NCBI GenBank assembly: GCA_009840635.1
Contig: VXNL01000014.1
Coordinates: 39,275-103,274, forward strand
DNA length: 64,000 nucleotides
Direction of reading: 5' to 3'
DNA from: Acidobacteriota bacterium
GTDB taxonomy: Bacteria; Acidobacteriota; Vicinamibacteria; Marinacidobacterales; Marinacidobacteraceae
Part shown: piece after piece, positions 1 to 64,000 of the stretch
How positions within the stretch are numbered: position 1 is the stretch's first letter
How the letters are laid out: each line of letters opens with the position of its first letter
Translations under genes and position numbers: made by a program
The notes under the pieces: generated by a model
Told to the model about the DNA's origin: nothing
Database searches by the model: none
The model's input: only the letters and a program-made list of their open reading frames with translations

Positions 1-1179
1 CAGCGTGACCGCCTTCCCGAAGCGCGCCAGCCGGGCGTCGTCCCCGGTCACCCGGGCGATGAACCCCGAGGCCCCCGGCGCCGCGGGGTTCCGGTGGCGC
101 GGCCCGAGCAGCTTCTCGAAGAAGTCCCGCACCACCGCCGACGAGGCCAGCAGCAGCACCGAGTCCGCGGTGGACATGATCGCCGCCAGCACCGCGGTCA
201 GGAAGAGGCCGGTGACGACCGGCGGCATGAGGTCGGAGGCCAGGAGCGGCAGGATCCCCTCCGGATCGTCGATCACGGGATAGAGGACTCGGCCCGCCAT
301 CCCGGTAAGGACGGCGCCGAGATCGAACAGCACGATCACGAACGCCGCCATGAACCCACCGTCCGAGAGGGTGCGCCGGTCCTTCGAGGCCATGAACCGG
401 ACGAGGAGCTGGGGGGCGCCCAGGAAGGCCAGCCCGATCCCCATGTGGCTGACCACGTCCGCGATCCCCTGGCCGCTCATCCCGGAGCCTCCGAGGGGCC
501 GCAACAGGCCGGGATCGGCAGAGGCCAGCCGTTCCGCAAGCACGGTGAGGCCGCCCACCTCGTGGATCGCGACCAGGGGCAGCGCCACCAGCGCCGCCGC
601 CATCAGCGTGGCCTGGATCAGGTCGCTCCACGCGACCGCCTTGAGGCCGCCGAAGCTCGTGTAGAAGAGGATGACGACCGCTCCCAGGATCACGCCCGCC
701 TCGTAGGGAATCCCGAGGAACGACTCGAACGTCTTGCCCGATCCGGTGAGCTGGGCGGCCATGTAGGTCCCCGCCATGACGAGGATCACCACCGACCCGA
801 GGATGCGGAGGATCTGCCGCCGGTCCGAGAACCGCTCCTCCATCCAGTCGGCCACCGTGATGGCGCGGTAACGGTCGGCGAGCGCCTTGAAGCGGGGGCC
901 GATGAAGGCCCAGGCGACCGCGGTGGCGAGCACCTCCCCGAAGACGATCCAGAGCGCGTTCACCCCCAGCAGGTATCCCATCCCGGTGAGCCCGAGCAGC
1001 AGCCAGGCGCTCTCGCCGGTGCTCGCCGCCGAAAAACCGACGACGGCCGCCGGGAGCTTCCGGCCGGCCAGGTAGTAGCCGGCGAGGTCGCGCGTGCTGC
1101 GGGAACTCCAGATCGCCAGCCCGAAGAGGATGGAGAGGTAGCTGATCAGTACAGCCCAGAGCGGCCAGTTCTCGGGCAT
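1..1179 (-). CDS. Sodium:solute symporter (SSS/PutP-like), 3' end cut by window edge
   Basis: The translation begins MPENWPLWAVLISYL and stays open for 393 codons to the window edge, so the C-terminus is missing. It is a polytopic membrane protein of the SSS family, which couples Na+ entry to uptake of proline, other small organic acids or sugars. Family features visible are the TM2 region with FSAASTGESAWLLLG, the segment GSGKTFESFLG, a long series of hydrophobic helices, and AAIMSTADSVLLLASS, the Ser/Thr-rich Na2-site helix typical of PutP. The ATG lies 3 bases after the stop of a one-helix protein, so the two are probably co-translated. Substrate cannot be assigned; PutP-like proline transport is the closest guess. 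Confidence 0.9.
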   Translation of the reverse strand, partial: MPENWPLWAVLISYLSILFGLAIWSSRSTRDLAGYYLAGRKLPAAVVGFSAASTGESAWLLLGLTGMGYLLGVNALWIVFGEVLATAVAWAFIGPRFKALADRYRAITVADWMEERFSDRRQILRILGSVVILVMAGTYMAAQLTGSGKTFESFLGIPYEAGVILGAVVILFYTSFGGLKAVAWSDLIQATLMAAALVALPLVAIHEVGGLTVLAERLASADPGLLRPLGGSGMSGQGIADVVSHMGIGLAFLGAPQLLVRFMASKDRRTLSDGGFMAAFVIVLFDLGAVLTGMAGRVLYPVIDDPEGILPLLASDLMPPVVTGLFLTAVLAAIMSTADSVLLLASSAVVRDFFEKLLGPRHRNPAAPGASGFIARVTGDDARLARFGKAVTL

Positions 1180-1182
1180 CGC

Positions 1183-1371
1183 CTAGCGGGCGTTCTCGCC
1201 GGCTCCTGGGCCCTCGCCAGCGGGCGTTTCGCCTCCCTGCGGTCGGCGATGCCGGCCGGAGGCCGGCGCTCCGAGCCGACGGCCCCGGGCGGCGTTCCAG
1301 ATGGCGAGCGCCATCCCGGGCACGATGGCCACGATCAGCAGCACCCAGGCGGACCCGGGAAACCCGCTCAA
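1183..1371 (-). CDS. Small one-helix membrane protein, likely symporter partner
   Basis: This 62-residue protein has one transmembrane helix (about residues 8-26) followed by a basic, Gly/Pro-rich tail. The TTG start overlaps the TGA of the upstream amidohydrolase (TTGA), and its stop lies 3 bases before the symporter ATG, so it sits inside a coupled three-gene unit. Small single-helix proteins next to SSS symporters are common, and this one may assist the transporter; that is inference. The last ~30 codons (about from GAPASGRHRRP on) are encoded by a copy of a REP-like repeat on the opposite strand, so the C-terminus is probably a recent replacement or extension. Confidence 0.6.
   Translation of the reverse strand: MSGFPGSAWVLLIVAIVPGMALAIWNAARGRRLGAPASGRHRRPQGGETPAGEGPGAGENAR
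1221..1275 (+). repeat. REP-like two-hairpin repeat, type A, inside a coding region
   Basis: The stretch matches 19938-19991. Both begin CGGGCGTTTCGCC, have a variable middle, and end with the same 30 bases from GCGATGCCGGCC to GGCGCTCCGAG. The right half is a perfect 7-bp hairpin (GCCGGCC, loop GGA, GGCCGGC). In this copy the first hairpin has decayed. It lies antisense within the 3' part of the small membrane-protein gene at 1183-1371. Confidence 0.75.
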
Positions 1372-4300
1372 CGATCTTCTCCGTTCGGGCGGATGGGACG
1401 GTCATCCGACCGGAACATCTCCTCCTGGAGCCAGGGATAGCCCCCGTAGGCCCGCGCGTCGGGCCAGATCTCGTCGAGGGTGTCCCCGTCGTAGATGCGG
1501 CCGTCCTTCACCACCAGATGGATGTCGGCGGTGGCCCGGATGTCGTCCAGCGGGTTCCGGTTCAGCACCACGAGGTCGGCGAGCTTGCCGTCCTCGACGG
1601 TCCCGAGCTCGTGCTCCAACCCCAGGAAGGCGGCGCCCTGGCGGCTCGCCAGGTCCAGCGCCCCCTCGGCGCCCATCGCCGGCTCGGCCATCCAGATCTC
1701 CCAGTGCGATCCGATGCCGTGGTGCTGGCCGTGGGCGCCGATGGCCCCCGAGCCGCCCTCGTCCACGATGTCCTGGAGACCCTGGGCGAGCAGCGGGAAG
1801 CTGTAGTCGGTCTCGGGCCGCAGCGGCCGCCGCCTCGTATGCGGAATCAGCATCCGCCAGGGGAGCCAGCGCTGCTGCTTCGGATCGTCCCAGTTCGCGG
1901 TCTCCTGCCAGAAGTACTCCTCGTTCCAGACCGAAGGGCCGCCGACCACAAAGGTGATCGAATAGACCGTCTTCGTGCGCCCGAAGAACCTGGCGGCGTC
2001 CGCGTAGAGCGGGATGTAGGTGAGCGGATGTTCCCAGGCGGTTTGTCCGTCGAGGATGAGCCCCACGTTGTAGACCAGGCTGCCGCCCTCGCCGGTGAGC
2101 ATGAGCTTCCGCTCGCGCGAGATCTCGGCGATCCACTGCCGCTGGTCGCGGCGGGGCTGCATGTAGGACTTGATCGCGGTGGCGCCCCACGACGTCAACC
2201 GCTCGATGTTGTCCTCGGCGTCCTGGTAGCTCCGGATGTCGTTCTGCCGCGAGCCGTCGCCGTTGTACATCGGATCGCCGGTGCTGTACATGCGCGGCCC
2301 CACCATCTCGCCGGCCTCCACCAGCTCGGCCGCCGCGAAGACGTTCTGAGACCACTGCGAGTTGTCGAGGGTGGTGGTCATCCCGTACGCGAGATAGACC
2401 CCCGCCTCCCAGTTGCGGCGCGGCAGCACCGCGCTGTGATCCCGGTGGTGGTGCGCGTGCATGTCGATGAACCCCGGAACGATCGTCTTCCCCGAGACGT
2501 CGATCTCGCGGTCCTCGTCGGCCCGGACGCACTCGCCGACGCAGGCGATGCGGCCGTCCACGATCCGGACGACGCCTTCCTCGAGGGTCCCCGCCTCGCC
2601 CAGGGTGACGATGCGGGCCCCCGTCAGGACCGCCGAACCCTTCCCCCGCGAGCGCGGGAGGTCGAGGGTGATCTCGTGTTGGGTGGTTTCCTCGCTCTCG
2701 GGGTCGTAGGTGGTGATCCGCGGGCCGCTGCCGAGGTAGAGCAGCCCGTCCGGGGTCCAGCGGGGGAACAGTCCCCCGTCCGTCGTGACGGTCCGGATCG
2801 GCAGCGAGGCTCTCCGGCGCTCGATGTGGGGGGCCTCCTTGCCGGCCCCCGGCCAGGGTAGCGCGGTGACGTAGACGTTGTCGCCTTCGGAGAACGCCAC
2901 CCAGCGTCCGTCCGGAGAGGGAGCCGCCTCGTCGGCGAAGGGAAACGTGAGATGGACCCGCCGGTCCGAGCCGTCGGCCTTCACCGAGACCAGCCGGGTC
3001 ACGTCCTGGCGCCGGCCGCCGCGTTCCCAACTGTCCTGCTCGGGGAAGAAGAGGCGGCCGTCGGGGCCGAAGGAAGGCGCCACGATCTGCCGGCGCGGCA
3101 TCAGCGGCCGGCCCGCGTTGAAGGGGCGGAGCGTCTTGGTGATGACGGTCGCCTCCCCGCCCGCGGCCGGAATGCTGACCAGGTCGTAGCGGAGGTTCTG
3201 GGACCACGAGCGGCCGCGCGCCGGGGCCCCGGTGCCGCGCGCCACCACGATGGCGGCCCCGTCGGGCGTCCACACCGGGTGGATGTACTCGGAGGACGTC
3301 TCCGTGAGCCGGGTCGGCACGCCGCCTCCGGCCGGCACCGTCAGGAGGTGCCCGTTCGTGTCGTCCCAGGAGGTGTAGGCGACCGTGGAACCGTCCGGTG
3401 AAAAGGCGGGGGACAGCTCGTAGGCGGGATCGTCGCCCTCGATCAGCCGCTCGGGGGCACCGTCCGGCAGCATCATCCGGTAGAGCCGCCCGGCGGCGTG
3501 GAAGACCGCCACCGAACCGTCCGGGGAAACCGCCGGCCAGCGGAGCATCCGCGCCCGGAAGGTGTCCCCCGAGATGTCGAACTCGGCCCGGGCCTGTTCG
3601 GAGACCCGGCGCCGCACCTCGGCGACGAACGGGACTTCCTCGGTGGCGCCGCTCGCGGCGTCCACCTTGACGATCCGGCCGCCCCGCAGGACGTAGATGG
3701 CCGCGCTGTCCGGGCTCCAGGAATACCCGGGGAGGACGCGCTCGGTCTTCATCCCCTCGGCGAGGTCGGTCTCGATGGGATCGGCGAGCAGGCGCTCCGC
3801 CCCAGTGTGGAGATCGCGCAGGAAGAGCCCGGTGCGAGGCCCGAACCGGTGTCCCTTGAACGAGATCGTGCCGCCCGGGATCCGGCGCGCGAAGGCCAGC
3901 CAGCGTCCGTCGGGGGAGGGTTCGGGCGCGATCGCGCCGCCGCTCGAACCTTGGTACTGCTGCTGGGACTGCCCCTCGGTCACGTCGTAGACCTTGCCGG
4001 TCTCCAGGTCGAGTTCCCGGATCTGCATGGCGCCCCGGACCATGTCGCGCTCGGAGGAGGGGGCGAAGTGGAAGTAGAGCGTCCCGTTCTTCGATGGCGC
4101 CGGCCAGCTCGCGCGCCCGTATTCCGCGCCGTCGACCAGTTCCACTCCGCTGCCGCCATCAGGGTGGAAGAGGTAGAGGCCCGACCGGCGGGGCTGGGCG
4201 AGGGTGTTCCAGCGCGCCACGATCCCCTGCCCGTTCGGGAGCCAGGCCGGGGTGGCGACGCGCGATTCGGGGTCCTGGTGGACCGCCCGCGGGTTGCCGC

Positions 4301-4721
4301 CGTCGGCGTCCATGAGCCAGAGGTTCGACTGCCCGCCCCGGTCGGAGACGAAAGCGATGGTCGCGCCGTCGGGCGACCAGCGCGGGTGGTAGTTCACCGC
4401 CACCCCGCTGTCCTGGGTCAGGCATTCCGCCCGCCCGCCAGTGACCGGCACCCGGTAGACATGGCCGAGCAGGTCGAAAACGATGGAGGCGCCATCCGGC
4501 GAGACGTCCAGGGACATGAAGGTGCCCTCGGAGGTCTCGAAAACGAGGTCGTAGGCGTCGCCTCGGGCCAGGGTGGTGTCCCAGCCCGAATCGTCGGTGC
4601 GGCCGCCCCGCTGGGCGGCGGCGGCGCTGGCGGCCAGCAGCAACGCCGCGATCGGGACGAGACGGCGCGGCAAACGCGTCGGGACGGGCGGAATGAGCGG
4701 ATTCGTCAGCGGATTCCTCAT
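1368..4721 (-). CDS. Exported PD40 beta-propeller amidohydrolase
   Basis: This is a 1117-residue protein with a signal peptide (hydrophobic stretch VPIAALLLAASAAAA, residues ~22-36). Residues ~45-640 form a TolB/WD40-like propeller with repeated 'SPDG..IAF' blades. Residues ~690-1090 are an amidohydrolase domain of the imidazolonepropionase/dipeptidase type. The metal-binding HxH is in GFIDMHAHHH near residue 755; a later AHGQHHGIGSH (~1010) and the C-terminal LADLVVLNRNPLDDI are also typical. Proteins of this architecture are thought to be periplasmic and to hydrolyse peptides or cyclic amides, but substrates are unknown. The gene is divergent from the PLP enzyme at 4785, with 63 bases between starts. 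It heads a coupled unit with the small membrane protein and symporter, which suggests uptake of its product (inference). Confidence 0.9.
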   Translation of the reverse strand: MRNPLTNPLIPPVPTRLPRRLVPIAALLLAASAAAAQRGGRTDDSGWDTTLARGDAYDLVFETSEGTFMSLDVSPDGASIVFDLLGHVYRVPVTGGRAECLTQDSGVAVNYHPRWSPDGATIAFVSDRGGQSNLWLMDADGGNPRAVHQDPESRVATPAWLPNGQGIVARWNTLAQPRRSGLYLFHPDGGSGVELVDGAEYGRASWPAPSKNGTLYFHFAPSSERDMVRGAMQIRELDLETGKVYDVTEGQSQQQYQGSSGGAIAPEPSPDGRWLAFARRIPGGTISFKGHRFGPRTGLFLRDLHTGAERLLADPIETDLAEGMKTERVLPGYSWSPDSAAIYVLRGGRIVKVDAASGATEEVPFVAEVRRRVSEQARAEFDISGDTFRARMLRWPAVSPDGSVAVFHAAGRLYRMMLPDGAPERLIEGDDPAYELSPAFSPDGSTVAYTSWDDTNGHLLTVPAGGGVPTRLTETSSEYIHPVWTPDGAAIVVARGTGAPARGRSWSQNLRYDLVSIPAAGGEATVITKTLRPFNAGRPLMPRRQIVAPSFGPDGRLFFPEQDSWERGGRRQDVTRLVSVKADGSDRRVHLTFPFADEAAPSPDGRWVAFSEGDNVYVTALPWPGAGKEAPHIERRRASLPIRTVTTDGGLFPRWTPDGLLYLGSGPRITTYDPESEETTQHEITLDLPRSRGKGSAVLTGARIVTLGEAGTLEEGVVRIVDGRIACVGECVRADEDREIDVSGKTIVPGFIDMHAHHHRDHSAVLPRRNWEAGVYLAYGMTTTLDNSQWSQNVFAAAELVEAGEMVGPRMYSTGDPMYNGDGSRQNDIRSYQDAEDNIERLTSWGATAIKSYMQPRRDQRQWIAEISRERKLMLTGEGGSLVYNVGLILDGQTAWEHPLTYIPLYADAARFFGRTKTVYSITFVVGGPSVWNEEYFWQETANWDDPKQQRWLPWRMLIPHTRRRPLRPETDYSFPLLAQGLQDIVDEGGSGAIGAHGQHHGIGSHWEIWMAEPAMGAEGALDLASRQGAAFLGLEHELGTVEDGKLADLVVLNRNPLDDIRATADIHLVVKDGRIYDGDTLDEIWPDARAYGGYPWLQEEMFRSDDRPIRPNGEDR

Positions 4722-4784
4722 GGGGTCTCCTCCGGAAGCGGCGCTCTCGGGGACGAGCGGCCGGATCGCATAATAACGGCGCTC

Positions 4785-5795
4785 ATGACGGGGTCCTGCG
4801 AGTCAATTCCGTCCGGAAACGGGTCGGGTGACGCCTCTGCCAGCGGCGTGAAGACGATTGCGCCACCGGGCTGGGGGGACGCCGAGGCGGCGGCGGTCCG
4901 GCTACGGAAGGTGTTTCCCCCGAGTCCGCTCCTCCGGGCCGGTTCGGAACTCGCGGACGACCTGCTGCTGAAGGCGGACACGCTGCTCCCGACGGGTTCC
5001 TTCAAGGTGCGGGGCATCTGGGACGCGGTCTCCCAACTCAGCGAGGAGCAGGTGGCGCCCGGACTCTCCACCGTCAGCGCCGGGAACACCGCGCTGGCGC
5101 TCGCCTGGGCGGCCCGGCGGCGGGGGGTCCCGGCGTTCTCGCTGCTGCCGGAAACCGCGCCGCCGGCGAAGGTCGAGGGGTTCCGGGCGGCCGGTGGGAC
5201 GCCGCGCCTCGTCACGGTTCCCGAGTTGTTCCGTTTCCTGAAGGAACACCTCTGGGAGAACGAGCCCTACCTGTTCGTCCACCCGTGGACCTGTCCGCTG
5301 GTGCACCGCGGCCATGCGAGCCTCGCCGTGGAGCTGTTGGAGGCGGCGCCGGAAATCGAATCGGTCTTCATTCCGGTGGGCGGGGGCGGCCTGCTGACCG
5401 GGGTGGGCGGAGCGCTGAAGGACCGGCGTCCGGAGATCCGCATCTTCGCGGTGGAGCCGGCGGGATGCGCCGCGCTCCATCACAGCCTGGAGGCCGGACG
5501 GGCGGTGTCGGCGCCGTGCGAAACGGTCTGCGACGGGGCCGCCGTGCCCTACCTGACCGAGGAGCTCTACCCGACGCTCGCGAGTCTCGTGGACCGGACC
5601 GTGCTGGTCCCGGACGCAGCCACCCTCGCGACCTCGCGGGATCTGCTGCTAAGCCGGAAGATCCTCACCGAGCCGTCCGGGGCCCTGGCGACCGCCGCCG
5701 CCCGGAGGGTGCCGGTGGAAGAGCGCGGCCTCAGCGTGGCCCTGCTCACCGGGGCCAGCGTCGGCGCGGCGGGGATCCGCCGGCTGCTCGATTGA
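4785..5795 (+). CDS. PLP-dependent threonine/serine dehydratase-like enzyme
   Basis: This 336-residue fold-type II PLP enzyme carries the PLP-binding lysine in TGSFKVRG (K74), the substrate/PLP loop SAGNTALA (S98-N101) and the phosphate-binding glycine loop GGGGLLTG (from about G199). These match threonine ammonia-lyase, serine dehydratase and serine racemase. The region that normally reads like 'DDPxxIAGQGT' is here HPWTCPLVHRGHASLA, so substrate specificity is uncertain. There is no C-terminal ACT domain, so the enzyme is probably catabolic rather than the regulated IlvA type. The first ATG after the divergent promoter gap was taken as start; the first ~25 residues are low in similarity and a later start is possible. 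Confidence 0.85.
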   Translation: MTGSCESIPSGNGSGDASASGVKTIAPPGWGDAEAAAVRLRKVFPPSPLLRAGSELADDLLLKADTLLPTGSFKVRGIWDAVSQLSEEQVAPGLSTVSAGNTALALAWAARRRGVPAFSLLPETAPPAKVEGFRAAGGTPRLVTVPELFRFLKEHLWENEPYLFVHPWTCPLVHRGHASLAVELLEAAPEIESVFIPVGGGGLLTGVGGALKDRRPEIRIFAVEPAGCAALHHSLEAGRAVSAPCETVCDGAAVPYLTEELYPTLASLVDRTVLVPDAATLATSRDLLLSRKILTEPSGALATAAARRVPVEERGLSVALLTGASVGAAGIRRLLD

Positions 5796-5815
5796 GCGCC
5801 AGGGAGTGCAGGCCG

Positions 5816-6205
5816 CTATCGGGGAGAGAGCACCGGAAGACCGGCGGCGGTTACCGCAGCGTTGAGCCGCCCGTCGTAGCCCACGAAAGCGTCCACACCC
5901 ACCAGCGAAAGCACGGTGGCGAGGTGCAGCGCGTCGAGACTCCGGAGGCCGGCGGGTTCCGCGGACGCCGCGGCGGTCAGGATCGGCTGGTCCACCGCCA
6001 CCAGGGCCATCCGGTCCAGGAGTTCCTCGGCGAACCGAAACGAATCCACCGTCGCACCCGTTCGTCGCAGTGCCCTGAGGACCTCAACACGCGCCAGCGC
6101 GCTCGACACCCATTCCGCGTCACGCGTCAATTCGCCCCGAAGCGCGGCCGACTCCGGCTCGGGCACCACCAGCTTGACGATCGCCGAAGCGTCCAGATAG
6201 ACCAC
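5816..6205 (-). CDS. vapC: PIN-domain ribonuclease toxin (VapC family)
   Basis: This 129-residue PIN domain has the expected acidic residues: D5 in VYLDASAIVKL, a Glu in ARVEVLRAL, an Asp in SLDALHLATVL and a C-terminal Asp in GYDGRL. VapC toxins are Mg2+-dependent RNases that cut tRNA or rRNA and are held inactive by the cognate antitoxin. The GTG start lies 21 bases after the antitoxin stop, the usual antitoxin-first order. Its target is not predictable from sequence. Confidence 0.85.
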   Translation of the reverse strand: MVYLDASAIVKLVVPEPESAALRGELTRDAEWVSSALARVEVLRALRRTGATVDSFRFAEELLDRMALVAVDQPILTAAASAEPAGLRSLDALHLATVLSLVGVDAFVGYDGRLNAAVTAAGLPVLSPR

Positions 6206-6226
6206 AAGGCTCGTCGTTGGGAACGC

Positions 6227-6529
6227 TCAGAGACGCTCGTCCCGGTCCCGGAAGAGCGCTTCGCTCACGGTCGTCGTGGGATCGCCGACCGGCGCCGGCA
6301 GGTCCAGCGGGTTGCCCTTGGGCCGCTGCGCGCGGCCTTCGGCCACCAGCCGCTCGAGGGGCGAAAGCGATGCGGGAAGCGGGATCAGCAGGGCGACGGG
6401 AGTTCCGCGATCCGTGACTTCGAAACGCTCGCCCTGGTCGATCCGGCGCAGGTAGACGCTCAGGTTCTGGCGAAGCTCCCGCACACCCACTCGGTTCGTC
6501 GCTGCGGTGCCTGACACGATGACGCACAT
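6227..6529 (-). CDS. Phd/YefM-type antitoxin paired with VapC
   Basis: The protein has 100 residues. The N-terminal part (VGVRELRQNLSVYLRRI, then FEVTDRGTPVALLIP) is the Phd/YefM DNA-binding fold; the rest would be the disordered toxin-neutralising tail. It precedes the PIN toxin and should repress its own operon. A TACAAT -10-like box abuts the annotated ATG (TACAATG), so if that promoter is used the true start is either leaderless or a downstream GTG (codon 5 or 14). GTG at codon 14 would give VGVRELRQNLS, the normal N-terminus for this family. Confidence 0.82.
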   Translation of the reverse strand: MCVIVSGTAATNRVGVRELRQNLSVYLRRIDQGERFEVTDRGTPVALLIPLPASLSPLERLVAEGRAQRPKGNPLDLPAPVGDPTTTVSEALFRDRDERL

Positions 6530-6540
6530 TGTAGCACATT
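6524..6540 (-). promoter_or_regulatory. Candidate promoter/operator of the toxin-antitoxin pair
   Basis: On the minus strand there is an extended -10-like TGCTACAAT (TACAAT at 6533-6528) within a direct repeat of AATGTGC separated by TAC. It lies at the antitoxin start. The repeat is a plausible site for antitoxin autoregulation. The same GTGCTACAATG string occurs upstream of the integrase at 63081-63092. Confidence 0.45.
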
Positions 6541-6611
6541 GACTCCCGGACTCGCGCCGACGGGGATGGCGCGGCGTCGGGGAGTGCCTGCGCGCTCCCG
6601 GCTGGTGACTT

Positions 6612-7085
6612 TCAGGATCGGTTGTGGGTGAGGCACGGGTCCCGGAACGTGTGCGTCAAGCCGATGAGGCCCAGCAGCAGCATCGAACCGGGGGCGAACA
6701 CGGGCGTCACCCCCGTCACGGATTCCACGAAGAGGTCAAGGCCTGCGAGCTCCGGGTACAGCTCCCGCTTGAACTCCAGGTTTCCCTGAAAGTGCAAACC
6801 GACGCCGACGAGGGCGGTCACGATCAGGAGGATCATCGCGACCCGCGTCATCCTGACGCTGACGGCAGTCGGCGACAGGAAGTGCCAGACTATGACCGCG
6901 AGGCAGCCCGACAACACAACCAGGGGAACGCTCTGGGCCGGCTCTTCGAAGTGTCCGAGCAGCGTCAGCTCCACACTCGTGCCGGTCATGCCAAGGGCGG
7001 CGATCCCGAGCAGCATGCTCCGGACTTTGCGAAGAACCACCGGCTCTCGGGAGGTGGGCGTCTCATGGCCCGCCTCAATGGTCAT
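6612..7085 (-). CDS. Hypothetical four-helix membrane protein
   Basis: I do not recognise a family. From the ATG at 7085 the protein has 157 residues with four hydrophobic helices: around MLLGIAALGMTG, VPLVVLSGCLAVIVW, VAMILLIVTALVGVG and APGSMLLLGLIGL. An in-frame TTG at 7148 would add 21 polar residues. It stands alone between the toxin-antitoxin pair and the divergently oriented djlA-like gene. Confidence 0.6.
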   Translation of the reverse strand: MTIEAGHETPTSREPVVLRKVRSMLLGIAALGMTGTSVELTLLGHFEEPAQSVPLVVLSGCLAVIVWHFLSPTAVSVRMTRVAMILLIVTALVGVGLHFQGNLEFKRELYPELAGLDLFVESVTGVTPVFAPGSMLLLGLIGLTHTFRDPCLTHNRS

Positions 7086-7387
7086 GCCCGCCCTGCGTTC
7101 TCTCTCCGAAGTGTCCTGGGTGTCACGTAGGAGTTGCCGGCCATTCAAGGCGTGGCTTGGCGCCGCGGGGACTGAATCAGGGGCTCGCTACCCTGGCCGG
7201 GAGACGCACCCCATCGGTCCTTTCATTCGTTTAGAGCGCTGGGCAAACCAGGGCGGATATCCGTCTCTTCGCAACGCGGCATGCGCGGCGGCGCGGAAGA
7301 ATACCGGTTGCGGGGCCGGCCCGTTCTAGGATTCCCGCCGATGGCGCGCGCACGCTCCCTTAGGCTTCCCGAGAATCGACCGGCAAG

Positions 7388-8197
7388 ATGGGCTTTTGGG
7401 GAACGCTGATCGGCGGGACGCTCGGGTGGACCCTGGGCGGTCCGCTCGGCGCGATGCTGGGCGCGGCCATCGGGTCCAGCATGTCGGGTTCGGCCCGGAT
7501 GCACTCCTACCCGGGCGGGGGGCCGGGTGCGCCCCCTCCCCCGCCGCCCGGGAACACCCACGAACAGCGTCGGGTGGCGTTCTTCGTGGCCACCTTCGGG
7601 GTCATGGGCCACATCGCCAAGGCGGACGGCCAGGTCACCGAAGAAGAGGCCCAACTGGCCCGGGAGGTGATGGCGGGGCTCGGGCTCGACGCCCGGGACC
7701 GCACCCTCGCAGCGCGCATCTTCAACGAGGGCAAGTCGCCGCGCTTCAACCTCGACGACGCCCTCGGCCAACTCGTCCAGGTGGCGGGCCGGCGCCGGAA
7801 CCTGCTCCGGGCGTTCATGGAGATCCAGTTCAAGGCCGCCTGGGCGGACGGCAGCATCCATCCCGAAGAGCGGCGAATCCTGGACCATATCGGGGCATTC
7901 CTCGGCTTCTCGCGTGCCGAGATGGCGCAGATGGAGCGGGTGGCGTCCGCCGGGATGCGGCCACGGGGCCCCTCCCCGGAGGAGAAGCTCAAGGAGGCCT
8001 ACGGGGTGCTCGGCACGGAGAGGTCAGCCAGCGACGACGAGATCCGCTCCACCTACCGCCGGCTCATGCGGCAGCACCACCCCGACCGGCTGGCGGCGCA
8101 GGGGTTGCCAGAAGAGATGAAGGACGAGGCCACGCGGCGCACCCAGGAGATCCAGAAGGCCTACCAGACGATCCGGGAAGCGCGGCGCGCGGCGTAG
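7388..8197 (+). CDS. djlA: DjlA-like membrane-anchored J-domain co-chaperone with TerB domain
   Basis: This 269-residue protein has three parts. Residues 1-35 are a Gly-rich hydrophobic anchor. Residues ~60-175 form a TerB-like helical domain containing FNEGKSP. Residues ~195-269 are a C-terminal J domain with the intact HPD motif (RQHHPDRL) that stimulates DnaK ATPase. This order is that of E. coli DjlA, a DnaK co-chaperone facing the cytoplasm. The ATG at 7388 directly follows GGCAAG. The gene stands alone. Confidence 0.88.
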   Translation: MGFWGTLIGGTLGWTLGGPLGAMLGAAIGSSMSGSARMHSYPGGGPGAPPPPPPGNTHEQRRVAFFVATFGVMGHIAKADGQVTEEEAQLAREVMAGLGLDARDRTLAARIFNEGKSPRFNLDDALGQLVQVAGRRRNLLRAFMEIQFKAAWADGSIHPEERRILDHIGAFLGFSRAEMAQMERVASAGMRPRGPSPEEKLKEAYGVLGTERSASDDEIRSTYRRLMRQHHPDRLAAQGLPEEMKDEATRRTQEIQKAYQTIREARRAA

Positions 8198-8376
8198 CGC
8201 GGGACGGCAGCGTTTCGGCGTCTCCGCCGAGAACCTGCCACTGACCTCCGCCCACCATCGCGGACCCTCAAGGCTGTTTCTCGACCGCAGCGGCACCCTC
8301 GGCCGGCCGTCGTTGCCTGCCAATCCTGGTAGTTGCCTCTCTCGCAATCACGCGTAGAGTCAACTCGCGAGTCAGG

Positions 8377-9519
8377 ATGGCGATGCACTGTCGCACCGCT
8401 GCGGTCGCTCGGTGGTTCCGTCCAATGCAGAACGGTCCGAGGCCTTCACGAGCCATCCCCTTCCTCGCGGTCGCGGCTGTCCTCTGCGCCAGCGGCGGCG
8501 CCGACAGCTACCTGCTCGTCAGCAACGGCGACGACTGGTCGGCCGAGTTCGCCCAACGCTGGGACCCGGCGGTATGGGGACCCGGCGAGACGCTCGAATG
8601 GGTCATCGCCGACCACCCGGGATGGACGTCACCCTGGGTGGAAGAGGACTGGGATCGGGAGGGGCCGGCACTGTTCGAGAAGCCGGAAGAGGCGCTCCCT
8701 CTCGTCGCGTGGGGGCTCGGCACCTGGACGAACCTCGAAACCGCCGATATTCGCTGGACGGTTACCGGAGTGCAAGAGGTGGCGGGCGTTCTCCGTGACG
8801 GACACAACACGGTTACGACGGAAGCTGCCCCCGGGAAGATCGCCTCGGCAACGACATGGGGGCGACGGGTGCATGGCGAGTGGATGCTGGAAGAGTGCGA
8901 GGTCCGACTGTCTCCCATGGTGGTAGCGGACATGCTCGCAGGAGACGTATTCCATCGGGGCACGCTGGTCCACGAGTTGGGGCACTGCCTGAACCTCCAG
9001 CATTCGGCCGCCCACGGAGACATCGCGAGAACGCTCAATGTCTTTCCCGATTCCCGCGGACACCCGCCGCAGATGGCCTATGCCTTTCGATCATTCCCCG
9101 AACCCACGTTCGACGACGCGGTCGGCGCGTCCCTGATGCGTCCCGCCCCCGGCTGGCTGAGCACTACCGGCGCCATCTCGGGCCGGATCACCGTCGAAGG
9201 ACGGAGGGCAACCCATGTGATGGTCTTCGCCGCCCGTATGACAGGCAGCGGAGTGGAAGAGAGCGTGTCCGCAATGACCGAAGCGGACGGCGATTTCCAC
9301 ATCGAGGGGCTCGTTTCCGGGGTCTACTTCCTGCGAGCCAGCTCCATGATCCGGCCGGACGCCCACGGACATTGGGTGCCCCAAGGGGCGATTCTCGACG
9401 CCCGCGACAAGGTCCTGCTGGATCCGGTTACGGTGCGCGCCGGGAGGGAAACCGCCGGTATCCGGTTGGACCTGGAGCGGGGACGGCAGGGCCGGGACTG
9501 GCAGCCCAAGGATCGGTGA
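8377..9519 (+). CDS. Exported metzincin-like zinc protease with variant motif
   Basis: The 380-residue protein has an N-terminal signal sequence (AIPFLAVAAVLCASG, about residues 26-40; a second ATG at 8425 would shorten the leader). The zinc motif HELGHCLNLQH (H199, E200, H203, H209) has metzincin spacing, HExxHxxxxxH, but carries Asn where metzincins have the invariant Gly. A Met about 45 residues later (SLMRP, ~254) could be the Met-turn. Residues ~265-370 form a carboxypeptidase-regulatory-like beta-sandwich domain (GAISGRITVEG to TVRAGRETAGIRL). It is probably a secreted endopeptidase. Its stop overlaps the start of a lipoprotein gene. Confidence 0.72.
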   Translation: MAMHCRTAAVARWFRPMQNGPRPSRAIPFLAVAAVLCASGGADSYLLVSNGDDWSAEFAQRWDPAVWGPGETLEWVIADHPGWTSPWVEEDWDREGPALFEKPEEALPLVAWGLGTWTNLETADIRWTVTGVQEVAGVLRDGHNTVTTEAAPGKIASATTWGRRVHGEWMLEECEVRLSPMVVADMLAGDVFHRGTLVHELGHCLNLQHSAAHGDIARTLNVFPDSRGHPPQMAYAFRSFPEPTFDDAVGASLMRPAPGWLSTTGAISGRITVEGRRATHVMVFAARMTGSGVEESVSAMTEADGDFHIEGLVSGVYFLRASSMIRPDAHGHWVPQGAILDARDKVLLDPVTVRAGRETAGIRLDLERGRQGRDWQPKDR

Positions 9520-10382
9520 GCGCCGTGTTCCTCATCGGGCGAACTCCACAACGCACGGCGCTCGCCGCAGCACTGGCACTCGCCGCCTGCGGCGGAGACG
9601 GAGGCTCGATCGCGCCGCGGCCGATGCCCGTGGTTCCACCGCAACCGGCGCCTCCACCGCTGCCCACCCCCGACTTGCCAGTCACGGTTTCGTTTTCTGC
9701 GGAAGCCGTAGCGCTGTTGGAGGGAGAAAGCGCCGAGGTTGCGGTTCGGTATCAGGTCCGCGATCTTGCCGCACCCTGGAGACTCGAACTCTCGGTTCTC
9801 GGCGACACGGCTGACGAACACGACATCGCGCTGAGCGCCGACACCGTGGAGATCCCTGCGGGACGGGACCTGAACGGAGAGTTGCCGATCGTCCTGACCG
9901 CGCAGACGGATTCGGCCTTCGCCGAGGAGACCGAGCGGGCCTCGATCCGCTTCGTCCCCGATCCGGACCAGCGCGCCGCGCTCGGCGGGGACCTGCAGGT
10001 TTCGATCAGCGAAGGCGGAGCGGTCCCCTGCCCCGGCGTCCGCATTCTGGCCGGACGCCCTCGCGAACTCCGCAACCGGTTCCCGGTCCTGGAGAGCAGG
10101 GTGACGATCGAGCGAACCGCTGCTGCTGCCGGGACAGAGATCACCCTGGTGGAGCCGTACGACGAGTGGTTCTGGGGCCAGTCAGTTCCGGCGGTCGTCT
10201 TTCGGAACTGGCGCACGGGGACGGCTGGCGACGCGCTTCGGCACGATTTCGACTTCCTCTGGCCGTCGGAGAAGCCGGTCACACCCGGTGAGCCGAGCCT
10301 GGTCCTGGCCTTCTCCGGGGGTTCGTGTGCGGGGGAACCGCTGGCGGGGTGCCGCTCGGATGGCTGCGAGTTGATCCCGTAG
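9516..10382 (+). CDS. Lipoprotein of unknown function, coupled to the protease
   Basis: A GTG start overlaps the TGA of the upstream protease gene (GTGA), which indicates translational coupling. The 288-residue product has a signal peptide ending in a lipobox (ALAACGG), then a Pro-rich linker, a Calx-beta/cadherin-like beta segment (FSAEAVALLEGESAEVAVRY), and a C-terminal part with four cysteines. I do not recognise an enzyme domain. A partner or substrate-presentation role for the protease is only suggested by the gene order. Confidence 0.7.
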   Translation: MSAVFLIGRTPQRTALAAALALAACGGDGGSIAPRPMPVVPPQPAPPPLPTPDLPVTVSFSAEAVALLEGESAEVAVRYQVRDLAAPWRLELSVLGDTADEHDIALSADTVEIPAGRDLNGELPIVLTAQTDSAFAEETERASIRFVPDPDQRAALGGDLQVSISEGGAVPCPGVRILAGRPRELRNRFPVLESRVTIERTAAAAGTEITLVEPYDEWFWGQSVPAVVFRNWRTGTAGDALRHDFDFLWPSEKPVTPGEPSLVLAFSGGSCAGEPLAGCRSDGCELIP

Positions 10383-10415
10383 CTCCGGCGTGTCCCGCTG
10401 GGGTCCTGCTCGGCC

Positions 10416-11075
10416 TCAACTCCCGCCCGGCAGGCCCGAGGACACCAGGCCGCCAAAAACCTCCATCAGCAGGAAACTCGTCGCCAAATGCCCGGTGATG
10501 ACCACGGCCACGAAGAACGCCACCGCGCGACCCCCTCGTTGGTTGCAGGAAACCGCAAACGCCTTCCACATGAGCTGGACCATCCAGACTACGCAGACGC
10601 CGCCCACCACCCCCGCGATGAGGCTCGCCGCCATCTGCGGCGGCAGCCGACCCTCGGCGATGGCCGCAGCCGTCTCCCGGTTGGCATCGCGAACCGGCGC
10701 CGGCAGGTTCGCCAAGGCGAGGAGCACCAGCGGAGCCCGCGCCAGCGCCTGCGTGCCGGCGATGTCGAGCGGACGGACGCTTCGCGGCGCGACCAGGAGC
10801 GAAATCAGCACGAAGAGCACGGACATCACGACCCAGATCACCAAGCCCTCCACCACCGGAACCCACAACGGCACGCTGGACCCGATGCTCAGTCTGAGCA
10901 ATCCGCCGAAGTGGGTTTCTCCGGCCGCCGCCAGCAGCCCCGTCACGACGATGACGGCCGTCCCGATGAGCAGTGCCTGCTCCCCGCCGACGCGGACGAA
11001 CGGATTGAACAGCCAGCGGGCGATGCCCATCTTGCGCGGGACCGCCGCGCTATCCGGCGTTTCCTGACGCACCAT
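10416..11075 (-). CDS. YIP1-family membrane protein
   Basis: The 219-residue protein has about five membrane helices, with the N-terminal region RWLFNPFVRVGGEQALLIGTA and the segment VVEGLVIWVVMSVLFVLISLL that resemble bacterial Yip1-domain proteins. The ATG at 11075 was chosen because it is preceded by GAGGAGGTGACG, a strong ribosome binding site. An upstream in-frame extension to 11228 is low-complexity repeat sequence. Function is unknown. Confidence 0.75.
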   Translation of the reverse strand: MVRQETPDSAAVPRKMGIARWLFNPFVRVGGEQALLIGTAVIVVTGLLAAAGETHFGGLLRLSIGSSVPLWVPVVEGLVIWVVMSVLFVLISLLVAPRSVRPLDIAGTQALARAPLVLLALANLPAPVRDANRETAAAIAEGRLPPQMAASLIAGVVGGVCVVWMVQLMWKAFAVSCNQRGGRAVAFFVAVVITGHLATSFLLMEVFGGLVSSGLPGGS

Positions 11076-11164
11076 CGTCACCTCCTCGGGTATTCTGGCG
11101 ACCGCTGGCGGCCTCGTCGGCCGCTTCCCGCTGCGCCTCGCACTCGAGGCTGGGCCCTGAGGAT

Positions 11165-11214
11165 GCGTGCCGGTCTGGAGGCCGCCACGGGGAGAACTGG
11201 CCGGCGGTCCAAGC
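11165..11214 (+). repeat. REP-like repeat, type B
   Basis: About 50 bases, from GCGTGCCGGTCTGGAGGCC to GGCCGGCGGTCCAAGC. They match 50459-50508 with only a handful of differences. It lies upstream of the YIP1 gene and next to a type A repeat. Confidence 0.65.
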
Positions 11215-11251
11215 CGTAATCGCGACACGGCTCAGTAGCGTATCCGCCCTT

Positions 11252-11299
11252 CCGCTGCGCTGCGCGCAGCGGGTGCCGGCTGAAGCCGGCGTTCCAAGC
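11252..11299 (+). repeat. REP-like two-hairpin repeat, type A
   Basis: First hairpin: CCGCTGCGC, loop TGC, GCGCAGCGG (9 bp, perfect). Second hairpin: GCCGGC, loop TGAA, GCCGGC, followed by GTTCCAAGC. It ends 12 bases from the hppA stop, so it may also act as the hppA transcript end. The last 27 bases recur inverted at 62964-62990 with one mismatch. Confidence 0.75.
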
Positions 11300-11311
11300 T
11301 GTTGCGCAGTC

Positions 11312-13351
<2,040 letters not shown>

Positions 13352-13644
13352 GGGCAGGATCTCCAGTTGGTGAAAGGGCCGGTTCGCGGTTTCTCGCCGG
13401 GTGCCGCGGGGCCAGCCTCAGGCGGGCGCCGCGAGTGGGCGCTGCTCCGGAGCCTCGCGGCCGGAGCATTCGGCTGGCGCAGCCGCCAAACGAGGCGGAA
13501 GGACAGGCGGGAACTCCTCGCCATGGGGCCGGAGAACCCACTCCGAACCCGCTTCTCCGCGCTGCCGGAGCACCGAATTTTATCAGGGCCACGGCTCCGC
13601 AGGACTGTTAGACTCGCGTCCCGGCGCGCGGCCGGAACTTTCCC

Positions 13645-14481
13645 TTGCAACTCCCTCCAGGTGTCTGGATCAGGGTCCGGAATCTCGCAGCCGCGCTGGC
13701 GTGCAGCCTCCTTCTCGGGACCGCGGCTCTCGCCGAAGACCTCCGCTACCCCGTGGACGTCGCGGTCGGGCCCGGCGGGGAGATCTACGTCGCCGACATC
13801 GAGGCGGCGGCGCTGCTCCGCTGGAGCGGGAGCGGATTCGAGGTGGTGGCGAAAGGCGAGGGGCTGCCCAGGACCCCGCTCTTCGGCATCCGGCACATCG
13901 TTCCCACGGGCGACGGAACCGTCCTGGCCAGCGATCCCGCGACGATGGCGCTCTACCGGATCTCGGCCGCGGGCGAGATCGAGGCCATTCCCGACGACGC
14001 CGGGTTCGTGACCCCCTGGGGGATCGCCATCGACCCGTCCGGTGACATCCTGGCGGTGGACCGGGTGACGCAGCGGCTGCGCCGGGTACGTCCGGACTCC
14101 GTCGAGGAGGTCGCCACGATCCGCGCGCCCCGGGCCATCCTGGCCGAGAGCGACGGCTCCCTCCACGTGCTCACGGATCGCAACGTACTGCGGATGGAAG
14201 GCGGCGATGGAGAGCCGCTCGTCCAGTCACCGCCGTTCGAGTTCCCTCACGACTTCGTGCGGGCCCCCGACGGAGGATTCTTCGTGACGGACGGCTATGC
14301 CCGCTGCATCTGGAAGATCAGCCCGGAAGGACGGGTCTCGGTGCACGCCCGCGGCGAGCCGCTCGTCAGCCCCCAGGGCATTGCGGTCACCGCCGACGGC
14401 GATCTCCTGGTCGCTGACGCCCACGCACGGACTGTTTTTCGGGTGTCCGGGAGCGGCGAGATCGTGCCGCTGAGCAACTGA
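13645..14481 (+). CDS. Exported NHL/SMP-30-like beta-propeller protein
   Basis: The 278-residue protein has a signal peptide (NLAAALACSLLLGTAALA, about residues 13-30). It is built of repeated blades of the type 'P.dVAvgPgGeIYVAD', with at least five copies (for example WGIAIDPSGDILAVDR and QGIAVTADGDLLVADA). No catalytic residues are apparent. The only in-frame start near the leader is a TTG at 13645 with a weak ribosome site. It precedes the NSS transporter by 23 bases, so a binding or sensing role beside the transporters is possible but unproven. Confidence 0.75.
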   Translation: MQLPPGVWIRVRNLAAALACSLLLGTAALAEDLRYPVDVAVGPGGEIYVADIEAAALLRWSGSGFEVVAKGEGLPRTPLFGIRHIVPTGDGTVLASDPATMALYRISAAGEIEAIPDDAGFVTPWGIAIDPSGDILAVDRVTQRLRRVRPDSVEEVATIRAPRAILAESDGSLHVLTDRNVLRMEGGDGEPLVQSPPFEFPHDFVRAPDGGFFVTDGYARCIWKISPEGRVSVHARGEPLVSPQGIAVTADGDLLVADAHARTVFRVSGSGEIVPLSN

Positions 14482-14504
14482 CCTGAACAGGAAAGGAAAG
14501 CAAC

Positions 14505-15857
14505 GTGCCTAACGACCGTGGAAGCTGGGGGTCTCGCCCGGGCTTCATCCTGGCCGCTACCGGTTCCGCGGTGGGGCTGGGGAACATCTGGGGGTTTCCG
14601 ACCCAGGTAGGCCAGGGTGGCGGCGCCGCCTTCGTCCTGATCTACCTGATCGCGGTCATCTTCATCTGCGCCCCCATCCTGCTCGGCGAGGTCCTGGTCG
14701 GACGCTACGCGCAACTCGGTCCCGCGGGAGCCGTCCGGCGGATCGCCCCCACGGGTCCCTGGTGGGTGATCGGACTGCTGGCGGTCGCCGCCGGAACCTT
14801 CATCCTGTCGTTCTATGCGGTCATCGCCGGCTGGACCGTGCAGTACCTCTGGCTTGCGGTCACGGACGGGCTCGCTTCGGACGCCGAGGGATCGGGAGCC
14901 CTCTTTGGCCAACTGGCGGCGGACTCGGGCCGGAACGTCCTCTTCACGGGCCTGTTCATCGCCGCGACCGCCTGGTGCGTGAATCGCGGGATCCGCGGCG
15001 GCATCGAGGCGGCATCGCGGTTGATGATGCCCCTGCTCTTCCTCCTGCTGTTAATCCTCGCGATCCGGTCGGTGACGCTGCCGGGCGCCGGCGAAGGGCT
15101 GGCCTACTACCTGCGCCCGGATCTTTCCCAGGCCCTGAATCCCGAGATCATCGGCGCGGCCGTCGGTCAGGCGTTCTTCTCGCTGAGCCTCGGCATGGGG
15201 GCGCTCATCACCTACGGCAGCTACCTCCACCGCTCCCACGCGGTGCGCTCGGCCTCGATGGCCATCGTCGGTATCGATACCGTGATCGCCCTGCTCGCGG
15301 GGTTCATCATCTTCCCCGCCGGTTTCTCGATCGCCGGCTTCGACCCGACCGCGGGCGGACCCGGCCTCATCTTCGCCGTCCTGCCGCAGCTCTTCGCGAC
15401 GCTTCCCGGCGGCCTGCTGTTCGGGGCCGCCTTCTTCCTGCTCCTTTCGGTGGCTGCCTTCACCTCCACGATCTCGCTGCTCGAGGTGCCGGTGGCGCAC
15501 GCCATCGACCAGTGGCGCTGGCCGCGCCGCAAGGCGGTGCTGGCCGTCGGCGCCTTCACTTTCGCGTTCTCGATCCCCTCGGTGCTTTCGTTCGGCGGCG
15601 GGTTCTTCTCCGAGCTTCCCGCGGTCGGGGGCACCTTCTTTGACCTGATGGTCAATGTCTGGAACGAAGGAGCGCTACCCGTCGGCGGCATGCTGATCAG
15701 CCTCTTCATAGGCTGGAAGTGGGGCGCCCGCTTCGCCGGCGACGAACTCCGGCGCGACGGTCCCGGCTTCCCGAGTCCGGCGCTCTGGGGCTTTCTCATC
15801 CGCTTCGTCTCCCCCACGGCCATCTTCCTGCTGATCGTCTTCCGCTTCGTCGGTTAG
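14505..15857 (+). CDS. Sodium-dependent transporter, NSS (SNF) family
   Basis: The 450-residue protein has the NSS signature in TM1, GSAVGLGNIWGFP (about residues 18-30), where the helix unwinds to bind Na+ and substrate (LeuT fold). Further hallmarks are FSLSLGMGALITYGSYL in TM6-like position and FAAVLPQLF-type helix pairs. Bacterial NSS proteins import amino acids or related amines with Na+. The GTG start is preceded by GGAAAGGAAAG. It is followed 27 bases later by an AGCS symporter, so two Na+/amino-acid carriers appear co-expressed. Confidence 0.92.
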   Translation: MPNDRGSWGSRPGFILAATGSAVGLGNIWGFPTQVGQGGGAAFVLIYLIAVIFICAPILLGEVLVGRYAQLGPAGAVRRIAPTGPWWVIGLLAVAAGTFILSFYAVIAGWTVQYLWLAVTDGLASDAEGSGALFGQLAADSGRNVLFTGLFIAATAWCVNRGIRGGIEAASRLMMPLLFLLLLILAIRSVTLPGAGEGLAYYLRPDLSQALNPEIIGAAVGQAFFSLSLGMGALITYGSYLHRSHAVRSASMAIVGIDTVIALLAGFIIFPAGFSIAGFDPTAGGPGLIFAVLPQLFATLPGGLLFGAAFFLLLSVAAFTSTISLLEVPVAHAIDQWRWPRRKAVLAVGAFTFAFSIPSVLSFGGGFFSELPAVGGTFFDLMVNVWNEGALPVGGMLISLFIGWKWGARFAGDELRRDGPGFPSPALWGFLIRFVSPTAIFLLIVFRFVG

Positions 15858-15884
15858 GTCCTCCCTCTTCCTGAAGGAAACACC

Positions 15885-17255
15885 ATGAGCGAATTCATTG
15901 CCGCGGCGTCGAACGCCATCTACCAGTGGTACGCCCTGCCCCTCCTGCTGGTGGCCTGCGGGCTCTACCTGACCATCCGCACCGGTTTCGTCCAGATCCG
16001 CGGCTTCGTCGGCGGGATCAAGCGGGTGGCGCGCGGCATGTCCCACGACCAGGAAGGCGAAGGAGAGATCACCCCCTTCCAGGCGCTGTCGACCGCACTC
16101 GCCTCCACGGTGGGGAACGGAAACATCGGCGGCGTGGCGACCGCGATCCTCGTGGGAGGGCCGGGCGCCATCTTCTGGATGTGGGTCACCGCCGTCTTCG
16201 GGATGGCCACCAAGTACGCGGAGGCGGTGCTCGGCGTTACTTACCGGGTCAAGAAGGAGTCGGGCGCGTTCGCCAGCGGCCCGATGTACTACATCATGGC
16301 GGGCGTCAAGTCGCCGGGAATCGCGAAGGTGCTCGCGATGATGTTCTGCGTCTTCGGGGCCGCCACGGCGCTCCTCGGCACGGGCAACATGGCCCAGTCG
16401 AACACCATCGTCCGGACGTTCGTCGAGGCCGCCGCCGGGTTCGGGCTGGAGGTCTCTCCGTGGGTTCCCGGCCTGCTCATCACGGTCGCGGTCGGCGCCG
16501 TTCTCCTCGGCGGCATCCACCGGATCGCGTCGGTCGCCGAGAAACTCGTGCCGACGATGCTGGTCATCTACCTGGGGATGTCCCTCACGTATCTGCTGAT
16601 GAACATCACGGCGCTTCCGGGCGTCTTCGCGACCATCTTCGAGTACGCGTTCCAGCCGCACGCGGCGGCCGGCGGGTTCCTCGGCGTGACGGTTCGCCAG
16701 GCGATCGCGGCCGGCATCAGCCGCGGCGTGCTGTCCAACGAGGCAGGTCTGGGAAGCGCCCCGATCGCCCACGGCATCGCGCAGGTGAAGCATCCGGCCG
16801 ACCAGGGACTCGTGGGCGTCTTCGAGGTGTTCATCGACACCATCGTGGTCTGCAGCATGACGGCGTTCGCAGTCCTTTCCTCGGGAATGTGGCAGGCGGC
16901 GGAGTACCAGGCGGCGAGCGGCGATCTCACCGCGGCGGCCTTCTCCACTTCGATCGGCGTCGCCCCGCTGGTGATCGCCATCTCCTCCTTCCTCTTCGGT
17001 TTCTCGACCATCATCGGCTGGTACTACTACGGCGAGACCTGCTGGGAGTACATGTTCGGGCGGAAGGGCATCTTCCCCTACCGGGTGATCTACGTGGCCC
17101 TGCTCCTGATCGGCGGGCTGGTGACCGTGGAGACGGTCTGGAACATCGGCACTCTGCTCAACGGGTTCATGGCCTTCCCGAACCTCATCGGGCTCCTGTT
17201 CCTGGGTGGAGTGGTCGCCAAGAAGACGAACGAGTACTACGCCGGAAAGACGTAA
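15885..17255 (+). CDS. Sodium:alanine (AGCS) symporter
   Basis: This 456-residue polytopic protein is of the AGCS family, which imports alanine or glycine with Na+ or H+. Family features are FQALSTALASTVGNGNIGG (about residues 62-80), the strongly conserved GVLSNEAGLGSAPIAH (about 280-295), and FLFGFSTIIGWYYYGE near TM9. The ATG follows GAAGGAAACACC. It lies in the transporter block between the NSS gene and a DUF4190-type small protein. Confidence 0.93.
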   Translation: MSEFIAAASNAIYQWYALPLLLVACGLYLTIRTGFVQIRGFVGGIKRVARGMSHDQEGEGEITPFQALSTALASTVGNGNIGGVATAILVGGPGAIFWMWVTAVFGMATKYAEAVLGVTYRVKKESGAFASGPMYYIMAGVKSPGIAKVLAMMFCVFGAATALLGTGNMAQSNTIVRTFVEAAAGFGLEVSPWVPGLLITVAVGAVLLGGIHRIASVAEKLVPTMLVIYLGMSLTYLLMNITALPGVFATIFEYAFQPHAAAGGFLGVTVRQAIAAGISRGVLSNEAGLGSAPIAHGIAQVKHPADQGLVGVFEVFIDTIVVCSMTAFAVLSSGMWQAAEYQAASGDLTAAAFSTSIGVAPLVIAISSFLFGFSTIIGWYYYGETCWEYMFGRKGIFPYRVIYVALLLIGGLVTVETVWNIGTLLNGFMAFPNLIGLLFLGGVVAKKTNEYYAGKT

Positions 17256-17266
17256 GGAGACTGATC

Positions 17267-17581
17267 CTGAACGGTGAAGCACCCGCCGCCCCGGCGCCGC
17301 CGGGCGCGGGGGGCGCGGGCCCCGCTCCCCAGGGGCCCCCGCTGTCGGACGCGACCCGGACGATGGCCGTGCTGGCTCTCGTTTTCGGCCTCCTCGCCCT
17401 GTTCCTGTTCGGAATTCTCTTCGGACCCGTCGCCATCGTTCTCGGCGCCCTCGCCGGAAGTCGCGGGAGCAAAATGGGCTGGTGGGGCATGGGGCTCGGC
17501 ATCGCCGCGGTCACGTTCTCGCTGGCCGCCTGCGGTATCGCCATGGCTTCGTGCGGGGCCCTGGGCGCGCTCGCCGGGTGA
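17267..17581 (+). CDS. DUF4190-like small membrane protein
   Basis: The protein is 104 residues if translation begins at the CTG at 17267, 7 bases after AAGGAG. The first ATG (17363) would leave 72 residues. An Ala/Pro-rich N-terminus is followed by two hydrophobic helices (MAVLALVFGLLALFLFG and GLGIAAVTFSLAACGIAMA), as in DUF4190 proteins. No upstream ATG, GTG or TTG gives this frame with the ribosome site, so a non-standard start or the internal ATG must be used. Function is unknown. Confidence 0.55.
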   Translation: MNGEAPAAPAPPGAGGAGPAPQGPPLSDATRTMAVLALVFGLLALFLFGILFGPVAIVLGALAGSRGSKMGWWGMGLGIAAVTFSLAACGIAMASCGALGALAG

Positions 17582-17660
17582 CCGGCGGCGGATCCGCAGA
17601 GCACTCCGCATCGAGCACCGGTCCGGCCTTGAGGAGCCGGGCGCCCTGCGGCGCTAACGT

Positions 17661-19934
17661 GTGAAGTCCGAACCGATGAAGGACGATCCGAAGCCGAACC
17701 CGGGCGAAGCGACGTCCGGACACGGCTTCGGCACCGCCCCCGTCTTCCTCGCCTCGATCAGCACCATCCTCGGGGCGATCCTCTTCCTCCGCTTCGGCTA
17801 CGCGGTCGGGCATGTCGGCCTGCCGGGCACCCTGCTGATCATCGGAGTGGCCCACCTGGTCACCATCCCGACTGTCCTGGCGGTGTCCGAGATCGCGACG
17901 AACCGCCGGGTCGCCGGCGGCGGCGCCTACTACATCATCAGCCGCTCCTTCGGCACCCGCATCGGCGGAGTGATCGGCATCGCCCTCTACCTGTCGCAGG
18001 CGATCTCGGTCGCGTTCTACCTCGTCGCGTTCGCGGAGGCGTTCCGCCCGGTGTACGGATGGATCGAATCCGGCTGGTCCATCGCGGTGGACCCGCGGTT
18101 CGTGAGCCTCCCCGCCACCCTGGCGCTGGTGGCGCTGGTCCTGACAAGGGGCGCGGATCTCGGAGTCCGGGTGCTCTGGGTGGTCTGCCTGATTCTGGGC
18201 GGCTCCATCACCGCCTTCCTGCTGGGCTCGCCCGCCGGGAGCATGGAACTGGAGACTGTCCGGCCGACCGCGAACCCGGACAGTTTCGCCGTGGTGTTCG
18301 CGATCATCTTCCCCGCCTTCACCGGGATGATCGCCGGCCTCGGGCTGTCGGGCGACCTGAAGGACCCGCACCGGAGCATCCCGCTCGGAACGATCGCCGC
18401 GACCCTCGTCGGGATGGCGATCTACGTCGTGGTCGCGTTCAAGCTGGCGGGAAACGCGACTCCCGAAGCCCTGCGGGAGGACCCGTTCATCATGGCGCGG
18501 ATCGCGGTCTGGGGACCGGCGGTCTACATCGGGCTCGCCGCGGCGACACTGTCCTCGGCGCTCGGCTCGATCCTGGTCGCCCCCCGGACCCTCCAGGCGC
18601 TCGGCCAGGACCGGGTCCTGCCGGTCCCGGTGCTGAACCGGTTGCTGGCGCGGGGATCCGGGGAGGCGGGCGAACCGCGCTGGGCGGCCGCGGTGTCGGG
18701 CGCCATCGCGGTCTTCTTCGTGGTGATCGGCGATGTGGACTTCATCGCCCAGATCCTGACGATGTTCTTCCTGGTGACCTACGGCGCGCTCTGCACCGTG
18801 TCCTTCCTGGAGTACTTCGCCGGGAATCCGTCCTATCGCCCGACCTTCCGCACCCGCTGGTACCTGTCGCTCGTCGGCGCGCTCATGTGCGCGGTCCTCA
18901 TGCTGCGGATGAACGCCTTCTACGCCATCGTCGCGTTCTCGGTGATGTGGCTCATCTACATCGGCCTCAGCCGCTCGCGGCGGGGGGAGCGGGACTTCGC
19001 GGCGATCTTCCAGGGAACCATCTTCCAGTTGACCAGGCGGCTCCGGATCACGCTGCAGAAGAACCTGGTGGAACGGTCCGCCGGAGGCTGGCGGCCGTCC
19101 GTGGTCGCGGTCACCCGCCACGGGGAGCGGCTGGGGCACTTCGACCTCCTGCGCTGGATCAGTCACCGTCACGGCTTCGGCCACTTCATCCAGTACGTCG
19201 AGGGCGAGTACTCCATGGCCACCGCCCGGCAGGCGCACACGGAGGTGCGCACGCTGATCGGCCGGACGGAGGCGAGCGGCGCCGGGGTCTATGTGGATTC
19301 CCTGGTCAGCCCGTCGTTCCGGCTCGCGCTCACGCAGTCGCTCCAGATGCCCGGGATCTCCGGGCTGCCGAACAACTGCCTGCTACTGGAGTTCGACAAA
19401 CTGCGCCGCGAGGAAATCGCGGAGAGCGTCGAGGGGGCCCGGGTCGCGGCGGACACCGGGTTCAATGCCCTCATCCTCCGCTCCACCAGCCACCGCTTCG
19501 GCTACCGCTCGTCCATCCACCTCTGGTTGACCGAGGACAACTTCGACAATGCGCCGCTGATGTTGCTGCTCGCCTACATCATTGTCGGACATCCGGAATG
19601 GAAGCGCGCCGAGATCCGGCTCTTCGAGTGCTGTGATCTCGGCTCCGGCGAGCATCGGAACCACGACCTCGCCGGACTCCTGTCGCAGGAACGGCTGCCC
19701 ATCTCGGAGCAGAACCGGATGACGATCGGCTACCAGAGCGACGAGGAACTCGAGAACGAAGTCTCGCGGAGGTCCTCGCGAGCCGACCTGGTGATCGCCG
19801 GAATCCCCGCGGCGACGCTCCGGGGCACGGCGGCGGAACGCGCGCTGACCCGCTACCGGTCCACGAACGAGGTGCTCTTCGTCAGCGGCGTGGAGCGCAT
19901 ATCGCTCCGGGACGGCGGCGCCAGCGGGCGGTAG
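17661..19934 (+). CDS. SLC12-like cation-chloride cotransporter family permease
   Basis: The 757-residue protein has an N-terminal APC-fold transporter of about 12 helices (residues ~25-430). It opens with STILGAILFLRFGYAVG, the counterpart of the SLC12 TM1 motif. A ~320-residue soluble C-terminal domain follows, as in eukaryotic NKCC/KCC. Family members move Na+, K+ and Cl- together, though some bacterial homologues are amino-acid permeases. GTG at 17661 is used; an ATG at 17676 is also in frame. It ends 65 bases before the convergent DUF1761 gene, with a REP-like element between. Confidence 0.85.
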   Translation: MKSEPMKDDPKPNPGEATSGHGFGTAPVFLASISTILGAILFLRFGYAVGHVGLPGTLLIIGVAHLVTIPTVLAVSEIATNRRVAGGGAYYIISRSFGTRIGGVIGIALYLSQAISVAFYLVAFAEAFRPVYGWIESGWSIAVDPRFVSLPATLALVALVLTRGADLGVRVLWVVCLILGGSITAFLLGSPAGSMELETVRPTANPDSFAVVFAIIFPAFTGMIAGLGLSGDLKDPHRSIPLGTIAATLVGMAIYVVVAFKLAGNATPEALREDPFIMARIAVWGPAVYIGLAAATLSSALGSILVAPRTLQALGQDRVLPVPVLNRLLARGSGEAGEPRWAAAVSGAIAVFFVVIGDVDFIAQILTMFFLVTYGALCTVSFLEYFAGNPSYRPTFRTRWYLSLVGALMCAVLMLRMNAFYAIVAFSVMWLIYIGLSRSRRGERDFAAIFQGTIFQLTRRLRITLQKNLVERSAGGWRPSVVAVTRHGERLGHFDLLRWISHRHGFGHFIQYVEGEYSMATARQAHTEVRTLIGRTEASGAGVYVDSLVSPSFRLALTQSLQMPGISGLPNNCLLLEFDKLRREEIAESVEGARVAADTGFNALILRSTSHRFGYRSSIHLWLTEDNFDNAPLMLLLAYIIVGHPEWKRAEIRLFECCDLGSGEHRNHDLAGLLSQERLPISEQNRMTIGYQSDEELENEVSRRSSRADLVIAGIPAATLRGTAAERALTRYRSTNEVLFVSGVERISLRDGGASGR

Positions 19935-19937
19935 GTA

Positions 19938-19991
19938 CGGGCGTTTCGCCCCCTTTTGGGGGCGATGCCGGCCGGAGGCCGGCGCTCCGAG
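19938..19991 (+). repeat. REP-like two-hairpin repeat, type A (best preserved copy)
   Basis: Two perfect 7-bp hairpins lie side by side: CGCCCCC-TTTT-GGGGGCG (19947-19964) and GCCGGCC-GGA-GGCCGGC (19967-19983), ending GCTCCGAG. It fills the gap between two convergent genes and could act as a bidirectional terminator. The right 30 bases are identical to those of the copy at 1221-1275. Confidence 0.8.
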
Positions 19992-19998
19992 GCGCTCC

Positions 19999-20397
19999 TT
20001 ACTTCCAGAGCGACAGCAGGATCGCCTGACCGAGCAGCGCCGTGAAGTTGTAGGCGACGTTCAGCACCGCGAGCCCGGACTTCCGCTTCTCGAACGCCAC
20101 CGACTGGTGCGTCACCGGGATCACGAAGGCGATGGTCGCCACCAGCGCGGCGTGGAGGCCGTGGAGCGGACCGCTGAACCCGTCGAGCAGCACCGCGAGT
20201 CCGAAGGCCGAGGCGATGGCGAGCAGGAAGGAGCCCCCGTAGGTCTTCAGGGGATTGAAACCCTTGGCGATCTCTTCCTCGGTGGTCTCCATGAGCGCCA
20301 GCCAGCGTTTCCCGAAGAGGGGCCCGTACCAGAGAGCGCCCACGAACAGGGGGACGATGGCGGCAACGAGAATGGCAAGGTAGTTGAGGTCCGGCAT
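19999..20397 (-). CDS. DUF1761 family membrane protein
   Basis: This 132-residue protein has four membrane helices. The N-terminal pattern YLAILVAAIVPLFVGALWYGPLFGKRW is characteristic of DUF1761, whose function is unknown. It is the last gene of the long minus-strand run and starts 17 bases after the VKOR-DsbA stop. Its stop is 7 bases beyond the convergent REP-like element. Confidence 0.82.
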   Translation of the reverse strand: MPDLNYLAILVAAIVPLFVGALWYGPLFGKRWLALMETTEEEIAKGFNPLKTYGGSFLLAIASAFGLAVLLDGFSGPLHGLHAALVATIAFVIPVTHQSVAFEKRKSGLAVLNVAYNFTALLGQAILLSLWK

Positions 20398-20414
20398 GTT
20401 GGTGGTTTCCTTCG

Positions 20415-21701
20415 CTATTCGCGATCAGAATCGGGGCCCGAAACGCTGATCCCGGCCTTCTCGAGCTCCCAGAGGACCGCGTCGGCGAACTCGTCGAGCG
20501 TCGGCACCCTCCGCCCGTTGATGAAGATCGTCGGAGTGCCGGTGACGCCGAGCCCCACCGCCTCGGCGATGTCCGCCTGAAGCGCCGCTTCGGCCTGGGG
20601 CTCGGCCAGGCAGGCCCGGAAAGCCGCTTCGTCGAGGCCGGCGTCCACCGCGATGCGGACCACGTCGTCCCCGTCAGGGCCACTCGGAGGCGCCAGGTAG
20701 ACCGCGTCGTGATAGTCCCAGAAATTGCCCAGGAGATTCGCGCAGACTCCGCCGCGCGCCACCTCGCAGGCCCCCGGATGCATCACCCGCGGGAGGTGGG
20801 CGGCGCAGGTCGAGTCGAGCGGATAGCTCCGGTAGTAGAGGGCGACGTGGGGGCCAGTCGGGCCCTCGACGTACTGATCGAAGGCGAGCGCGAACCGCCG
20901 GCAGGACGGACACAGGAAGTCCGAGAAAGTGACGATCTTCACTGGCGCGTCGGGGTCGCCCTTCACCGGCAGCCCCTCGAGCGACACCTCCTGCACCCGC
21001 TGCTGCCGGAAGGTCGGATTCCTCCACTGCGGCAGGAGCCCGGCGCCCCGGAGCGGCAACGCGGCGGGCAGACCCTCCGGCGCCGCCGAACGAACGCCGA
21101 GGATCGACAGGTCCACCGAGTCCTCGGCGCGGTCGCCCAGACCGCTGTTGATCACCAGCACCGCCGCCGCCACGAGACCGGCGGCGAGCCAGAACGCCCG
21201 CACCGCAAGCCGTTCGACGGCAAAGTCAGGACCGTGCCTCATGGAAATCACCCTCCGCGCCGGCAACAGAAAGAGCAGCGCCGCGCCGTTCGCACCGTAC
21301 GTCCAGATGCAGAGCGAACAGAAGCTCCCGATGGCGAACGCCTGGACGCCGAACAGGAACAGATCGACCACGAGCGCCACGGCGACGAGGCCAAGCGCCA
21401 GGCGGCCCGGCCGGCTCGACAACCGCGCCCCACCGAGCAGGGCCAGCGCCAGGAGGAACCCCAGCGATACGAAGAACGCGAGCCCGATCGCCGCCAGCGG
21501 AACCCCCGCTACCGTGGACCACGCGCTTGCCGCCACTTCCTCACAGCCGGAGTTCGTCGGATCGCAGGCCGCCGCCGCCAGTGCGCCCGCGTCGAGCCCG
21601 TGATGGCGCAGCAGCAGCACTCCGGAAACGGCCGCTCCGAACCCGGCGGCCAGAAAGGCCAGTCCGAGACGAACGGAGTCGGTGACCGGACGCCGGGACA
21701 T
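20415..21701 (-). CDS. VKOR-DsbA fusion: disulfide-bond generating protein
   Basis: The 428-residue protein joins an N-terminal vitamin K epoxide reductase domain to a C-terminal DsbA-like thioredoxin domain. The VKOR part (helices within residues ~10-180) has the loop cysteines C46 and C53 and the quinone-proximal pair C128-S-L-C131. The thioredoxin part has C264-P-S-C267 (residues ~245-428) and a cis-Pro-type GTPTIFING segment. Such fusions oxidise periplasmic thiols and pass electrons to quinone, replacing DsbA/DsbB. All four key cysteines are present, so it should be active. It lies downstream of the nuo operon and of a split-barrel flavin protein. Confidence 0.9.
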   Translation of the reverse strand: MSRRPVTDSVRLGLAFLAAGFGAAVSGVLLLRHHGLDAGALAAAACDPTNSGCEEVAASAWSTVAGVPLAAIGLAFFVSLGFLLALALLGGARLSSRPGRLALGLVAVALVVDLFLFGVQAFAIGSFCSLCIWTYGANGAALLFLLPARRVISMRHGPDFAVERLAVRAFWLAAGLVAAAVLVINSGLGDRAEDSVDLSILGVRSAAPEGLPAALPLRGAGLLPQWRNPTFRQQRVQEVSLEGLPVKGDPDAPVKIVTFSDFLCPSCRRFALAFDQYVEGPTGPHVALYYRSYPLDSTCAAHLPRVMHPGACEVARGGVCANLLGNFWDYHDAVYLAPPSGPDGDDVVRIAVDAGLDEAAFRACLAEPQAEAALQADIAEAVGLGVTGTPTIFINGRRVPTLDEFADAVLWELEKAGISVSGPDSDRE

Positions 21702-21725
21702 GGGGGCCGGGAGTCTACCCGCCTG

Positions 21726-22388
21726 TCAGACCGCTTCGCGCCCGTAGTTCCTGGCGTAGGCGGGCGGCTCGATGCCCTCCCGGAGGTCGGGTGCCGGCTC
21801 CGGCGGCCCGAACGTCGTGTTCACGGGGACCAGGCCGGCCCAATAGGGAAGCGCGAGGTCCTCGTCGTCATCGGCGGGAGGCCCGGTCCGCAGTTTGGCG
21901 GTGGCCTCCTCGATGGGGATCTGTGCGACGAGGGTCGCCTTGAGTTCGAGATCGTTCGTCGGGCGGGCATCCCCGTGGCGTCCGGGTACCAGCCGGCTCA
22001 GCAGCACGTCGAGCGCGCGCCGCTTCTCGTCCTCCTCCGACACCGCCGCGGTGCGCCCCAGCAGGACCACCGAGCGGTAGTTCATGGAGTGGTGGAAGTA
22101 GGACCGGGCAAGGACGAGCGCATCCAGCAGCGTCACGGTGACGGCGGCCTCGGTGCCGGCGGCCAAAAGGCGCATGAGCCGGCTCGCCGACGATCCGTGG
22201 AGCAGCAGGCGGCTCCCGTCGCGCGCGTAACCCATCGGAATCACGAAGGGTGAACCCTCGTGGACGAACCCGACGTGGGCCACGATCCCCTCGTCGAGAA
22301 CCTGGTTGATCACCGTCCGGTCGTACGAGCCCCGTTGCGGCAGCCGCCGGACCCGGCTGCGGGGCGTGCTCTGGATCTGGGAACTCAT
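21726..22388 (-). CDS. Pyridoxamine 5'-phosphate oxidase-like flavin split-barrel protein
   Basis: The 220-residue protein has the FMN-binding split-barrel fold of the NimA/PNPOx-like group. It opens with RGSYDRTVINQVLDEG and continues with a core strand (SPFVIPMGYARDGSRLLLHGS) and SYFHHSMNYRSVVLLG. Members bind FMN or F420/heme and reduce small molecules; the substrate is unknown. It starts 10 bases after the M50 gene stop and is probably co-transcribed with it. Confidence 0.82.
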   Translation of the reverse strand: MSSQIQSTPRSRVRRLPQRGSYDRTVINQVLDEGIVAHVGFVHEGSPFVIPMGYARDGSRLLLHGSSASRLMRLLAAGTEAAVTVTLLDALVLARSYFHHSMNYRSVVLLGRTAAVSEEDEKRRALDVLLSRLVPGRHGDARPTNDLELKATLVAQIPIEEATAKLRTGPPADDDEDLALPYWAGLVPVNTTFGPPEPAPDLREGIEPPAYARNYGREAV

Positions 22389-22398
22389 CGTTTCCTTT

Positions 22399-23529
22399 TC
22401 AGACGTCGCTGCGCAGCGAAAGTCGGCTCCGCAGCGTATCCATGGTGACGACGCCGACGAACCGGCCGGCGTCGAGAACTGCCAGCGAACGCCGGCCCCC
22501 CGTCAGGAGATTCACCGCCCGGATGGCGGCATCCCCGGGGGCCAGCGTGGCGGCCAGAATGTCGGTCCGCATGAGGTCCCCGGCGGTGAGCCGCTCCAGT
22601 TCGTCGGACGATCTCCGCCGCAGGTCTTCGAGGCGGACCGCGCCCACGAGATCCGCCTCATCGAGGACCGGGATCTCGGAATGGGGCGTTTCGAGCGCCA
22701 GGAGTTCCATCGCGGACGCCTGTCTCGGGACCGAGAGGATCCGGTAGTCCAGCAGATGGGCCGCCGTGACCCCTTCGAGCGCCTGCGCCAGCCAGACCTG
22801 GCGGGTCACCTCGCGTGAGGTCCGCCGCAGGTTGAGTCCGATCAGGACGAACCAGGCGCCGAGCACGAGGCGGACCGCGCCGCCCGCCGCGCCGCTGCCG
22901 CCGAAGAGCGCCAGGATGCCGAAGGCGACCATTAGGAGTCCGAACGCGCCGCCGGTCGCGGCGACGGCCCGGGTGGCGGCCAGCGGCCGGTCCCAGACCG
23001 CCCAGAGGACGGCCCGCAGAATCCGGCCCCCGTCCAGCGGCACCGCCGGAATCAGGTTGAACGCCAGGAGCAGACCGTTGATCAGGGCGAGGTTGTTCGT
23101 CACCGCGCGGATCGGTTCCGGCGCCGCGGTGAGCAACTGGCCGGCGGCGAGGAACAACACGAACAGGACCAGGGTCATGAACGGACCCGCGAGCGCGATC
23201 CGCAGTTCGGTCGCCGCGCCGCGCGGATGTCCCTCCAGTTCGGTGGCCCCGCCGAACACCCTGAGTGTGATCCCGGAGACCTTGAGCCCCGAACGGGCGG
23301 CGGCGGCCGCGTGCGCCAGCTCGTGGACCAGGACGGACGCGAGGAGCAGCACGCTGGTCACCACTCCCAGCGCGGCGGCCCCGGCTGCCGAGACGCCCGG
23401 AAGGCCCCGGAAATAGAGCACGGCAAAGAGCGCCGATACCACGCTGACGGTCAGCACCCACGAGTAGTGGATCCGTATCGGGAAGGGCAGCCAGAGCTGG
23501 CGGATCCCCCGCCGCGGCGCGCCGGTCAC
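22399..23529 (-). CDS. Site-2 protease (M50) with paired CBS domains
   Basis: The 376-residue protein starts with membrane helices and carries the intramembrane zinc motif HELAH (H69, E70, H73). The third ligand is in VPLDGGR (D166). Residues ~250-376 are two CBS motifs that probably sense adenine nucleotides. This is the Rip3/SpoIVFB-like arrangement; such proteases cut membrane-bound regulators. The start overlaps the stop of the upstream lipoprotein gene (4-base overlap), so the two are translationally coupled. Confidence 0.9.
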   Translation of the reverse strand: MTGAPRRGIRQLWLPFPIRIHYSWVLTVSVVSALFAVLYFRGLPGVSAAGAAALGVVTSVLLLASVLVHELAHAAAAARSGLKVSGITLRVFGGATELEGHPRGAATELRIALAGPFMTLVLFVLFLAAGQLLTAAPEPIRAVTNNLALINGLLLAFNLIPAVPLDGGRILRAVLWAVWDRPLAATRAVAATGGAFGLLMVAFGILALFGGSGAAGGAVRLVLGAWFVLIGLNLRRTSREVTRQVWLAQALEGVTAAHLLDYRILSVPRQASAMELLALETPHSEIPVLDEADLVGAVRLEDLRRRSSDELERLTAGDLMRTDILAATLAPGDAAIRAVNLLTGGRRSLAVLDAGRFVGVVTMDTLRSRLSLRSDV

Positions 23530-24848
23530 CGCTGGCGTCCTCCGGAATCAGCGGCCGCTGCCGCGGGGTTGCGCGACAGGATCAGGACGCGCTCTCCCGG
23601 CCCGAGCGGCTCCTCGAGCCAGCCTCGATTGAGAAACTCGACCGCGGGGAGCCCGGCGTCGATCCTTCCCGCGGCCGCGAGGCGGCCAAGCGCCTCCCGG
23701 ACCGATCCGCTCTCGCCGGCAGCCACGGCGGTGATCCGCAGCGGCCCCGGCACCGGGGTGTCCCACAGCCGGTCGGCGCTGCCGAGCACTTCCAGGAACC
23801 AGGCCTCGCAGGCGTCGAAGCGCCAGCGCCCGCAATCGAGACTCACTTCCACGAGGGACTCCCCCGCCGGGACCACCGCCATCAGGCCCGGAGTCTGCCG
23901 CGAGGCCTCGCCCGGATCCCCTTCCCGCGCCGGATGCAGACGACCGCGGACTCCGGTGAAGCCGCGGACCCGGAACGCCTCGGGGAACGTCAGCTCCGCG
24001 GCCTCACGCGCCGCAGCCTCGCGGAGACGCGCCCCCAGGTCGGCGAGTTCGGCCCGGTGCGCCGTCACCCCGTTCCCGCCCACGGGGCCGGGACCTGCCG
24101 CCGGGGTTTCCCGCACGGTCAGTCCGACCGACTCCGTGTTCCGGGTAGCGCGGAAGACGCCGCGCTCCGCGGGTTCGAACGCGCTCCGGTCCGGCAGCGA
24201 GAGCCGGAAGTCAGCCCGCGGCAACAGGAGCACCTGCCCGTCCGCGACCCCGTACTCGGCCGGCTCCCCGAAGAGCAGGCCGTCGAGCAGATCGACCCAG
24301 CGGTCCCGGCTCGGGGCGCCGTCCGCGGGACTGCCTGCTGCGGGTTCCGCCGGCAACACCAGGGAGAGGGGCTGCTCGACCAGCTCCCCCGCGGTCTCCG
24401 GCCGGAAGGCCCCGCTCGCAAACGTGGTCGCGGCGGACCGGAACAGTAGGGCGAGCGCCGGTTCGCCCGGCAGGGCGGCGAGCGCTCCCCGGGAAACGAA
24501 GACCGTCCGGTCAGCGAAGAGGAAGGCCTCCGGCTCCGGATCGTCCAAGACGGCGAACCGCCAGCCTTCCCGCAGGGGCGCCGCTTCTCCCTCGCGGCCC
24601 GAGAGCAGCGGAGTACCGGCGAGCGCCTCGCGTCCGATTGCGGTGATCCGCGCCGTGAGGTCCGGGTCCTCAACCAGCGGCCGCTGATCCTCGAAGCTGC
24701 CCCGGGCGCGCTCGGCGGCGTGAATGGCCGCCGCGTCCGGGGGTATCGCGCGGGGGCCCGAGGTGGTCGCGCAACCCGCGGCAGCGAGGCTGAAGAGCAG
24801 AGGGAGAACCGACGCGGCGTGTGGCCCCGAGGCTGGCTTTCGGGTCAC
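23526..24848 (-). CDS. Lipoprotein resembling M48 peptidase but lacking HExxH
   Basis: From the GTG at 24848 the product has 440 residues. It has a basic n-region, a hydrophobic stretch and a lipobox (FSLAAAGC). The segment AVLDDPEPEAFLFADRTVFVSRGALAAL mirrors the M48 block that precedes the zinc helix (…spepNAFalPgGkvyVsrGLL…). Where M48 proteins then have HExxH there is ALLFRSAATTFASG, with no zinc ligands. The C-terminal LNRGWLEEPLGPGERVLI resembles the tail of BepA/YfgC-like M48 lipoproteins. I read it as a catalytically dead M48 homologue. Longer in-frame starts overlap the ferredoxin gene and lack a signal peptide. Coupled to the M50 protease. Confidence 0.62.
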   Translation of the reverse strand: MTRKPASGPHAASVLPLLFSLAAAGCATTSGPRAIPPDAAAIHAAERARGSFEDQRPLVEDPDLTARITAIGREALAGTPLLSGREGEAAPLREGWRFAVLDDPEPEAFLFADRTVFVSRGALAALPGEPALALLFRSAATTFASGAFRPETAGELVEQPLSLVLPAEPAAGSPADGAPSRDRWVDLLDGLLFGEPAEYGVADGQVLLLPRADFRLSLPDRSAFEPAERGVFRATRNTESVGLTVRETPAAGPGPVGGNGVTAHRAELADLGARLREAAAREAAELTFPEAFRVRGFTGVRGRLHPAREGDPGEASRQTPGLMAVVPAGESLVEVSLDCGRWRFDACEAWFLEVLGSADRLWDTPVPGPLRITAVAAGESGSVREALGRLAAAGRIDAGLPAVEFLNRGWLEEPLGPGERVLILSRNPAAAAADSGGRQR

Positions 24849-24922
24849 GCGAGGTCGGGAACGCGAACGGTTCAGGCGCGCGGGACACGAATCCCGCGCG
24901 GCGGCGGTGACCGGAACGCCGG

Positions 24923-25180
24923 TCAGGCGTAGTAGTTGGTGTTGATGTCCCGGTACTCGGCCCACTCGTCGGGAAGCTCTTCGTCCGGGAAGATGGCGGT
25001 GACCGGACAGGCCGGCTCGCAGGCGCCGCAGTCAATGCAGGTGTCGGGATCGATGTAGAGCTGGGTGGCTTCCTCGAACCCGTCCTCGTCGCTCGTGGGG
25101 TGGATGCAATCGACCGGACAAACGTCCACGCACGCAGTATCTTTGGTCCCAATGCAGGGTTCAGCGATCCAGTAAGACAT
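24923..25180 (-). CDS. 7Fe-type ferredoxin
   Basis: This 85-residue ferredoxin has cysteines arranged as C9-x7-C17-x3-C21 plus C-P later, typical of a [3Fe-4S] site, and CIDCGACEPACP for a [4Fe-4S] cluster. Such FdxA-like proteins carry low-potential electrons in the cytoplasm. It lies 60 bases downstream of nuoN, on the same strand. Since the adjacent nuo cluster lacks the NADH-input module, it might supply electrons to complex I; this is inference. Confidence 0.92.
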   Translation of the reverse strand: MSYWIAEPCIGTKDTACVDVCPVDCIHPTSDEDGFEEATQLYIDPDTCIDCGACEPACPVTAIFPDEELPDEWAEYRDINTNYYA

Positions 25181-25240
25181 CGTGGGAAGCTGCCTCCTCA
25201 GAAAGGCGCGGGAAGAGTGGTCAAGCGGCTGGCTCCGGGA

Positions 25241-26734
25241 TCAGCCAAGGTCGAGAAGCGTCTGCGAGTACTCGGTGACCCGGTCCAGCGAACCCCAGAA
25301 TAGTAGTCCAAGAACGTTCGGCACTACCAGAAGGACGAGCAGCCCGAGGTCCAGCCGACTGAACGCGAGGGCCGGGGTGGGGCCGGTCTCCTGGTCGATC
25401 ACCATCACGCGCAGGATCTTGACGTAGTAGAACGCGGCCACCGCGGCGTTCAGCACGCCGATGACGGCGAGCCAGCCGAGCCCGGCGTTGATGACCGCCG
25501 CGAAGACGTACCACTTAGCCAGAAAACCCGCGAAGGGCGGGATTCCCATCAGCGAGAAGAGGAAGATCCCCATGGCGACGGTGAGCAGCGGGGAGCGCTT
25601 CCAGAACCCCGCGTAGCTGTCGATCTCGAAGCTCCCCGTGACCCGGTGGGCCAGGATCACCACCGCGAAGGCTCCCAGGTTCATGAACAGGTAGATGGCC
25701 AGGTAGGCGGCGATGGCCTGCACGCCGTCCACCGAGAGCACGCACGCCGCCATCAGCATGGTGCCGGCATGGGCGATCGACGAATAGGCGAGCAGCCGCT
25801 TCACGTTCGTCTGGAGGAGCGCCGCCACGTTCCCGAGGGTCATGGTGATGACCGCCAGCATCATCAACAGCATCTGCCAGTCGGCGCCGCCCACCGGAAC
25901 GATGGCTCCCCCGCCGGCCGGTTCCGCCAGCCCCAGGTAGAAGAAGCGGATCAGGATCGCGAACCCGGCGGCCTTCGGGCCGACAGACAGGAACGCGGTG
26001 ACCGGAGTGGGGGCCCCGGTGTACACGTCGGGGCACCAGAAGTGGAACGGCGCGGCGGCGATCTTGAAGCCGATCCCGGCAGCGATCAGGATCAGCACGA
26101 ACAGCAGGCCCGGACCGAACGCGCCTTCGGCGAGCGCGGCGCGCACCCCGTAGAGATCGAGGGTGCCGGTCATCCCGTAGAGGAGCGAGAGCCCGAAGAG
26201 CATGGCGCCCGTCGAGACCGCCCCGAAGAGGATGTACTTGAGCGACGCCTCGTTCGAGAGCCGGTCCGAACTCAGGTAGCCCACCATGATGTAGGAGGCC
26301 ACCGAGACCGTCTCGAGCGAGAGGTAGATCATCACCAGGTTGACCGAGCCGGCCATCCACATGAGGGCCGCGGTAACGGTGAGCAGCAGCGCGAGCATCT
26401 CGCCCAGCCGGACTCCCTCGAGCTCCTTCGACCGCATGCTCAGGAGCAGCACCACGATGGAGGTGAGGCAGAAGATCGGCCGGAACACCCCGAGCAGGCC
26501 ATCGTCCGCCAGCATCGAGGCGAAGAGCGACTGGGCCTCCACCGCTCCGAGCGCCTGCCACGAGGTCACGAGCGCCCCGAACAGACCAACCAGCGTGATC
26601 CCGTTCAGGAGGTCGGTGTTGTTCTTGAGCGGCCGCCGCTGGGTGAGCAGGTCCGCGACGATCACGACGGCGAGGGCCCCCATCAGGATCAGCTCGGGGA
26701 GGAACCGGGAGAGGCTCTGGACGGCGTCTGACAT
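25241..26734 (-). CDS. nuoN: NADH-quinone oxidoreductase subunit N
   Basis: The 497-residue antiporter-like subunit has about 14 helices of the proton-pumping membrane arm of complex I. The Mrp-type core is evident (for example YLSLETVSVASYIMVGYL, with the key Glu, and KIAAAPFHFWCPDVYTGAPTPVTAFLS). It starts 12 bases after the nuoK stop. In most bacteria nuoL and nuoM lie between nuoK and nuoN; here they are absent. Confidence 0.95.
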   Translation of the reverse strand: MSDAVQSLSRFLPELILMGALAVVIVADLLTQRRPLKNNTDLLNGITLVGLFGALVTSWQALGAVEAQSLFASMLADDGLLGVFRPIFCLTSIVVLLLSMRSKELEGVRLGEMLALLLTVTAALMWMAGSVNLVMIYLSLETVSVASYIMVGYLSSDRLSNEASLKYILFGAVSTGAMLFGLSLLYGMTGTLDLYGVRAALAEGAFGPGLLFVLILIAAGIGFKIAAAPFHFWCPDVYTGAPTPVTAFLSVGPKAAGFAILIRFFYLGLAEPAGGGAIVPVGGADWQMLLMMLAVITMTLGNVAALLQTNVKRLLAYSSIAHAGTMLMAACVLSVDGVQAIAAYLAIYLFMNLGAFAVVILAHRVTGSFEIDSYAGFWKRSPLLTVAMGIFLFSLMGIPPFAGFLAKWYVFAAVINAGLGWLAVIGVLNAAVAAFYYVKILRVMVIDQETGPTPALAFSRLDLGLLVLLVVPNVLGLLFWGSLDRVTEYSQTLLDLG

Positions 26735-26746
26735 GACCTGCCCTGG

Positions 26747-27052
26747 CTAACCCTTGAGTTCCGCGGCTTCGTCGAGGTTCACGTTCTTCATGACCCGGTA
26801 GAGCGACATCACGATGGCGAGGGCCACCGCCGCTTCGCAGGCGGCGATCACGATGACGAGAAGGGCGAAGACCTGGCCGCCGAGCGCACCCTCCACAAAC
26901 CGGGAGAAGGCGACGAGGTTGATGTTCGCCGAGTTGAAGATCAGCTCGATGGACATCAGCACGTTCACCGCGTTCCGGCGGGTCAGCACCCCGAAGACGC
27001 CCAGCGAGAAGAGCGCCGCCGAGATGTAGAGGTAGTGCTCGAGGGGGATCAT
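26747..27052 (-). CDS. nuoK: NADH-quinone oxidoreductase subunit K
   Basis: The 101-residue subunit has three helices, with the conserved Glu in MSIELIFNSANINLVAF and a second acidic residue in AACEAAVALAIVM. These Glu residues form part of the membrane-arm proton path. The start overlaps the nuoJ stop by 4 bases. Confidence 0.96.
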   Translation of the reverse strand: MIPLEHYLYISAALFSLGVFGVLTRRNAVNVLMSIELIFNSANINLVAFSRFVEGALGGQVFALLVIVIAACEAAVALAIVMSLYRVMKNVNLDEAAELKG

Positions 27053-27561
27053 GACGAGCCGCTTCCCCTTCGCCGGACCAGCATGGCCGCGCCCATGAGC
27101 GCGATCAGCAGCAGGACCGAGGCGATCTCGAACGGCAGCAGGTAGTCGCCCACCAGCAGCCGTCCGATGGACTCGCTCGTGGGACCCGGGTCACCCGCGT
27201 CCATGGCCCCCCAGTCCACCGACTGGATGATCCAGACGAGCAGCGCGAAGACCAGACCCGCGGACAGCGCCCCCGGGACGACCTGGATGGCGCCGGAGCG
27301 GAGGTTCAGGTTGTAGATCTGGTTGGTCAGCATCACGCCGAAGAGCAGCAGCGTGAGGATGCCTCCCACGTAGATCAGCACCTGGGCGCCGGCGAGGAAG
27401 TCGGCGCCGAGGTAGACGTAGAAGACCGCCACCCCGAAGAACGCCGCCACCAGCGCGAACGCCGAGTGAACGAGGTTCTTCCCGACCACCACGTAGAGCG
27501 CCGACCCGAGCACCAGGGCGGCGACCCCGTAGAAGATCGCCGCCGACGCCATGGATTCCAT
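27049..27561 (-). CDS. nuoJ: NADH-quinone oxidoreductase subunit J
   Basis: The 170-residue protein has five helices, with the family pattern LVHSAFALVAAFFGVAVFYVYLGADFLAG followed by QVLIYVGGILTLLLFGVML. It is a membrane-arm subunit between H and K. It starts 9 bases after the nuoI stop and overlaps nuoK. Confidence 0.95.
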   Translation of the reverse strand: MESMASAAIFYGVAALVLGSALYVVVGKNLVHSAFALVAAFFGVAVFYVYLGADFLAGAQVLIYVGGILTLLLFGVMLTNQIYNLNLRSGAIQVVPGALSAGLVFALLVWIIQSVDWGAMDAGDPGPTSESIGRLLVGDYLLPFEIASVLLLIALMGAAMLVRRRGSGSS

Positions 27562-27570
27562 CGTCTTCCG

Positions 27571-28095
27571 TCAGGCGCTGGCGGCCTCGGCCGGCCGCTC
27601 GGGGGGCGTCCGCGGCTCCTTGGCGTAGCGGTAGAGCAGGTCGCCCTTCGTCTTGCCGCCGAACTCGTAGTTGGGCGTCATCAGGATGCAGTCGGTCGGG
27701 CACGGGAAGACGCAGAGCTGGCAGTAGCAGCACAGCGACATGTCGATGTCGAACTGGACCACCGTCTGCTTGATGGCGGTCCCGTCGGCCGCGAAGATCG
27801 GCGGTGCGTCCCGGGCCCGCTTCTCGTTCTCGATGTGGATGCAGTCCACCGGGCAGGCGCGCTCGCACTGCTTGCAGCCGATGCAGTCCTCGATCTTCAC
27901 GTGGAGCTTCATCCGCGAGCGCTCCATCAACGATTCCTTCGGGATGTCGAGCGGCGAGAGCCACCGTTCCTCGGGCAGTTCGTCGGCGGTGTACTGCTGG
28001 GTCACCGAGCGGGTGAACAGGTGGCGGAAGGTCACTCCCATCCCGATGAGGACGGTGCTGACCGATTCCCAGAGATCCACGAAATAACGCTTCAT
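27571..28095 (-). CDS. nuoI: NADH-quinone oxidoreductase subunit I
   Basis: The 174-residue iron-sulfur subunit has two [4Fe-4S] motifs, CIGCKQCERACPVDC and CCYCQLCVFPCPTDC, for clusters N6a and N6b in the peripheral arm. Electrons pass from here to NuoB. The N-terminal helix region contacts NuoH, whose gene lies immediately upstream (7-base gap). Confidence 0.96.
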   Translation of the reverse strand: MKRYFVDLWESVSTVLIGMGVTFRHLFTRSVTQQYTADELPEERWLSPLDIPKESLMERSRMKLHVKIEDCIGCKQCERACPVDCIHIENEKRARDAPPIFAADGTAIKQTVVQFDIDMSLCCYCQLCVFPCPTDCILMTPNYEFGGKTKGDLLYRYAKEPRTPPERPAEAASA

Positions 28096-28102
28096 AACTC
28101 CC

Positions 28103-29254
28103 TCACAACAGGCCCTTGATGACCGTGGTCACCACCAGGAGGAAGAACGAGATCGGGATGACGTACTTCCAGCAGATTCCCATCAACTGGTCCACCCGCA
28201 GCCGCGGCAGCGTCCAGCGGAGCCACATCTGGACCACGACCAGGCCGAACCCCTTGACGAAGAAGAGGAGCGGGTTCGAACCGAAGGGGCCGATCCAGCC
28301 GCCCAGGAAGAGCAGCGCCGCCAGCATCGAGACCAGCAGCATGTTTCCGTATTCGGCCAGGAAGAAGAACGCGAACCGCATCCCGCTGTACTCGGTATGG
28401 AACCCGGCCACGAGCTCCGATTCGGCTTCGGGAATGTCGAACGGCGTGCGGTTCGTCTCCGCCAGGCCGCAGATGAAGAACAGCACGAAGGCGATCAGGT
28501 TCAGCGGGAAGAGCTGGAAGATCAGCCAGTCGCCGACCCCGAGGATCCCGCCCGCCTGGGCGTTCACGATGTCGGGAATGGAGAGGCTGCCGACCTGGGC
28601 GACCACCACCAGCACCAGGATCGCCGTGGGGATCTCGTAGCTGACCATCTGGGCCGCGGCCCGCATGCCCCCATAGAGGGCGTACTTGTTGTTCGAGCCC
28701 CAGCCCGCCATCAGCACCGCGAGGGCGCCGAGCGAGGTGATCGCAATGAAGTAGAGGACGCCGATGTTCAGGTTCGCAACCGCGAGCACCGTCCCGTCCT
28801 CGCGGACGCCCCAGGGGACGATTGCGAAGGCTGCGAACGCGCTCGCCACCGCGAGCATGGGCGCCGCGCCGAACAGCACCCGGTCGGCGTCGCGCGGGAC
28901 CAGGTCTTCCTTGAACATCAGCTTCACGCCGTCGGCGAAGCTCTGGAGCAGTCCGTGCCATCCGACCCGCATCGGGCCGAGCCGGTCCTGGACGTGGGCG
29001 GCGACCTTGCGCTCGAGCCAGATCGAGTAGATGGGATTGAGCGCCAGGATGCCCACGAATCCCGCGGTGCCGAGCACCACGATCGTCAGGTGCTGGAGCG
29101 CGGGCGGCACGAAATCGGCGACGAGTTCGGAGAGGATCGTCGCGACCACCGGGAGCGCCGCGATGGTCCCCAGTATCACCAGCAAGAGCACGATGGGGAT
29201 CATCGTGAGCGGCCCCATGAGCCGCATTTCGATCTGCCGGAAGCGGGTGATCAC
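28103..29254 (-). CDS. nuoH: NADH-quinone oxidoreductase subunit H
   Basis: The 383-residue membrane subunit (about eight helices) forms much of the quinone chamber. The conserved ERKVAAHVQDRLGPMRVG and the acidic loop DIPEAESELVAGFHTEYSGM are present. It overlaps the nuoD stop by 4 bases. Confidence 0.96.
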   Translation of the reverse strand: MITRFRQIEMRLMGPLTMIPIVLLLVILGTIAALPVVATILSELVADFVPPALQHLTIVVLGTAGFVGILALNPIYSIWLERKVAAHVQDRLGPMRVGWHGLLQSFADGVKLMFKEDLVPRDADRVLFGAAPMLAVASAFAAFAIVPWGVREDGTVLAVANLNIGVLYFIAITSLGALAVLMAGWGSNNKYALYGGMRAAAQMVSYEIPTAILVLVVVAQVGSLSIPDIVNAQAGGILGVGDWLIFQLFPLNLIAFVLFFICGLAETNRTPFDIPEAESELVAGFHTEYSGMRFAFFFLAEYGNMLLVSMLAALLFLGGWIGPFGSNPLLFFVKGFGLVVVQMWLRWTLPRLRVDQLMGICWKYVIPISFFLLVVTTVIKGLL

Positions 29255-30465
29255 CGGTCGATCTCTCCGAGGACGATGTCCAGGCTGCCGATGATGGCGA
29301 TGATGTCGGCGATCATCTCGCCGCGGGTGATCTCGTGGAAGAGCCCCATCGCCACGAAGCAGGGGGAGCGGCCCTTCACCCGGTAGGGGATGGGTTTCTT
29401 GTTCTCGGCGACGATGTAGAAGGCCAGTTCACCCCGCGGCGCCTCGCTCCGGCAGTAGGCCTCGCCGGCCAGCGGCCGGACGAACCGCGGCACGTTCTCG
29501 TGGACGTCGCCCTCGGCGGGCAGGCGGTCAAGGGCCTGGCGGACGATCTTGACGCTCTCGTACATCTCGCGGACCCGCACGAAGTACCGGTCCCAACAGG
29601 AACCGACGGGACCGTGGGGACTGGTGGCCACGACCACGTTGAAGTCGTAGTTCTCGTAGCCCAGGTAGGGGTCGTCCCGCCGCAGGTCCCAGTCGATGCC
29701 GGAGCCGCGGAGGTTCGGTCCGGAGAGCGCGTAGTCCTTCGCCATCTCCGGGGTGATGATCCCGATGTCGGCGGTCCGGCGGATGAAGATCTTGTTGTGG
29801 CTGAGGAGCTTGTCCACCTCGTCCAGCACCGGCACGAACTCGTCGAGGAAGCGCCGGCACTTGCCGGTCCAGCCCTCGGGCAGGTCGTGGGAGACGCCGC
29901 CGACCCAGTTGTAGTTGTAGAGCAGCCGGGCGCCGCAGAGCCACTCGAAGAGATCGAGGATCCGCTCGCGCTGCTGGAAACAGAGCAGGAACGGCGTGAA
30001 GGCGCCGATGTCCATCCCGTAGGTGCCCATCGCGAGCAGGTGGCTCGCGATCCGCTGCAGTTCGGCGGTGATCACCCGGATGCCCGCGACCCGCTCGCCC
30101 ACGCCGATGCCGAGCAGTTTCTCGACGGTGAGCGCGTAGGCGAGGCTGTTCCCCATCGAGCCGACGTAGTCCATCCGGTCGGTGAAGGGGATGACGCCCT
30201 GGTAGTCGATGTTCTCGGCGTGCTTTTCGAAGTTCCGGTGCAGGTAGCCGATGTGCGGCCGCGCGTCCTTGACGATCTCCCCGTCGGTCTTGAGCTCCAC
30301 CCGCAGCACTCCGTGGGTCGAGGGGTGCTGGGGCCCCATGTTGAGGATCATCTCGTCCTCTTCGAGCTCCTCGGGGGAGAAGGCGTAGGAGTTGTCGGGC
30401 GGCAGTTCTTCGTCGTAGAGGGTGACCAGCGGGGCGCCGTCGACGGGAGAACGCTGCTCGGCCAT
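29251..30465 (-). CDS. nuoD: NADH-quinone oxidoreductase subunit D
   Basis: The 404-residue 49-kDa-type subunit lines the quinone site. MGPQHPSTHGVLR contains the His that contacts the quinone, and the C-terminal PRGELAFYIV is standard. The N-terminal ~30 residues are an acidic extension (MAEQRSPVDGAPLV), longer than in many species. It starts 16 bases after nuoC and is not fused to it. Confidence 0.96.
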   Translation of the reverse strand: MAEQRSPVDGAPLVTLYDEELPPDNSYAFSPEELEEDEMILNMGPQHPSTHGVLRVELKTDGEIVKDARPHIGYLHRNFEKHAENIDYQGVIPFTDRMDYVGSMGNSLAYALTVEKLLGIGVGERVAGIRVITAELQRIASHLLAMGTYGMDIGAFTPFLLCFQQRERILDLFEWLCGARLLYNYNWVGGVSHDLPEGWTGKCRRFLDEFVPVLDEVDKLLSHNKIFIRRTADIGIITPEMAKDYALSGPNLRGSGIDWDLRRDDPYLGYENYDFNVVVATSPHGPVGSCWDRYFVRVREMYESVKIVRQALDRLPAEGDVHENVPRFVRPLAGEAYCRSEAPRGELAFYIVAENKKPIPYRVKGRSPCFVAMGLFHEITRGEMIADIIAIIGSLDIVLGEIDR

Positions 30466-30481
30466 CCGGATCCCCGCTACC

Positions 30482-31033
30482 TCAGTCGAAGGGGCCCACG
30501 CCCGTCATCTGGCCGCCCTCGGCCCGCTCGGTCATCTGCCGTCCCGGCTTCACCGGGATCTTGTGCCAGGTCTCGGGCCACTCCCAGTCGCGGAGCAGCG
30601 GATGGCCGGGCCAGTCGGCCGGGAGCAGGATGCGGCGGTGGTCGCTGTGTCCCTCGAAACGGACCCCGAAGAGGTCGTAGGTCTCGCGTTCGTGCCAGTT
30701 GGCCGCCTTCCAGACCGTCTCCAGGGTCGGGAGGCTGCCTCCCTCCCGCGGGACCCGGGTCTTGAGCACGATCCAGTGCTTGTGGGTGAGAGACGTGAGG
30801 TGATAGACGACCTCGATCGCCGGCGGATCGTCGCCGGGCCAGTCCACGCCCGAGACGCAGTGGAGGGTGTCGAAGTCGAGTTCGGGATCCGCCTTCAGGA
30901 ATTCCGCCGCGGCAACCAGCCTGTCTCCGCGAATCCGGATCCAGGGGTCCTTCGCCTCCGCGTCGGACTCGAAAGAGCCCTCCTCCAGGCCGAGATGGGC
31001 GGCGAGGCGCTCGATGATGGAGGCGGCGCTCAC
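30482..31033 (-). CDS. nuoC: NADH-quinone oxidoreductase subunit C
   Basis: The 183-residue 30-kDa-type subunit has the signature [20 protein letters not shown] near residue 130. It overlaps the nuoB stop by 4 bases and belongs to the quinone-reducing module with B, D and I. Confidence 0.95.
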
Positions 31034-31593
31034 CCGGCCATCTCCACCATTTGGCCCGCGGGCTGGCTCGCGGGATCCGGTCGTGGCCGGCCCTCCCTTG
31101 GATCGTCAAGGAGCGACTTCTCCCGGATGCGGTCCTGGAGCGCCATGATCCCGTAGAGCAGCGCCTCCGGCCGGGGCGGGCAACCCGGCACGTAGACATC
31201 CACCGGGATGATCTGGTCCACGCCCTTCACGACGTGGTAGCCGTACTGCCAGTAGGGGCCGCCGTTGTTGGCGCAGCTTCCCATCGAGATGACGTACTTG
31301 GGCTCCGGCATCTGGTCGTAGAGCGTCTTGATGCGGATCGCCATTTTGTGGGTGACGGTGCCGGCGACGATCATGCAGTCGGACTGCCGGGGGGTCGCCC
31401 GTGGAATGAGGCCGAGCCGGTCCCAGTCGAAGCGGCTCGCCCCGGTCGCCATCATCTCGATGGCGCAGCAGGCGAGGCCGAAGGTCATCGGCCAGAGCGC
31501 CGACAGCCGCGCCCAGTTCACGATGGCGCTCACCGTGGTGAGCGCCACGTTGTCCTTGCCGAGACCCTTGCCGAGGGCGCCGATCAGATCCAC
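31030..31593 (-). CDS. nuoB: NADH-quinone oxidoreductase subunit B
   Basis: The 187-residue subunit carries cluster N2. The tandem cysteines in [11 protein letters not shown], the Cys in [10 protein letters not shown] and the Cys in [11 protein letters not shown] are all present. The C-terminal ~25 residues are a Pro/Arg-rich tail. It starts 43 bases after nuoA. Confidence 0.96.
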
Positions 31594-31636
31594 GCGGACT
31601 CTCCGTTCAGCGGCCCGTCGAACAACGTCATGCGCC

Positions 31637-32065
31637 TCAGGCGGCCGCTCCCGAGGCGGTAGAAGTCCCGGCTGCCGGACGTGCCTTCAGAGCGCGCCGC
31701 TCTTCCTCCCGGACCCACTCGAGATCGCCTTTCACCCAGACATCGGCGAGACCGAGAACCAGCATCCCGATGAAGATGAGTCCGGCGATCAGCGCCCCGG
31801 CGCCCAGGTCGAGATAGGCGAGCGCCCAGGGCAGCAGCATGACCGCTTCCACGTCGAAGATGAGAAACACCAGCGCGAAGACGTAGAACCGGATGTTGAA
31901 CTGCACGCCCCACGGCGAGCCGACCGGGTTCTCCCCGCACTCATACGGTTGCGCCTTCGAATCGAGCGGCAGCGAGGGACGGACGAGCGACGAAACCAGG
32001 AGGGTGACCGCGACGAAGAGCACGCCGACCGCGATCGCGACCAGCGGTCCGAGGTATTCGCCCAT
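31637..32065 (-). CDS. nuoA: NADH-quinone oxidoreductase subunit A
   Basis: From the ATG at 32065 the product has 142 residues and three helices, with the conserved loop [12 protein letters not shown] and [15 protein letters not shown]. It is the first gene of the nuo cluster. The upstream in-frame ATG at 32113 gives a polar extension lacking family similarity. The gene diverges from the glycosyltransferase at 32155, so a promoter should lie in the ~90 bases between. Confidence 0.93.
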
Positions 32066-32154
32066 GGAAAATCGAAAAACCGCCGCCTCGGCGGGCCGGA
32101 CAGCGGAACGCACAGAATTCTACCGGGGGGCCCGACGATAGGTAAAGACCAAAC

Positions 32155-32892
32155 GTGCCCGATAACGCAGCGGACGACGCCGGCCACACCGCCGCCTCTT
32201 CCTTCGTGATCTCGGTCGTCATCCCGACGCTCGACTCCGCGCCGAGCGTGGCCGCCGCCATCCGCTCGGCGCCTCCCGGCGCGGAGGTGGTCGTGGTGGA
32301 TGGAGGCAGCGGCGACGGTACCGCGGAGGAGGCCGCGCGCGCCGGGGCGCGGGTCGAGACCGCCCCTCAGGGACGCGCCGTCCAGATGAACGCCGGGGCG
32401 CGCGCCGCCCGGGGAGAAATCCTCGTGTTCCTCCACGCCGACTGCCGGCTCCCGCCCTCGGCAGCGGGACAGGTGACGAGCGTCCTCGCCCGGCCCGGCG
32501 TGGTCGGCGGCTGGTTCCCGCAGCGCATTGCGGGCGGCGGGACGCTGCTCCGTTTCGGCGCGCGGGGAGCAAACCGGCGAGCGCGCTGGCTCGACCTTCC
32601 CTACGGCGACCAGGCCATCTTCACCACCCGGAGCGCATTCCAGGAGGTGGGTGGCTTCCCGGAGGAACCCATTTTCGAGGACGCCGGGCTCGCCCGCCGC
32701 CTCCGCCGTGTCGGCCGCCTCGAACCCGCCGGAGCGGCGGTGACCACCGGGACGGAGCACTGGCAACGCCTCGGGCCGGTCCCGACGGCCGTCCTCGACT
32801 ACCTCACGCTCGGGGCCTGGCTCGCGGGGGTCCCCCCGAGGTGGATCGCCAAGGCGTACTACCCGCTCCAGCGGGGCTCCCGCGGCCGATGA
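32155..32892 (+). CDS. Family 2 glycosyltransferase, TIGR04283-like
   Basis: The 245-residue GT-A glycosyltransferase has ISVVIPTLDSAPSV, the nucleotide-sugar contact VVVDGGSGDGT, and the DXD-like HADCRLP. The short length and GWFPQRI, GDQAIFTT and GGFPEEPIFED motifs match the TIGR04283 group, seen in some arsenosugar clusters but also elsewhere. No methyltransferase for arsenosugar synthesis is nearby, so the substrate is left open. The start is GTG. Confidence 0.82.
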   Translation: MPDNAADDAGHTAASSFVISVVIPTLDSAPSVAAAIRSAPPGAEVVVVDGGSGDGTAEEAARAGARVETAPQGRAVQMNAGARAARGEILVFLHADCRLPPSAAGQVTSVLARPGVVGGWFPQRIAGGGTLLRFGARGANRRARWLDLPYGDQAIFTTRSAFQEVGGFPEEPIFEDAGLARRLRRVGRLEPAGAAVTTGTEHWQRLGPVPTAVLDYLTLGAWLAGVPPRWIAKAYYPLQRGSRGR

Positions 32893-32920
32893 CCCGCCAG
32901 GGCCCGCTTCCCGTGGCGGG
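32893..32920 (+). terminator. Possible intrinsic terminator of the glycosyltransferase gene
   Basis: Seven-base inverted repeat CCCGCCA / TGGCGGG with a 14-base loop, starting right at the stop codon. No T-run follows, so it may only be a weak or Rho-assisted terminator. Confidence 0.4.
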
Positions 32921-32951
32921 GTGGTGTTCGCGCGGCCTCTTCCGGCGTGTC

Positions 32952-32957
32952 TATACT
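32952..32957 (+). promoter_or_regulatory. Candidate -10 box before the cus-linked small gene
   Basis: TATACT lies 10 bases before the ATG at 32968. Transcription would start only a few bases before the ATG, giving a nearly leaderless mRNA and arguing against the GTG at 32947. No clear -35 box is seen. Confidence 0.4.
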
Positions 32958-32967
32958 GGCTGACTCC

Positions 32968-33318
32968 ATGAAGCGCGTCGGGCCGACCCGCCAGAAGCCG
33001 CTCGCCGCCACGGTGCTCGCCGTGGTGCTGGCGTTCGCGGTGGTCTGTCCGCTGATGGCGGCGCCCGGTATCCCTGCCGAGGCGAGCTGTCACGGCAGTT
33101 CCGAGTCGGCGCCGGACGCCGAGCGCGTGAGCGCGTGCTGTTCGTCCGTCACCGTTCCCAAGCTGCTCACTCCCGAGCCGGGTCCGGCGGCGGTACTGCC
33201 CGCCTCCGTGGAGCCGGTCCAGGTGGTTTCCAGGTGGAATCGCCAGCCCGACGGGCCGCTGTCTCCCCGGGAGCCGCGGCCGCCCCTCTTTGTCCGGCAC
33301 GCCGCCCTGCTGATCTGA
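32968..33318 (+). CDS. Small exported cysteine-containing protein next to cus operon
   Basis: The 116-residue product starts MKRVGPTRQKPLAA and has a signal-like hydrophobic segment (ATVLAVVLAFAVVCPLMA). A short Cys cluster follows (ASCHGSSES and SACCSS), then a Pro-rich C-terminus. It resembles, in size and layout, the small periplasmic proteins often encoded ahead of copper or cation efflux operons, but I cannot assign a family. Its position ~240 bases before cusC suggests metal binding or regulation (inference). Confidence 0.62.
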   Translation: MKRVGPTRQKPLAATVLAVVLAFAVVCPLMAAPGIPAEASCHGSSESAPDAERVSACCSSVTVPKLLTPEPGPAAVLPASVEPVQVVSRWNRQPDGPLSPREPRPPLFVRHAALLI

Positions 33319-33555
33319 GTCTTCGTCCGCCGTACGTTCGGTCCCGCTGAGCCGAGCGTCGCCGGACCGGGCTCGCGCCTCGCTCGCGCGCCCCGAAAGC
33401 GCCGCCCCCGGCCAGTTCCACTGACGACCGGCGGTCCGTGCCGGAATCCGGCACGGGGCGGTTTCCCGGGCCCGCCAACCCGGTGACCCGCCGGCGGCCA
33501 GCGCCGATTCGCCTGACCCCGCCCCGCCGCAGCCTGGCGACGGATTCTCCCTATC

Positions 33556-34896
33556 GTGTTCCCTCTACGAAGATGCCTCTCCGCCCTCGCGGTCGTGGTC
33601 CTGCCGGCCCTCCCGGCGGCCGGAGGAATCCAGCCCGGGCCAGGTGCCGAGAGGCCCGAGTTCTACGCCCCCGAACCGGAGCTGAAGAGCTGCCTGGACA
33701 ACGCCATCTCGCAGCACCCCGCATTGCTCGCGTCCCGGGCGAACTACCAGGCCGCCCGAGAGCGCGTTCCGCAGGTCACGGCACTCCCGGACCCGACCCT
33801 GAACGTGAGCCAGGCGATCCGGAGCGTGGAAACCCGCGTCGGGTCCCAGACCGGGGGCATCACCCTGACCCAGTCCCTGCCCTGGTTCGGCGCCCGCGAT
33901 CTGCGCGGCCGGGTGGCGCTCTCCGAAGCCGACGCCCAGTTCCTCCGCCTCCAGGCCGAGGAGCGTGAGGTCATCGCCCGGGCCAAGCGGGCCTTCTACG
34001 ACATCGCCTACCTGGACGCCGCGCTCCGGCTGCTGGAAGAGGAGCGCTCGCTTCTGGGGCACTACGAAACGCTGGCGCGGGCGCGCTATGCCACCGGTCA
34101 GGGCCTCCAGCAGGCGGTCATCCGGCTGCAGGCGGAGCTCACCCGGATCGATGACCGGCAGCGGCAGCTCACCGGACAGCGCCGGACGCTCGCCGTGAAC
34201 CTCAACACGCTCTGCGCCCGATCCCCGGCAACTGCCGTTCCGCCGATTCCTGCGATCGAGCCGCCCGCGCTAAGCCTGGACCGGGCGCAACTGCTGGACC
34301 TGGGAGAACGGAACCGGCAGGAACTGCGGGCGGCGACGGCGCTGATCGAGGCGAGCGAGGACGCTGTCGAGTTGGCCGGGATGAGCTTCCGGCCCCGCTT
34401 CACCGCGAGCCTCGCGCTCATGAACGTCGCCGGCCGCGACCCGGCGGACGTCCTCGGACCGCTTCCGCCGGACGAGGGCAAGAACTCCCTGAGCCTGTCG
34501 CTGGGAGTCTCCCTGCCGGTCTGGAAGGAGAAGTACCGCGCCGGCGTCGAGGAAGCCGGGCACCGGCTCACGGCGAATCGAAGGCGCCTCGAAGAAGCCC
34601 AGGACGCCATGGAGAACGCGGTGGAGCTGGCCCTGATCCGGATAGAGACCATCCGGGAACAGCTCGCCCTGCTGGAAGACGTGCTCATTCCGCAGAGCGA
34701 GGAAACGCTCCACGCCACCGAGACCGCGTACGAGACGAGCCAAGTGGGGGTCCTGGACCTGCTCGACGGCGAGCGCATCCAGCTCGACGTGCTGAGGATG
34801 CGCGCCCGCTATGTCTCCGACTTCCTCATCGCGCTGGCCGATCTCGAACGGGGCATCGGCACCCGGGTACCCCAGCCCGCCGGGAGGGCCTCATGA
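33556..34896 (+). CDS. cusC: Outer-membrane efflux channel (TolC/CusC family)
   Basis: The 446-residue protein has an N-terminal signal peptide (CLSALAVVVLPALPAAGG) and two TolC-type helical repeats (about residues 45-220 and 245-440) rich in coiled-coil heptads. It forms the outer-membrane exit duct for the RND pump encoded downstream. The start is GTG; the stop overlaps the cusB ATG (ATGA), showing tight coupling. Confidence 0.9.
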   Translation: MFPLRRCLSALAVVVLPALPAAGGIQPGPGAERPEFYAPEPELKSCLDNAISQHPALLASRANYQAARERVPQVTALPDPTLNVSQAIRSVETRVGSQTGGITLTQSLPWFGARDLRGRVALSEADAQFLRLQAEEREVIARAKRAFYDIAYLDAALRLLEEERSLLGHYETLARARYATGQGLQQAVIRLQAELTRIDDRQRQLTGQRRTLAVNLNTLCARSPATAVPPIPAIEPPALSLDRAQLLDLGERNRQELRAATALIEASEDAVELAGMSFRPRFTASLALMNVAGRDPADVLGPLPPDEGKNSLSLSLGVSLPVWKEKYRAGVEEAGHRLTANRRRLEEAQDAMENAVELALIRIETIREQLALLEDVLIPQSEETLHATETAYETSQVGVLDLLDGERIQLDVLRMRARYVSDFLIALADLERGIGTRVPQPAGRAS

Positions 34897-36251
34897 ACCG
34901 CACGCTCGTCATCGGCGCCGGCGCCTTCCTCGCCGGCATGGCGCTCGTCGTCCTCGCCGGGCTCGCCCTCGGCGGCTGGGAGTGGCCGCCCCGCTTCGGT
35001 GAGGCGGTGGACGGCCACGAAGGACACGACATGGCCGCCCCGGCCGCGGAAGACGAGCGGGAGGTCCTCTACTGGCGAGCCCCCATGGACCCGAACTTCA
35101 TCTCGGACCGGCCCGGCAAGTCGCCCATGGGGATGGACCTGGTCCCGGTCTACGCGGACGAAGCGGACGCCCCGCCGGAAGGCGCGGTGCGCCTCGACCC
35201 TGGCTTCGTGCAGCGGATCGGGGTACGCACCACCCCCGTCGAGCGGCGGGACATCGCCCAGACGATCCGGACCGTCGGCACCCTCGCCCACAACGACAAG
35301 CAGATCGCCTGGGTGGGCACCAAGTACGACGGCTGGATCGAAAACGTCGCGGTGAACTACCTGGGGGAGACCGTCGAGCGGGGCCAGGTGCTCTTCGACA
35401 TCTACAGCCCGCAGCTGGTCGCCGCCCAGACCGAGTACCTCCACGCGACGCACTACGCGGAACGGCTCGACGCCTCGCAGTTCCCCGACGTCGCCGAGCG
35501 GGCGCGCTCGCTCGTCGAATCGGCCCGCGCCCGGCTCCGCTACTGGGACATCACCGACGACCAGATCGCGCTGCTGGAAGAGGAGGAGACCCCCCGCCGC
35601 ACGCTCTCGGTGGTCTCGCCGGTGACCGGCGTGGTCGTGGAGAAGGTGGACGAGGCGCTCGACGGGATGTACGTCGAGCCCGGGATGAACCTCTACAAGC
35701 TGGCCGACCTGACCACCATCTGGGTGGACGTCGAGATCTTCGAACACCAGGTGCAGGCGATGCGGATCGGCCAGCGGGCGGAAGTGGAGCTGCCCTACGT
35801 GCCGGGACGGCCGTACACCGGGTTCGTCCGCTTCCTCTATCCCCATTTCAACCAGGAGACGCGGACGATGACGGTGTCCATCGAACTCGCGAATCCCGAT
35901 CTGGCGCTCCGCGCCGGTATGTACGCGAACGTCAACTTCGACGTGCCGGTGGCTCGGGACGCGCTGACGGTGCCCGAGGAGGCGGTGATCCGGAGCGGCA
36001 CCCGGGACCTGGTCGTGCTCGAGCTCTCGCCGGGCCTGTTCCGGGTAGTGGAGGTCACCCTCGGCGCCAGCGGCGACGGCGTCTGGGAGATCGTGGACGG
36101 AGTGTCGGAAGCGGACCGGGTGGTGGTTTCGGCCCAGTTCCTGATCGACTCCGAGAGCAACCTCACGCAGGCCATCAAGGCGCCCGTTCCCGAACCGGAG
36201 ACCGCCGAGCCCGAGGCGCCGGAACCGGCGATGACCCACAAGCACCACTAG
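34893..36251 (+). CDS. cusB: Periplasmic adaptor of copper/silver efflux pump (CusB-like)
   Basis: The 452-residue membrane-fusion protein has an N-terminal anchor (FLAGMALVVLAGLALGG). A metal-binding segment follows at about residues 64-90 (YWRAPMDPNF...PGKSPMGMDLVPVY), which matches the Met-rich N-terminus of E. coli CusB; Cys residues of related domains are replaced here by Ala, Ser and Met. Barrel-sandwich, hairpin and beta-barrel domains cover ~100-410. The C-terminus ends MTHKHH, a possible extra metal site. It links the inner-membrane pump to CusC. Confidence 0.93.
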   Translation: MNRTLVIGAGAFLAGMALVVLAGLALGGWEWPPRFGEAVDGHEGHDMAAPAAEDEREVLYWRAPMDPNFISDRPGKSPMGMDLVPVYADEADAPPEGAVRLDPGFVQRIGVRTTPVERRDIAQTIRTVGTLAHNDKQIAWVGTKYDGWIENVAVNYLGETVERGQVLFDIYSPQLVAAQTEYLHATHYAERLDASQFPDVAERARSLVESARARLRYWDITDDQIALLEEEETPRRTLSVVSPVTGVVVEKVDEALDGMYVEPGMNLYKLADLTTIWVDVEIFEHQVQAMRIGQRAEVELPYVPGRPYTGFVRFLYPHFNQETRTMTVSIELANPDLALRAGMYANVNFDVPVARDALTVPEEAVIRSGTRDLVVLELSPGLFRVVEVTLGASGDGVWEIVDGVSEADRVVVSAQFLIDSESNLTQAIKAPVPEPETAEPEAPEPAMTHKHH

Positions 36252-36258
36252 CCGACCC

Positions 36259-39200
36259 ATGTTGACCCGCCTCATCGAGTGGTCGCTCCGGAACCGCCTG
36301 TTCGTCCTCGTGCTGGCGGCGTTCCTCGCCGTCGCCGGGTTCCAGGCGCTCCGCGCCATACCGCTCGACGCACTGCCCGATCTCTCCGACGTCCAGGTGA
36401 TCGTGTTCACCGACTACCCGGGACAGGCCCCGCAGGTGGTCGAGGACCAGGTGACCTACCCGATCACCACCCAGATGCTCGCGGTTCCCTCGGCCACCGT
36501 GGTGCGCGGCTACTCCTTCTTCGGGTTCTCGTTCGTCTACGTGATCTTCGAGGACGGCACCGACCTCTACTGGGCGCGGAGCCGGGTTCTCGAATACCTC
36601 AACTACGTCAGCGGCAGACTGCCGGAGGGAGTCAGCCCCTCCCTGGGTCCCGACGCGAGCGGCGTCGGCTGGGCCTACATGTACGCCCTCCGCTCCGCGG
36701 ACCACGATCTCGCCGAACTGCGGTCGGTCCAGGACTGGTTCCTCAAGTACGAGCTCACCGCGGTCCAGGGAGTCTCGGAGGTGGCGAGCGTCGGCGGGTT
36801 CGTCCGGCAGTACCAGATCACCGTGGACCCGAACCGGCTGCGCGCCTACGACATTTCGCTCGCCCGCATCCGCGACGCCGTGCGGCGCAGCAACACCGAC
36901 GTGGGGGGCCGGGTCTTCGAGACCGCGGAGACCGAGTTCATGGTGCGCGGTGAGGGATACATCCAGGGGCTCGACGACGTGCGCCGCATCGCGCTCGGGG
37001 TGGACGCGTCCGGCACCCCGGTCACCGTCGAGGATGTCGCGACGGTCCAGTTCGGACCGGAGATCCGCCGGGGCCTCGCCGAGCTGAACGGCGAGGGGGA
37101 GGTGGTCGGCGGCATCGTCGTGGTGCGGTCCGGGGCGAACGTCCACGACGTCGTCGGACGGGTCAAGGCGCGGCTCGAGGAGCTCCAGGCCGGACTTCCG
37201 GAAGGAGTGGAGGTGGTGCCGGTCTACGACCGGACGGTGCTGATCGAGGACTCGGTCGCCACCCTCCGGGAAAAGCTGGTCGAGGAGATGGCGATCGTGG
37301 CGCTCGTCTGCGTCGTCTTCCTCCTGCACCTGCGCTCCGCGCTGGTCGCGGTGATCACGCTGCCGCTCGCGGTGCTGATGGCCTTCATCGTCATGTACTT
37401 CCAGGGGGTCGGAGCCAACATCATGTCGCTCGGCGGCATCGCGATCGCCATCGGCGCCATGGTGGACGCGGCGATCGTGATCGTGGAGAACGCCCACCGG
37501 CACCTGGAGCGGGACGGAGGCAAGGTGCCCCACTGGCGCATCATCGCGCGCGCCTCCACCGAGGTCGGGCCCACCCTGTTCTTCGCGCTCCTGGTGATCA
37601 CGATCTCGTTCGCGCCCATCTTCGCGCTGGAGGCGCAGGAGGGCCGGCTCTTCCGCCCGCTCGCGTTCACCAAGACCTACGCAATGGCTGCCGCGGCGCT
37701 GCTCTCCGTGACCCTCGTTCCGGTGCTCGCCGGCTTCTGGATCCGCGGGCGCATCCGGCCGGCGGGCCGCAACCCGGTCACCTGGCTGCTCATGGCGATC
37801 TACCGCCCGGTCCTGCGGCTGGTCCTGCGGTGGCGCTGGGCGGTGCTCGTCCTCACGCTCGCGGGGGCGGCCGCCACCGCGGTGCCCGTCTCGCGGCTCG
37901 GGTCGGAGTTCATGCCACCGCTCTGGGAGGGCGACCTGCTCTACATGCCGACGACCCTTCCCGGGGTCTCGATCACCAAGGCCCGCGAGGTGCTGCAGCA
38001 GACCGACCGGATCCTCCGGGACTTCCCCGAGGTGGAGACGGTCTTCGGGAAGGTCGGCCGGGCCGACACCGCGACCGACCCGGCCCCGCTGAGCATGATC
38101 GAGACGACGATCCTCCTGAAACCGGAGACCGAGTGGCGGCCCGGCATGACGCCGGACCGGCTCATCGCGGAGATGGACGACGCGATCCGCTTCCCCGGGC
38201 TCACGAACGCCTGGACGATGCCCATCAAGACCCGGATCGACATGCTGTCCACCGGCATCAAGACGCCGGTAGGGGTCAAGCTCTCCGGCCCCGACCTGAG
38301 CGTGCTCGAGGACCTGGGCAGCCGGGTCGAGGCCGTGGTGCGCGGCGTCCCGGGCACCCGGTCCGCCTACTCGGAACGGGCCATGGGAGGCAACTACCTG
38401 AACTTCGCCGTGCGCCGGGACGCGATCGCCCGCTACGGGCTGACCGTTAGCGACGTGCAGGAGGTCATTCAGTCGGCGATCGGCGGGATGAACATCACCA
38501 CCACCGTCGAGGGGCTCGAGCGCTATCCGGTGAACCTGCGTTACAGCCGCGACCTGCGCGACAACCCGTCGGAGTTCGGGGACATCCTGGTGCAGACGCC
38601 CACCCGGCAGCAGATTCCGCTGGGCTTCCTGGCGGACATGTCCTTCGTCAAGGGGCCGCCGGTCATCAAGAGCGAACAGTCCCGTCCGAACGCCTGGATC
38701 TACGTGGACATCGAGGACGTGGACGTGGGCAGCTACGTCGAAAACGCCCGGGCCGCGGTCGCCGAGGAGGTGGAGATCCCGACCGGTTACAGCCTGGGTT
38801 GGAGCGGCCAGTACGAGTTCCTGCTGCGCGCCCGGGAACGGATGGAGATCATGGTCCCGCTGACCCTGCTGCTCATCCTGCTCACCATCCAGATGAGCAC
38901 CCGCTCGGTGTCCCGCACGCTCATCGTGCTGACCGCGGTGCCCCTCTCGCTGGTCGGCACCTTCTGGCTGCTCCACGCGCTCGACTACAACCTGAGCATC
39001 GCGGTCGGGGTGGGGATCATCGCGCTCGCGGGGCTGAGCGCCGAGACCGGAGTGGTGATGCTGCTCTATCTGGACCGGTCCTGCGAAGCGGCCCGGGAGG
39101 CTGGGCGCCTCACGAACCGCGCCGAGCTGAGCGAGGCGGTCTTCGACGGGGCGCTCCGGCGCGTTCGCCCCGTCGCGATGCTCACCGCCACCACCGCGCT

Positions 39201-39372
39201 CGGACTGCTGCCGATCATGTGGAGCACCGGCGCCGGGTCCGACGTCATGAAACGGATCGCCGCCCCCATGGTGGGCGGGGTCGTCACCGCGGCGGCCGTG
39301 GTGCTGGTGGTGTTCCCGGCGATCTACTTCGTCTGGCGCGCGCGGGGGATGCCGCGCGGGGCTGCCGGCTGA
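36259..39372 (+). CDS. cusA: Copper/silver-exporting RND pump (CusA family)
   Basis: This 1037-residue HME-RND transporter has 12 helices and two large periplasmic loops. Opening IEWSLRNRLFVLVLAAFLA and AIPLDALPDLSDVQVIV are standard. TM4 carries the proton-relay Asp in IGAMVDAAIVIVENAH (~residue 403). The periplasmic IKTRIDMLSTGIKTPVGVK, with the Met involved in Cu+/Ag+ transfer, is the group signature. It exports monovalent metal using the proton gradient. It starts 7 bases after cusB. Confidence 0.95.
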   Translation: MLTRLIEWSLRNRLFVLVLAAFLAVAGFQALRAIPLDALPDLSDVQVIVFTDYPGQAPQVVEDQVTYPITTQMLAVPSATVVRGYSFFGFSFVYVIFEDGTDLYWARSRVLEYLNYVSGRLPEGVSPSLGPDASGVGWAYMYALRSADHDLAELRSVQDWFLKYELTAVQGVSEVASVGGFVRQYQITVDPNRLRAYDISLARIRDAVRRSNTDVGGRVFETAETEFMVRGEGYIQGLDDVRRIALGVDASGTPVTVEDVATVQFGPEIRRGLAELNGEGEVVGGIVVVRSGANVHDVVGRVKARLEELQAGLPEGVEVVPVYDRTVLIEDSVATLREKLVEEMAIVALVCVVFLLHLRSALVAVITLPLAVLMAFIVMYFQGVGANIMSLGGIAIAIGAMVDAAIVIVENAHRHLERDGGKVPHWRIIARASTEVGPTLFFALLVITISFAPIFALEAQEGRLFRPLAFTKTYAMAAAALLSVTLVPVLAGFWIRGRIRPAGRNPVTWLLMAIYRPVLRLVLRWRWAVLVLTLAGAAATAVPVSRLGSEFMPPLWEGDLLYMPTTLPGVSITKAREVLQQTDRILRDFPEVETVFGKVGRADTATDPAPLSMIETTILLKPETEWRPGMTPDRLIAEMDDAIRFPGLTNAWTMPIKTRIDMLSTGIKTPVGVKLSGPDLSVLEDLGSRVEAVVRGVPGTRSAYSERAMGGNYLNFAVRRDAIARYGLTVSDVQEVIQSAIGGMNITTTVEGLERYPVNLRYSRDLRDNPSEFGDILVQTPTRQQIPLGFLADMSFVKGPPVIKSEQSRPNAWIYVDIEDVDVGSYVENARAAVAEEVEIPTGYSLGWSGQYEFLLRARERMEIMVPLTLLLILLTIQMSTRSVSRTLIVLTAVPLSLVGTFWLLHALDYNLSIAVGVGIIALAGLSAETGVVMLLYLDRSCEAAREAGRLTNRAELSEAVFDGALRRVRPVAMLTATTALGLLPIMWSTGAGSDVMKRIAAPMVGGVVTAAAVVLVVFPAIYFVWRARGMPRGAAG

Positions 39373-39433
39373 CTCCCGACGCCAGCGGCGGCGCTCCGCG
39401 TCCGGCGTCTCGCCGAGGGGGTAGAGTCAGGTC

Positions 39434-40159
39434 GTGAAGCGGCTGCTGCGGCTCGACTGGGACATCGTCGCGGGGATCCTCGCCGCGATCGCGGCGATCG
39501 TGCTCCATCTGCTCCACATCGTGGCGGTGGACGTGCTGCTCACGATCACGCTGGTCCTGCTGGCGCTGCTGCTCTTCCGTGACCTCCGGCGGGAGGGACA
39601 GGACGAACGGGTGGCGGCGACGATCCGAGAAACCCGGGCCGAGGTCGGCGAGCTGCGTCGCGCGCTGGCGCCGCCGGAGGCGATCCTGATCGGGCCGCGC
39701 CTCCTCCAGGCCGAGAGCCGCCGGTTCGCGGAGGCGGCGCACGGCCGGATGGTCTGGTTCAACATGTGCTTCGCGATGTTCCGGTCGCAGGAGGTGTTCG
39801 ACCTCATGCTGCGTCCCGCCATCGAGAACCCGCGGGTCGAAACCATCGAGTTCATCTCCGGCCACGGGGAACGGGAGCGCTGGGACCGCTTCATGGCGCC
39901 GAAGATCAAGGCGTGCCGCGGCGCCGCGAAGGTGGCCGAACCGCGCTGGCGGGAACTGCCGGAAACGGTCTCCTTCATCCTGGCCGAGTTCGAGCCCGAC
40001 GGCGCGACGGAGGCGCTCCTCAGCTTCTGGGGCGAGCCGTTCATGTCACGGACCCACGGAGCGCAGGTGCCCCGTTACACCTTCCGGATCGCGGGCCACT
40101 CGGACCTGATCGCCCAGTTCGTCGAGATGGAGCGGCATCACCGCCGCGGCGAGGACTGA
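39434..40159 (+). CDS. Hypothetical protein with two N-terminal membrane helices
   Basis: The 241-residue protein starts with GTG. Two adjacent helices (IVAGILAAIAAIVLHLLHIV and VLLTITLVLLALLLF) are followed by a charged coiled-coil-like stretch (~50-80) and a soluble domain with FNMCFAMFRSQEVFDLML and IEFISGHGERERWDRF. It recalls a small nucleotide- or phospholipid-handling domain but I cannot place it. It follows cusA by 61 bases and overlaps the convergent gene by 22 bases. Confidence 0.6.
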   Translation: MKRLLRLDWDIVAGILAAIAAIVLHLLHIVAVDVLLTITLVLLALLLFRDLRREGQDERVAATIRETRAEVGELRRALAPPEAILIGPRLLQAESRRFAEAAHGRMVWFNMCFAMFRSQEVFDLMLRPAIENPRVETIEFISGHGERERWDRFMAPKIKACRGAAKVAEPRWRELPETVSFILAEFEPDGATEALLSFWGEPFMSRTHGAQVPRYTFRIAGHSDLIAQFVEMERHHRRGED

Positions 40160-40998
40160 CCGGCCTCGCCGCCAACGGCGGACGCCGGCAGCGCCAGTAA
40201 CCCGATCCCGGCCAGCAGGGCGAGGTCCGCAAACAGGAGCGGCGCGAACGGCGGCGCTCCGTGGACGAACGCCTCGAAGGGCCGTCCGCCGATGGCGCTG
40301 ATGCCGGCATCGAGGTGGAGCCAGAAGCCGAGGAGTCCGACGCTCACCTGGAGGAGCAGCGTCAGCACCGCAAGGCGGACGAGTCCTGGCGCCGGCGCGT
40401 GCCGCAGCCCGACGAGTACCAGGCTGGACACCGCCAGGGCCGCCGCCCCCACCGGGATCCACTCGGTCCAATAGGAAAAGCCGTTCTGTTCGTGGTCGAG
40501 CAGCGAGAGCAGGAAATTGCCCGCGAACCCGCCAGCCGCGAACATCGTCACCCATTGGCCCCAGCCGAAGTCGTCATCGGCGGGACGGAAGAGACCGGCG
40601 CGGTTGGCGAGCAGCAGGAATCCGATCCCGGCGTAGGCGAGCGGCGCCACGAAGGGCGCCGCGTAGATGAGGCCGTCGAGGGCGAAGCGGCGGAAGAAGG
40701 CGCTCTCGAGGTGCAGGACCGTTCCCCAGATCCCCACCCCGACCGACAGCGCGCCGATCACTGCCCCGGCCCACCGCATCACGGGAACGTCGGGGCCGCG
40801 CCCGGAGGCGAGGAGTCCGAAGAGCACCAGGCCGCCGGCCAGCGAGAACCAGAGCGGCAGCCACTCGACCGGCTCGCGGAAGGAGTTCACCGAGTGGGCG
40901 AAAAAGATGTCCACCGCAAGGAACAACAGATTTCCGGCGAGGAAGCACTCGAGCAGGAGGCGCCGGCGCCGGCGCAGGTTCGGGAGCGACAGATTCAC
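40138..40998 (-). CDS. Hypothetical eight-helix membrane protein
   Basis: The 286-residue protein has about eight hydrophobic helices and starts MNLSLPNLRRRRRLLLECF. No family recognised. It lies 51 bases downstream of the octaheme cytochrome gene on the same strand, so it could be co-transcribed and act as its membrane partner; nothing in the sequence (no heme motif or quinone motif seen) proves this. Confidence 0.6.
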   Translation of the reverse strand: MNLSLPNLRRRRRLLLECFLAGNLLFLAVDIFFAHSVNSFREPVEWLPLWFSLAGGLVLFGLLASGRGPDVPVMRWAGAVIGALSVGVGIWGTVLHLESAFFRRFALDGLIYAAPFVAPLAYAGIGFLLLANRAGLFRPADDDFGWGQWVTMFAAGGFAGNFLLSLLDHEQNGFSYWTEWIPVGAAALAVSSLVLVGLRHAPAPGLVRLAVLTLLLQVSVGLLGFWLHLDAGISAIGGRPFEAFVHGAPPFAPLLFADLALLAGIGLLALPASAVGGEAGQSSPRR

Positions 40999-41049
40999 GG
41001 GATCGCCGGCGTCACTTCCGGAAGCCGCGCGCGGGAGGGCAGATCCCGA

Positions 41050-42291
41050 TCATTCGGGCGATAGTGCCGCGATCCGTTCCTCGATCTCGGTGATCCGGTT
41101 GATGAGGTCGTAGGTCCCGTGCCACTGCACGAAGTCGGCGCCGTCCATGAACGCCCCGTGCTTCACCGTGCGTCCCGCGTAGTGCCAGGCGTCGAAGAAC
41201 AGGAAATCGAGCGGCTCGTCGAAGGGCGCCTCGGTCAGGAGCCCCGCCTCCTGCACCGCCGCCATGCGCTCCATCAGCTCCGCAACGCGGGAGTTCGTGG
41301 TCTCCACCAATGCCTCGGCGTCGGCGTAGAACTGCTTGACCTGGTTCTCCGCGTGGCACTTGAGGCAGATGCCCTGCATCTCGGCCTGCGCCTGGTCGTA
41401 GTGCGGACGTTTCTCGGAGACCGGGGCGAAGAGCCACCACGAGAGCCGCTCGGTGGTGTCGTGGGTCACCTTGGCTCCCTCGAGGCCGCTCAGGTGGCAG
41501 GTGGCGCAGGTGGGCACCGGCATGTCGAAGGCGGTGAGCAGCTTCGGTTCGGCGTCCAGGTTCATCAGGTGCCGCTGGGCCTCGAAGAGGATGCCGTGCT
41601 TCGACTCGCTGTAGATCTCCTTCTGCGCGTGATCCGGCCCCATGTGGCACTGCCCGCAGGTGGCCGGCGCCCGGGCGAGCGAGATCGCGGTGGAGTGCCG
41701 GCTGTGGCAGGCCGTGCAGGTCCCGATGGAGCCGTCGGCGTTCGGACGCCCGATGTCGTGGCAGCCGAGGCAGCCGGAGACCGTGGTGGGCGAGCCTTCG
41801 AGCCGCGCGAGCGCGTTCGGCGGGCGCTCTACCGCTCCGGGGTGGATTTCCTCGGCGCGGGCGATCCGCTCGGCGGGGAACGTCGCGGGATACCCCTCGG
41901 TCCCCATGACCGCCGCGTAGGCGGGGAGCGCGTGCCGGCTGCGTTCGAACTGGCGCACCTCGTCGGCGTGGCAGTCCCGGCAGGCGAGCGCGGTGGTGGC
42001 GGTGGTGATCTCGAAACCGTGGTGTTCGAGGGCCGTCTGTCCGGGACGCACCTGGTGGCAGTCGAGGCAGGTCACCCCGGCGCCCGCGTGCGCGCTCATC
42101 TCGAACTGCGCCACCACCGCCCCCGTCTCGTTGCGGTGACAGTTCGCGCACTCGCCGCTCGCCCGGATCTGCTCGGGAGTCCTGCCGGCCACCCGCGGAC
42201 GGGCGCTGTGGAGCAGGACCGCCCCGGCGACCAGCACGCCGGCGACGCCCACGACCGCCACCAGGTCGCGGAAGCGGATACCGGCAAACAT
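41050..42291 (-). CDS. Octaheme c-type cytochrome of the hydroxylamine oxidoreductase (HAO) superfamily
   Basis: The 413-residue protein has an N-terminal membrane anchor (~8-28) and exactly eight CxxCH heme-binding motifs: CANCH, CLDCH, CRDCH, CLGCH, CTACH, CGQCH, CATCH and CLKCH. The segment GPDHAQKEIYSESKHGI between hemes 6 and 7 is typical of HAO-like octaheme proteins. Members oxidise hydroxylamine or hydrazine, or reduce nitrite/hydroxylamine to ammonium when the cross-linking Tyr is missing. A Tyr occurs after heme 8 (KQFYADAEAL), but I cannot tell whether it is the cross-linking one. No haoB, cytochrome c554 or cM552 gene is adjacent. Confidence 0.85.
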   Translation of the reverse strand: MFAGIRFRDLVAVVGVAGVLVAGAVLLHSARPRVAGRTPEQIRASGECANCHRNETGAVVAQFEMSAHAGAGVTCLDCHQVRPGQTALEHHGFEITTATTALACRDCHADEVRQFERSRHALPAYAAVMGTEGYPATFPAERIARAEEIHPGAVERPPNALARLEGSPTTVSGCLGCHDIGRPNADGSIGTCTACHSRHSTAISLARAPATCGQCHMGPDHAQKEIYSESKHGILFEAQRHLMNLDAEPKLLTAFDMPVPTCATCHLSGLEGAKVTHDTTERLSWWLFAPVSEKRPHYDQAQAEMQGICLKCHAENQVKQFYADAEALVETTNSRVAELMERMAAVQEAGLLTEAPFDEPLDFLFFDAWHYAGRTVKHGAFMDGADFVQWHGTYDLINRITEIEERIAALSPE

Positions 42292-42367
42292 CAGCGGGCC
42301 TCCATGAGGGACTCCGCCGGGATGCTAGCGATTTCCCTCACGCCGCAGAATCAGAGTCTTCGACGGA

Positions 42368-42391
42368 TGATATTATTATGGTGCTGTAATG
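42368..42391 (+). promoter_or_regulatory. AT-rich promoter/operator region of the second toxin-antitoxin pair
   Basis: A locally AT-rich stretch (ATGATATTATTATGG, then GTAATG) in an otherwise GC-rich region. TATTAT at 42371 could be a -10 box, and ATTA...TAAT forms a short inverted repeat that an RHH antitoxin could bind. Confidence 0.35.
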
Positions 42392-42649
42392 ATGATTCGC
42401 ACTCAGATCTCGCTCGATTCCGAGCGTCACGCCCAGGCGCGCGCACGGGCGGCGGAGCTCGGCGTTTCGCTCGCCGAGTACATGCGGCGTCTGGTGGACG
42501 GGGATGTCGCGCGACCTCCCCGGACGGCGGATCGCTCCGTCGTTTTCGATCTCGGGGGCGGCACGCCGACGGACATCGCCAGGGAAAAGGACCGCATGAT
42601 CGCGGAAGCCGTAGCCGCTTCGGTCGGTGACGCCGCCGGCAAGCGGTGA
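42389..42649 (+). CDS. Ribbon-helix-helix antitoxin (VapB-like)
   Basis: The 86-residue protein has an N-terminal RHH DNA-binding motif (RTQISLDSERHAQARARAAELGVSLAEYMRRLV) and an acidic/Gly-rich tail for toxin binding. The stop overlaps the toxin GTG by 4 bases (GTGA). Two consecutive ATGs open the gene. Confidence 0.82.
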   Translation: MMIRTQISLDSERHAQARARAAELGVSLAEYMRRLVDGDVARPPRTADRSVVFDLGGGTPTDIAREKDRMIAEAVAASVGDAAGKR

Positions 42650-43059
42650 GCGTCTTCGTCGACACCTCCGCCTGGTTCGCGGCAGCCCACACGCGCGACC
42701 GAAGGAACGGCCGCGCCAAAGAACTCCTCTTGGCGCCAGAGACCCTTGTCACCAGTGATCACGTGCTCATCGAGACGTGGCGCCTCCTCCACCATTTCGT
42801 CTCGGTGGACGCGGCCGAGCGTTTCTGGGAGGGACTCAGGGGTGGGGTAGCAACGGTGGAGACCACGACCGCGGCGGATCTCGACGCCGCCTGGGAGATT
42901 GGGACGGCGTTCCCCGATCAGGATTTTTCCGTCGTGGACCGCACCTCGTTCGCGCTCATGGTCCGCCTCGGCATTTCGAGAGTCATTTCGTTCGACCGCG
43001 ACTTCGCCGTGTTTCGCTACGGCACCCGGCGCCAGACTGCATTCACCGTCCTCCGTTAG
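42646..43059 (+). CDS. vapC: PIN-domain ribonuclease toxin (VapC family)
   Basis: The 137-residue PIN protein has acidic residues in VFVDTSAWFAA, VLIETWRLL, DQDFSVVDRTSFALM and SFDRDFAVFRYG, the usual metal-binding set. It is translationally coupled to the RHH antitoxin upstream. This is an unrelated second pair to the one at 5.8-6.5 kb, which uses a Phd-type antitoxin. Confidence 0.85.
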   Translation: MSVFVDTSAWFAAAHTRDRRNGRAKELLLAPETLVTSDHVLIETWRLLHHFVSVDAAERFWEGLRGGVATVETTTAADLDAAWEIGTAFPDQDFSVVDRTSFALMVRLGISRVISFDRDFAVFRYGTRRQTAFTVLR

Positions 43060-43097
43060 CCGCTCCCGGCGAGCGTCGCGGAGCACTCGATCCGCCG

Positions 43098-44300
43098 CTA
43101 CGCGGCCGCCCGCCAGGGAATGGCCCGGGGATAGCGGCGGCCGTTGAGGCGCTTCCCCACCCAGGTGGAGCGCACCCCGTAGTGGTAGGTGACAAGAGTG
43201 ATGGCGGATGCAACACCGAGGGCGAGCGCGAACTTGATGAGACCGGGACCGTCCCACCCCGCCAGCAGCGGCGGTAGCGCGACGGTGATCGGCAGGTGGA
43301 CCAGGTACATCCAGTAGGAAGCGTCGGAGAGATAGCGCCAGCCGGGGCTTGGAGCGTCGAGCCAGCGGCGGAACAGGCCGAGGAAGCCGAGGACGAAGAG
43401 CCACATCGAGACTGCGAGCAGGAGCATGCCCGCACCGTGCGCGAAGGGCGCCTCCGCCGGCGCCATCCCGAGGTACGGCACCACCACCGCCAGGTAAAGG
43501 GCGTGGAAGAAGAGGCCACCTCCGAGGCGCGCCAGGCAGCCGTCGCGGAGGTGGCCGAAGCTGCCGCCGCGGCCGTGCTCCAACCAGCCGAAGACGAAGA
43601 AGACCCCGTAGGCCAGGAGCAGCCGCAGCGGCGGCAGCAGCGTGCCGTCGGTCTCCAGTTCCCAGGCCTGCATCGGCGCGAGCGTCAGCGCGGTGATCCC
43701 CACCAGCACGAGGAACGTCCAGCGGCGGGCGAGAATCTTCCGCGCGATGTCGGCGAGCCGGCACCCTCCCCCCGGCCAGAGCCACACGAATGCGGACCGG
43801 AACAGGGCGGCGGCGGCCGACAGGATCAGCAGCTGGTACAGGAACCAGAGGTGCATCAGATCGACCCCGCCGGGCTCCGACCCCGGCGCCGGCGCCAGCG
43901 GAACGCCGGAGCGGGACGCCGCGAAGACCCAAGCCGCCGCGGTCAGCGGGAAGAGGAGGATCCAACTGCCCACCAGCGGAACGCCGATCCGGCTCAGGCG
44001 GTGGCGCAGGAACGCGCCCGTGCCGCGCCTTTCGACCAGGAACGACGCGAAGAATCCGGCCACCGCGAAGAACGCCGGCATCCGGAACGTGTGGATGAGG
44101 CTGACCAGCCAGCCAAACCAGTCGCTCGCCTGCCGATCCTGGTAGGGCCACTCCCCCGACGAGAGTTCGGGGACGTAGCTGAGGGCGGTGTGCAGCACCA
44201 GCCCGAGCAGCATCATCACCGCGCGCAGCGCGTCCAGCGAGTGAATCCGCGCCCGGGCAGGACGCGGCGGGGTGCCGGTTACCGCTCCGTCGCGCGGCAC
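43098..44300 (-). CDS. Acyltransferase 3 family membrane protein (OpgC-like)
   Basis: The 400-residue protein has about ten helices. The N-terminal RIHSLDALRAVMMLLGLVLHTALSY (His in helix 1) and FRMPAFFAVAGFFASFLVERRG are the acyltransferase-3/OpgC patterns. Members O-acylate sugars or glucans at the membrane. It begins 5 bases after the maeB stop and may be co-transcribed with it, though no functional link is apparent. Confidence 0.83.
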   Translation of the reverse strand: MPRDGAVTGTPPRPARARIHSLDALRAVMMLLGLVLHTALSYVPELSSGEWPYQDRQASDWFGWLVSLIHTFRMPAFFAVAGFFASFLVERRGTGAFLRHRLSRIGVPLVGSWILLFPLTAAAWVFAASRSGVPLAPAPGSEPGGVDLMHLWFLYQLLILSAAAALFRSAFVWLWPGGGCRLADIARKILARRWTFLVLVGITALTLAPMQAWELETDGTLLPPLRLLLAYGVFFVFGWLEHGRGGSFGHLRDGCLARLGGGLFFHALYLAVVVPYLGMAPAEAPFAHGAGMLLLAVSMWLFVLGFLGLFRRWLDAPSPGWRYLSDASYWMYLVHLPITVALPPLLAGWDGPGLIKFALALGVASAITLVTYHYGVRSTWVGKRLNGRRYPRAIPWRAAA

Positions 44301-44305
44301 ACGCC

Positions 44306-46582
44306 TCAGACCTGGTGGAACAGGTCCGGGGGCCCTGAGGTCTCCTGCGACTCGACCACCGCGATGGCGACCACGTTGACGATCTCCTCCACCTCGGCGC
44401 CGCGCTGCAGCACGTGGACGGGGCGGCGGAGGCCGGTCACGATGGGGCCGATCGCCTCCGCGCCGCCGAGCCGCTGGAGCAGCTTGTAGGCCACGTTCCC
44501 GGCCTCAAGGCTCGGGAAGATCAGCACGTTGGCCGCCCGGTCCAGCCGGGAGAAGGGATAGGTCCCCCGGAGGAGGTCGTCCACCACCGCGGTGTCCGCC
44601 TGCATCTCGCCGTCCGCCACCAGCTCAGGGGCGCGGTCGCGCAGGATCTCCACCGCCTCGCGCACCTTGTTGGACCGCTCGTGGGGAGCGCTTCCGAAGT
44701 TCGAGAACGAGAGCATCGCCACCCGGGGCTCGACGTTGAAGCGCCTGGCCACCTCGGCGGTCTGGATGGCGATGTCGGCAAGGTCCTCGGCGGTCGGATC
44801 GATGTTCACCGTCGCGTCGGCGAAGAACTTGATCTCGTTCGGGAACACCATGAGGTAGACGCCGGCGACGCGGCGGACGTCGTCGCGCATCCGGACGATC
44901 TGGAGCGCCGGGCGGATGGTCTCGGGATAGTGCTGGGTGACCCCGGCGACCATCGTGTCCGCGTGACCGAGGTTCACCATCATCGCCCCGTAGACGCTCG
45001 GGTTCTTCATGAGCTCCCGCGCCTTGGCGGGGCCCACGCCGCGGCGCTGCCGGATCTCGACGAGGCGCCGCGCGTACTCCTCGCAGCGCTCGGAATCGGT
45101 GATATCCACCACCCGGGCGCCGTTCACCTCGATGCCGAGGGTCTCGCAGGCGTCCCGGATGACCCGCGGCCGGCCCAGCAGGATGGGTTCGGCGATGCCC
45201 TCGTCGAGCAGCCGCTGCGCGGCGCGCAGGATCTTCGGCTCCTCGCCCTCGGGGAAGACCACCGACCGGCTGGCGCGCTTCGCGCGGCCGATCACCTGAC
45301 GCATCACCTCGCGCTCGAGCCCGAGGCGGGACTCGAGCCGGGCGCCGTACTGCTCCAGGTCGATCTGGATTCGCGCGACGCCGCTGTCCATCGCCGCCTT
45401 CGCGACCGCGGGCGCCTCCCAGAGGAGGACCCGGGAGTCGAACGGCGACGGAATGAGGTATTCCGGACCGAAGGACATCCGCTCCTTGCCGTGGGCGCGC
45501 ATCACCGAATCGGGCACGTCCTCCTTGGTGAGTTCCGCGAGCGCCCGGGCCGCCGCCAGCTTCATCTCCATGTTGATGGTGCGGGCGCGCACGTCGAGCG
45601 CGCCCCGGAAGATGAAGGGGAACCCGAGGACGTTGTTGACCTGGTTCGGATAGTCCGAACGCCCGGTGGCCATGAAGACGTCGCTACGGGCGTCCATGGC
45701 GTCCTCCCAGGTGATTTCGGGGTCCGGGTTCGCCATCGCCATCACCAGCGGCTGGGCGTTCATCGAGACGACCATCTCCTTCGAGACCGCATCCTTCACC
45801 GACAGGCCCATGAAGACGTCGGCGCCGCGCATGGCGTCGTCGAGCGTCCGCATCGGGGTGTCGAGGGCGTAACGCTCCTTGAACTCGTTCATGCCCGACT
45901 CGCGGCCGGTATGGATGACGCCGCGCGAGTCGCACATCACCACGTTCTCGTGGAGCACCCCGAGGCTCTCGGCGAGCTCGGCGCAGGCGATGCCGGCGGC
46001 GCCGGCGCCGTTGATGACCAGCCGGACCTCGGCGGGGTCCTTCCCGGTGAGCTCGAGCCAGCTCAGGAACGCGGCCCCGGAGATGATCGCGGTGCCGTGC
46101 TGGTCGTCATGGAAGACGGGGATGTCCATCTCCTCGCGGAGGCGCGACTCGATGTAGAAGCAGTCCGGCGCCTTGATGTCCTCGAGGTTGATGCCGCCAA
46201 AGGTGGGCTCGAGGGCCTTCACCACCCGGACCACCTCTTCGGGGTCGGTCACGCTGAGCTCGATGTCGAAGACGTCGATGTCAGCGAACCGCTTGAAGAG
46301 GACGCCCTTCCCCTCCATCACCGGCTTGGCGGCGAGGGGGCCGATGTTGCCGAGGCCGAGGACGGCGGTTCCGTTCGAGACCACCGCCACGAGGTTTCCG
46401 CGGGCGGTGTAGTCGAAGACCCGCCCCGATTCCTGGTGGATCTCCCGGCAGGGCTCGGCGACGCCGGGGCTGTACGCGAGCGAGAGGTCGCGCTGGGTCT
46501 GGGTGGGCTTGGTGGGACGGACCTCGACCTTCCCGGGCCGTCCGCTCAGGTGGTAGTCGAGGGCATCCTGTCTGCGAATCAA
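44306..46582 (-). CDS. maeB: NADP-dependent malic enzyme with phosphotransacetylase-like domain
   Basis: The 758-residue protein has the MaeB two-domain layout. Residues ~1-425 are malic enzyme: the N-terminal [12 protein letters not shown], the Rossmann region [19 protein letters not shown] and the metal-site segment [10 protein letters not shown]. Residues ~430-758 are a phosphate acetyltransferase-like domain that usually regulates rather than catalyses. It converts malate to pyruvate with NADPH formation. TTG start at 46582, preceded by GAGGAAAG. Confidence 0.95.
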
Positions 46583-46715
46583 GGGGCTTTCCTCACTCGG
46601 TGAGATGCGCGGGCTCGGCCGGGGGAGCGCCGGCGGAGCCGGGCCGCGAAGTGCTCAGGGTCCCGCCCGTTCGGGACCGGAAGGCGCGAAGTCTAGCGGC
46701 CCGGAGGGGGAGCGC

Positions 46716-46732
46716 CGGCCGCTCAGCGGCCG
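46716..46732 (-). terminator. Hairpin at the S9 peptidase stop codon
   Basis: CGGCCG/CGGCCG inverted repeat with a CTGAG loop spanning the stop codon. It has no T-run, so it is only a weak terminator candidate. Confidence 0.3.
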
Positions 46733-48768
46733 CTCGCCGCGTCGTCCGTCGCTTCCCCCGGCGTGTGCGCCCGGAACCACGTCAGGATGCGCTCCGAGAC
46801 GTCCATCAGGAACTTCGGCTCCCGGGGCCCGTGCGGAGTCCGGGGATAGACGACGAACTCGGTGGGGATCCCGCGGCGGTCGAGCGCCCGGTAGAACTCC
46901 TGCCCCTGGGTGAACGGCACCCGGAGGTCCTGGGCCCCGTGGATCACCTGCGTCGGCGTGGTCACCTCCGCGATGCGGTAGATCGCCGAGTGGGCCTCGT
47001 ACACCTCGTAGTCCTCCCAGAAGTCGCCGCCCATGTGGCCCGCAAGGTAGTCCTGGATGTCGGTGGTGGTGACCATGCTGATCAGGTTCGGCAATCCCGC
47101 GCCCATGCTGGCGGCCACGAACCGGTCGGTGCGGGTGACGGCGAAGGAGGTCATGTAGCCCCCGTAGCTCCACCCCATGATGTAGAGGCGGTCCGCCTGC
47201 GCCACCCCCTGCTCGATCACGAGGTCCACCCCCGCCATCAGGTCGTCCATGTCCCCGAAACCCCAGTCCATGAAGTTGGCGTAACGGAAGTCCTTGCCGT
47301 AGCCGGTGGAGCCGCGCGGGTTGGGCCGCAGGATCGCGAACCCTTCCTGGGCAAAGTACTGGAGCATGTAGATGGACGGGGCGCCGGTGAAGGTCTCGGA
47401 ATAGACCCCCGCGGGTCCGCCGTGGACGTTCAGGACCAGCGGATACCGGCGGCCTTCCTCGTAGTTCACCGGGAGGGTCAGAAGGCCTTCCACGGGGGTG
47501 CCGTCCGGTGAGGTCCACGTGAGGACGCTGGTCTTCCCCATCGCGGGACGGGGCACGTCCCGGTGGAGGTCGGTGAGGCGGCGCGGCTCGAAGGCCGCGG
47601 CGGCACCGCCTCCGTTCCCGAGGTCGGCGGCGAAGACGTCCCAGGGCGCCTCCGGCGTCTCGTGGGTGAAAGCCATCACGTCGGCAGCGGTCGCGACGGC
47701 GGTGGAGCGGAAGACCCCCTCACCCGGGGTCAGTTCCACGAGATCTCCCCCGTCCGCCGGAAGCCCGAAGAGACGCCGCGAGGTGCGTTCGGCTTCGGCC
47801 ACGTAGACGAGTGAGCCGTCCCGCGACCAGCCGAGGATCCCCGGACTCCGGTCCTTCGTCTCCGCGAGCTTTACCCGTTCGCCGCCCATGACCGGCATCA
47901 CGTAGACGTCACCGAGGCCGATGGGTTCGGGCTGGTCACCGGTCGACCGGAACGCCACCGTCTGGCCGTCGGGAGAGACCCGGGGCGAGCTCTCGATGCC
48001 GGGCCCGGCGTGCAGCAGGTTGATCGCTCCGTTCCCCAGGTTGACGACCGACAGGTCTCCGGAACGACGGTTCGTGTTGATGCGCGGATCGTCCTGGTGG
48101 CTGAAGACGATGCGGTCGCTGCTCGACCAGTCCCAGCCCGAGACGTGGAAGTCGCCCCGGGTGAGGCGCCGGTCCTCGCCGTCGGGGTCGTAGCGGTCGG
48201 ACACCAGGGTCACGTAGAGGTGGCCGTACTTGAAGTCCTGATCCACCAGTTCGACGTCGCGCTTCTCCTTCCTCCGGGTCTTCTCCTCCTCGGTCTCGGG
48301 ATCGGTCATCAGGTAACCGATGCTGAGGCCGTCCGGCGAGAACCGGAAGGAACGCGCTCCGTTCTCCGCGTGTGTCACCTGGAAGGCCTCGCCGCCCGCA
48401 AGCGGCAGCAGCCAGACCTGCTGGTTTTCCTCGCCCCTGCGCAGGAACGCGAGATAGCGCCCGTCCGGGGAGAAGGCGGGCGAGGTCGCCGAGTTCTCGC
48501 CGGTGGTGTAGGCGACCGCGTCGCCGCCCGCCGCCGGGACCACGTGGATCTGGGTCCGGTACTCGGACTTCTCGCCCTCCATGAGTGGCACCGTGACCGC
48601 GAACGCGACGAGCGTTCCGTCCGCGGAGATGGCGACCGAGCCGACCCGGTGGTACTGCATGGAGAGCGCCGGGGTCCAGCGGTCGTCCTCGGCAAGAGCA
48701 GGGGACGGTGTGGCGAAGGCGGTCAGTAGCGCCAACGAAACGGCGACAACGGTGGAACGAGCGAACAC
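46723..48768 (-). CDS. Exported S9 prolyl oligopeptidase-family peptidase
   Basis: From the GTG at 48768 (preceded by GGGGAGG) the product has 681 residues and a signal peptide (STVVAVSLALLTAFATPSPALA). Residues ~30-390 form a PD40 propeller that gates access. Residues ~420-681 are the alpha/beta hydrolase, with the nucleophile in GWSYGGYM (~S533), the Asp in GAQDLRVP (~614) and the His in TPHGPRE (~645). The architecture is that of acylaminoacyl-peptidase-like dipeptidyl peptidases acting on short peptides in the periplasm. Farther upstream in-frame codons run over the orphan antitoxin gene and were not used. Confidence 0.92.
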   Translation of the reverse strand: MFARSTVVAVSLALLTAFATPSPALAEDDRWTPALSMQYHRVGSVAISADGTLVAFAVTVPLMEGEKSEYRTQIHVVPAAGGDAVAYTTGENSATSPAFSPDGRYLAFLRRGEENQQVWLLPLAGGEAFQVTHAENGARSFRFSPDGLSIGYLMTDPETEEEKTRRKEKRDVELVDQDFKYGHLYVTLVSDRYDPDGEDRRLTRGDFHVSGWDWSSSDRIVFSHQDDPRINTNRRSGDLSVVNLGNGAINLLHAGPGIESSPRVSPDGQTVAFRSTGDQPEPIGLGDVYVMPVMGGERVKLAETKDRSPGILGWSRDGSLVYVAEAERTSRRLFGLPADGGDLVELTPGEGVFRSTAVATAADVMAFTHETPEAPWDVFAADLGNGGGAAAAFEPRRLTDLHRDVPRPAMGKTSVLTWTSPDGTPVEGLLTLPVNYEEGRRYPLVLNVHGGPAGVYSETFTGAPSIYMLQYFAQEGFAILRPNPRGSTGYGKDFRYANFMDWGFGDMDDLMAGVDLVIEQGVAQADRLYIMGWSYGGYMTSFAVTRTDRFVAASMGAGLPNLISMVTTTDIQDYLAGHMGGDFWEDYEVYEAHSAIYRIAEVTTPTQVIHGAQDLRVPFTQGQEFYRALDRRGIPTEFVVYPRTPHGPREPKFLMDVSERILTWFRAHTPGEATDDAASGR

Positions 48769-48904
48769 GGCGGGCCTCCCCGGCGGCCGGAAACGCACCG
48801 GCCGCCACCGGCCAAGTATCCCACCGGCGCATGGCGCGGCGCGAGTTGCAGGCGGCTCGGTCACGGTGGCTACGGAAGCGGAAGCCGCCGAGAACTGTCG
48901 GCGG

Positions 48905-49162
48905 TTACTGGCCCAAGTCGCGCTTGACGTCTTCCCAACGGACGCCGCCGGCGACGCGGTAGTCCGCCAACGCATCGAGAGCGTCCCGACCGTCGAACCA
49001 GTCCTCGAACAACTCAAGAGCCTTGAGGTCTGAGGGCGGCACGAGCGCTGCGACCGGCGTTCCGCGTTCTTCCAACAGAATCCGTTCTCCAGACGAACGG
49101 ACGCGGTTGGCGATTTCCGCAAGTCTCTCGCGGGCATCGGTGACCGAAAGGACGCTGTGCAC
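48905..49162 (-). CDS. Orphan Phd/YefM-type antitoxin-like protein
   Basis: The 85-residue protein starts with GTG. MHSVLSVTDARERLAEIANRV and ILLEERGTPVAALVPP are Phd/YefM features; the C-terminal WEDVKRDLGQ is typical of antitoxins paired with RelE or PIN toxins. No toxin follows it: 136 bases of non-coding sequence lie between it and the S9 peptidase start, and nothing upstream qualifies. It may be a solitary regulator or a remnant. Confidence 0.75.
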   Translation of the reverse strand: MHSVLSVTDARERLAEIANRVRSSGERILLEERGTPVAALVPPSDLKALELFEDWFDGRDALDALADYRVAGGVRWEDVKRDLGQ

Positions 49163-49287
49163 GGGGATGGCCTGACTTGGGCTCTACGCGAGCCGGGTAA
49201 CGGAACCGCGGTCGCGGACACTGGACAGTCACCTTTGTCAGCCCGGGCGACCGGTGAACGGTTGTTCGTTTGCGTAGTCTTCCCTCG

Positions 49288-50451
<1,164 letters not shown>

Positions 50452-50458
50452 TCGCCGC

Positions 50459-50508
50459 GCATGCCGGTCTGAAGGCCGCTACCGCGAGAACCGGCCGGCG
50501 GTCCCAGC
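50459..50508 (+). repeat. REP-like repeat, type B
   Basis: About 50 bases, from GCATGCCGGTCTGAAGGCC to CGGCGGTCCCAGC, matching 11165-11214. It occupies the gap between two convergent stop codons (50451 and 50519). Confidence 0.65.
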
Positions 50509-50518
50509 GGCCCCGCCG

Positions 50519-51682
50519 CTAGTCCCTGATCCCGCGGCGGGTCGCCAGGTAGGTCGCGAAGCTGCCGAGCCAGTGGCTCCCGACGTAGTTGTTGGGATCC
50601 ACGCCCGCGAAGCCGGCCTCGGCGTTCCGGCTGGCGAGGGCGGCCATCGCCGCCTGCCGCGGATCGCCCTCGGGGAGCGCGCTCACGATGCCCTGCAGCA
50701 TCCAGGCGCGGCTCAGGTGGAGTCCGTGCAAATGCCCGAAGGCGTCCTCCGGATCCTCGGGGACGTTCACGGGCTCGAGGGTCGCCGGCAGGGGACCAGG
50801 CAGGAAAGCGTCAAGCCAGGTGGCGAACTCCTCGGCGGGAAGCACCCGCCGCATGAAGTCGGCCTCCGAAAGGCAGGGCGAGAGGAAGTCCTGTCCCGAG
50901 GGCTCGTAACCCACCGGACAGTTGCGGTCGTTCCCGTACCAGACCTGCGCCCGGGCGGCGAGGAGATCCTGCATGGGTCGATCCCCCACGGAGACCGCCC
51001 AGTCGTGGATGAGGCCGACCGAGAAGGCGGTCTGCTTGTGCTCTCCCACCCGGACCGGGTGCTCCAGTTTTTCGAGGAACTCGGTCAACCGCTCAACTGC
51101 ATTGGCGAGCAGCGGAGCCAGGGTCTCGCGCCAGCGCGCCGCCTGGCTCCGGTCGTCCTCCGGCGCCGCCGCATCGGAAGTCCATTCGTGAAGTTCGGCG
51201 TCCAGCTGGAGCAGCCAGGCGAGTCCGTAGGGACGCTCGAAGCCGCGCCGGCCCTCGCGGGACACGTGGGCGATCTCGGCCGCGACCCCCGCGTCGGTCA
51301 GGTTCTTGTCGAGCGCGGCCCGTGCCCCGGCCGCGAATTCCGCGTTCGGAAAACGCCGGGTGAGGCGCGCCAGCAGCCAGTGCCCGTGGACGGCCGAGTG
51401 CCAGTCATAGCAGCCATAGAAGAGCGGAGTCATATCCCGCGGCAACGCGAGGTCGTCGGGGCTCTCGAGGCGCAGGCTGACGCTGTACGGATACTCCTTG
51501 GTCACGCAGTCGAGGGCAAGCGCCGCGAACGCGGCCGCGCCGCTCTCTTCGAGCGCCGGAGGGGTCAGGTCCACGGGGGCCAGGTCCTCCGAGGGCGACG
51601 GGGTGCCGTTCCCGCAGCCCGCCGCCATTCCGCCAATGAGCACCAGGGCGGCGAACCGCTGTATCGGGTGGTTTCGAACCAT
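50519..51682 (-). CDS. DUF2891 family lipoprotein
   Basis: The 387-residue product starts at the ATG preceded by AGGAGGAATGCG. It has a signal peptide with a lipobox (IGGMAAGC). The mature part is an all-alpha (toroid-like) protein, with LFYGCYDWHSAVHGHWLLARL, FERPYGLAWLLQLDAEL and GHLHGLHLSRAWM, the hallmarks of DUF2891. Conserved His and acidic residues suggest an enzyme, but none is established. The Shine-Dalgarno site is in the last codons of nfi, 22 bases upstream. Confidence 0.85.
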   Translation of the reverse strand: MVRNHPIQRFAALVLIGGMAAGCGNGTPSPSEDLAPVDLTPPALEESGAAAFAALALDCVTKEYPYSVSLRLESPDDLALPRDMTPLFYGCYDWHSAVHGHWLLARLTRRFPNAEFAAGARAALDKNLTDAGVAAEIAHVSREGRRGFERPYGLAWLLQLDAELHEWTSDAAAPEDDRSQAARWRETLAPLLANAVERLTEFLEKLEHPVRVGEHKQTAFSVGLIHDWAVSVGDRPMQDLLAARAQVWYGNDRNCPVGYEPSGQDFLSPCLSEADFMRRVLPAEEFATWLDAFLPGPLPATLEPVNVPEDPEDAFGHLHGLHLSRAWMLQGIVSALPEGDPRQAAMAALASRNAEAGFAGVDPNNYVGSHWLGSFATYLATRRGIRD

Positions 51683-51704
51683 CGCATTCCTCCTTCCTCC
51701 GCGG

Positions 51705-52379
51705 TCAGAGTTTCCGGGCCTCACTCACCAGCCGGTCGGCGCGGCGGATCGGTTCCGGAAGACGAAATCCTATGGCGCAAGCGAGGACCAGTCCCACCGC
51801 GGACTCGAGATCCACCCGGTGGCCGATGCTCACGAAAACCGGCCGCACGCGGTCGCGGGTGCGGAGAACGGTCCCGATCCGCTCGCCGCGATGCTCGAGC
51901 GGACCCTGCGAGCCCCGCGAATCAGCAACTTGGCCGGGCTCGCCGACCAGGACGCTCTTCGCGCAGCCGACGGCCGGAATCCCGGTCAGGACGCCGAGGT
52001 GGCAGGCCAGGCCGAACCGGCGCGGGTGCGCGAGCCCGTGGCCGTCGCAGAGCAGGGCATCCGCCGGCGTTTCGAGTTCCGCGAGGGCGGCGAGGACGGC
52101 CGGCCCCTCGCGAAAGGACAGGAGCCCGGGAACGTAGGGGAACGTGAGCGGGCGGCGGACCACCCGTTCCTCCCGCACCCGGCGTTCCCGCAGCGACCAG
52201 GCGACCGCTGCCGCAACGCACTCTTTCCCGCCTTTCGGAAACGCGGCGTCGAGTCCCACCACGACCCCGGGGTCCAATGCGGCCGGCGCCTGGCGCTCGA
52301 CCCGCTCGGCCAGTTCCCGCTGAATTGCGGCGGCGCGGCGCGGCGAGACGTTCCAGGGATGGGACGCGGGCAGTTTCAT
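51705..52379 (-). CDS. nfi: Endonuclease V (deoxyinosine 3' endonuclease)
   Basis: The 224-residue protein has the family's catalytic features: VVGLDAAFPKGG (metal-binding Asp), FPYVPGLLSFREGP, the DGHGLAHPRRFGLACHLGV block and SIGHRVDLESAV near the C-terminus. It cuts DNA one base 3' of deoxyinosine for repair of deaminated adenine. It is followed at 22 bases by the DUF2891 gene, with no evident functional relation. Confidence 0.92.
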   Translation of the reverse strand: MKLPASHPWNVSPRRAAAIQRELAERVERQAPAALDPGVVVGLDAAFPKGGKECVAAAVAWSLRERRVREERVVRRPLTFPYVPGLLSFREGPAVLAALAELETPADALLCDGHGLAHPRRFGLACHLGVLTGIPAVGCAKSVLVGEPGQVADSRGSQGPLEHRGERIGTVLRTRDRVRPVFVSIGHRVDLESAVGLVLACAIGFRLPEPIRRADRLVSEARKL

Positions 52380-52556
52380 GAGCGGCCGAACGTACTACCT
52401 GAATCCAGTCTCCGCCGTGCCGAGCAAAACACGCTCCATGCCGGTACAGTCCCTACGCAGCATCAACCGCGCTTCTTCGCGGGTGGGCCGGTGACGACCG
52501 CGGTCGGTCCCAGCCAGGGGCGTCGTTCCACACCAGAACCAGGGAGGTACCTACGG

Positions 52557-52922
52557 ATGATCCGAACGATTCTTGCGGGAGCGCTGCTCACCGCCGGCCT
52601 GGGAGGCGCGGCGCTGACCGAGGCGGCATCGGGCTCCATCGGCGTCGGCGCCGGCAAGCTCAGCCCCCGCGCCGCCTACGCGCAAGGCAAGGCGCTGACC
52701 TTCAGGGAGCTCGTGTGCGATGGCTGCCCGCTCCAGAAGAACGAACTGAACAAGGAGCGGGCGATCAGCCTCACCCGGAGCCTCGAAGCCGCCTACGAGG
52801 GCGAGAAAGCCGGGACGGCCGACGACGATGCGGTCCAGGCGCTCTGTGGAGCGGGGGTGGAGGACTGCAAGCTGCGAATGGAAACGGTCCACTATTTCCT
52901 CAGCCGCCGGTTCCGGCTGTAG
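52557..52922 (+). CDS. Small exported four-cysteine protein
   Basis: The 121-residue protein starts at an ATG 9 bases after AGGGAGG. A signal-like N-terminus (ILAGALLTAGLGGAALTEA) precedes a mature domain with two cysteine pairs, CDGCP and LCGAGVEDC, and a helical middle (RAISLTRSLEAAYEG). No family recognised. It lies 10 bases before the beta-barrel gene and is surely co-transcribed. The cysteines could form two disulfides, fitting the periplasm. Confidence 0.72.
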   Translation: MIRTILAGALLTAGLGGAALTEAASGSIGVGAGKLSPRAAYAQGKALTFRELVCDGCPLQKNELNKERAISLTRSLEAAYEGEKAGTADDDAVQALCGAGVEDCKLRMETVHYFLSRRFRL

Positions 52923-52932
52923 GCGCGTCCCG

Positions 52933-53811
52933 ATGAAACGGAACCGCCGCTTCCTCGCTACGGCTGCCCTCGCGGCGGCCCTCCTCGCTCTTTTCGCCGC
53001 GTCCGGCTTCGCCCAGGGATCTCCCTGGATCGCCGAACCGCGGACCGGCTCCATCACGATCACCTACGGACATCAGGCCGCCACCGAGTTCTACCGGGCC
53101 GACGTCAAGGGTCCGACGCCGGGGGACGGCGCGAACCTTTCGCAGACCACCGGCTGGCTCGACGTCAACTACGCGATCACCGATGCGATCGCGGTGGACC
53201 TGAGGTCCGGTCTGGGCCGCAGCCACATCCCCGGCCCGGTGGGCCCGACGCCGGAGGAGAGCTTCAGCGGCCTCGTGGACACGAACGTCTCCGTCACCTG
53301 GAGGGTGGTGGACGAGCTGGTGACGCAGGGCGCCCCCAGCGTTGCGATCCGGGCCGGAGTGATCGCCGCGGGCGGCTACGAGACGGGTTACATCAACTCA
53401 CTTGGAGACGGCGGCAACGGGTTCGAGGGATCGGTCCTGGTCGGCAGGTTCGGCGACCGCTTCGGAGCGTCCGGCGAAGTCGGCTACCGCTCCCGCTCCA
53501 ACAACATTCCCTCAGACACCTTCATCAACCTGGCGGGCTTCTTCCCGGTGAACGACCAGATCACGATCGCGGCCGACTACCGGATGGTCAACGGAAGCGA
53601 TTCGGGGCTCGACATCGGCGGCCCGGGCTTCTCGCCCGACCGCTTCCCAGAGCTCCAGGAGGACGCCCAGTTGCTCGGCGGCCGCGTGCTGGCCAGCGTC
53701 AACGACACGATCAGCGTCAGCGGGTTCTTCGGCCAGATCATCGGTGGCCGCAACACCGCCGCATCGCGCGTGATCGGACTCGGCGTCACCTACAGCTTCA
53801 TCACGAACTAG
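52933..53811 (+). CDS. Outer-membrane beta-barrel protein
   Basis: The 292-residue protein has a signal peptide (FLATAALAAALLALFAASGFA) followed by alternating amphipathic strands (GSITITYGHQAATEF, VAVDLRSGLG, GRVLASVNDTISVSGFFG). It ends in an aromatic-terminated strand (VIGLGVTYSFITN) as in BAM substrates. Probably a 10-12-strand barrel; substrate unknown. It pairs with the preceding Cys protein. Confidence 0.78.
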   Translation: MKRNRRFLATAALAAALLALFAASGFAQGSPWIAEPRTGSITITYGHQAATEFYRADVKGPTPGDGANLSQTTGWLDVNYAITDAIAVDLRSGLGRSHIPGPVGPTPEESFSGLVDTNVSVTWRVVDELVTQGAPSVAIRAGVIAAGGYETGYINSLGDGGNGFEGSVLVGRFGDRFGASGEVGYRSRSNNIPSDTFINLAGFFPVNDQITIAADYRMVNGSDSGLDIGGPGFSPDRFPELQEDAQLLGGRVLASVNDTISVSGFFGQIIGGRNTAASRVIGLGVTYSFITN

Positions 53812-53828
53812 CCGCCCGAGCGGCCGGG

Positions 53829-53859
53829 CTCCGGATGGGTTGCAGAAACCCGTCCGGAG
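53829..53859. terminator. Bidirectional terminator hairpin between convergent genes
   Basis: A 13-base stem, CTCCGGATGGGTT / AACCCGTCCGGAG (one G-T wobble), with a GCAGA loop. It sits between the beta-barrel stop (53811) and the DUF547 stop (53877). No T-run on either side. Confidence 0.65.
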
Positions 53860-53876
53860 CGGAATCGGCTAGCGCT

Positions 53877-54746
53877 TCAGCTCGCGTCGTTGAGGTCCCA
53901 GTCGTACTCGTAGTCGAAGCCGCCCTCGAAGCTCCGTAGCTGTTCCGCCAGTTCGGGCTCCGCGTAGAGCAGCAGGTGCTCCACCACTCCCGCCTCGCTC
54001 CCTCCGAAGTCCTCCTGGAACCACGTGTAGATGCTCGAGGCGACGCCGAACATTTCATCCATGAGCTCGACGCCCCGTGGATGGTTGATGTAGGCGCGCG
54101 CCGCCGCATCCATCATCTCCTCGAGTTTCGCCGCGGTGAATACCGCCGGCATCAGGTTCGGACAGCCGATGCTCGCGCAGTTCACCGCGTAGTGGATGCG
54201 GGGATCCCGCCAGAGCGCCCGCAGGATGTCGTGCTCCATGTTGTCGAGCGTCAGCCGCTGTCCGGCGACGGTGGCGCGTCTGTCGCCCCAGGGACCCGAC
54301 AGGGGCACGATGCCTTCGTGGATCTTCTTGATGGAGTCCACCGGATATTCCTCGACCACCGTTTCCACGGTGAGCGCGTTGTAGAAGTTGATCCAGTACG
54401 CCATCTGCTCGTCGCGTGAATAAAGACGCGGGTCCACCGCCTCGAGGTGCGCGATATACCCCTGGAGACGCCCCCGGTCGGCCTGGTTCGCCTTGAGTCC
54501 GCCGTAGTCGAACAGGTGAACTCCCGAGGGGTCGTCGGTGCGCAGGTAACCGTCCAGAACCGCCTGCCACTCGGCGTGATCGATCGTGCCGGCGTTCGTG
54601 TTGTCGTGATCCGCCCAGGAGACCAGCGGGTCCAGCCCGTTCGTCGCGCAATTGCTGGCTCCGAGCCAGGCCCCGGCCGCGAGGACGGTCAGCACCGCCA
54701 GCACGGGGCGCCGCAGCCCGTTCCCGGTCATTCCTTCGCTCTTCAT
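53877..54746 (-). CDS. DUF547 domain exported protein
   Basis: The 289-residue protein has a signal peptide (LAVLTVLAAGAWLGASNC). It carries the DUF547 core: EQMAYWINFYNALTVETVVEEYP, then FDFTLGQRLTLDNMEHDILR-like spacing (here GQRLTLDNMEHDILRALW), RIHYAVNCASIGCPNL and IYTWFQEDFGG. Function is unknown; a peptidase-like fold has been proposed for relatives. The start overlaps the upstream glycosyltransferase stop by 4 bases. Confidence 0.88.
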   Translation of the reverse strand: MKSEGMTGNGLRRPVLAVLTVLAAGAWLGASNCATNGLDPLVSWADHDNTNAGTIDHAEWQAVLDGYLRTDDPSGVHLFDYGGLKANQADRGRLQGYIAHLEAVDPRLYSRDEQMAYWINFYNALTVETVVEEYPVDSIKKIHEGIVPLSGPWGDRRATVAGQRLTLDNMEHDILRALWRDPRIHYAVNCASIGCPNLMPAVFTAAKLEEMMDAAARAYINHPRGVELMDEMFGVASSIYTWFQEDFGGSEAGVVEHLLLYAEPELAEQLRSFEGGFDYEYDWDLNDAS

Positions 54747-55504
54747 GAGCGATCTACCTCCTTTCTCCGGCCTATCCGGAGGGAATGGGTTTTCTGTTCG
54801 ACGAATAGCCTAGCGATCTTGGCGAGGATGCCGGCGCTCGCGCCCGCGACCCCGCGGACCGTGCCCCCGACCTTGGACCGGCCGTAGCGTCTCCTTCGGG
54901 TGTCCACCGGCGTCTCGACCACCCGGAGACCGTGCTGGATCGCCTTGATCTGCATCTCGACCGTCCACCCGTAGGCCCGGTCCTCCATCGCGATCCGGCG
55001 AAGCGACTCGGTCCGGATGGCCCGGTAGGGACCGAGGTCGCTGATCCGCTGCCCCCAGAGCAGGCGGATGAGGAGCGCGGCCACGCGGTTCCCCGCCACC
55101 TGCGGCACCGAAAGCGCTCCGGGTTCGGCGCGGCCGTGCACCCGGGACCCGATGACGAGGTCCGCGCCTCCGGCGACCTCCGCGAGCAGACGCTCGGCCT
55201 GGACGGCGGCGAAGGACCCATCCCCGTCGGTGAACAGCACCACGTCCACCGGTGCGAGCGCCGCCAGGGCGGTCAGGCAGGCGATCCCGTAGCCGGGCCG
55301 GTCCTGGCGCACGACCCGGGCCCCGGCTTCCTGCGCGCGGAGCGCCGTCCCGTCGGCCGAGCCGTTGTCGCAGACAACGAAATCGTCGATCACCCGCCCG
55401 CCCGCCGCGTCCCGGAGGGCGAGCAGGTCCCGGACCACCGGGCCGATGTTCCGCTCCTCGTCCCGCGCGGGGACGACGGCGCCGACCTTCAGCGCGCGGT
55501 ACAT
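54743..55504 (-). CDS. Family 2 glycosyltransferase (DPM1/DpgS-like)
   Basis: The 253-residue product begins MYRALKVGAVVPARDEE. It has a GT-A core with VVCDNGSADGT and the metal-binding LFTDGDGSF; LGPYRAIRTESL and GWTVEMQIKAI are typical of polyprenyl-phosphate glycosyl transferases. It overlaps the mannosyltransferase-like gene by 16 bases. The pair could make and then use polyprenyl-phosphate mannose, a reasonable but untested link. Confidence 0.85.
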   Translation of the reverse strand: MYRALKVGAVVPARDEERNIGPVVRDLLALRDAAGGRVIDDFVVCDNGSADGTALRAQEAGARVVRQDRPGYGIACLTALAALAPVDVVLFTDGDGSFAAVQAERLLAEVAGGADLVIGSRVHGRAEPGALSVPQVAGNRVAALLIRLLWGQRISDLGPYRAIRTESLRRIAMEDRAYGWTVEMQIKAIQHGLRVVETPVDTRRRRYGRSKVGGTVRGVAGASAGILAKIARLFVEQKTHSLRIGRRKEVDRS

Positions 55505-56811
55505 GCCGTTGCCTTGTGCAGGTCCGCTCTGCGGCGCCGGACGACGCCGAATGCCAGCGCGAGCACGATCACTCCGTATTCCACCACCGGCACCCACGGC
55601 GGATGGCCGAAGGGATGGAGGTTCATGTCCTGGAGATTCAGTCCGGTGGCATAGGAAAGGAGAACCGCCACGGAGGCCGTCCACGCCCAGAGGCTCGGAC
55701 GGATCGCCGCGAAGGGCAGCACCCACAGGAGGTACCAGGGATTCACCACCGGCGCCAGAACAAGGAGCAGGCCGTAAAGCCGGTCGCCCGGGGGGACGTT
55801 CCCGTCAGGGTCCCATTTGCGGAAGTAGAGCCACGCCGCAGCCGCGAGAAACAGCCCGCCGCAGACCACCCGGGCGGCCGCGTTCGGCAGCAGCGGGGTC
55901 AGCAACGCGAAGACCGAGGCGTTGAACTCCCAGTCGCGCGCGAACACGAACAGCGTGGACAGGTCGGTGCCACCCTGCCAGGCGAACGGCAGGTAGAGGA
56001 GCGCCACCACTCCGCCGAAGACCGCCCAGTGGGTCCAGCGGATCGGCCGCAGCACGAACGGGACGACCACCAGGGCGAGGACTTTCGCGGCCGCGCCGAA
56101 AGCGAGGAGCGCGGCCGCCGCGTGGAGCCGTTCCCGCTTCGCCAGCAGCAGCGCGGCGAGGACGAAGAAGACCGCGAAGCCGTCGGGGTGGGCGGTGAAG
56201 GCGACCTCCTTCACCACCAGGGGACACCACGCGTAGAGCAGGACGGCGCGGGGCGGCGCCAGGCGCAGCAGGACGCCGATCGTGAGCAGGTCGAAGAGGA
56301 TGAAGACGACCTGCAGCGCCGCCACGCTGCCGGGCGCGACGCCGTAGCCGAGCAGGAAGGCGAGCTGGGTCGCCGGGCCGTAGATCGTCGGCAGCTCCGG
56401 GAAGTTGACCCGATCGAGAATCCCCTGGAAGAGCGCCGGGACCGCGGGGTCGGCAAAGAACGCCTCCGGCGCCAGCCCGTACGGCGTCCCGTCCTGCGCG
56501 AAGCGGTAGCCGTCCCAGAGATAGCGGAAGAAGTCGTCCTCGAAGAAGGGGCCGCCGAACAGTCCGACCGCGCGAAAGACCATCGCCCAGAGCAGGAGCC
56601 GCCCCACCGAGACCCGATCCGGCTCCTTCGCCGACCAGGCGTAGACCGCGAACGTCAGAACCGCGGCCGCCGCCGAGATCAGCAGGAACGAGGCGACTCC
56701 CGGATCGCCGGGGCCACGGGCAAGCGACGCGAGCCCCAGGTAGAGCGCGGCGCACGCCAACCCGGCGCCGTCCACCCAGGTCGGCCGGAACCACGCGCGG
56801 GCCGCCGTCAC
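55489..56811 (-). CDS. Multi-helix glycosyltransferase (MptB/GT87-like)
   Basis: From the GTG (GTGA overlap with the preceding gene) the product has 440 residues and ~11 helices. GGPFFEDDFFRYLWDGYRFAQDGTPYG (about residues 75-105) is the acidic catalytic loop of polyprenol-phosphate-mannose-dependent mannosyltransferases. The later PLVVKEVAFTAHPDGFA and VNPWYLLWVLPFAA segments fit the GT-C fold. It probably transfers a sugar from a lipid carrier in the inner membrane. Confidence 0.82.
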   Translation of the reverse strand: MTAARAWFRPTWVDGAGLACAALYLGLASLARGPGDPGVASFLLISAAAAVLTFAVYAWSAKEPDRVSVGRLLLWAMVFRAVGLFGGPFFEDDFFRYLWDGYRFAQDGTPYGLAPEAFFADPAVPALFQGILDRVNFPELPTIYGPATQLAFLLGYGVAPGSVAALQVVFILFDLLTIGVLLRLAPPRAVLLYAWCPLVVKEVAFTAHPDGFAVFFVLAALLLAKRERLHAAAALLAFGAAAKVLALVVVPFVLRPIRWTHWAVFGGVVALLYLPFAWQGGTDLSTLFVFARDWEFNASVFALLTPLLPNAAARVVCGGLFLAAAAWLYFRKWDPDGNVPPGDRLYGLLLVLAPVVNPWYLLWVLPFAAIRPSLWAWTASVAVLLSYATGLNLQDMNLHPFGHPPWVPVVEYGVIVLALAFGVVRRRRADLHKATACTAR

Positions 56812-57206
56812 GGGGAGGATTCCCCGTCGGGGAAGAAGAACGCGTCCGAGTCCGCGGGATCGAAGAGGCAGCGGTCGAGACGCACGCGGCCCCGCTCGTC
56901 GAACGGGACCCCTTCCCGGGCGAGCAGCCCCCGCTGCCGGCCGGGCTCGCAGTTCCCGCTCAGTTCGGCGGAGAGCGCGCCTTCCGCGTTCACCACCCGG
57001 TGCCAGGGCACGCCCTCGGGAGAGTTCCGGAGCGCCCAGCCGGCCGCCCGCGCCGAGAGCGGATATCCGGCGGCGGTCACCGCCCGCGCCACCCGGCCGT
57101 AGGTGGTCACCCGCCCGGGCGGGACCCTCCGGACGACCGCGTGGACGCGCCGGAACTTGCCCTCGCTTCGCGGGGTCGGAAACGGAGCCGGCGGGAGGAG
57201 CGGCAT
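56808..57206 (-). CDS. Alkyltransferase-like protein (ATL), non-catalytic MGMT homologue
   Basis: From the ATG at 57206 the product has 132 residues and the MGMT DNA-binding domain (VPPGRVTTYGRVA, GWALRNSP). The methyl-accepting Cys of PCHRVV is replaced by Trp (PWHRVV, W68), the defining change of ATL proteins. These bind O6-alkylguanine and recruit nucleotide-excision repair. It overlaps the glycosyltransferase gene by 4 bases; the sharing of an operon with sugar genes is unexpected. An upstream in-frame extension to 57305 looks non-coding. Confidence 0.85.
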   Translation of the reverse strand: MPLLPPAPFPTPRSEGKFRRVHAVVRRVPPGRVTTYGRVARAVTAAGYPLSARAAGWALRNSPEGVPWHRVVNAEGALSAELSGNCEPGRQRGLLAREGVPFDERGRVRLDRCLFDPADSDAFFFPDGESSP

Positions 57207-57358
57207 CACCGGAACCGGGCCGGAAACCCCGGCGGCAAAGCGTCGCGGCGGGGGCAAATGTGGTACAAGCGGTGTTCGTCCCTTCCGCCGGCCGAGGGCA
57301 GCCATCCGATCCTATCCTGCGGAGGACACGGCGCCGCACGCCGACCGGAGGCCCCACC

Positions 57359-59299
57359 ATGACCTCGCCGAAGAAGACGTACCGCCCGTTCGGAGACGGC
57401 GTCAGCCGCCGCGATTTCCTGTCCGGCGTTCCGGTCGCTCTCACCGGAGCGGCCCTTGCCTGCCGCGAGGTTCCGGAGTTCCAGGCGGAGATCGACCGCG
57501 CCGGCGAGGCCGACTACCCGCCGCTCCGCACCGGGATGCGCGGCTCCCACGACGGTTCGTTCGAGGTCGCCCACCAGTTCGCCCACGAGGGCCGCGAGTG
57601 GACCGCGACCGATACCGGAGAGGCGTACGACCTGGTGGTGGTGGGCGCCGGGATCTCGGGGCTGGCCGCCGCGCACTACTTCGCCAAGCAGACGGGACAG
57701 GATGCGCGCATCCTGCTCCTCGACAACCACGACGACTTCGGCGGCCACGCGAAACGTAACGAGTTCCGGCTCGACGGCCGCACCTACCTGATGAACGGCG
57801 GCACCCTGAACGTGGAGGCGCCTTCGCAGTACGGCGAGATCGCGGAAGGTCTGCTCAAGGAAATAGGGATCGACCGGAAGCGCTACTACGAGAGCATCGC
57901 CGCGGTCTCGGACACCTACGGCAACCTGGGCCTCCAGCGCGCGATGTTCTTCGACCGCGAGACCTGGGGGACGGATCAGCTGGTCGCCGGCGCCGGACGG
58001 CGGCCGCTGGCCGAGTTCCTAGCCGACTCGCCGATGCCGGAAGCGGTGCGGAACGACCTGATCCGGCTCCACTCCGACGGGCAGCCGGACTATCTCCCGG
58101 ATCTCTCTCCCGCGGAAAAGAAAACCTTCCTGGCCACCATCAGCTACCAGGACTTCCTGATCGAGCACGCGAAGTGCGACCCCGGCGTGGCCTGGTTCTT
58201 CGACCATCAACCCAAGGGCCTCTTCTGCACCGGGATCGACGCCTACCCGGCCCGTTACGCCTGGGAAGAGGGGTTGCCCGGCTTCTCGGGGATGGAGATT
58301 CCGGAGACGCCGCGGGACGCGCTCGCCGACGAACCCGGCGGCCAGCACGGCCGGGAGAACCAGGCCCGCGCCAACGAGGGCGATCCCGACCTCTACTTCC
58401 CGGATGGGAACGCCACCATCACCCGGCTGCTGGTGCGGGGTCTGATTCCGGGTTCGATGCCGGGTTCGACCATGGAAGACGTGGTGATGGCGCCGCTCGA
58501 CTACGGGATGCTGGACCGGCCGGAGAACCGGACCCGAATCCGGCTGTCCTCGACCGTCATCCGGGTCGAGCCCGGCGAGAGCGGCCCGGCCCGCGTCACC
58601 TACGTGCGGGACGACCGCGGACACACGGTCGCCGCCGGGAGGGTCGTACTGGCCTGCTGGCACAACATCATTCCCTACCTGGTCCCCGAACTGCCGAAGG
58701 CCCAGCGGGACGCTCTGTCCTGGCCGGTGAAGTCGCCCCTCCAGTACACGAGCGTCCTGCTCCGCAACTGGCGGGCGTTCACCGAGGCCGGCGTCTCTTC
58801 CATCGCCGCCCCCGGCGGGTACCACACCTCGATCGGGCTCGCGCCGCAGCTCGCGCTCGGCGACTACCGCACTTCGACCTCGCCGGACGAGCCGCTGGTG
58901 GTGCGGATGAACCGCTATCCGTGCGAGCCCGGGCTCTCCCGGCGCGAGCAGCATCGGATCGGGCGGATGGAACTCCTCCACACCACCTTCGAGACGGTGG
59001 AGGCGAACATCCGCGACCAGCTCAACCGGATGCTGGGCCGGAGCGGCTTCGACGACCAAAGGGACATCGCGGCGATCACCGTGAACCGCTGGCCGCACGG
59101 CTACACCTATTCCTACAACCCCCTCTTCGATCCTCCCGAGTGGTCCTTCGGGACCCCGGACGACCGGCCGAACATTCCGGCCCGACAGCCTTTCGGGCGG
59201 ATCGCCATCGCGGGGACCGACTCGGCGGCGAGCCCGCATTCCGACGCCGCCATCCGGGAGGCGCACCGGGCGGTCGGAGAGATCCTGGCGGCGGACTGA
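57359..59299 (+). CDS. Tat-exported FAD-dependent oxidoreductase (spermidine-dehydrogenase-like)
   Basis: The 646-residue product has a twin-arginine signal (GVSRRDFLSGVP) and a lipobox-like Cys (ALACRE). The FAD-binding Rossmann motif is VVVGAGISGLAAAHYF, the C-terminal FAD site IAIAGTDSAASPHSDAAI, and RNEFRLDGRTYLMNGGTLNVE follows the first domain. It is closest in layout to SpdH-type amine or flavin dehydrogenases; the substrate is not defined. It is followed 17 bases later by the MerB-like selenoprotein gene, in an apparent operon. Confidence 0.82.
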   Translation: MTSPKKTYRPFGDGVSRRDFLSGVPVALTGAALACREVPEFQAEIDRAGEADYPPLRTGMRGSHDGSFEVAHQFAHEGREWTATDTGEAYDLVVVGAGISGLAAAHYFAKQTGQDARILLLDNHDDFGGHAKRNEFRLDGRTYLMNGGTLNVEAPSQYGEIAEGLLKEIGIDRKRYYESIAAVSDTYGNLGLQRAMFFDRETWGTDQLVAGAGRRPLAEFLADSPMPEAVRNDLIRLHSDGQPDYLPDLSPAEKKTFLATISYQDFLIEHAKCDPGVAWFFDHQPKGLFCTGIDAYPARYAWEEGLPGFSGMEIPETPRDALADEPGGQHGRENQARANEGDPDLYFPDGNATITRLLVRGLIPGSMPGSTMEDVVMAPLDYGMLDRPENRTRIRLSSTVIRVEPGESGPARVTYVRDDRGHTVAAGRVVLACWHNIIPYLVPELPKAQRDALSWPVKSPLQYTSVLLRNWRAFTEAGVSSIAAPGGYHTSIGLAPQLALGDYRTSTSPDEPLVVRMNRYPCEPGLSRREQHRIGRMELLHTTFETVEANIRDQLNRMLGRSGFDDQRDIAAITVNRWPHGYTYSYNPLFDPPEWSFGTPDDRPNIPARQPFGRIAIAGTDSAASPHSDAAIREAHRAVGEILAAD

Positions 59300-59316
59300 G
59301 CGAACGGCCCGTCGGT

Positions 59317-59991
59317 TTGACGTTCGAGACGCGGGTGAGGACCGCGATCCTCGAGGTCTTCGCGGAGACCGGAATCGCCCCCTCGCCCGCAGGGATCGCC
59401 GAGCGACTCCGAGCGAAGCTGGATCCGGTTCTCGAGGCCTGGGACCGCCTCCGCGAGGGGCGCGCGATCGTCACCGGGGAGGCCGGACTCTCGATCAGAA
59501 TGGCCAACCCGTTCTCGGGCATTCCCACCGGGCACACCTTTGAGTCGGCGGGGATCCGCTACTACGCGAACTGCGCGTGGGACGTGCTGGGGATTCCCGC
59601 GGCGCTCGGGCGCGGCGGGACGGTTCGGTCGCGCTGCGCTCACTCCGGGGAATCCCTGCGGCTCCAAGTCGGGGACGAAGGACCGGAATCTTGTGACTGG
59701 CTCTTTCACTCGCTGGTGCCCGCGGCGCACTGGTGGGACGACATCGTCTTCACCTGAGCGAACATGCTGTTCTTCCGGTCGGAAGACGACCTTCGCGCCT
59801 GGTGCCGGGAGCGCGGCGTCGAGCCGGGGCCAGCGGTGCCGGTGCACCAACTGTGGCGCCTCTCGCGGGTCTGGTACGGCTCGCGGCTCGACCCCGAGGG
59901 GCCGCGGCCCACTCCCGGGGAGGCTCGCGCTATCTTCGCCGGCGTCGGGCTGACCGGCTCGTTCTGGGACCCGGTTCCCCGTCAGGAGTAG
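59317..59991 (+). CDS. merB: MerB-family organomercurial lyase, predicted selenoprotein with in-frame UGA at 59755
   Basis: Read through one TGA (59755-59757), the frame encodes 224 residues, close to MerB's 212. MerB splits carbon-mercury bonds with Cys96, Asp99 and Cys159. Here NCAWDV supplies C86 and D89, and C107 follows with exactly MerB's Asp99-Cys117 spacing. The TGA is residue 147, 40 residues after C107 (42 in MerB), and the flanks WWDDIVFT-U-ANMLFFRSEDD align with SF-C-xxVxFFAS around MerB Cys159. The frame then continues with a MerB-like C-terminus (VHQLWRLSRVWYG) to 59991. A SECIS-like hairpin lies 19 bases after the TGA. The start is TTG at 59317 (GTG at 59335 also possible). Alternatives are a nonsense-broken merB or two separate genes (59317-59757 and 59764-59991), both less likely given the coincidence of features. 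selA/B/C/D are not in the window. Confidence 0.8.
59769..59787 (+). promoter_or_regulatory. Predicted bacterial SECIS element (Sec insertion signal)
   Basis: Hairpin with pairs G59769-C59787 and T59770-A59786, a bulged T at 59771, then CTTCC paired with GGAAG, closed by the loop GGTC (59777-59780). The loop starts 19 bases after the TGA. In E. coli fdhF the minimal SECIS is also a short stem with bulged U17 and a GGUC loop (G23, U24 essential) starting 18 bases after the UGA. The bulge here is 5 rather than 3 pairs below the loop. It lies inside coding sequence, as bacterial SECIS elements do. Confidence 0.78.
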
Positions 59992-59995
59992 GACC

Positions 59996-61339
59996 ATGAC
60001 CGAGAAGCGATCCGGACTGACCCGCCGGCAACTGCTGGCCGCGGGGGCGGGAGCGGCGGCCGTGCCCGCGTTCGCTAACGCGCAGAGCGCTCCCGCGAGC
60101 CTGCTTGCGGCGCCGAAGATCCCGAACGTCCGCATCGGCTTCGTGGGCGTGGGCGGCATGGGGACGGTCCACGTCCGGAACCTGCTCGCAGTGCACCGGG
60201 CTTCGCCGGGCGTCGAGATCCGGGCGGTCTGCGACATCCGGCCCGAGCATGCCGAGCGCGCGCGGGACTTCATCCGGGAGGCCGGCGGACCCGATCCGAC
60301 GCTCTACACCCGGGGAGAACGGGACTACGAGCGGATGTGCGCCGAGGAGGAACTCGACCTCGTCTTCACCGCCACGCCGTGGCGCTTCCACGTCCCGGTG
60401 TGCGTCGCGGCGATGGAAAACGGCAAGCACGCCGCCACCGAAGTACCCGCCGCGACCACGATCGACGAGTGCTGGCAGCTCGTCGAGACCGCGGAACGCA
60501 CCGGCCGGCACTGCGTGATGATGGAGAACTGCAACTACGGCCGCTGGGAAATGATGGTGTTCCACATGGTCCGGATGGGGGTCTTCGGGGAGGTCCTCCA
60601 CGCCGAGGGCGGCTACCTGCACGACCTTCGCGAGGTGAAGTTCGCGAACCGCGGCGAGGGACTCTGGCGGCGGGCGCACTCGCGTACCCGGAACGCGAAC
60701 CTCTATCCAACCCACGGGCTCGGGCCGGTGGCGAACTGCATGGACATCGGGCGCGGGGACCGCTTCGACTACCTGGTTTCGATGAGCGGGCCCTCACGCG
60801 GCCTTCAGGACTACGCCCGGGAACACTTCCCGGAGGGCGCGCCCCAGCGGGCCGAGGAGTTCACGCTCGGCGACGTGAACCTGAGCCTCATCAAGACGGC
60901 ACGGGGCCGGACGATCACCGTGGTCCACGACACGAACCTGCCCCGTCCCTACAGCCGCATCAACCTGGTCCAGGGGACTCGGGGCATCTTCCACGGCTAT
61001 CCGAACCGGGTCTACGTGGAGGGCCGGAGCGAGTCGCACCGCTGGGACGACGCCGAGGTTTGGTACGAGCAGTACGCGCACCCGCTGTGGCGGAACGTCG
61101 CGAGCCCCGGCGAGGAACTCGGGCACGGGCGGATGGACTACCTCGAGGACTACCGGCTGATCCGCTGTCTCCAGGAGGGGCTGCCGACCGAGATGAACGT
61201 CTACGACGCCGCAGCGCTCTCCGCCGTCACCGACCTCAGCGAGCGCTCGGAGGCCGACCGGAGCCGGCCGATGGACTTCCCGGACTTCACCCGCGGCGGG
61301 TGGGAGACGTTCGAGAACCTGCCGGTGGTAGTGGACTGA
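59996..61339 (+). CDS. Tat-exported Gfo/Idh/MocA protein, GH109-like
   Basis: The 447-residue protein has a twin-arginine signal (LTRRQLLAAGAGAAAVPAFA) and an NAD-binding Rossmann motif (VRIGFVGVGGMGTVHV). GH109 features follow: GKHAATEVPAATTIDECW, MMENCNYGRWEMMVFHMV, GGYLHDLREV and YPTHGLGPVA. GH109 enzymes remove alpha-N-acetylgalactosamine by an NAD-assisted mechanism, but many relatives are uncharacterised oxidoreductases. It starts 4 bases after the MerB-like gene. Confidence 0.88.
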   Translation: MTEKRSGLTRRQLLAAGAGAAAVPAFANAQSAPASLLAAPKIPNVRIGFVGVGGMGTVHVRNLLAVHRASPGVEIRAVCDIRPEHAERARDFIREAGGPDPTLYTRGERDYERMCAEEELDLVFTATPWRFHVPVCVAAMENGKHAATEVPAATTIDECWQLVETAERTGRHCVMMENCNYGRWEMMVFHMVRMGVFGEVLHAEGGYLHDLREVKFANRGEGLWRRAHSRTRNANLYPTHGLGPVANCMDIGRGDRFDYLVSMSGPSRGLQDYAREHFPEGAPQRAEEFTLGDVNLSLIKTARGRTITVVHDTNLPRPYSRINLVQGTRGIFHGYPNRVYVEGRSESHRWDDAEVWYEQYAHPLWRNVASPGEELGHGRMDYLEDYRLIRCLQEGLPTEMNVYDAAALSAVTDLSERSEADRSRPMDFPDFTRGGWETFENLPVVVD

Positions 61340-61348
61340 GGCGGACGC

Positions 61349-62758
61349 TCAGTTCTCGATCCCCGGCCCCGGGCGGACCCGCGTCTCGGGCGGCGTCGGC
61401 TGGACCGCCCCGTTCCGGACCACCCAGTAACCGTCCCGGAAGACCTCCGCGATGTTGGCGAGGGCGCCGAGGTCGGTGAGCGGGTCCCCTTCCACGATCA
61501 GGATGTCGGCCAGCTTCCCGACTTCGAGCGTGCCGAGCTTGTCGTCCATGCCGAGGATCCGGGCGCTGTCGCGGGTGGCGGAGACGAGCGCCTCCGTGGG
61601 CGTGAAGCCGCTCTCCACGTACGACTCCAGCTCCCAGATGTAGGCGTAGGGGAGGTCGCGGTAGTTCTCGAGGATCAGGTCGGTCCCCACCCCGATCAGG
61701 ATTCCCGCGTCCTTGAGTTCGCGCAGCATGGCCCGGCTGATCTCGCCGTCGAGTTTGAAACGCCGGGACGTCGAACTGTGGTAGCTGCCCCGCTCGTTGA
61801 AGATGTAGTCGTAGGTGATGATCGTGGGCACCGACGCCGTGCCGCTCCGGGCCATCATCTGGATCACCTCGTCGGTGCGCGGCAGCGGGTGCTCGATGGT
61901 GTCGGCGCCCGCCTCGACCGCCCAGCCGGTGTAGAAGGTCTCCGAGTCCACCGTGACCTTGAGTCCGAGCGCGTGAGCCTCGTCCACCGCGGCCGCGATC
62001 TCCTCGCGGCTGTAGTGGCTCGCGATCTTGATCAGGTCGGCGCCCATCTTGAACTGGTCCCGCACCGCGTCCCGGAACTCGTCGGGGCCGGAAGCCTCGA
62101 TGATCCCGCCGTAGAGCGGGTGGTGGATCGAGTACCCCTCGGCCCCGTGCCCGCCGGTGCCGGTGATGAGCGATCCCGCGGCGAAGACGCGCGGTCCCGG
62201 CAGGCGATTCTGGTTCACCCAGTCCTTGACGATGAAGGGCACCGTCCCGGCGGACCCGGTGTCCCGGATGGAGGTGATCCCCGCGCCAATGAAGACGTGG
62301 AGGCGCTCCATCGCCCGCAGCGTCTGGTGGGCCGGATCGATGGCCAGCACCTGCGGGACGCCGGGCTCGGTATAGGTGAGGTGGGTGTGGAGGTCGATCA
62401 GTCCCGGCATGACGGTGTGGCCGGAGACGTCGAGCACCTGTGAGCCCTCCGGCCAATCCCTTTCGCCCTCGCCGAGGATGGCGGCGATCCGGTTCCGCTC
62501 GATGACGATGGTGCCGATACGGGGCTCGGCGCCCGTCCCGTCGAAGATGAAGCCGCCGTAGAGGACCCTCGTTCCCTCGGGTCCGCGCGGGCCCGGCGGG
62601 GCCGGCACCCGGCGCGGGTCGTCGGAGGTCTGGACTTCGTTCAGGAACTGGCGCCGGTCCACCACCTGGCGCTGGGTCTCGGGCGGCTGGGCGAGGGCGA
62701 GCGGGGCCGTGAGGGCGGCGAGGAGGGTAGCGGCGACGAACTGACGGGTACGGGACAT
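61349..62758 (-). CDS. Exported amidohydrolase (imidazolonepropionase-like)
   Basis: The 469-residue protein has a signal peptide (FVAATLLAALTAPLALAQ). The metal-binding HTH is in MPGLIDLHTHLTYTE (~residue 122), a Lys-type bridge in ADLIKIASHYS, a His in AGADTIEHPLPRT and an Asp in IGVGTDLILEN. The C-terminal GTLEVGKLADILIVEGDPLTD is typical of the family. It probably hydrolyses dipeptide-like or cyclic amides in the periplasm. It converges on the GH109-like gene with 9 bases between stops. Confidence 0.92.
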   Translation of the reverse strand: MSRTRQFVAATLLAALTAPLALAQPPETQRQVVDRRQFLNEVQTSDDPRRVPAPPGPRGPEGTRVLYGGFIFDGTGAEPRIGTIVIERNRIAAILGEGERDWPEGSQVLDVSGHTVMPGLIDLHTHLTYTEPGVPQVLAIDPAHQTLRAMERLHVFIGAGITSIRDTGSAGTVPFIVKDWVNQNRLPGPRVFAAGSLITGTGGHGAEGYSIHHPLYGGIIEASGPDEFRDAVRDQFKMGADLIKIASHYSREEIAAAVDEAHALGLKVTVDSETFYTGWAVEAGADTIEHPLPRTDEVIQMMARSGTASVPTIITYDYIFNERGSYHSSTSRRFKLDGEISRAMLRELKDAGILIGVGTDLILENYRDLPYAYIWELESYVESGFTPTEALVSATRDSARILGMDDKLGTLEVGKLADILIVEGDPLTDLGALANIAEVFRDGYWVVRNGAVQPTPPETRVRPGPGIEN

Positions 62759-62837
62759 GGGAACTCCTTGGCGGCTGGAGGGCCGGTGGGGCTATTTTGC
62801 CGGGTTGGGATCGCCGTCACCTGGCGGCGAGCAAGGG

Positions 62838-62880
62838 GTGTTTCGCCGCGCTGCGCGCGGCGGTGCCGGGCTCCACCGGG
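62838..62880 (+). repeat. REP-like type A repeat, degraded
   Basis: GTGTTTCGCCGCGCTGCGCG resembles the left half of the 19938 copy. The first hairpin (CGCCGCG, 5-base loop, CGCGGCG) is perfect; the second (GTGCCGGGCTCCACCGGG) is decayed. Confidence 0.5.
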
Positions 62881-62963
62881 AAAACCGTCATGTCGGTCCA
62901 CCCGTACACCCCGCCGGACATGAAAGTGCGGCCGGGACGCTGAGGCCCAGGTTGGCAGGGACC

Positions 62964-62990
62964 GCTTGGAACGCCGGCTTTAGCCGGCAC
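62964..62990 (-). repeat. REP-like type A half-element, inverted
   Basis: On the minus strand, GTGCCGGC-TAAA-GCCGGCGTTCCAAGC, a 27-base match with one mismatch to 11273-11299. Confidence 0.65.
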
Positions 62991-63082
62991 AGCGGCTCGC
63001 AGGTCCGCGATAACGGCTTTCCGTAGGGTGCCGGGAAGAACCATTGTGTGCCACTAAACGCCGCTGTATCAATGGTATATCG

Positions 63083-63091
63083 TGCTACAAT
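63083..63091 (+). promoter_or_regulatory. Candidate extended -10 promoter of the integrase
   Basis: TGCTACAAT, 65 bases before the integrase ATG, in an AT-rich patch. The same GTGCTACAATG string stands before the vapC antitoxin. No clear -35 box. Confidence 0.4.
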
Positions 63092-63156
63092 GCCCCTCTG
63101 GGAGCCACGGAGGCCCGCTTGTTCCCGCCAGTTTTATGATATTCACTTGGTAGTCC

Positions 63157-64000
63157 ATGGAACCCGTAACCCTCCTCGGAAAGCAAACGCACATGCTGGA
63201 ACGACCGTACCGACTCTCCGCCCGCTTCGTCGCCACCATCGAGCGCCCGGGACGCTACGGCGACGGACGCGGCTCCGGCGGCCTCTCCCTCCTCGTCCAG
63301 CATACGAGCCGAGGCCACCTGGCCAAGTCCTGGGCGCAGCGCATCAGCGTGGACGGGCGCCAGCGCAACCTCGGACTCGGCTCCTGGCCCCACGTCAGCC
63401 TCGCGGAGGCCCGTGAGAAGTGCGCCCTCAACCTCGCGGCGCGGCGGCGCGGGGAACTGGTGACCGGTCGGAAACGCACCGTCCCCACCTTCGAGGAGGC
63501 ACTGGAGAAGGTCATCGCGGTCCACCGGGCCAGCTGGAAGGCCGGCAGCCGGCAGGAGGAGCTGTGGCGGGCGACGCTGCGGGACTATGCAATGCCCAAG
63601 CTCGGCGGGAGGCCCGTGCACCGGATCACCACGTCGGACGTGATGGAGGTGCTGACGCCGATCTGGAACGAGAAGCGGGTGACGGCGCGTCGGGTCCGGC
63701 ACCGGATCTCGGCGGTGATGCGGTGGGCGGTGGCGAAGGGCTACCGGGAGGACAACCCGGCCGGGGAGGCCATCGGCGCGGCGCTGCCCAAGAACGGGGT
63801 GCAGGTGCGCCATCTCCCCGCGCTCCCGTATGCGGAGGTCGCCGGGGCCATCGAGACGGTGCGCGGGTCGGGTGCGTATCCCGCGACGGTGCTGGCGTTC
63901 GAGTTCCTGGTGCTGACGGCGTGCCGGAGCGGCGAGGTGCGCGGTGCCCTGTGGAAGGAGATCGACCTTGAGGCCCGCGAGTGGCGTGTTCCGGCGGAGC
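63157..64000 (+). CDS. Tyrosine recombinase/integrase, 3' end cut by window edge
   Basis: The open frame from the ATG at 63157 runs off the window after 281 codons. Residues ~13-95 are a DUF4102-like arm-binding domain (WAQRISVDGRQRNLGLGSWPHVSLAEAREK). Residues ~105-200 are a core-binding SAM-like domain. The catalytic domain begins near 220, with the first catalytic Arg in LTACRSGEVRGALW. This is the P4-type integrase layout used by genomic islands, so an integrated element probably extends to the right. No tRNA gene is seen next to it. Confidence 0.9.
   Translation, partial: MEPVTLLGKQTHMLERPYRLSARFVATIERPGRYGDGRGSGGLSLLVQHTSRGHLAKSWAQRISVDGRQRNLGLGSWPHVSLAEAREKCALNLAARRRGELVTGRKRTVPTFEEALEKVIAVHRASWKAGSRQEELWRATLRDYAMPKLGGRPVHRITTSDVMEVLTPIWNEKRVTARRVRHRISAVMRWAVAKGYREDNPAGEAIGAALPKNGVQVRHLPALPYAEVAGAIETVRGSGAYPATVLAFEFLVLTACRSGEVRGALWKEIDLEAREWRVPAE

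What the first reader, a model, noticed from the sequence alone, without database searches (positions are those of the whole stretch)
59317..59991. Predicted selenocysteine-containing organomercurial lyase (MerB)
Seen: two adjacent reading frames in the same phase are separated by one TGA and two codons. The upstream part has MerB's Cys and Asp of the active site (C86, D89) and C107, with MerB spacing. The downstream part has the MerB C-terminal pattern (LFFRS...). The TGA falls exactly where MerB has catalytic Cys159. Known: MerB uses Cys96, Asp99 and Cys159 to bind and cleave R-Hg; Sec readily replaces Cys in bacterial redox and thiolate enzymes. Inferred: a Sec-for-Cys MerB, which would have a more reactive and more Hg-affine nucleophile. 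I cannot tell whether such a protein is already catalogued.
Basis: partly seen in the sequence, partly recalled or inferred. Interest (0 to 1): 0.95.

Follow-up and report, generated by a model that had tools for sequence, protein, structure and literature searches.

The report
Selenium-carrying MerB mercury-cleaving enzyme
In an uncultured bacterium related to Acidobacteriota, a gene of the mercury-detoxifying MerB enzyme family carries a UGA codon exactly where the enzyme's catalytic cysteine belongs, followed by a predicted selenocysteine-insertion hairpin, so it likely makes a selenium version of the enzyme; relatives in many other bacteria share the codon, and the closest database entries record the protein as cut short.

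Summary
The frame 59317-59991 has one in-frame TGA (59755-59757) at the MerB Cys159 position. The read-through protein matches Pfam MerB and is predicted to fold as MerB across the UGA. The genome has SelA, SelB, SelD and tRNA-Sec. In 66 of 73 readable genome contigs relatives the codon is TGA; the other 7, all with archaeal titles, have TGC. A hairpin whose loop begins 19 nt after the UGA is near-invariant, and its codons +6 to +9 are the four most constrained of 68 conserved codon columns. The downstream half is under purifying selection. Of the 120 closest database proteins, 119 end at the residue before the UGA.

Further finding: six loci of a second class have TGA at both catalytic cysteines; one lies upstream of a second selA-selD-selB set. 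One single-Sec relative lies beside MerR-, MerT- and MerP-like genes.

MerB-like selenoproteins are already catalogued (SaoL, 'MerB2'), but this family scores far below the SaoL cut-off. No mer genes were found beside the other Sec loci, so organomercury as substrate is inferred. Verdict: real, a new variant of a known kind.

The parts
59317..59991 (+). Sec-MerB reading frame: TTG start (predicted), 146 codons, UGA, 77 codons, TAG stop
   Evidence: relatives of the same genus begin at the same place with TTG or GTG
59572..59574 (+). Cys86 codon, MerB Cys96 position
59581..59583 (+). Asp89 codon, MerB Asp99 position
59755..59757 (+). in-frame UGA, predicted Sec147, MerB Cys159 position
59771..59786 (+). 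predicted SECIS hairpin: arm UCUUCC 59771-59776, loop GGUC 59777-59780, arm GGAAGA 59781-59786; loop begins 19 nt after the UGA
   Evidence: thermodynamic z-score in the window alone only -0.80
57260..59299 (+). upstream neighbour, FAD/NAD-binding oxidoreductase frame, 17 nt before the Sec-MerB start; same family upstream in L012, L013, L014 and L016
59996..61339 (+). downstream neighbour, Gfo/Idh/MocA oxidoreductase with a glycosyl hydrolase 109 C-terminal domain, 4 nt after the Sec-MerB stop

Best explanation
The gene at 59317-59991 is predicted to be read through its in-frame UGA, decoded as selenocysteine, giving a 224-residue MerB-family enzyme that would have a selenol where MerB has catalytic Cys159 and that likely cleaves carbon-mercury bonds. 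Shown here: the frame, the codon's position on Cys159, the conserved hairpin sequence after it, the Sec machinery genes in the genome, and selection on the downstream half. Inferred: SelB bound to the hairpin inserts Sec; Cys86 and Sec147 bind the mercury of R-Hg(+); Asp89 protonates the leaving carbon, as in MerB (mechanism recalled from MerB work), giving R-H and Hg(II). The selenolate would be deprotonated at neutral pH and bind mercury more tightly than a thiolate (recalled chemistry). Likelihoods: selenoprotein 0.96; MerB-type organometal chemistry 0.7; organomercury as the natural substrate 0.6.
Against: The hairpin's folding energy does not stand out in the window (z -0.80, 38 of 200 shuffles as stable) and L067 folds weakly. 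The protein is below the curated MerB equivalog cut-offs (50.7 of 200 and 50.2 of 193 bits). No mer genes beside it and no MerA over cut-off (371.6 of 454 bits). No other selenoprotein was shown in this genome. SelA is common in the phylum sample (252 of 396) and relatedness was not corrected for. Nothing experimental was seen.
Confidence: 0.8

Rival explanations
1. The protein is a selenoprotein with the MerB fold, but its natural substrate is not organomercury: another organometal or metalloid compound, or a role tied to its oxidoreductase or mevalonate-pathway neighbours.
For: No mer genes beside the window gene. In 18 Chloroflexota loci an HMG-CoA reductase-family gene lies upstream on the same strand; ACP_syn_III-type and thiolase-type genes lie downstream in 12 and 4 loci, one of the 12 being L040 of Acidobacteriota (one to two members per group checked by Pfam). 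The equivalog MerB cut-offs are not met.
Against: The Cys-Asp-Cys/Sec triad is kept in nearly all rows (C-D-U 87, C-D-C 15, U-D-U 5 of 113); a Sec form lies in a mer-like cluster (L087); the fold matches MerB over its whole catalytic part.
Confidence: 0.3
2. The UGA is an ordinary stop: a 146-residue truncated MerB, with the downstream part lost or made separately from ATG 59764 (split gene).
For: An ATG lies two codons after the UGA; gene callers end the protein there (119 of 120 listed proteins).
Against: Sec machinery present; hairpin codons under unusual synonymous constraint only in TGA forms; Cys or Sec fills the same column in 112 of 113 proteins; Cys homologues are one uninterrupted protein; an isolated 146-residue form would lack a catalytic residue.
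Confidence: 0.03
3. Sequencing error, pseudogene, or UGA read as another amino acid such as Trp in this lineage.
For: The window genome is a draft of 110 contigs, 92 % complete; one relative, L097, has TGG at the site.
Against: The same codon recurs in many genomes; dN/dS is well below 1 on both sides; the upstream gene itself ends with TGA; Trp is found in 1 of 113 proteins, and that one also lacks the Cys96-position Cys and the hairpin sequence.
Confidence: 0.01

Closest known systems
MerB, organomercurial lyase (PF03243; PDB 3f0o, 3f2f, 1s6l; MerB2 5c17)
   Different: Sec instead of Cys159; about 21-24 % identity; below the MerB equivalog cut-offs; not beside mer genes
SaoL, MerB-like organometallic lyase (NF040728), listed as a selenoprotein family with motif CU (PMC13188914 Table 1)
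   Same: MerB homologue with one Sec. The model's last position (159) falls on the second Sec of L102, so its Sec may be at the Cys159 position; this is indirect
   Different: Window protein 31.4 bits against a cut-off of 140, matching only residues 6-121; motif here is (F/Y)-(T/N/A)-U, not CU. The SaoL paper was not held and no SaoL sequence was read
'Organic mercuric lyase MerB2' in a list of predicted selenoproteins (PMC7435645)
   Same: A MerB homologue listed as a predicted selenoprotein
   Different: The passage seen gives a name only: no sequence, taxon or Sec position, so identity with this family cannot be judged

Membership tests
Bacterial selenoprotein | In-frame UGA where homologues have Cys | tested here: met
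   66 of 73 genome-contig loci TGA, 7 TGC; column Sec 94, Cys 18, Trp 1 of 113
Bacterial selenoprotein | SECIS hairpin just downstream: G in the first two loop positions, 16-37 nt from UGA to loop, MFE at most -7.5 kcal/mol (PMC13188914 section read) | tested here: met
   Loop GGUC at 19 nt; MFE -13.4 for 45 nt and conserved in relatives; MFE z-score only -0.80
Bacterial selenoprotein | selA, selB, selC and selD in the genome | tested here: met
Bacterial selenoprotein | Selenium in the protein | not testable with these tools
   needs 75Se labelling or mass spectrometry
MerB superfamily (PF03243) | Pfam gathering score 27 bits | tested here: met
   93 bits with Sec passed on as Cys
MerB superfamily (PF03243) | Catalytic Cys-x-x-Asp and second Cys (or Sec) | tested here: met
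   C86, D89, Sec147 aligned
MerB equivalog (NF033555, NF009710) | Curated cut-offs 200 and 193 bits | tested here: not met
   50.7 and 50.2 bits
MerB equivalog (NF033555, NF009710) | Cleavage of carbon-mercury bonds | not testable with these tools
   needs an assay
MerB equivalog (NF033555, NF009710) | Neighbouring mer genes | tested here: not met
   none found with six mer proteins at the window locus; found at L087, a Sec relative
SaoL (NF040728) | Curated cut-off 140 bits | tested here: not met
   31.4 bits; 23.3-58.5 bits in nine relatives
SaoL (NF040728) | CU motif | tested here: not met
   the residue before U147 is Thr; motif as listed

The most novel reading that the evidence does not exclude
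In this branch of the MerB superfamily selenocysteine, not cysteine, is the rule, across Acidobacteriota, Chloroflexota, Actinomycetota, Planctomycetota, Gemmatimonadota and other phyla. One class carries Sec at both catalytic positions (U-x-x-D ... U) as a two-selenol mercury-cleaving centre, in one genome upstream of its own selA-selD-selB set: a self-contained selenium-based organometal detoxification module.
Probability: 0.55. Interest if true: 0.86.

Novelty: new variant of a known kind. Interest (0 to 1): 0.74.

Why it matters
Mercury binds selenium very strongly, and whether nature uses selenols to cleave, rather than merely bind, organomercury would become directly testable with paired Sec and Cys enzymes of one family. 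If true, MerB-family genes in many environmental genomes are being recorded as truncated proteins (119 of the 120 closest entries end at the residue before the UGA), so surveys of demethylation genes would misread them. The two-Sec class would be a rare case of both catalytic thiols of an enzyme being replaced by selenols.

Tried and rejected
Rfam gave only two weak matches in 59000-60500, far below gathering score and not at the hairpin. MFE z-scores did not support the hairpin in the window alone. One search, a genome-wide TGA-plus-hairpin pattern, was written with 15 instead of 13 spacer bases; its zero is not evidence. No formate dehydrogenase alpha subunit was found in the genome and the SelD match has no in-frame stop, so other selenoproteins were not shown; a full selenoproteome was not attempted. 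Literature searches found nothing closer than the catalogue entries. The two Haft papers (SaoL; selenoprotein neighbourhoods) are not held and were not read. A first, strand-blind reading of the two-TGA loci failed for most of them and was replaced. Split gene, pseudogene and UGA=Trp were considered and rejected (see rivals). Match G376 (three TGA, one TAG, below cut-off) was set aside as spurious.

Full report
Observation. The frame 59317-59991 reads 146 residues, TGA (59755-59757), 77 residues and TAG in one phase. Pfam MerB matches the upstream part over profile 1-78, the downstream part over 88-126, and the read-through over 1-126 at 93 bits. It is the only MerB match in the genome, a 3.58 Mb draft of 110 contigs, 92 % complete. 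The nearest named relatives are Acidobacteriota metagenome-assembled genomes.

Position of the UGA. HMMER aligns residue 147 with Cys159 of MerB; the aligned PDB chain 3f2g is the C160S mutant (title), so the Ser that follows fixes the register. In an alignment of 113 family proteins the Cys96 column is C 105, U 6, S 1, A 1 and the Cys159 column U 94, C 18, W 1; triads are C-D-U 87, C-D-C 15, U-D-U 5, C-C-C 3, and one each of S-D-W, A-D-U and U-E-U. Seven truncated or unreadable loci were left out, and three Cys loci (L124, L125, L128) had no hit to the queries used. The set was gathered mostly with a Sec-type query and holds some genomes twice, so these are not natural frequencies.

Conservation of the codon. 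The genome-contig scan gave 75 loci; the site was readable in 73: TGA in 66, all with bacterial titles, and TGC in 7, all with archaeal titles. Titles include Acidobacteriota, Chloroflexota, Actinomycetota, Planctomycetota, Gemmatimonadota, Calditrichota, KSB1, Marinimicrobia and one Proteobacteria. Of 60 relatives 15 have MerB, among them 7 of the 8 genomes of the window's genus, each with one TGA. In a tree of 106 distinct proteins the Sec/Cys/Trp labels need 5 changes against 17.8 for shuffled labels; several forks are weak and some branches long.

Database annotation. A protein search gave 1654 relatives. The 120 listed cover 54-65 % of the query and 119 are 123-160 residues long; 119 of 120 end at the residue before the UGA. 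Where a name is shown it is 'hypothetical protein', except one 'Alkylmercury lyase'.

Insertion signal. In 77 TGA loci (69 distinct 60-mers; L101, L102 and short loci left out) the six pairs are formed in 69, 69, 69, 69, 67 and 65 of 69, from the loop outward. Both-side changes occur at three pairs (C-G to U-A in 4 related rows, C-G to U-A in 1, U-A to C-G in 3). The loop is GGUC in 51 and AGUC in 18. The Ser codon there is TCG 65 / TCA 4, though Ser elsewhere in these genes uses all six codons. Among 68 codon columns with a conserved amino acid in 67 genes, the four lowest codon entropies are codons +6 to +9, the 5' arm and loop; median elsewhere 0.84. The next two codons, holding most of the 3' arm, rank 27 and 68. 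In the six archaeal Cys genes long enough, 1 to 3 of the six pairs could form. The hairpin fits the published bacterial SECIS model (PMC13188914, section read). Against: window MFE -13.4 has z -0.80, and L067 folds weakly.

Selection. Against six genus relatives dN/dS is 0.14-0.20 downstream of the UGA and 0.22-0.30 upstream (the latter counted over about 14 codons before the start as well). In eight other pairs it is 0.06-0.46 downstream, in some pairs higher than upstream, always below 0.5.

Sec machinery. SelA (7.4e-123), SelB (297 bits, cut-off 242), SelD (248 bits, cut-off 125) and tRNA-Sec (69.7 bits; anticodon TCA) are present. In a phylum sample of 396 genomes 29 have a MerB match and 252 have SelA. 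All 15 genomes with a single-TGA MerB have SelA. Of four with only the two-TGA type three have SelA; the fourth, G156, does not, but has SelB over cut-off. Eight of nine genomes with only non-TGA matches also have SelA; the ninth, G379, has neither SelA nor SelB over cut-off. So the association runs one way, and relatedness was not corrected for. SelB was over cut-off in all 17 TGA-MerB genomes tested, and in G042, whose site is Trp.

Two-Sec class. L100, L129, L130, L131, L132 and L149 have TGA at both catalytic positions: U-x-x-D at Cys96-Asp99 and U before FFWSEE at Cys159. The five scanned (all but L149) score 41.7-58.4 bits to Pfam MerB. After the second UGA the same hairpin sequence stands with a U-A closing pair; after the first, stems are predicted in the five loci folded, though the fold differs among them. 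In L145 (genome G243) the gene is followed on the same strand, after about 0.6 kb, by selA, selD and selB; G243 has another selA and selB elsewhere. L102 is a separate case with U at both positions but Glu at 99. No NCBIfam model reached its cut-off for the four two-Sec proteins and L102 scanned.

Context and function. The window gene lies 17 nt after an FAD/NAD-binding oxidoreductase frame and 4 nt before a Gfo/Idh gene, all on one strand. In 18 Chloroflexota loci an HMG-CoA reductase-family gene lies upstream, and ACP_syn_III-type and thiolase-type genes lie downstream in 12 (one of them, L040, Acidobacteriota) and 4 loci; Pfam was run on one HMG-CoA reductase, two ACP_syn_III-type and one thiolase member. 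Six mer proteins searched against 139 loci matched beside a Sec gene only in L087 (MerR-like by tblastn and 139.7 bits of a 150.85 cut-off; MerT-like 26.8 bits of 150; MerP-like by tblastn), which has the same hairpin sequence. Flanks were at most about 3 kb. For the other loci, organomercury as substrate rests on triad and fold.

Literature. PMC13188914 Table 1 (sections and passages read) lists one MerB-like selenoprotein, SaoL (NF040728, motif CU); PMC9312934 lists an alkylmercury lyase MerB-like selenoprotein (passages); PMC7435645 lists 'Organic mercuric lyase MerB2' (passage). Term searches in the main texts of PMC2398784, PMC5029168 and PMC12013277 found no MerB; supplements were not read. 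No description of a two-Sec MerB turned up in searches, which cover open-licence papers only. PMC11639659 states that selones react faster than sulfur analogues in Hg-C cleavage (passage).

Verdict. A genuine, widespread selenoprotein branch of the MerB superfamily; a new variant of a catalogued kind, with the two-Sec class as its most novel part.

Noticed in passing
L100, L129, L130, L131, L132, L149; L145 1297-5197 (-): MerB-like genes with in-frame TGA at both catalytic Cys positions; in L145 followed by a second selA-selD-selB set.
   Followed up: partly
L087 538-2880 (same contig as L152): Sec-type MerB between a divergent MerR-like gene and MerT-/MerP-like genes, a mer-like cluster.
   Followed up: partly
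L097 (G042): MerB relative with TGG (Trp) at the Sec site, no Cys at the Cys96 position and no hairpin sequence, although its genome has SelA and SelB.
   Followed up: no
L022-L070, Chloroflexota loci: Sec-MerB lies near HMG-CoA reductase-, ACP_syn_III- and thiolase-family genes in many Chloroflexota loci.
   Followed up: partly
L123, L126, L136: Cys-type MerB relatives with Cys instead of Asp at position 99 (CMWC or CLWC motif), one on a Paraburkholderia replicon.
   Followed up: no
L142 (G000:C62:55243-56181): selD lies in an 808-codon frame that also weakly matches the flavoprotein MerA profile, possibly a SelD-flavoprotein fusion.
   Followed up: no
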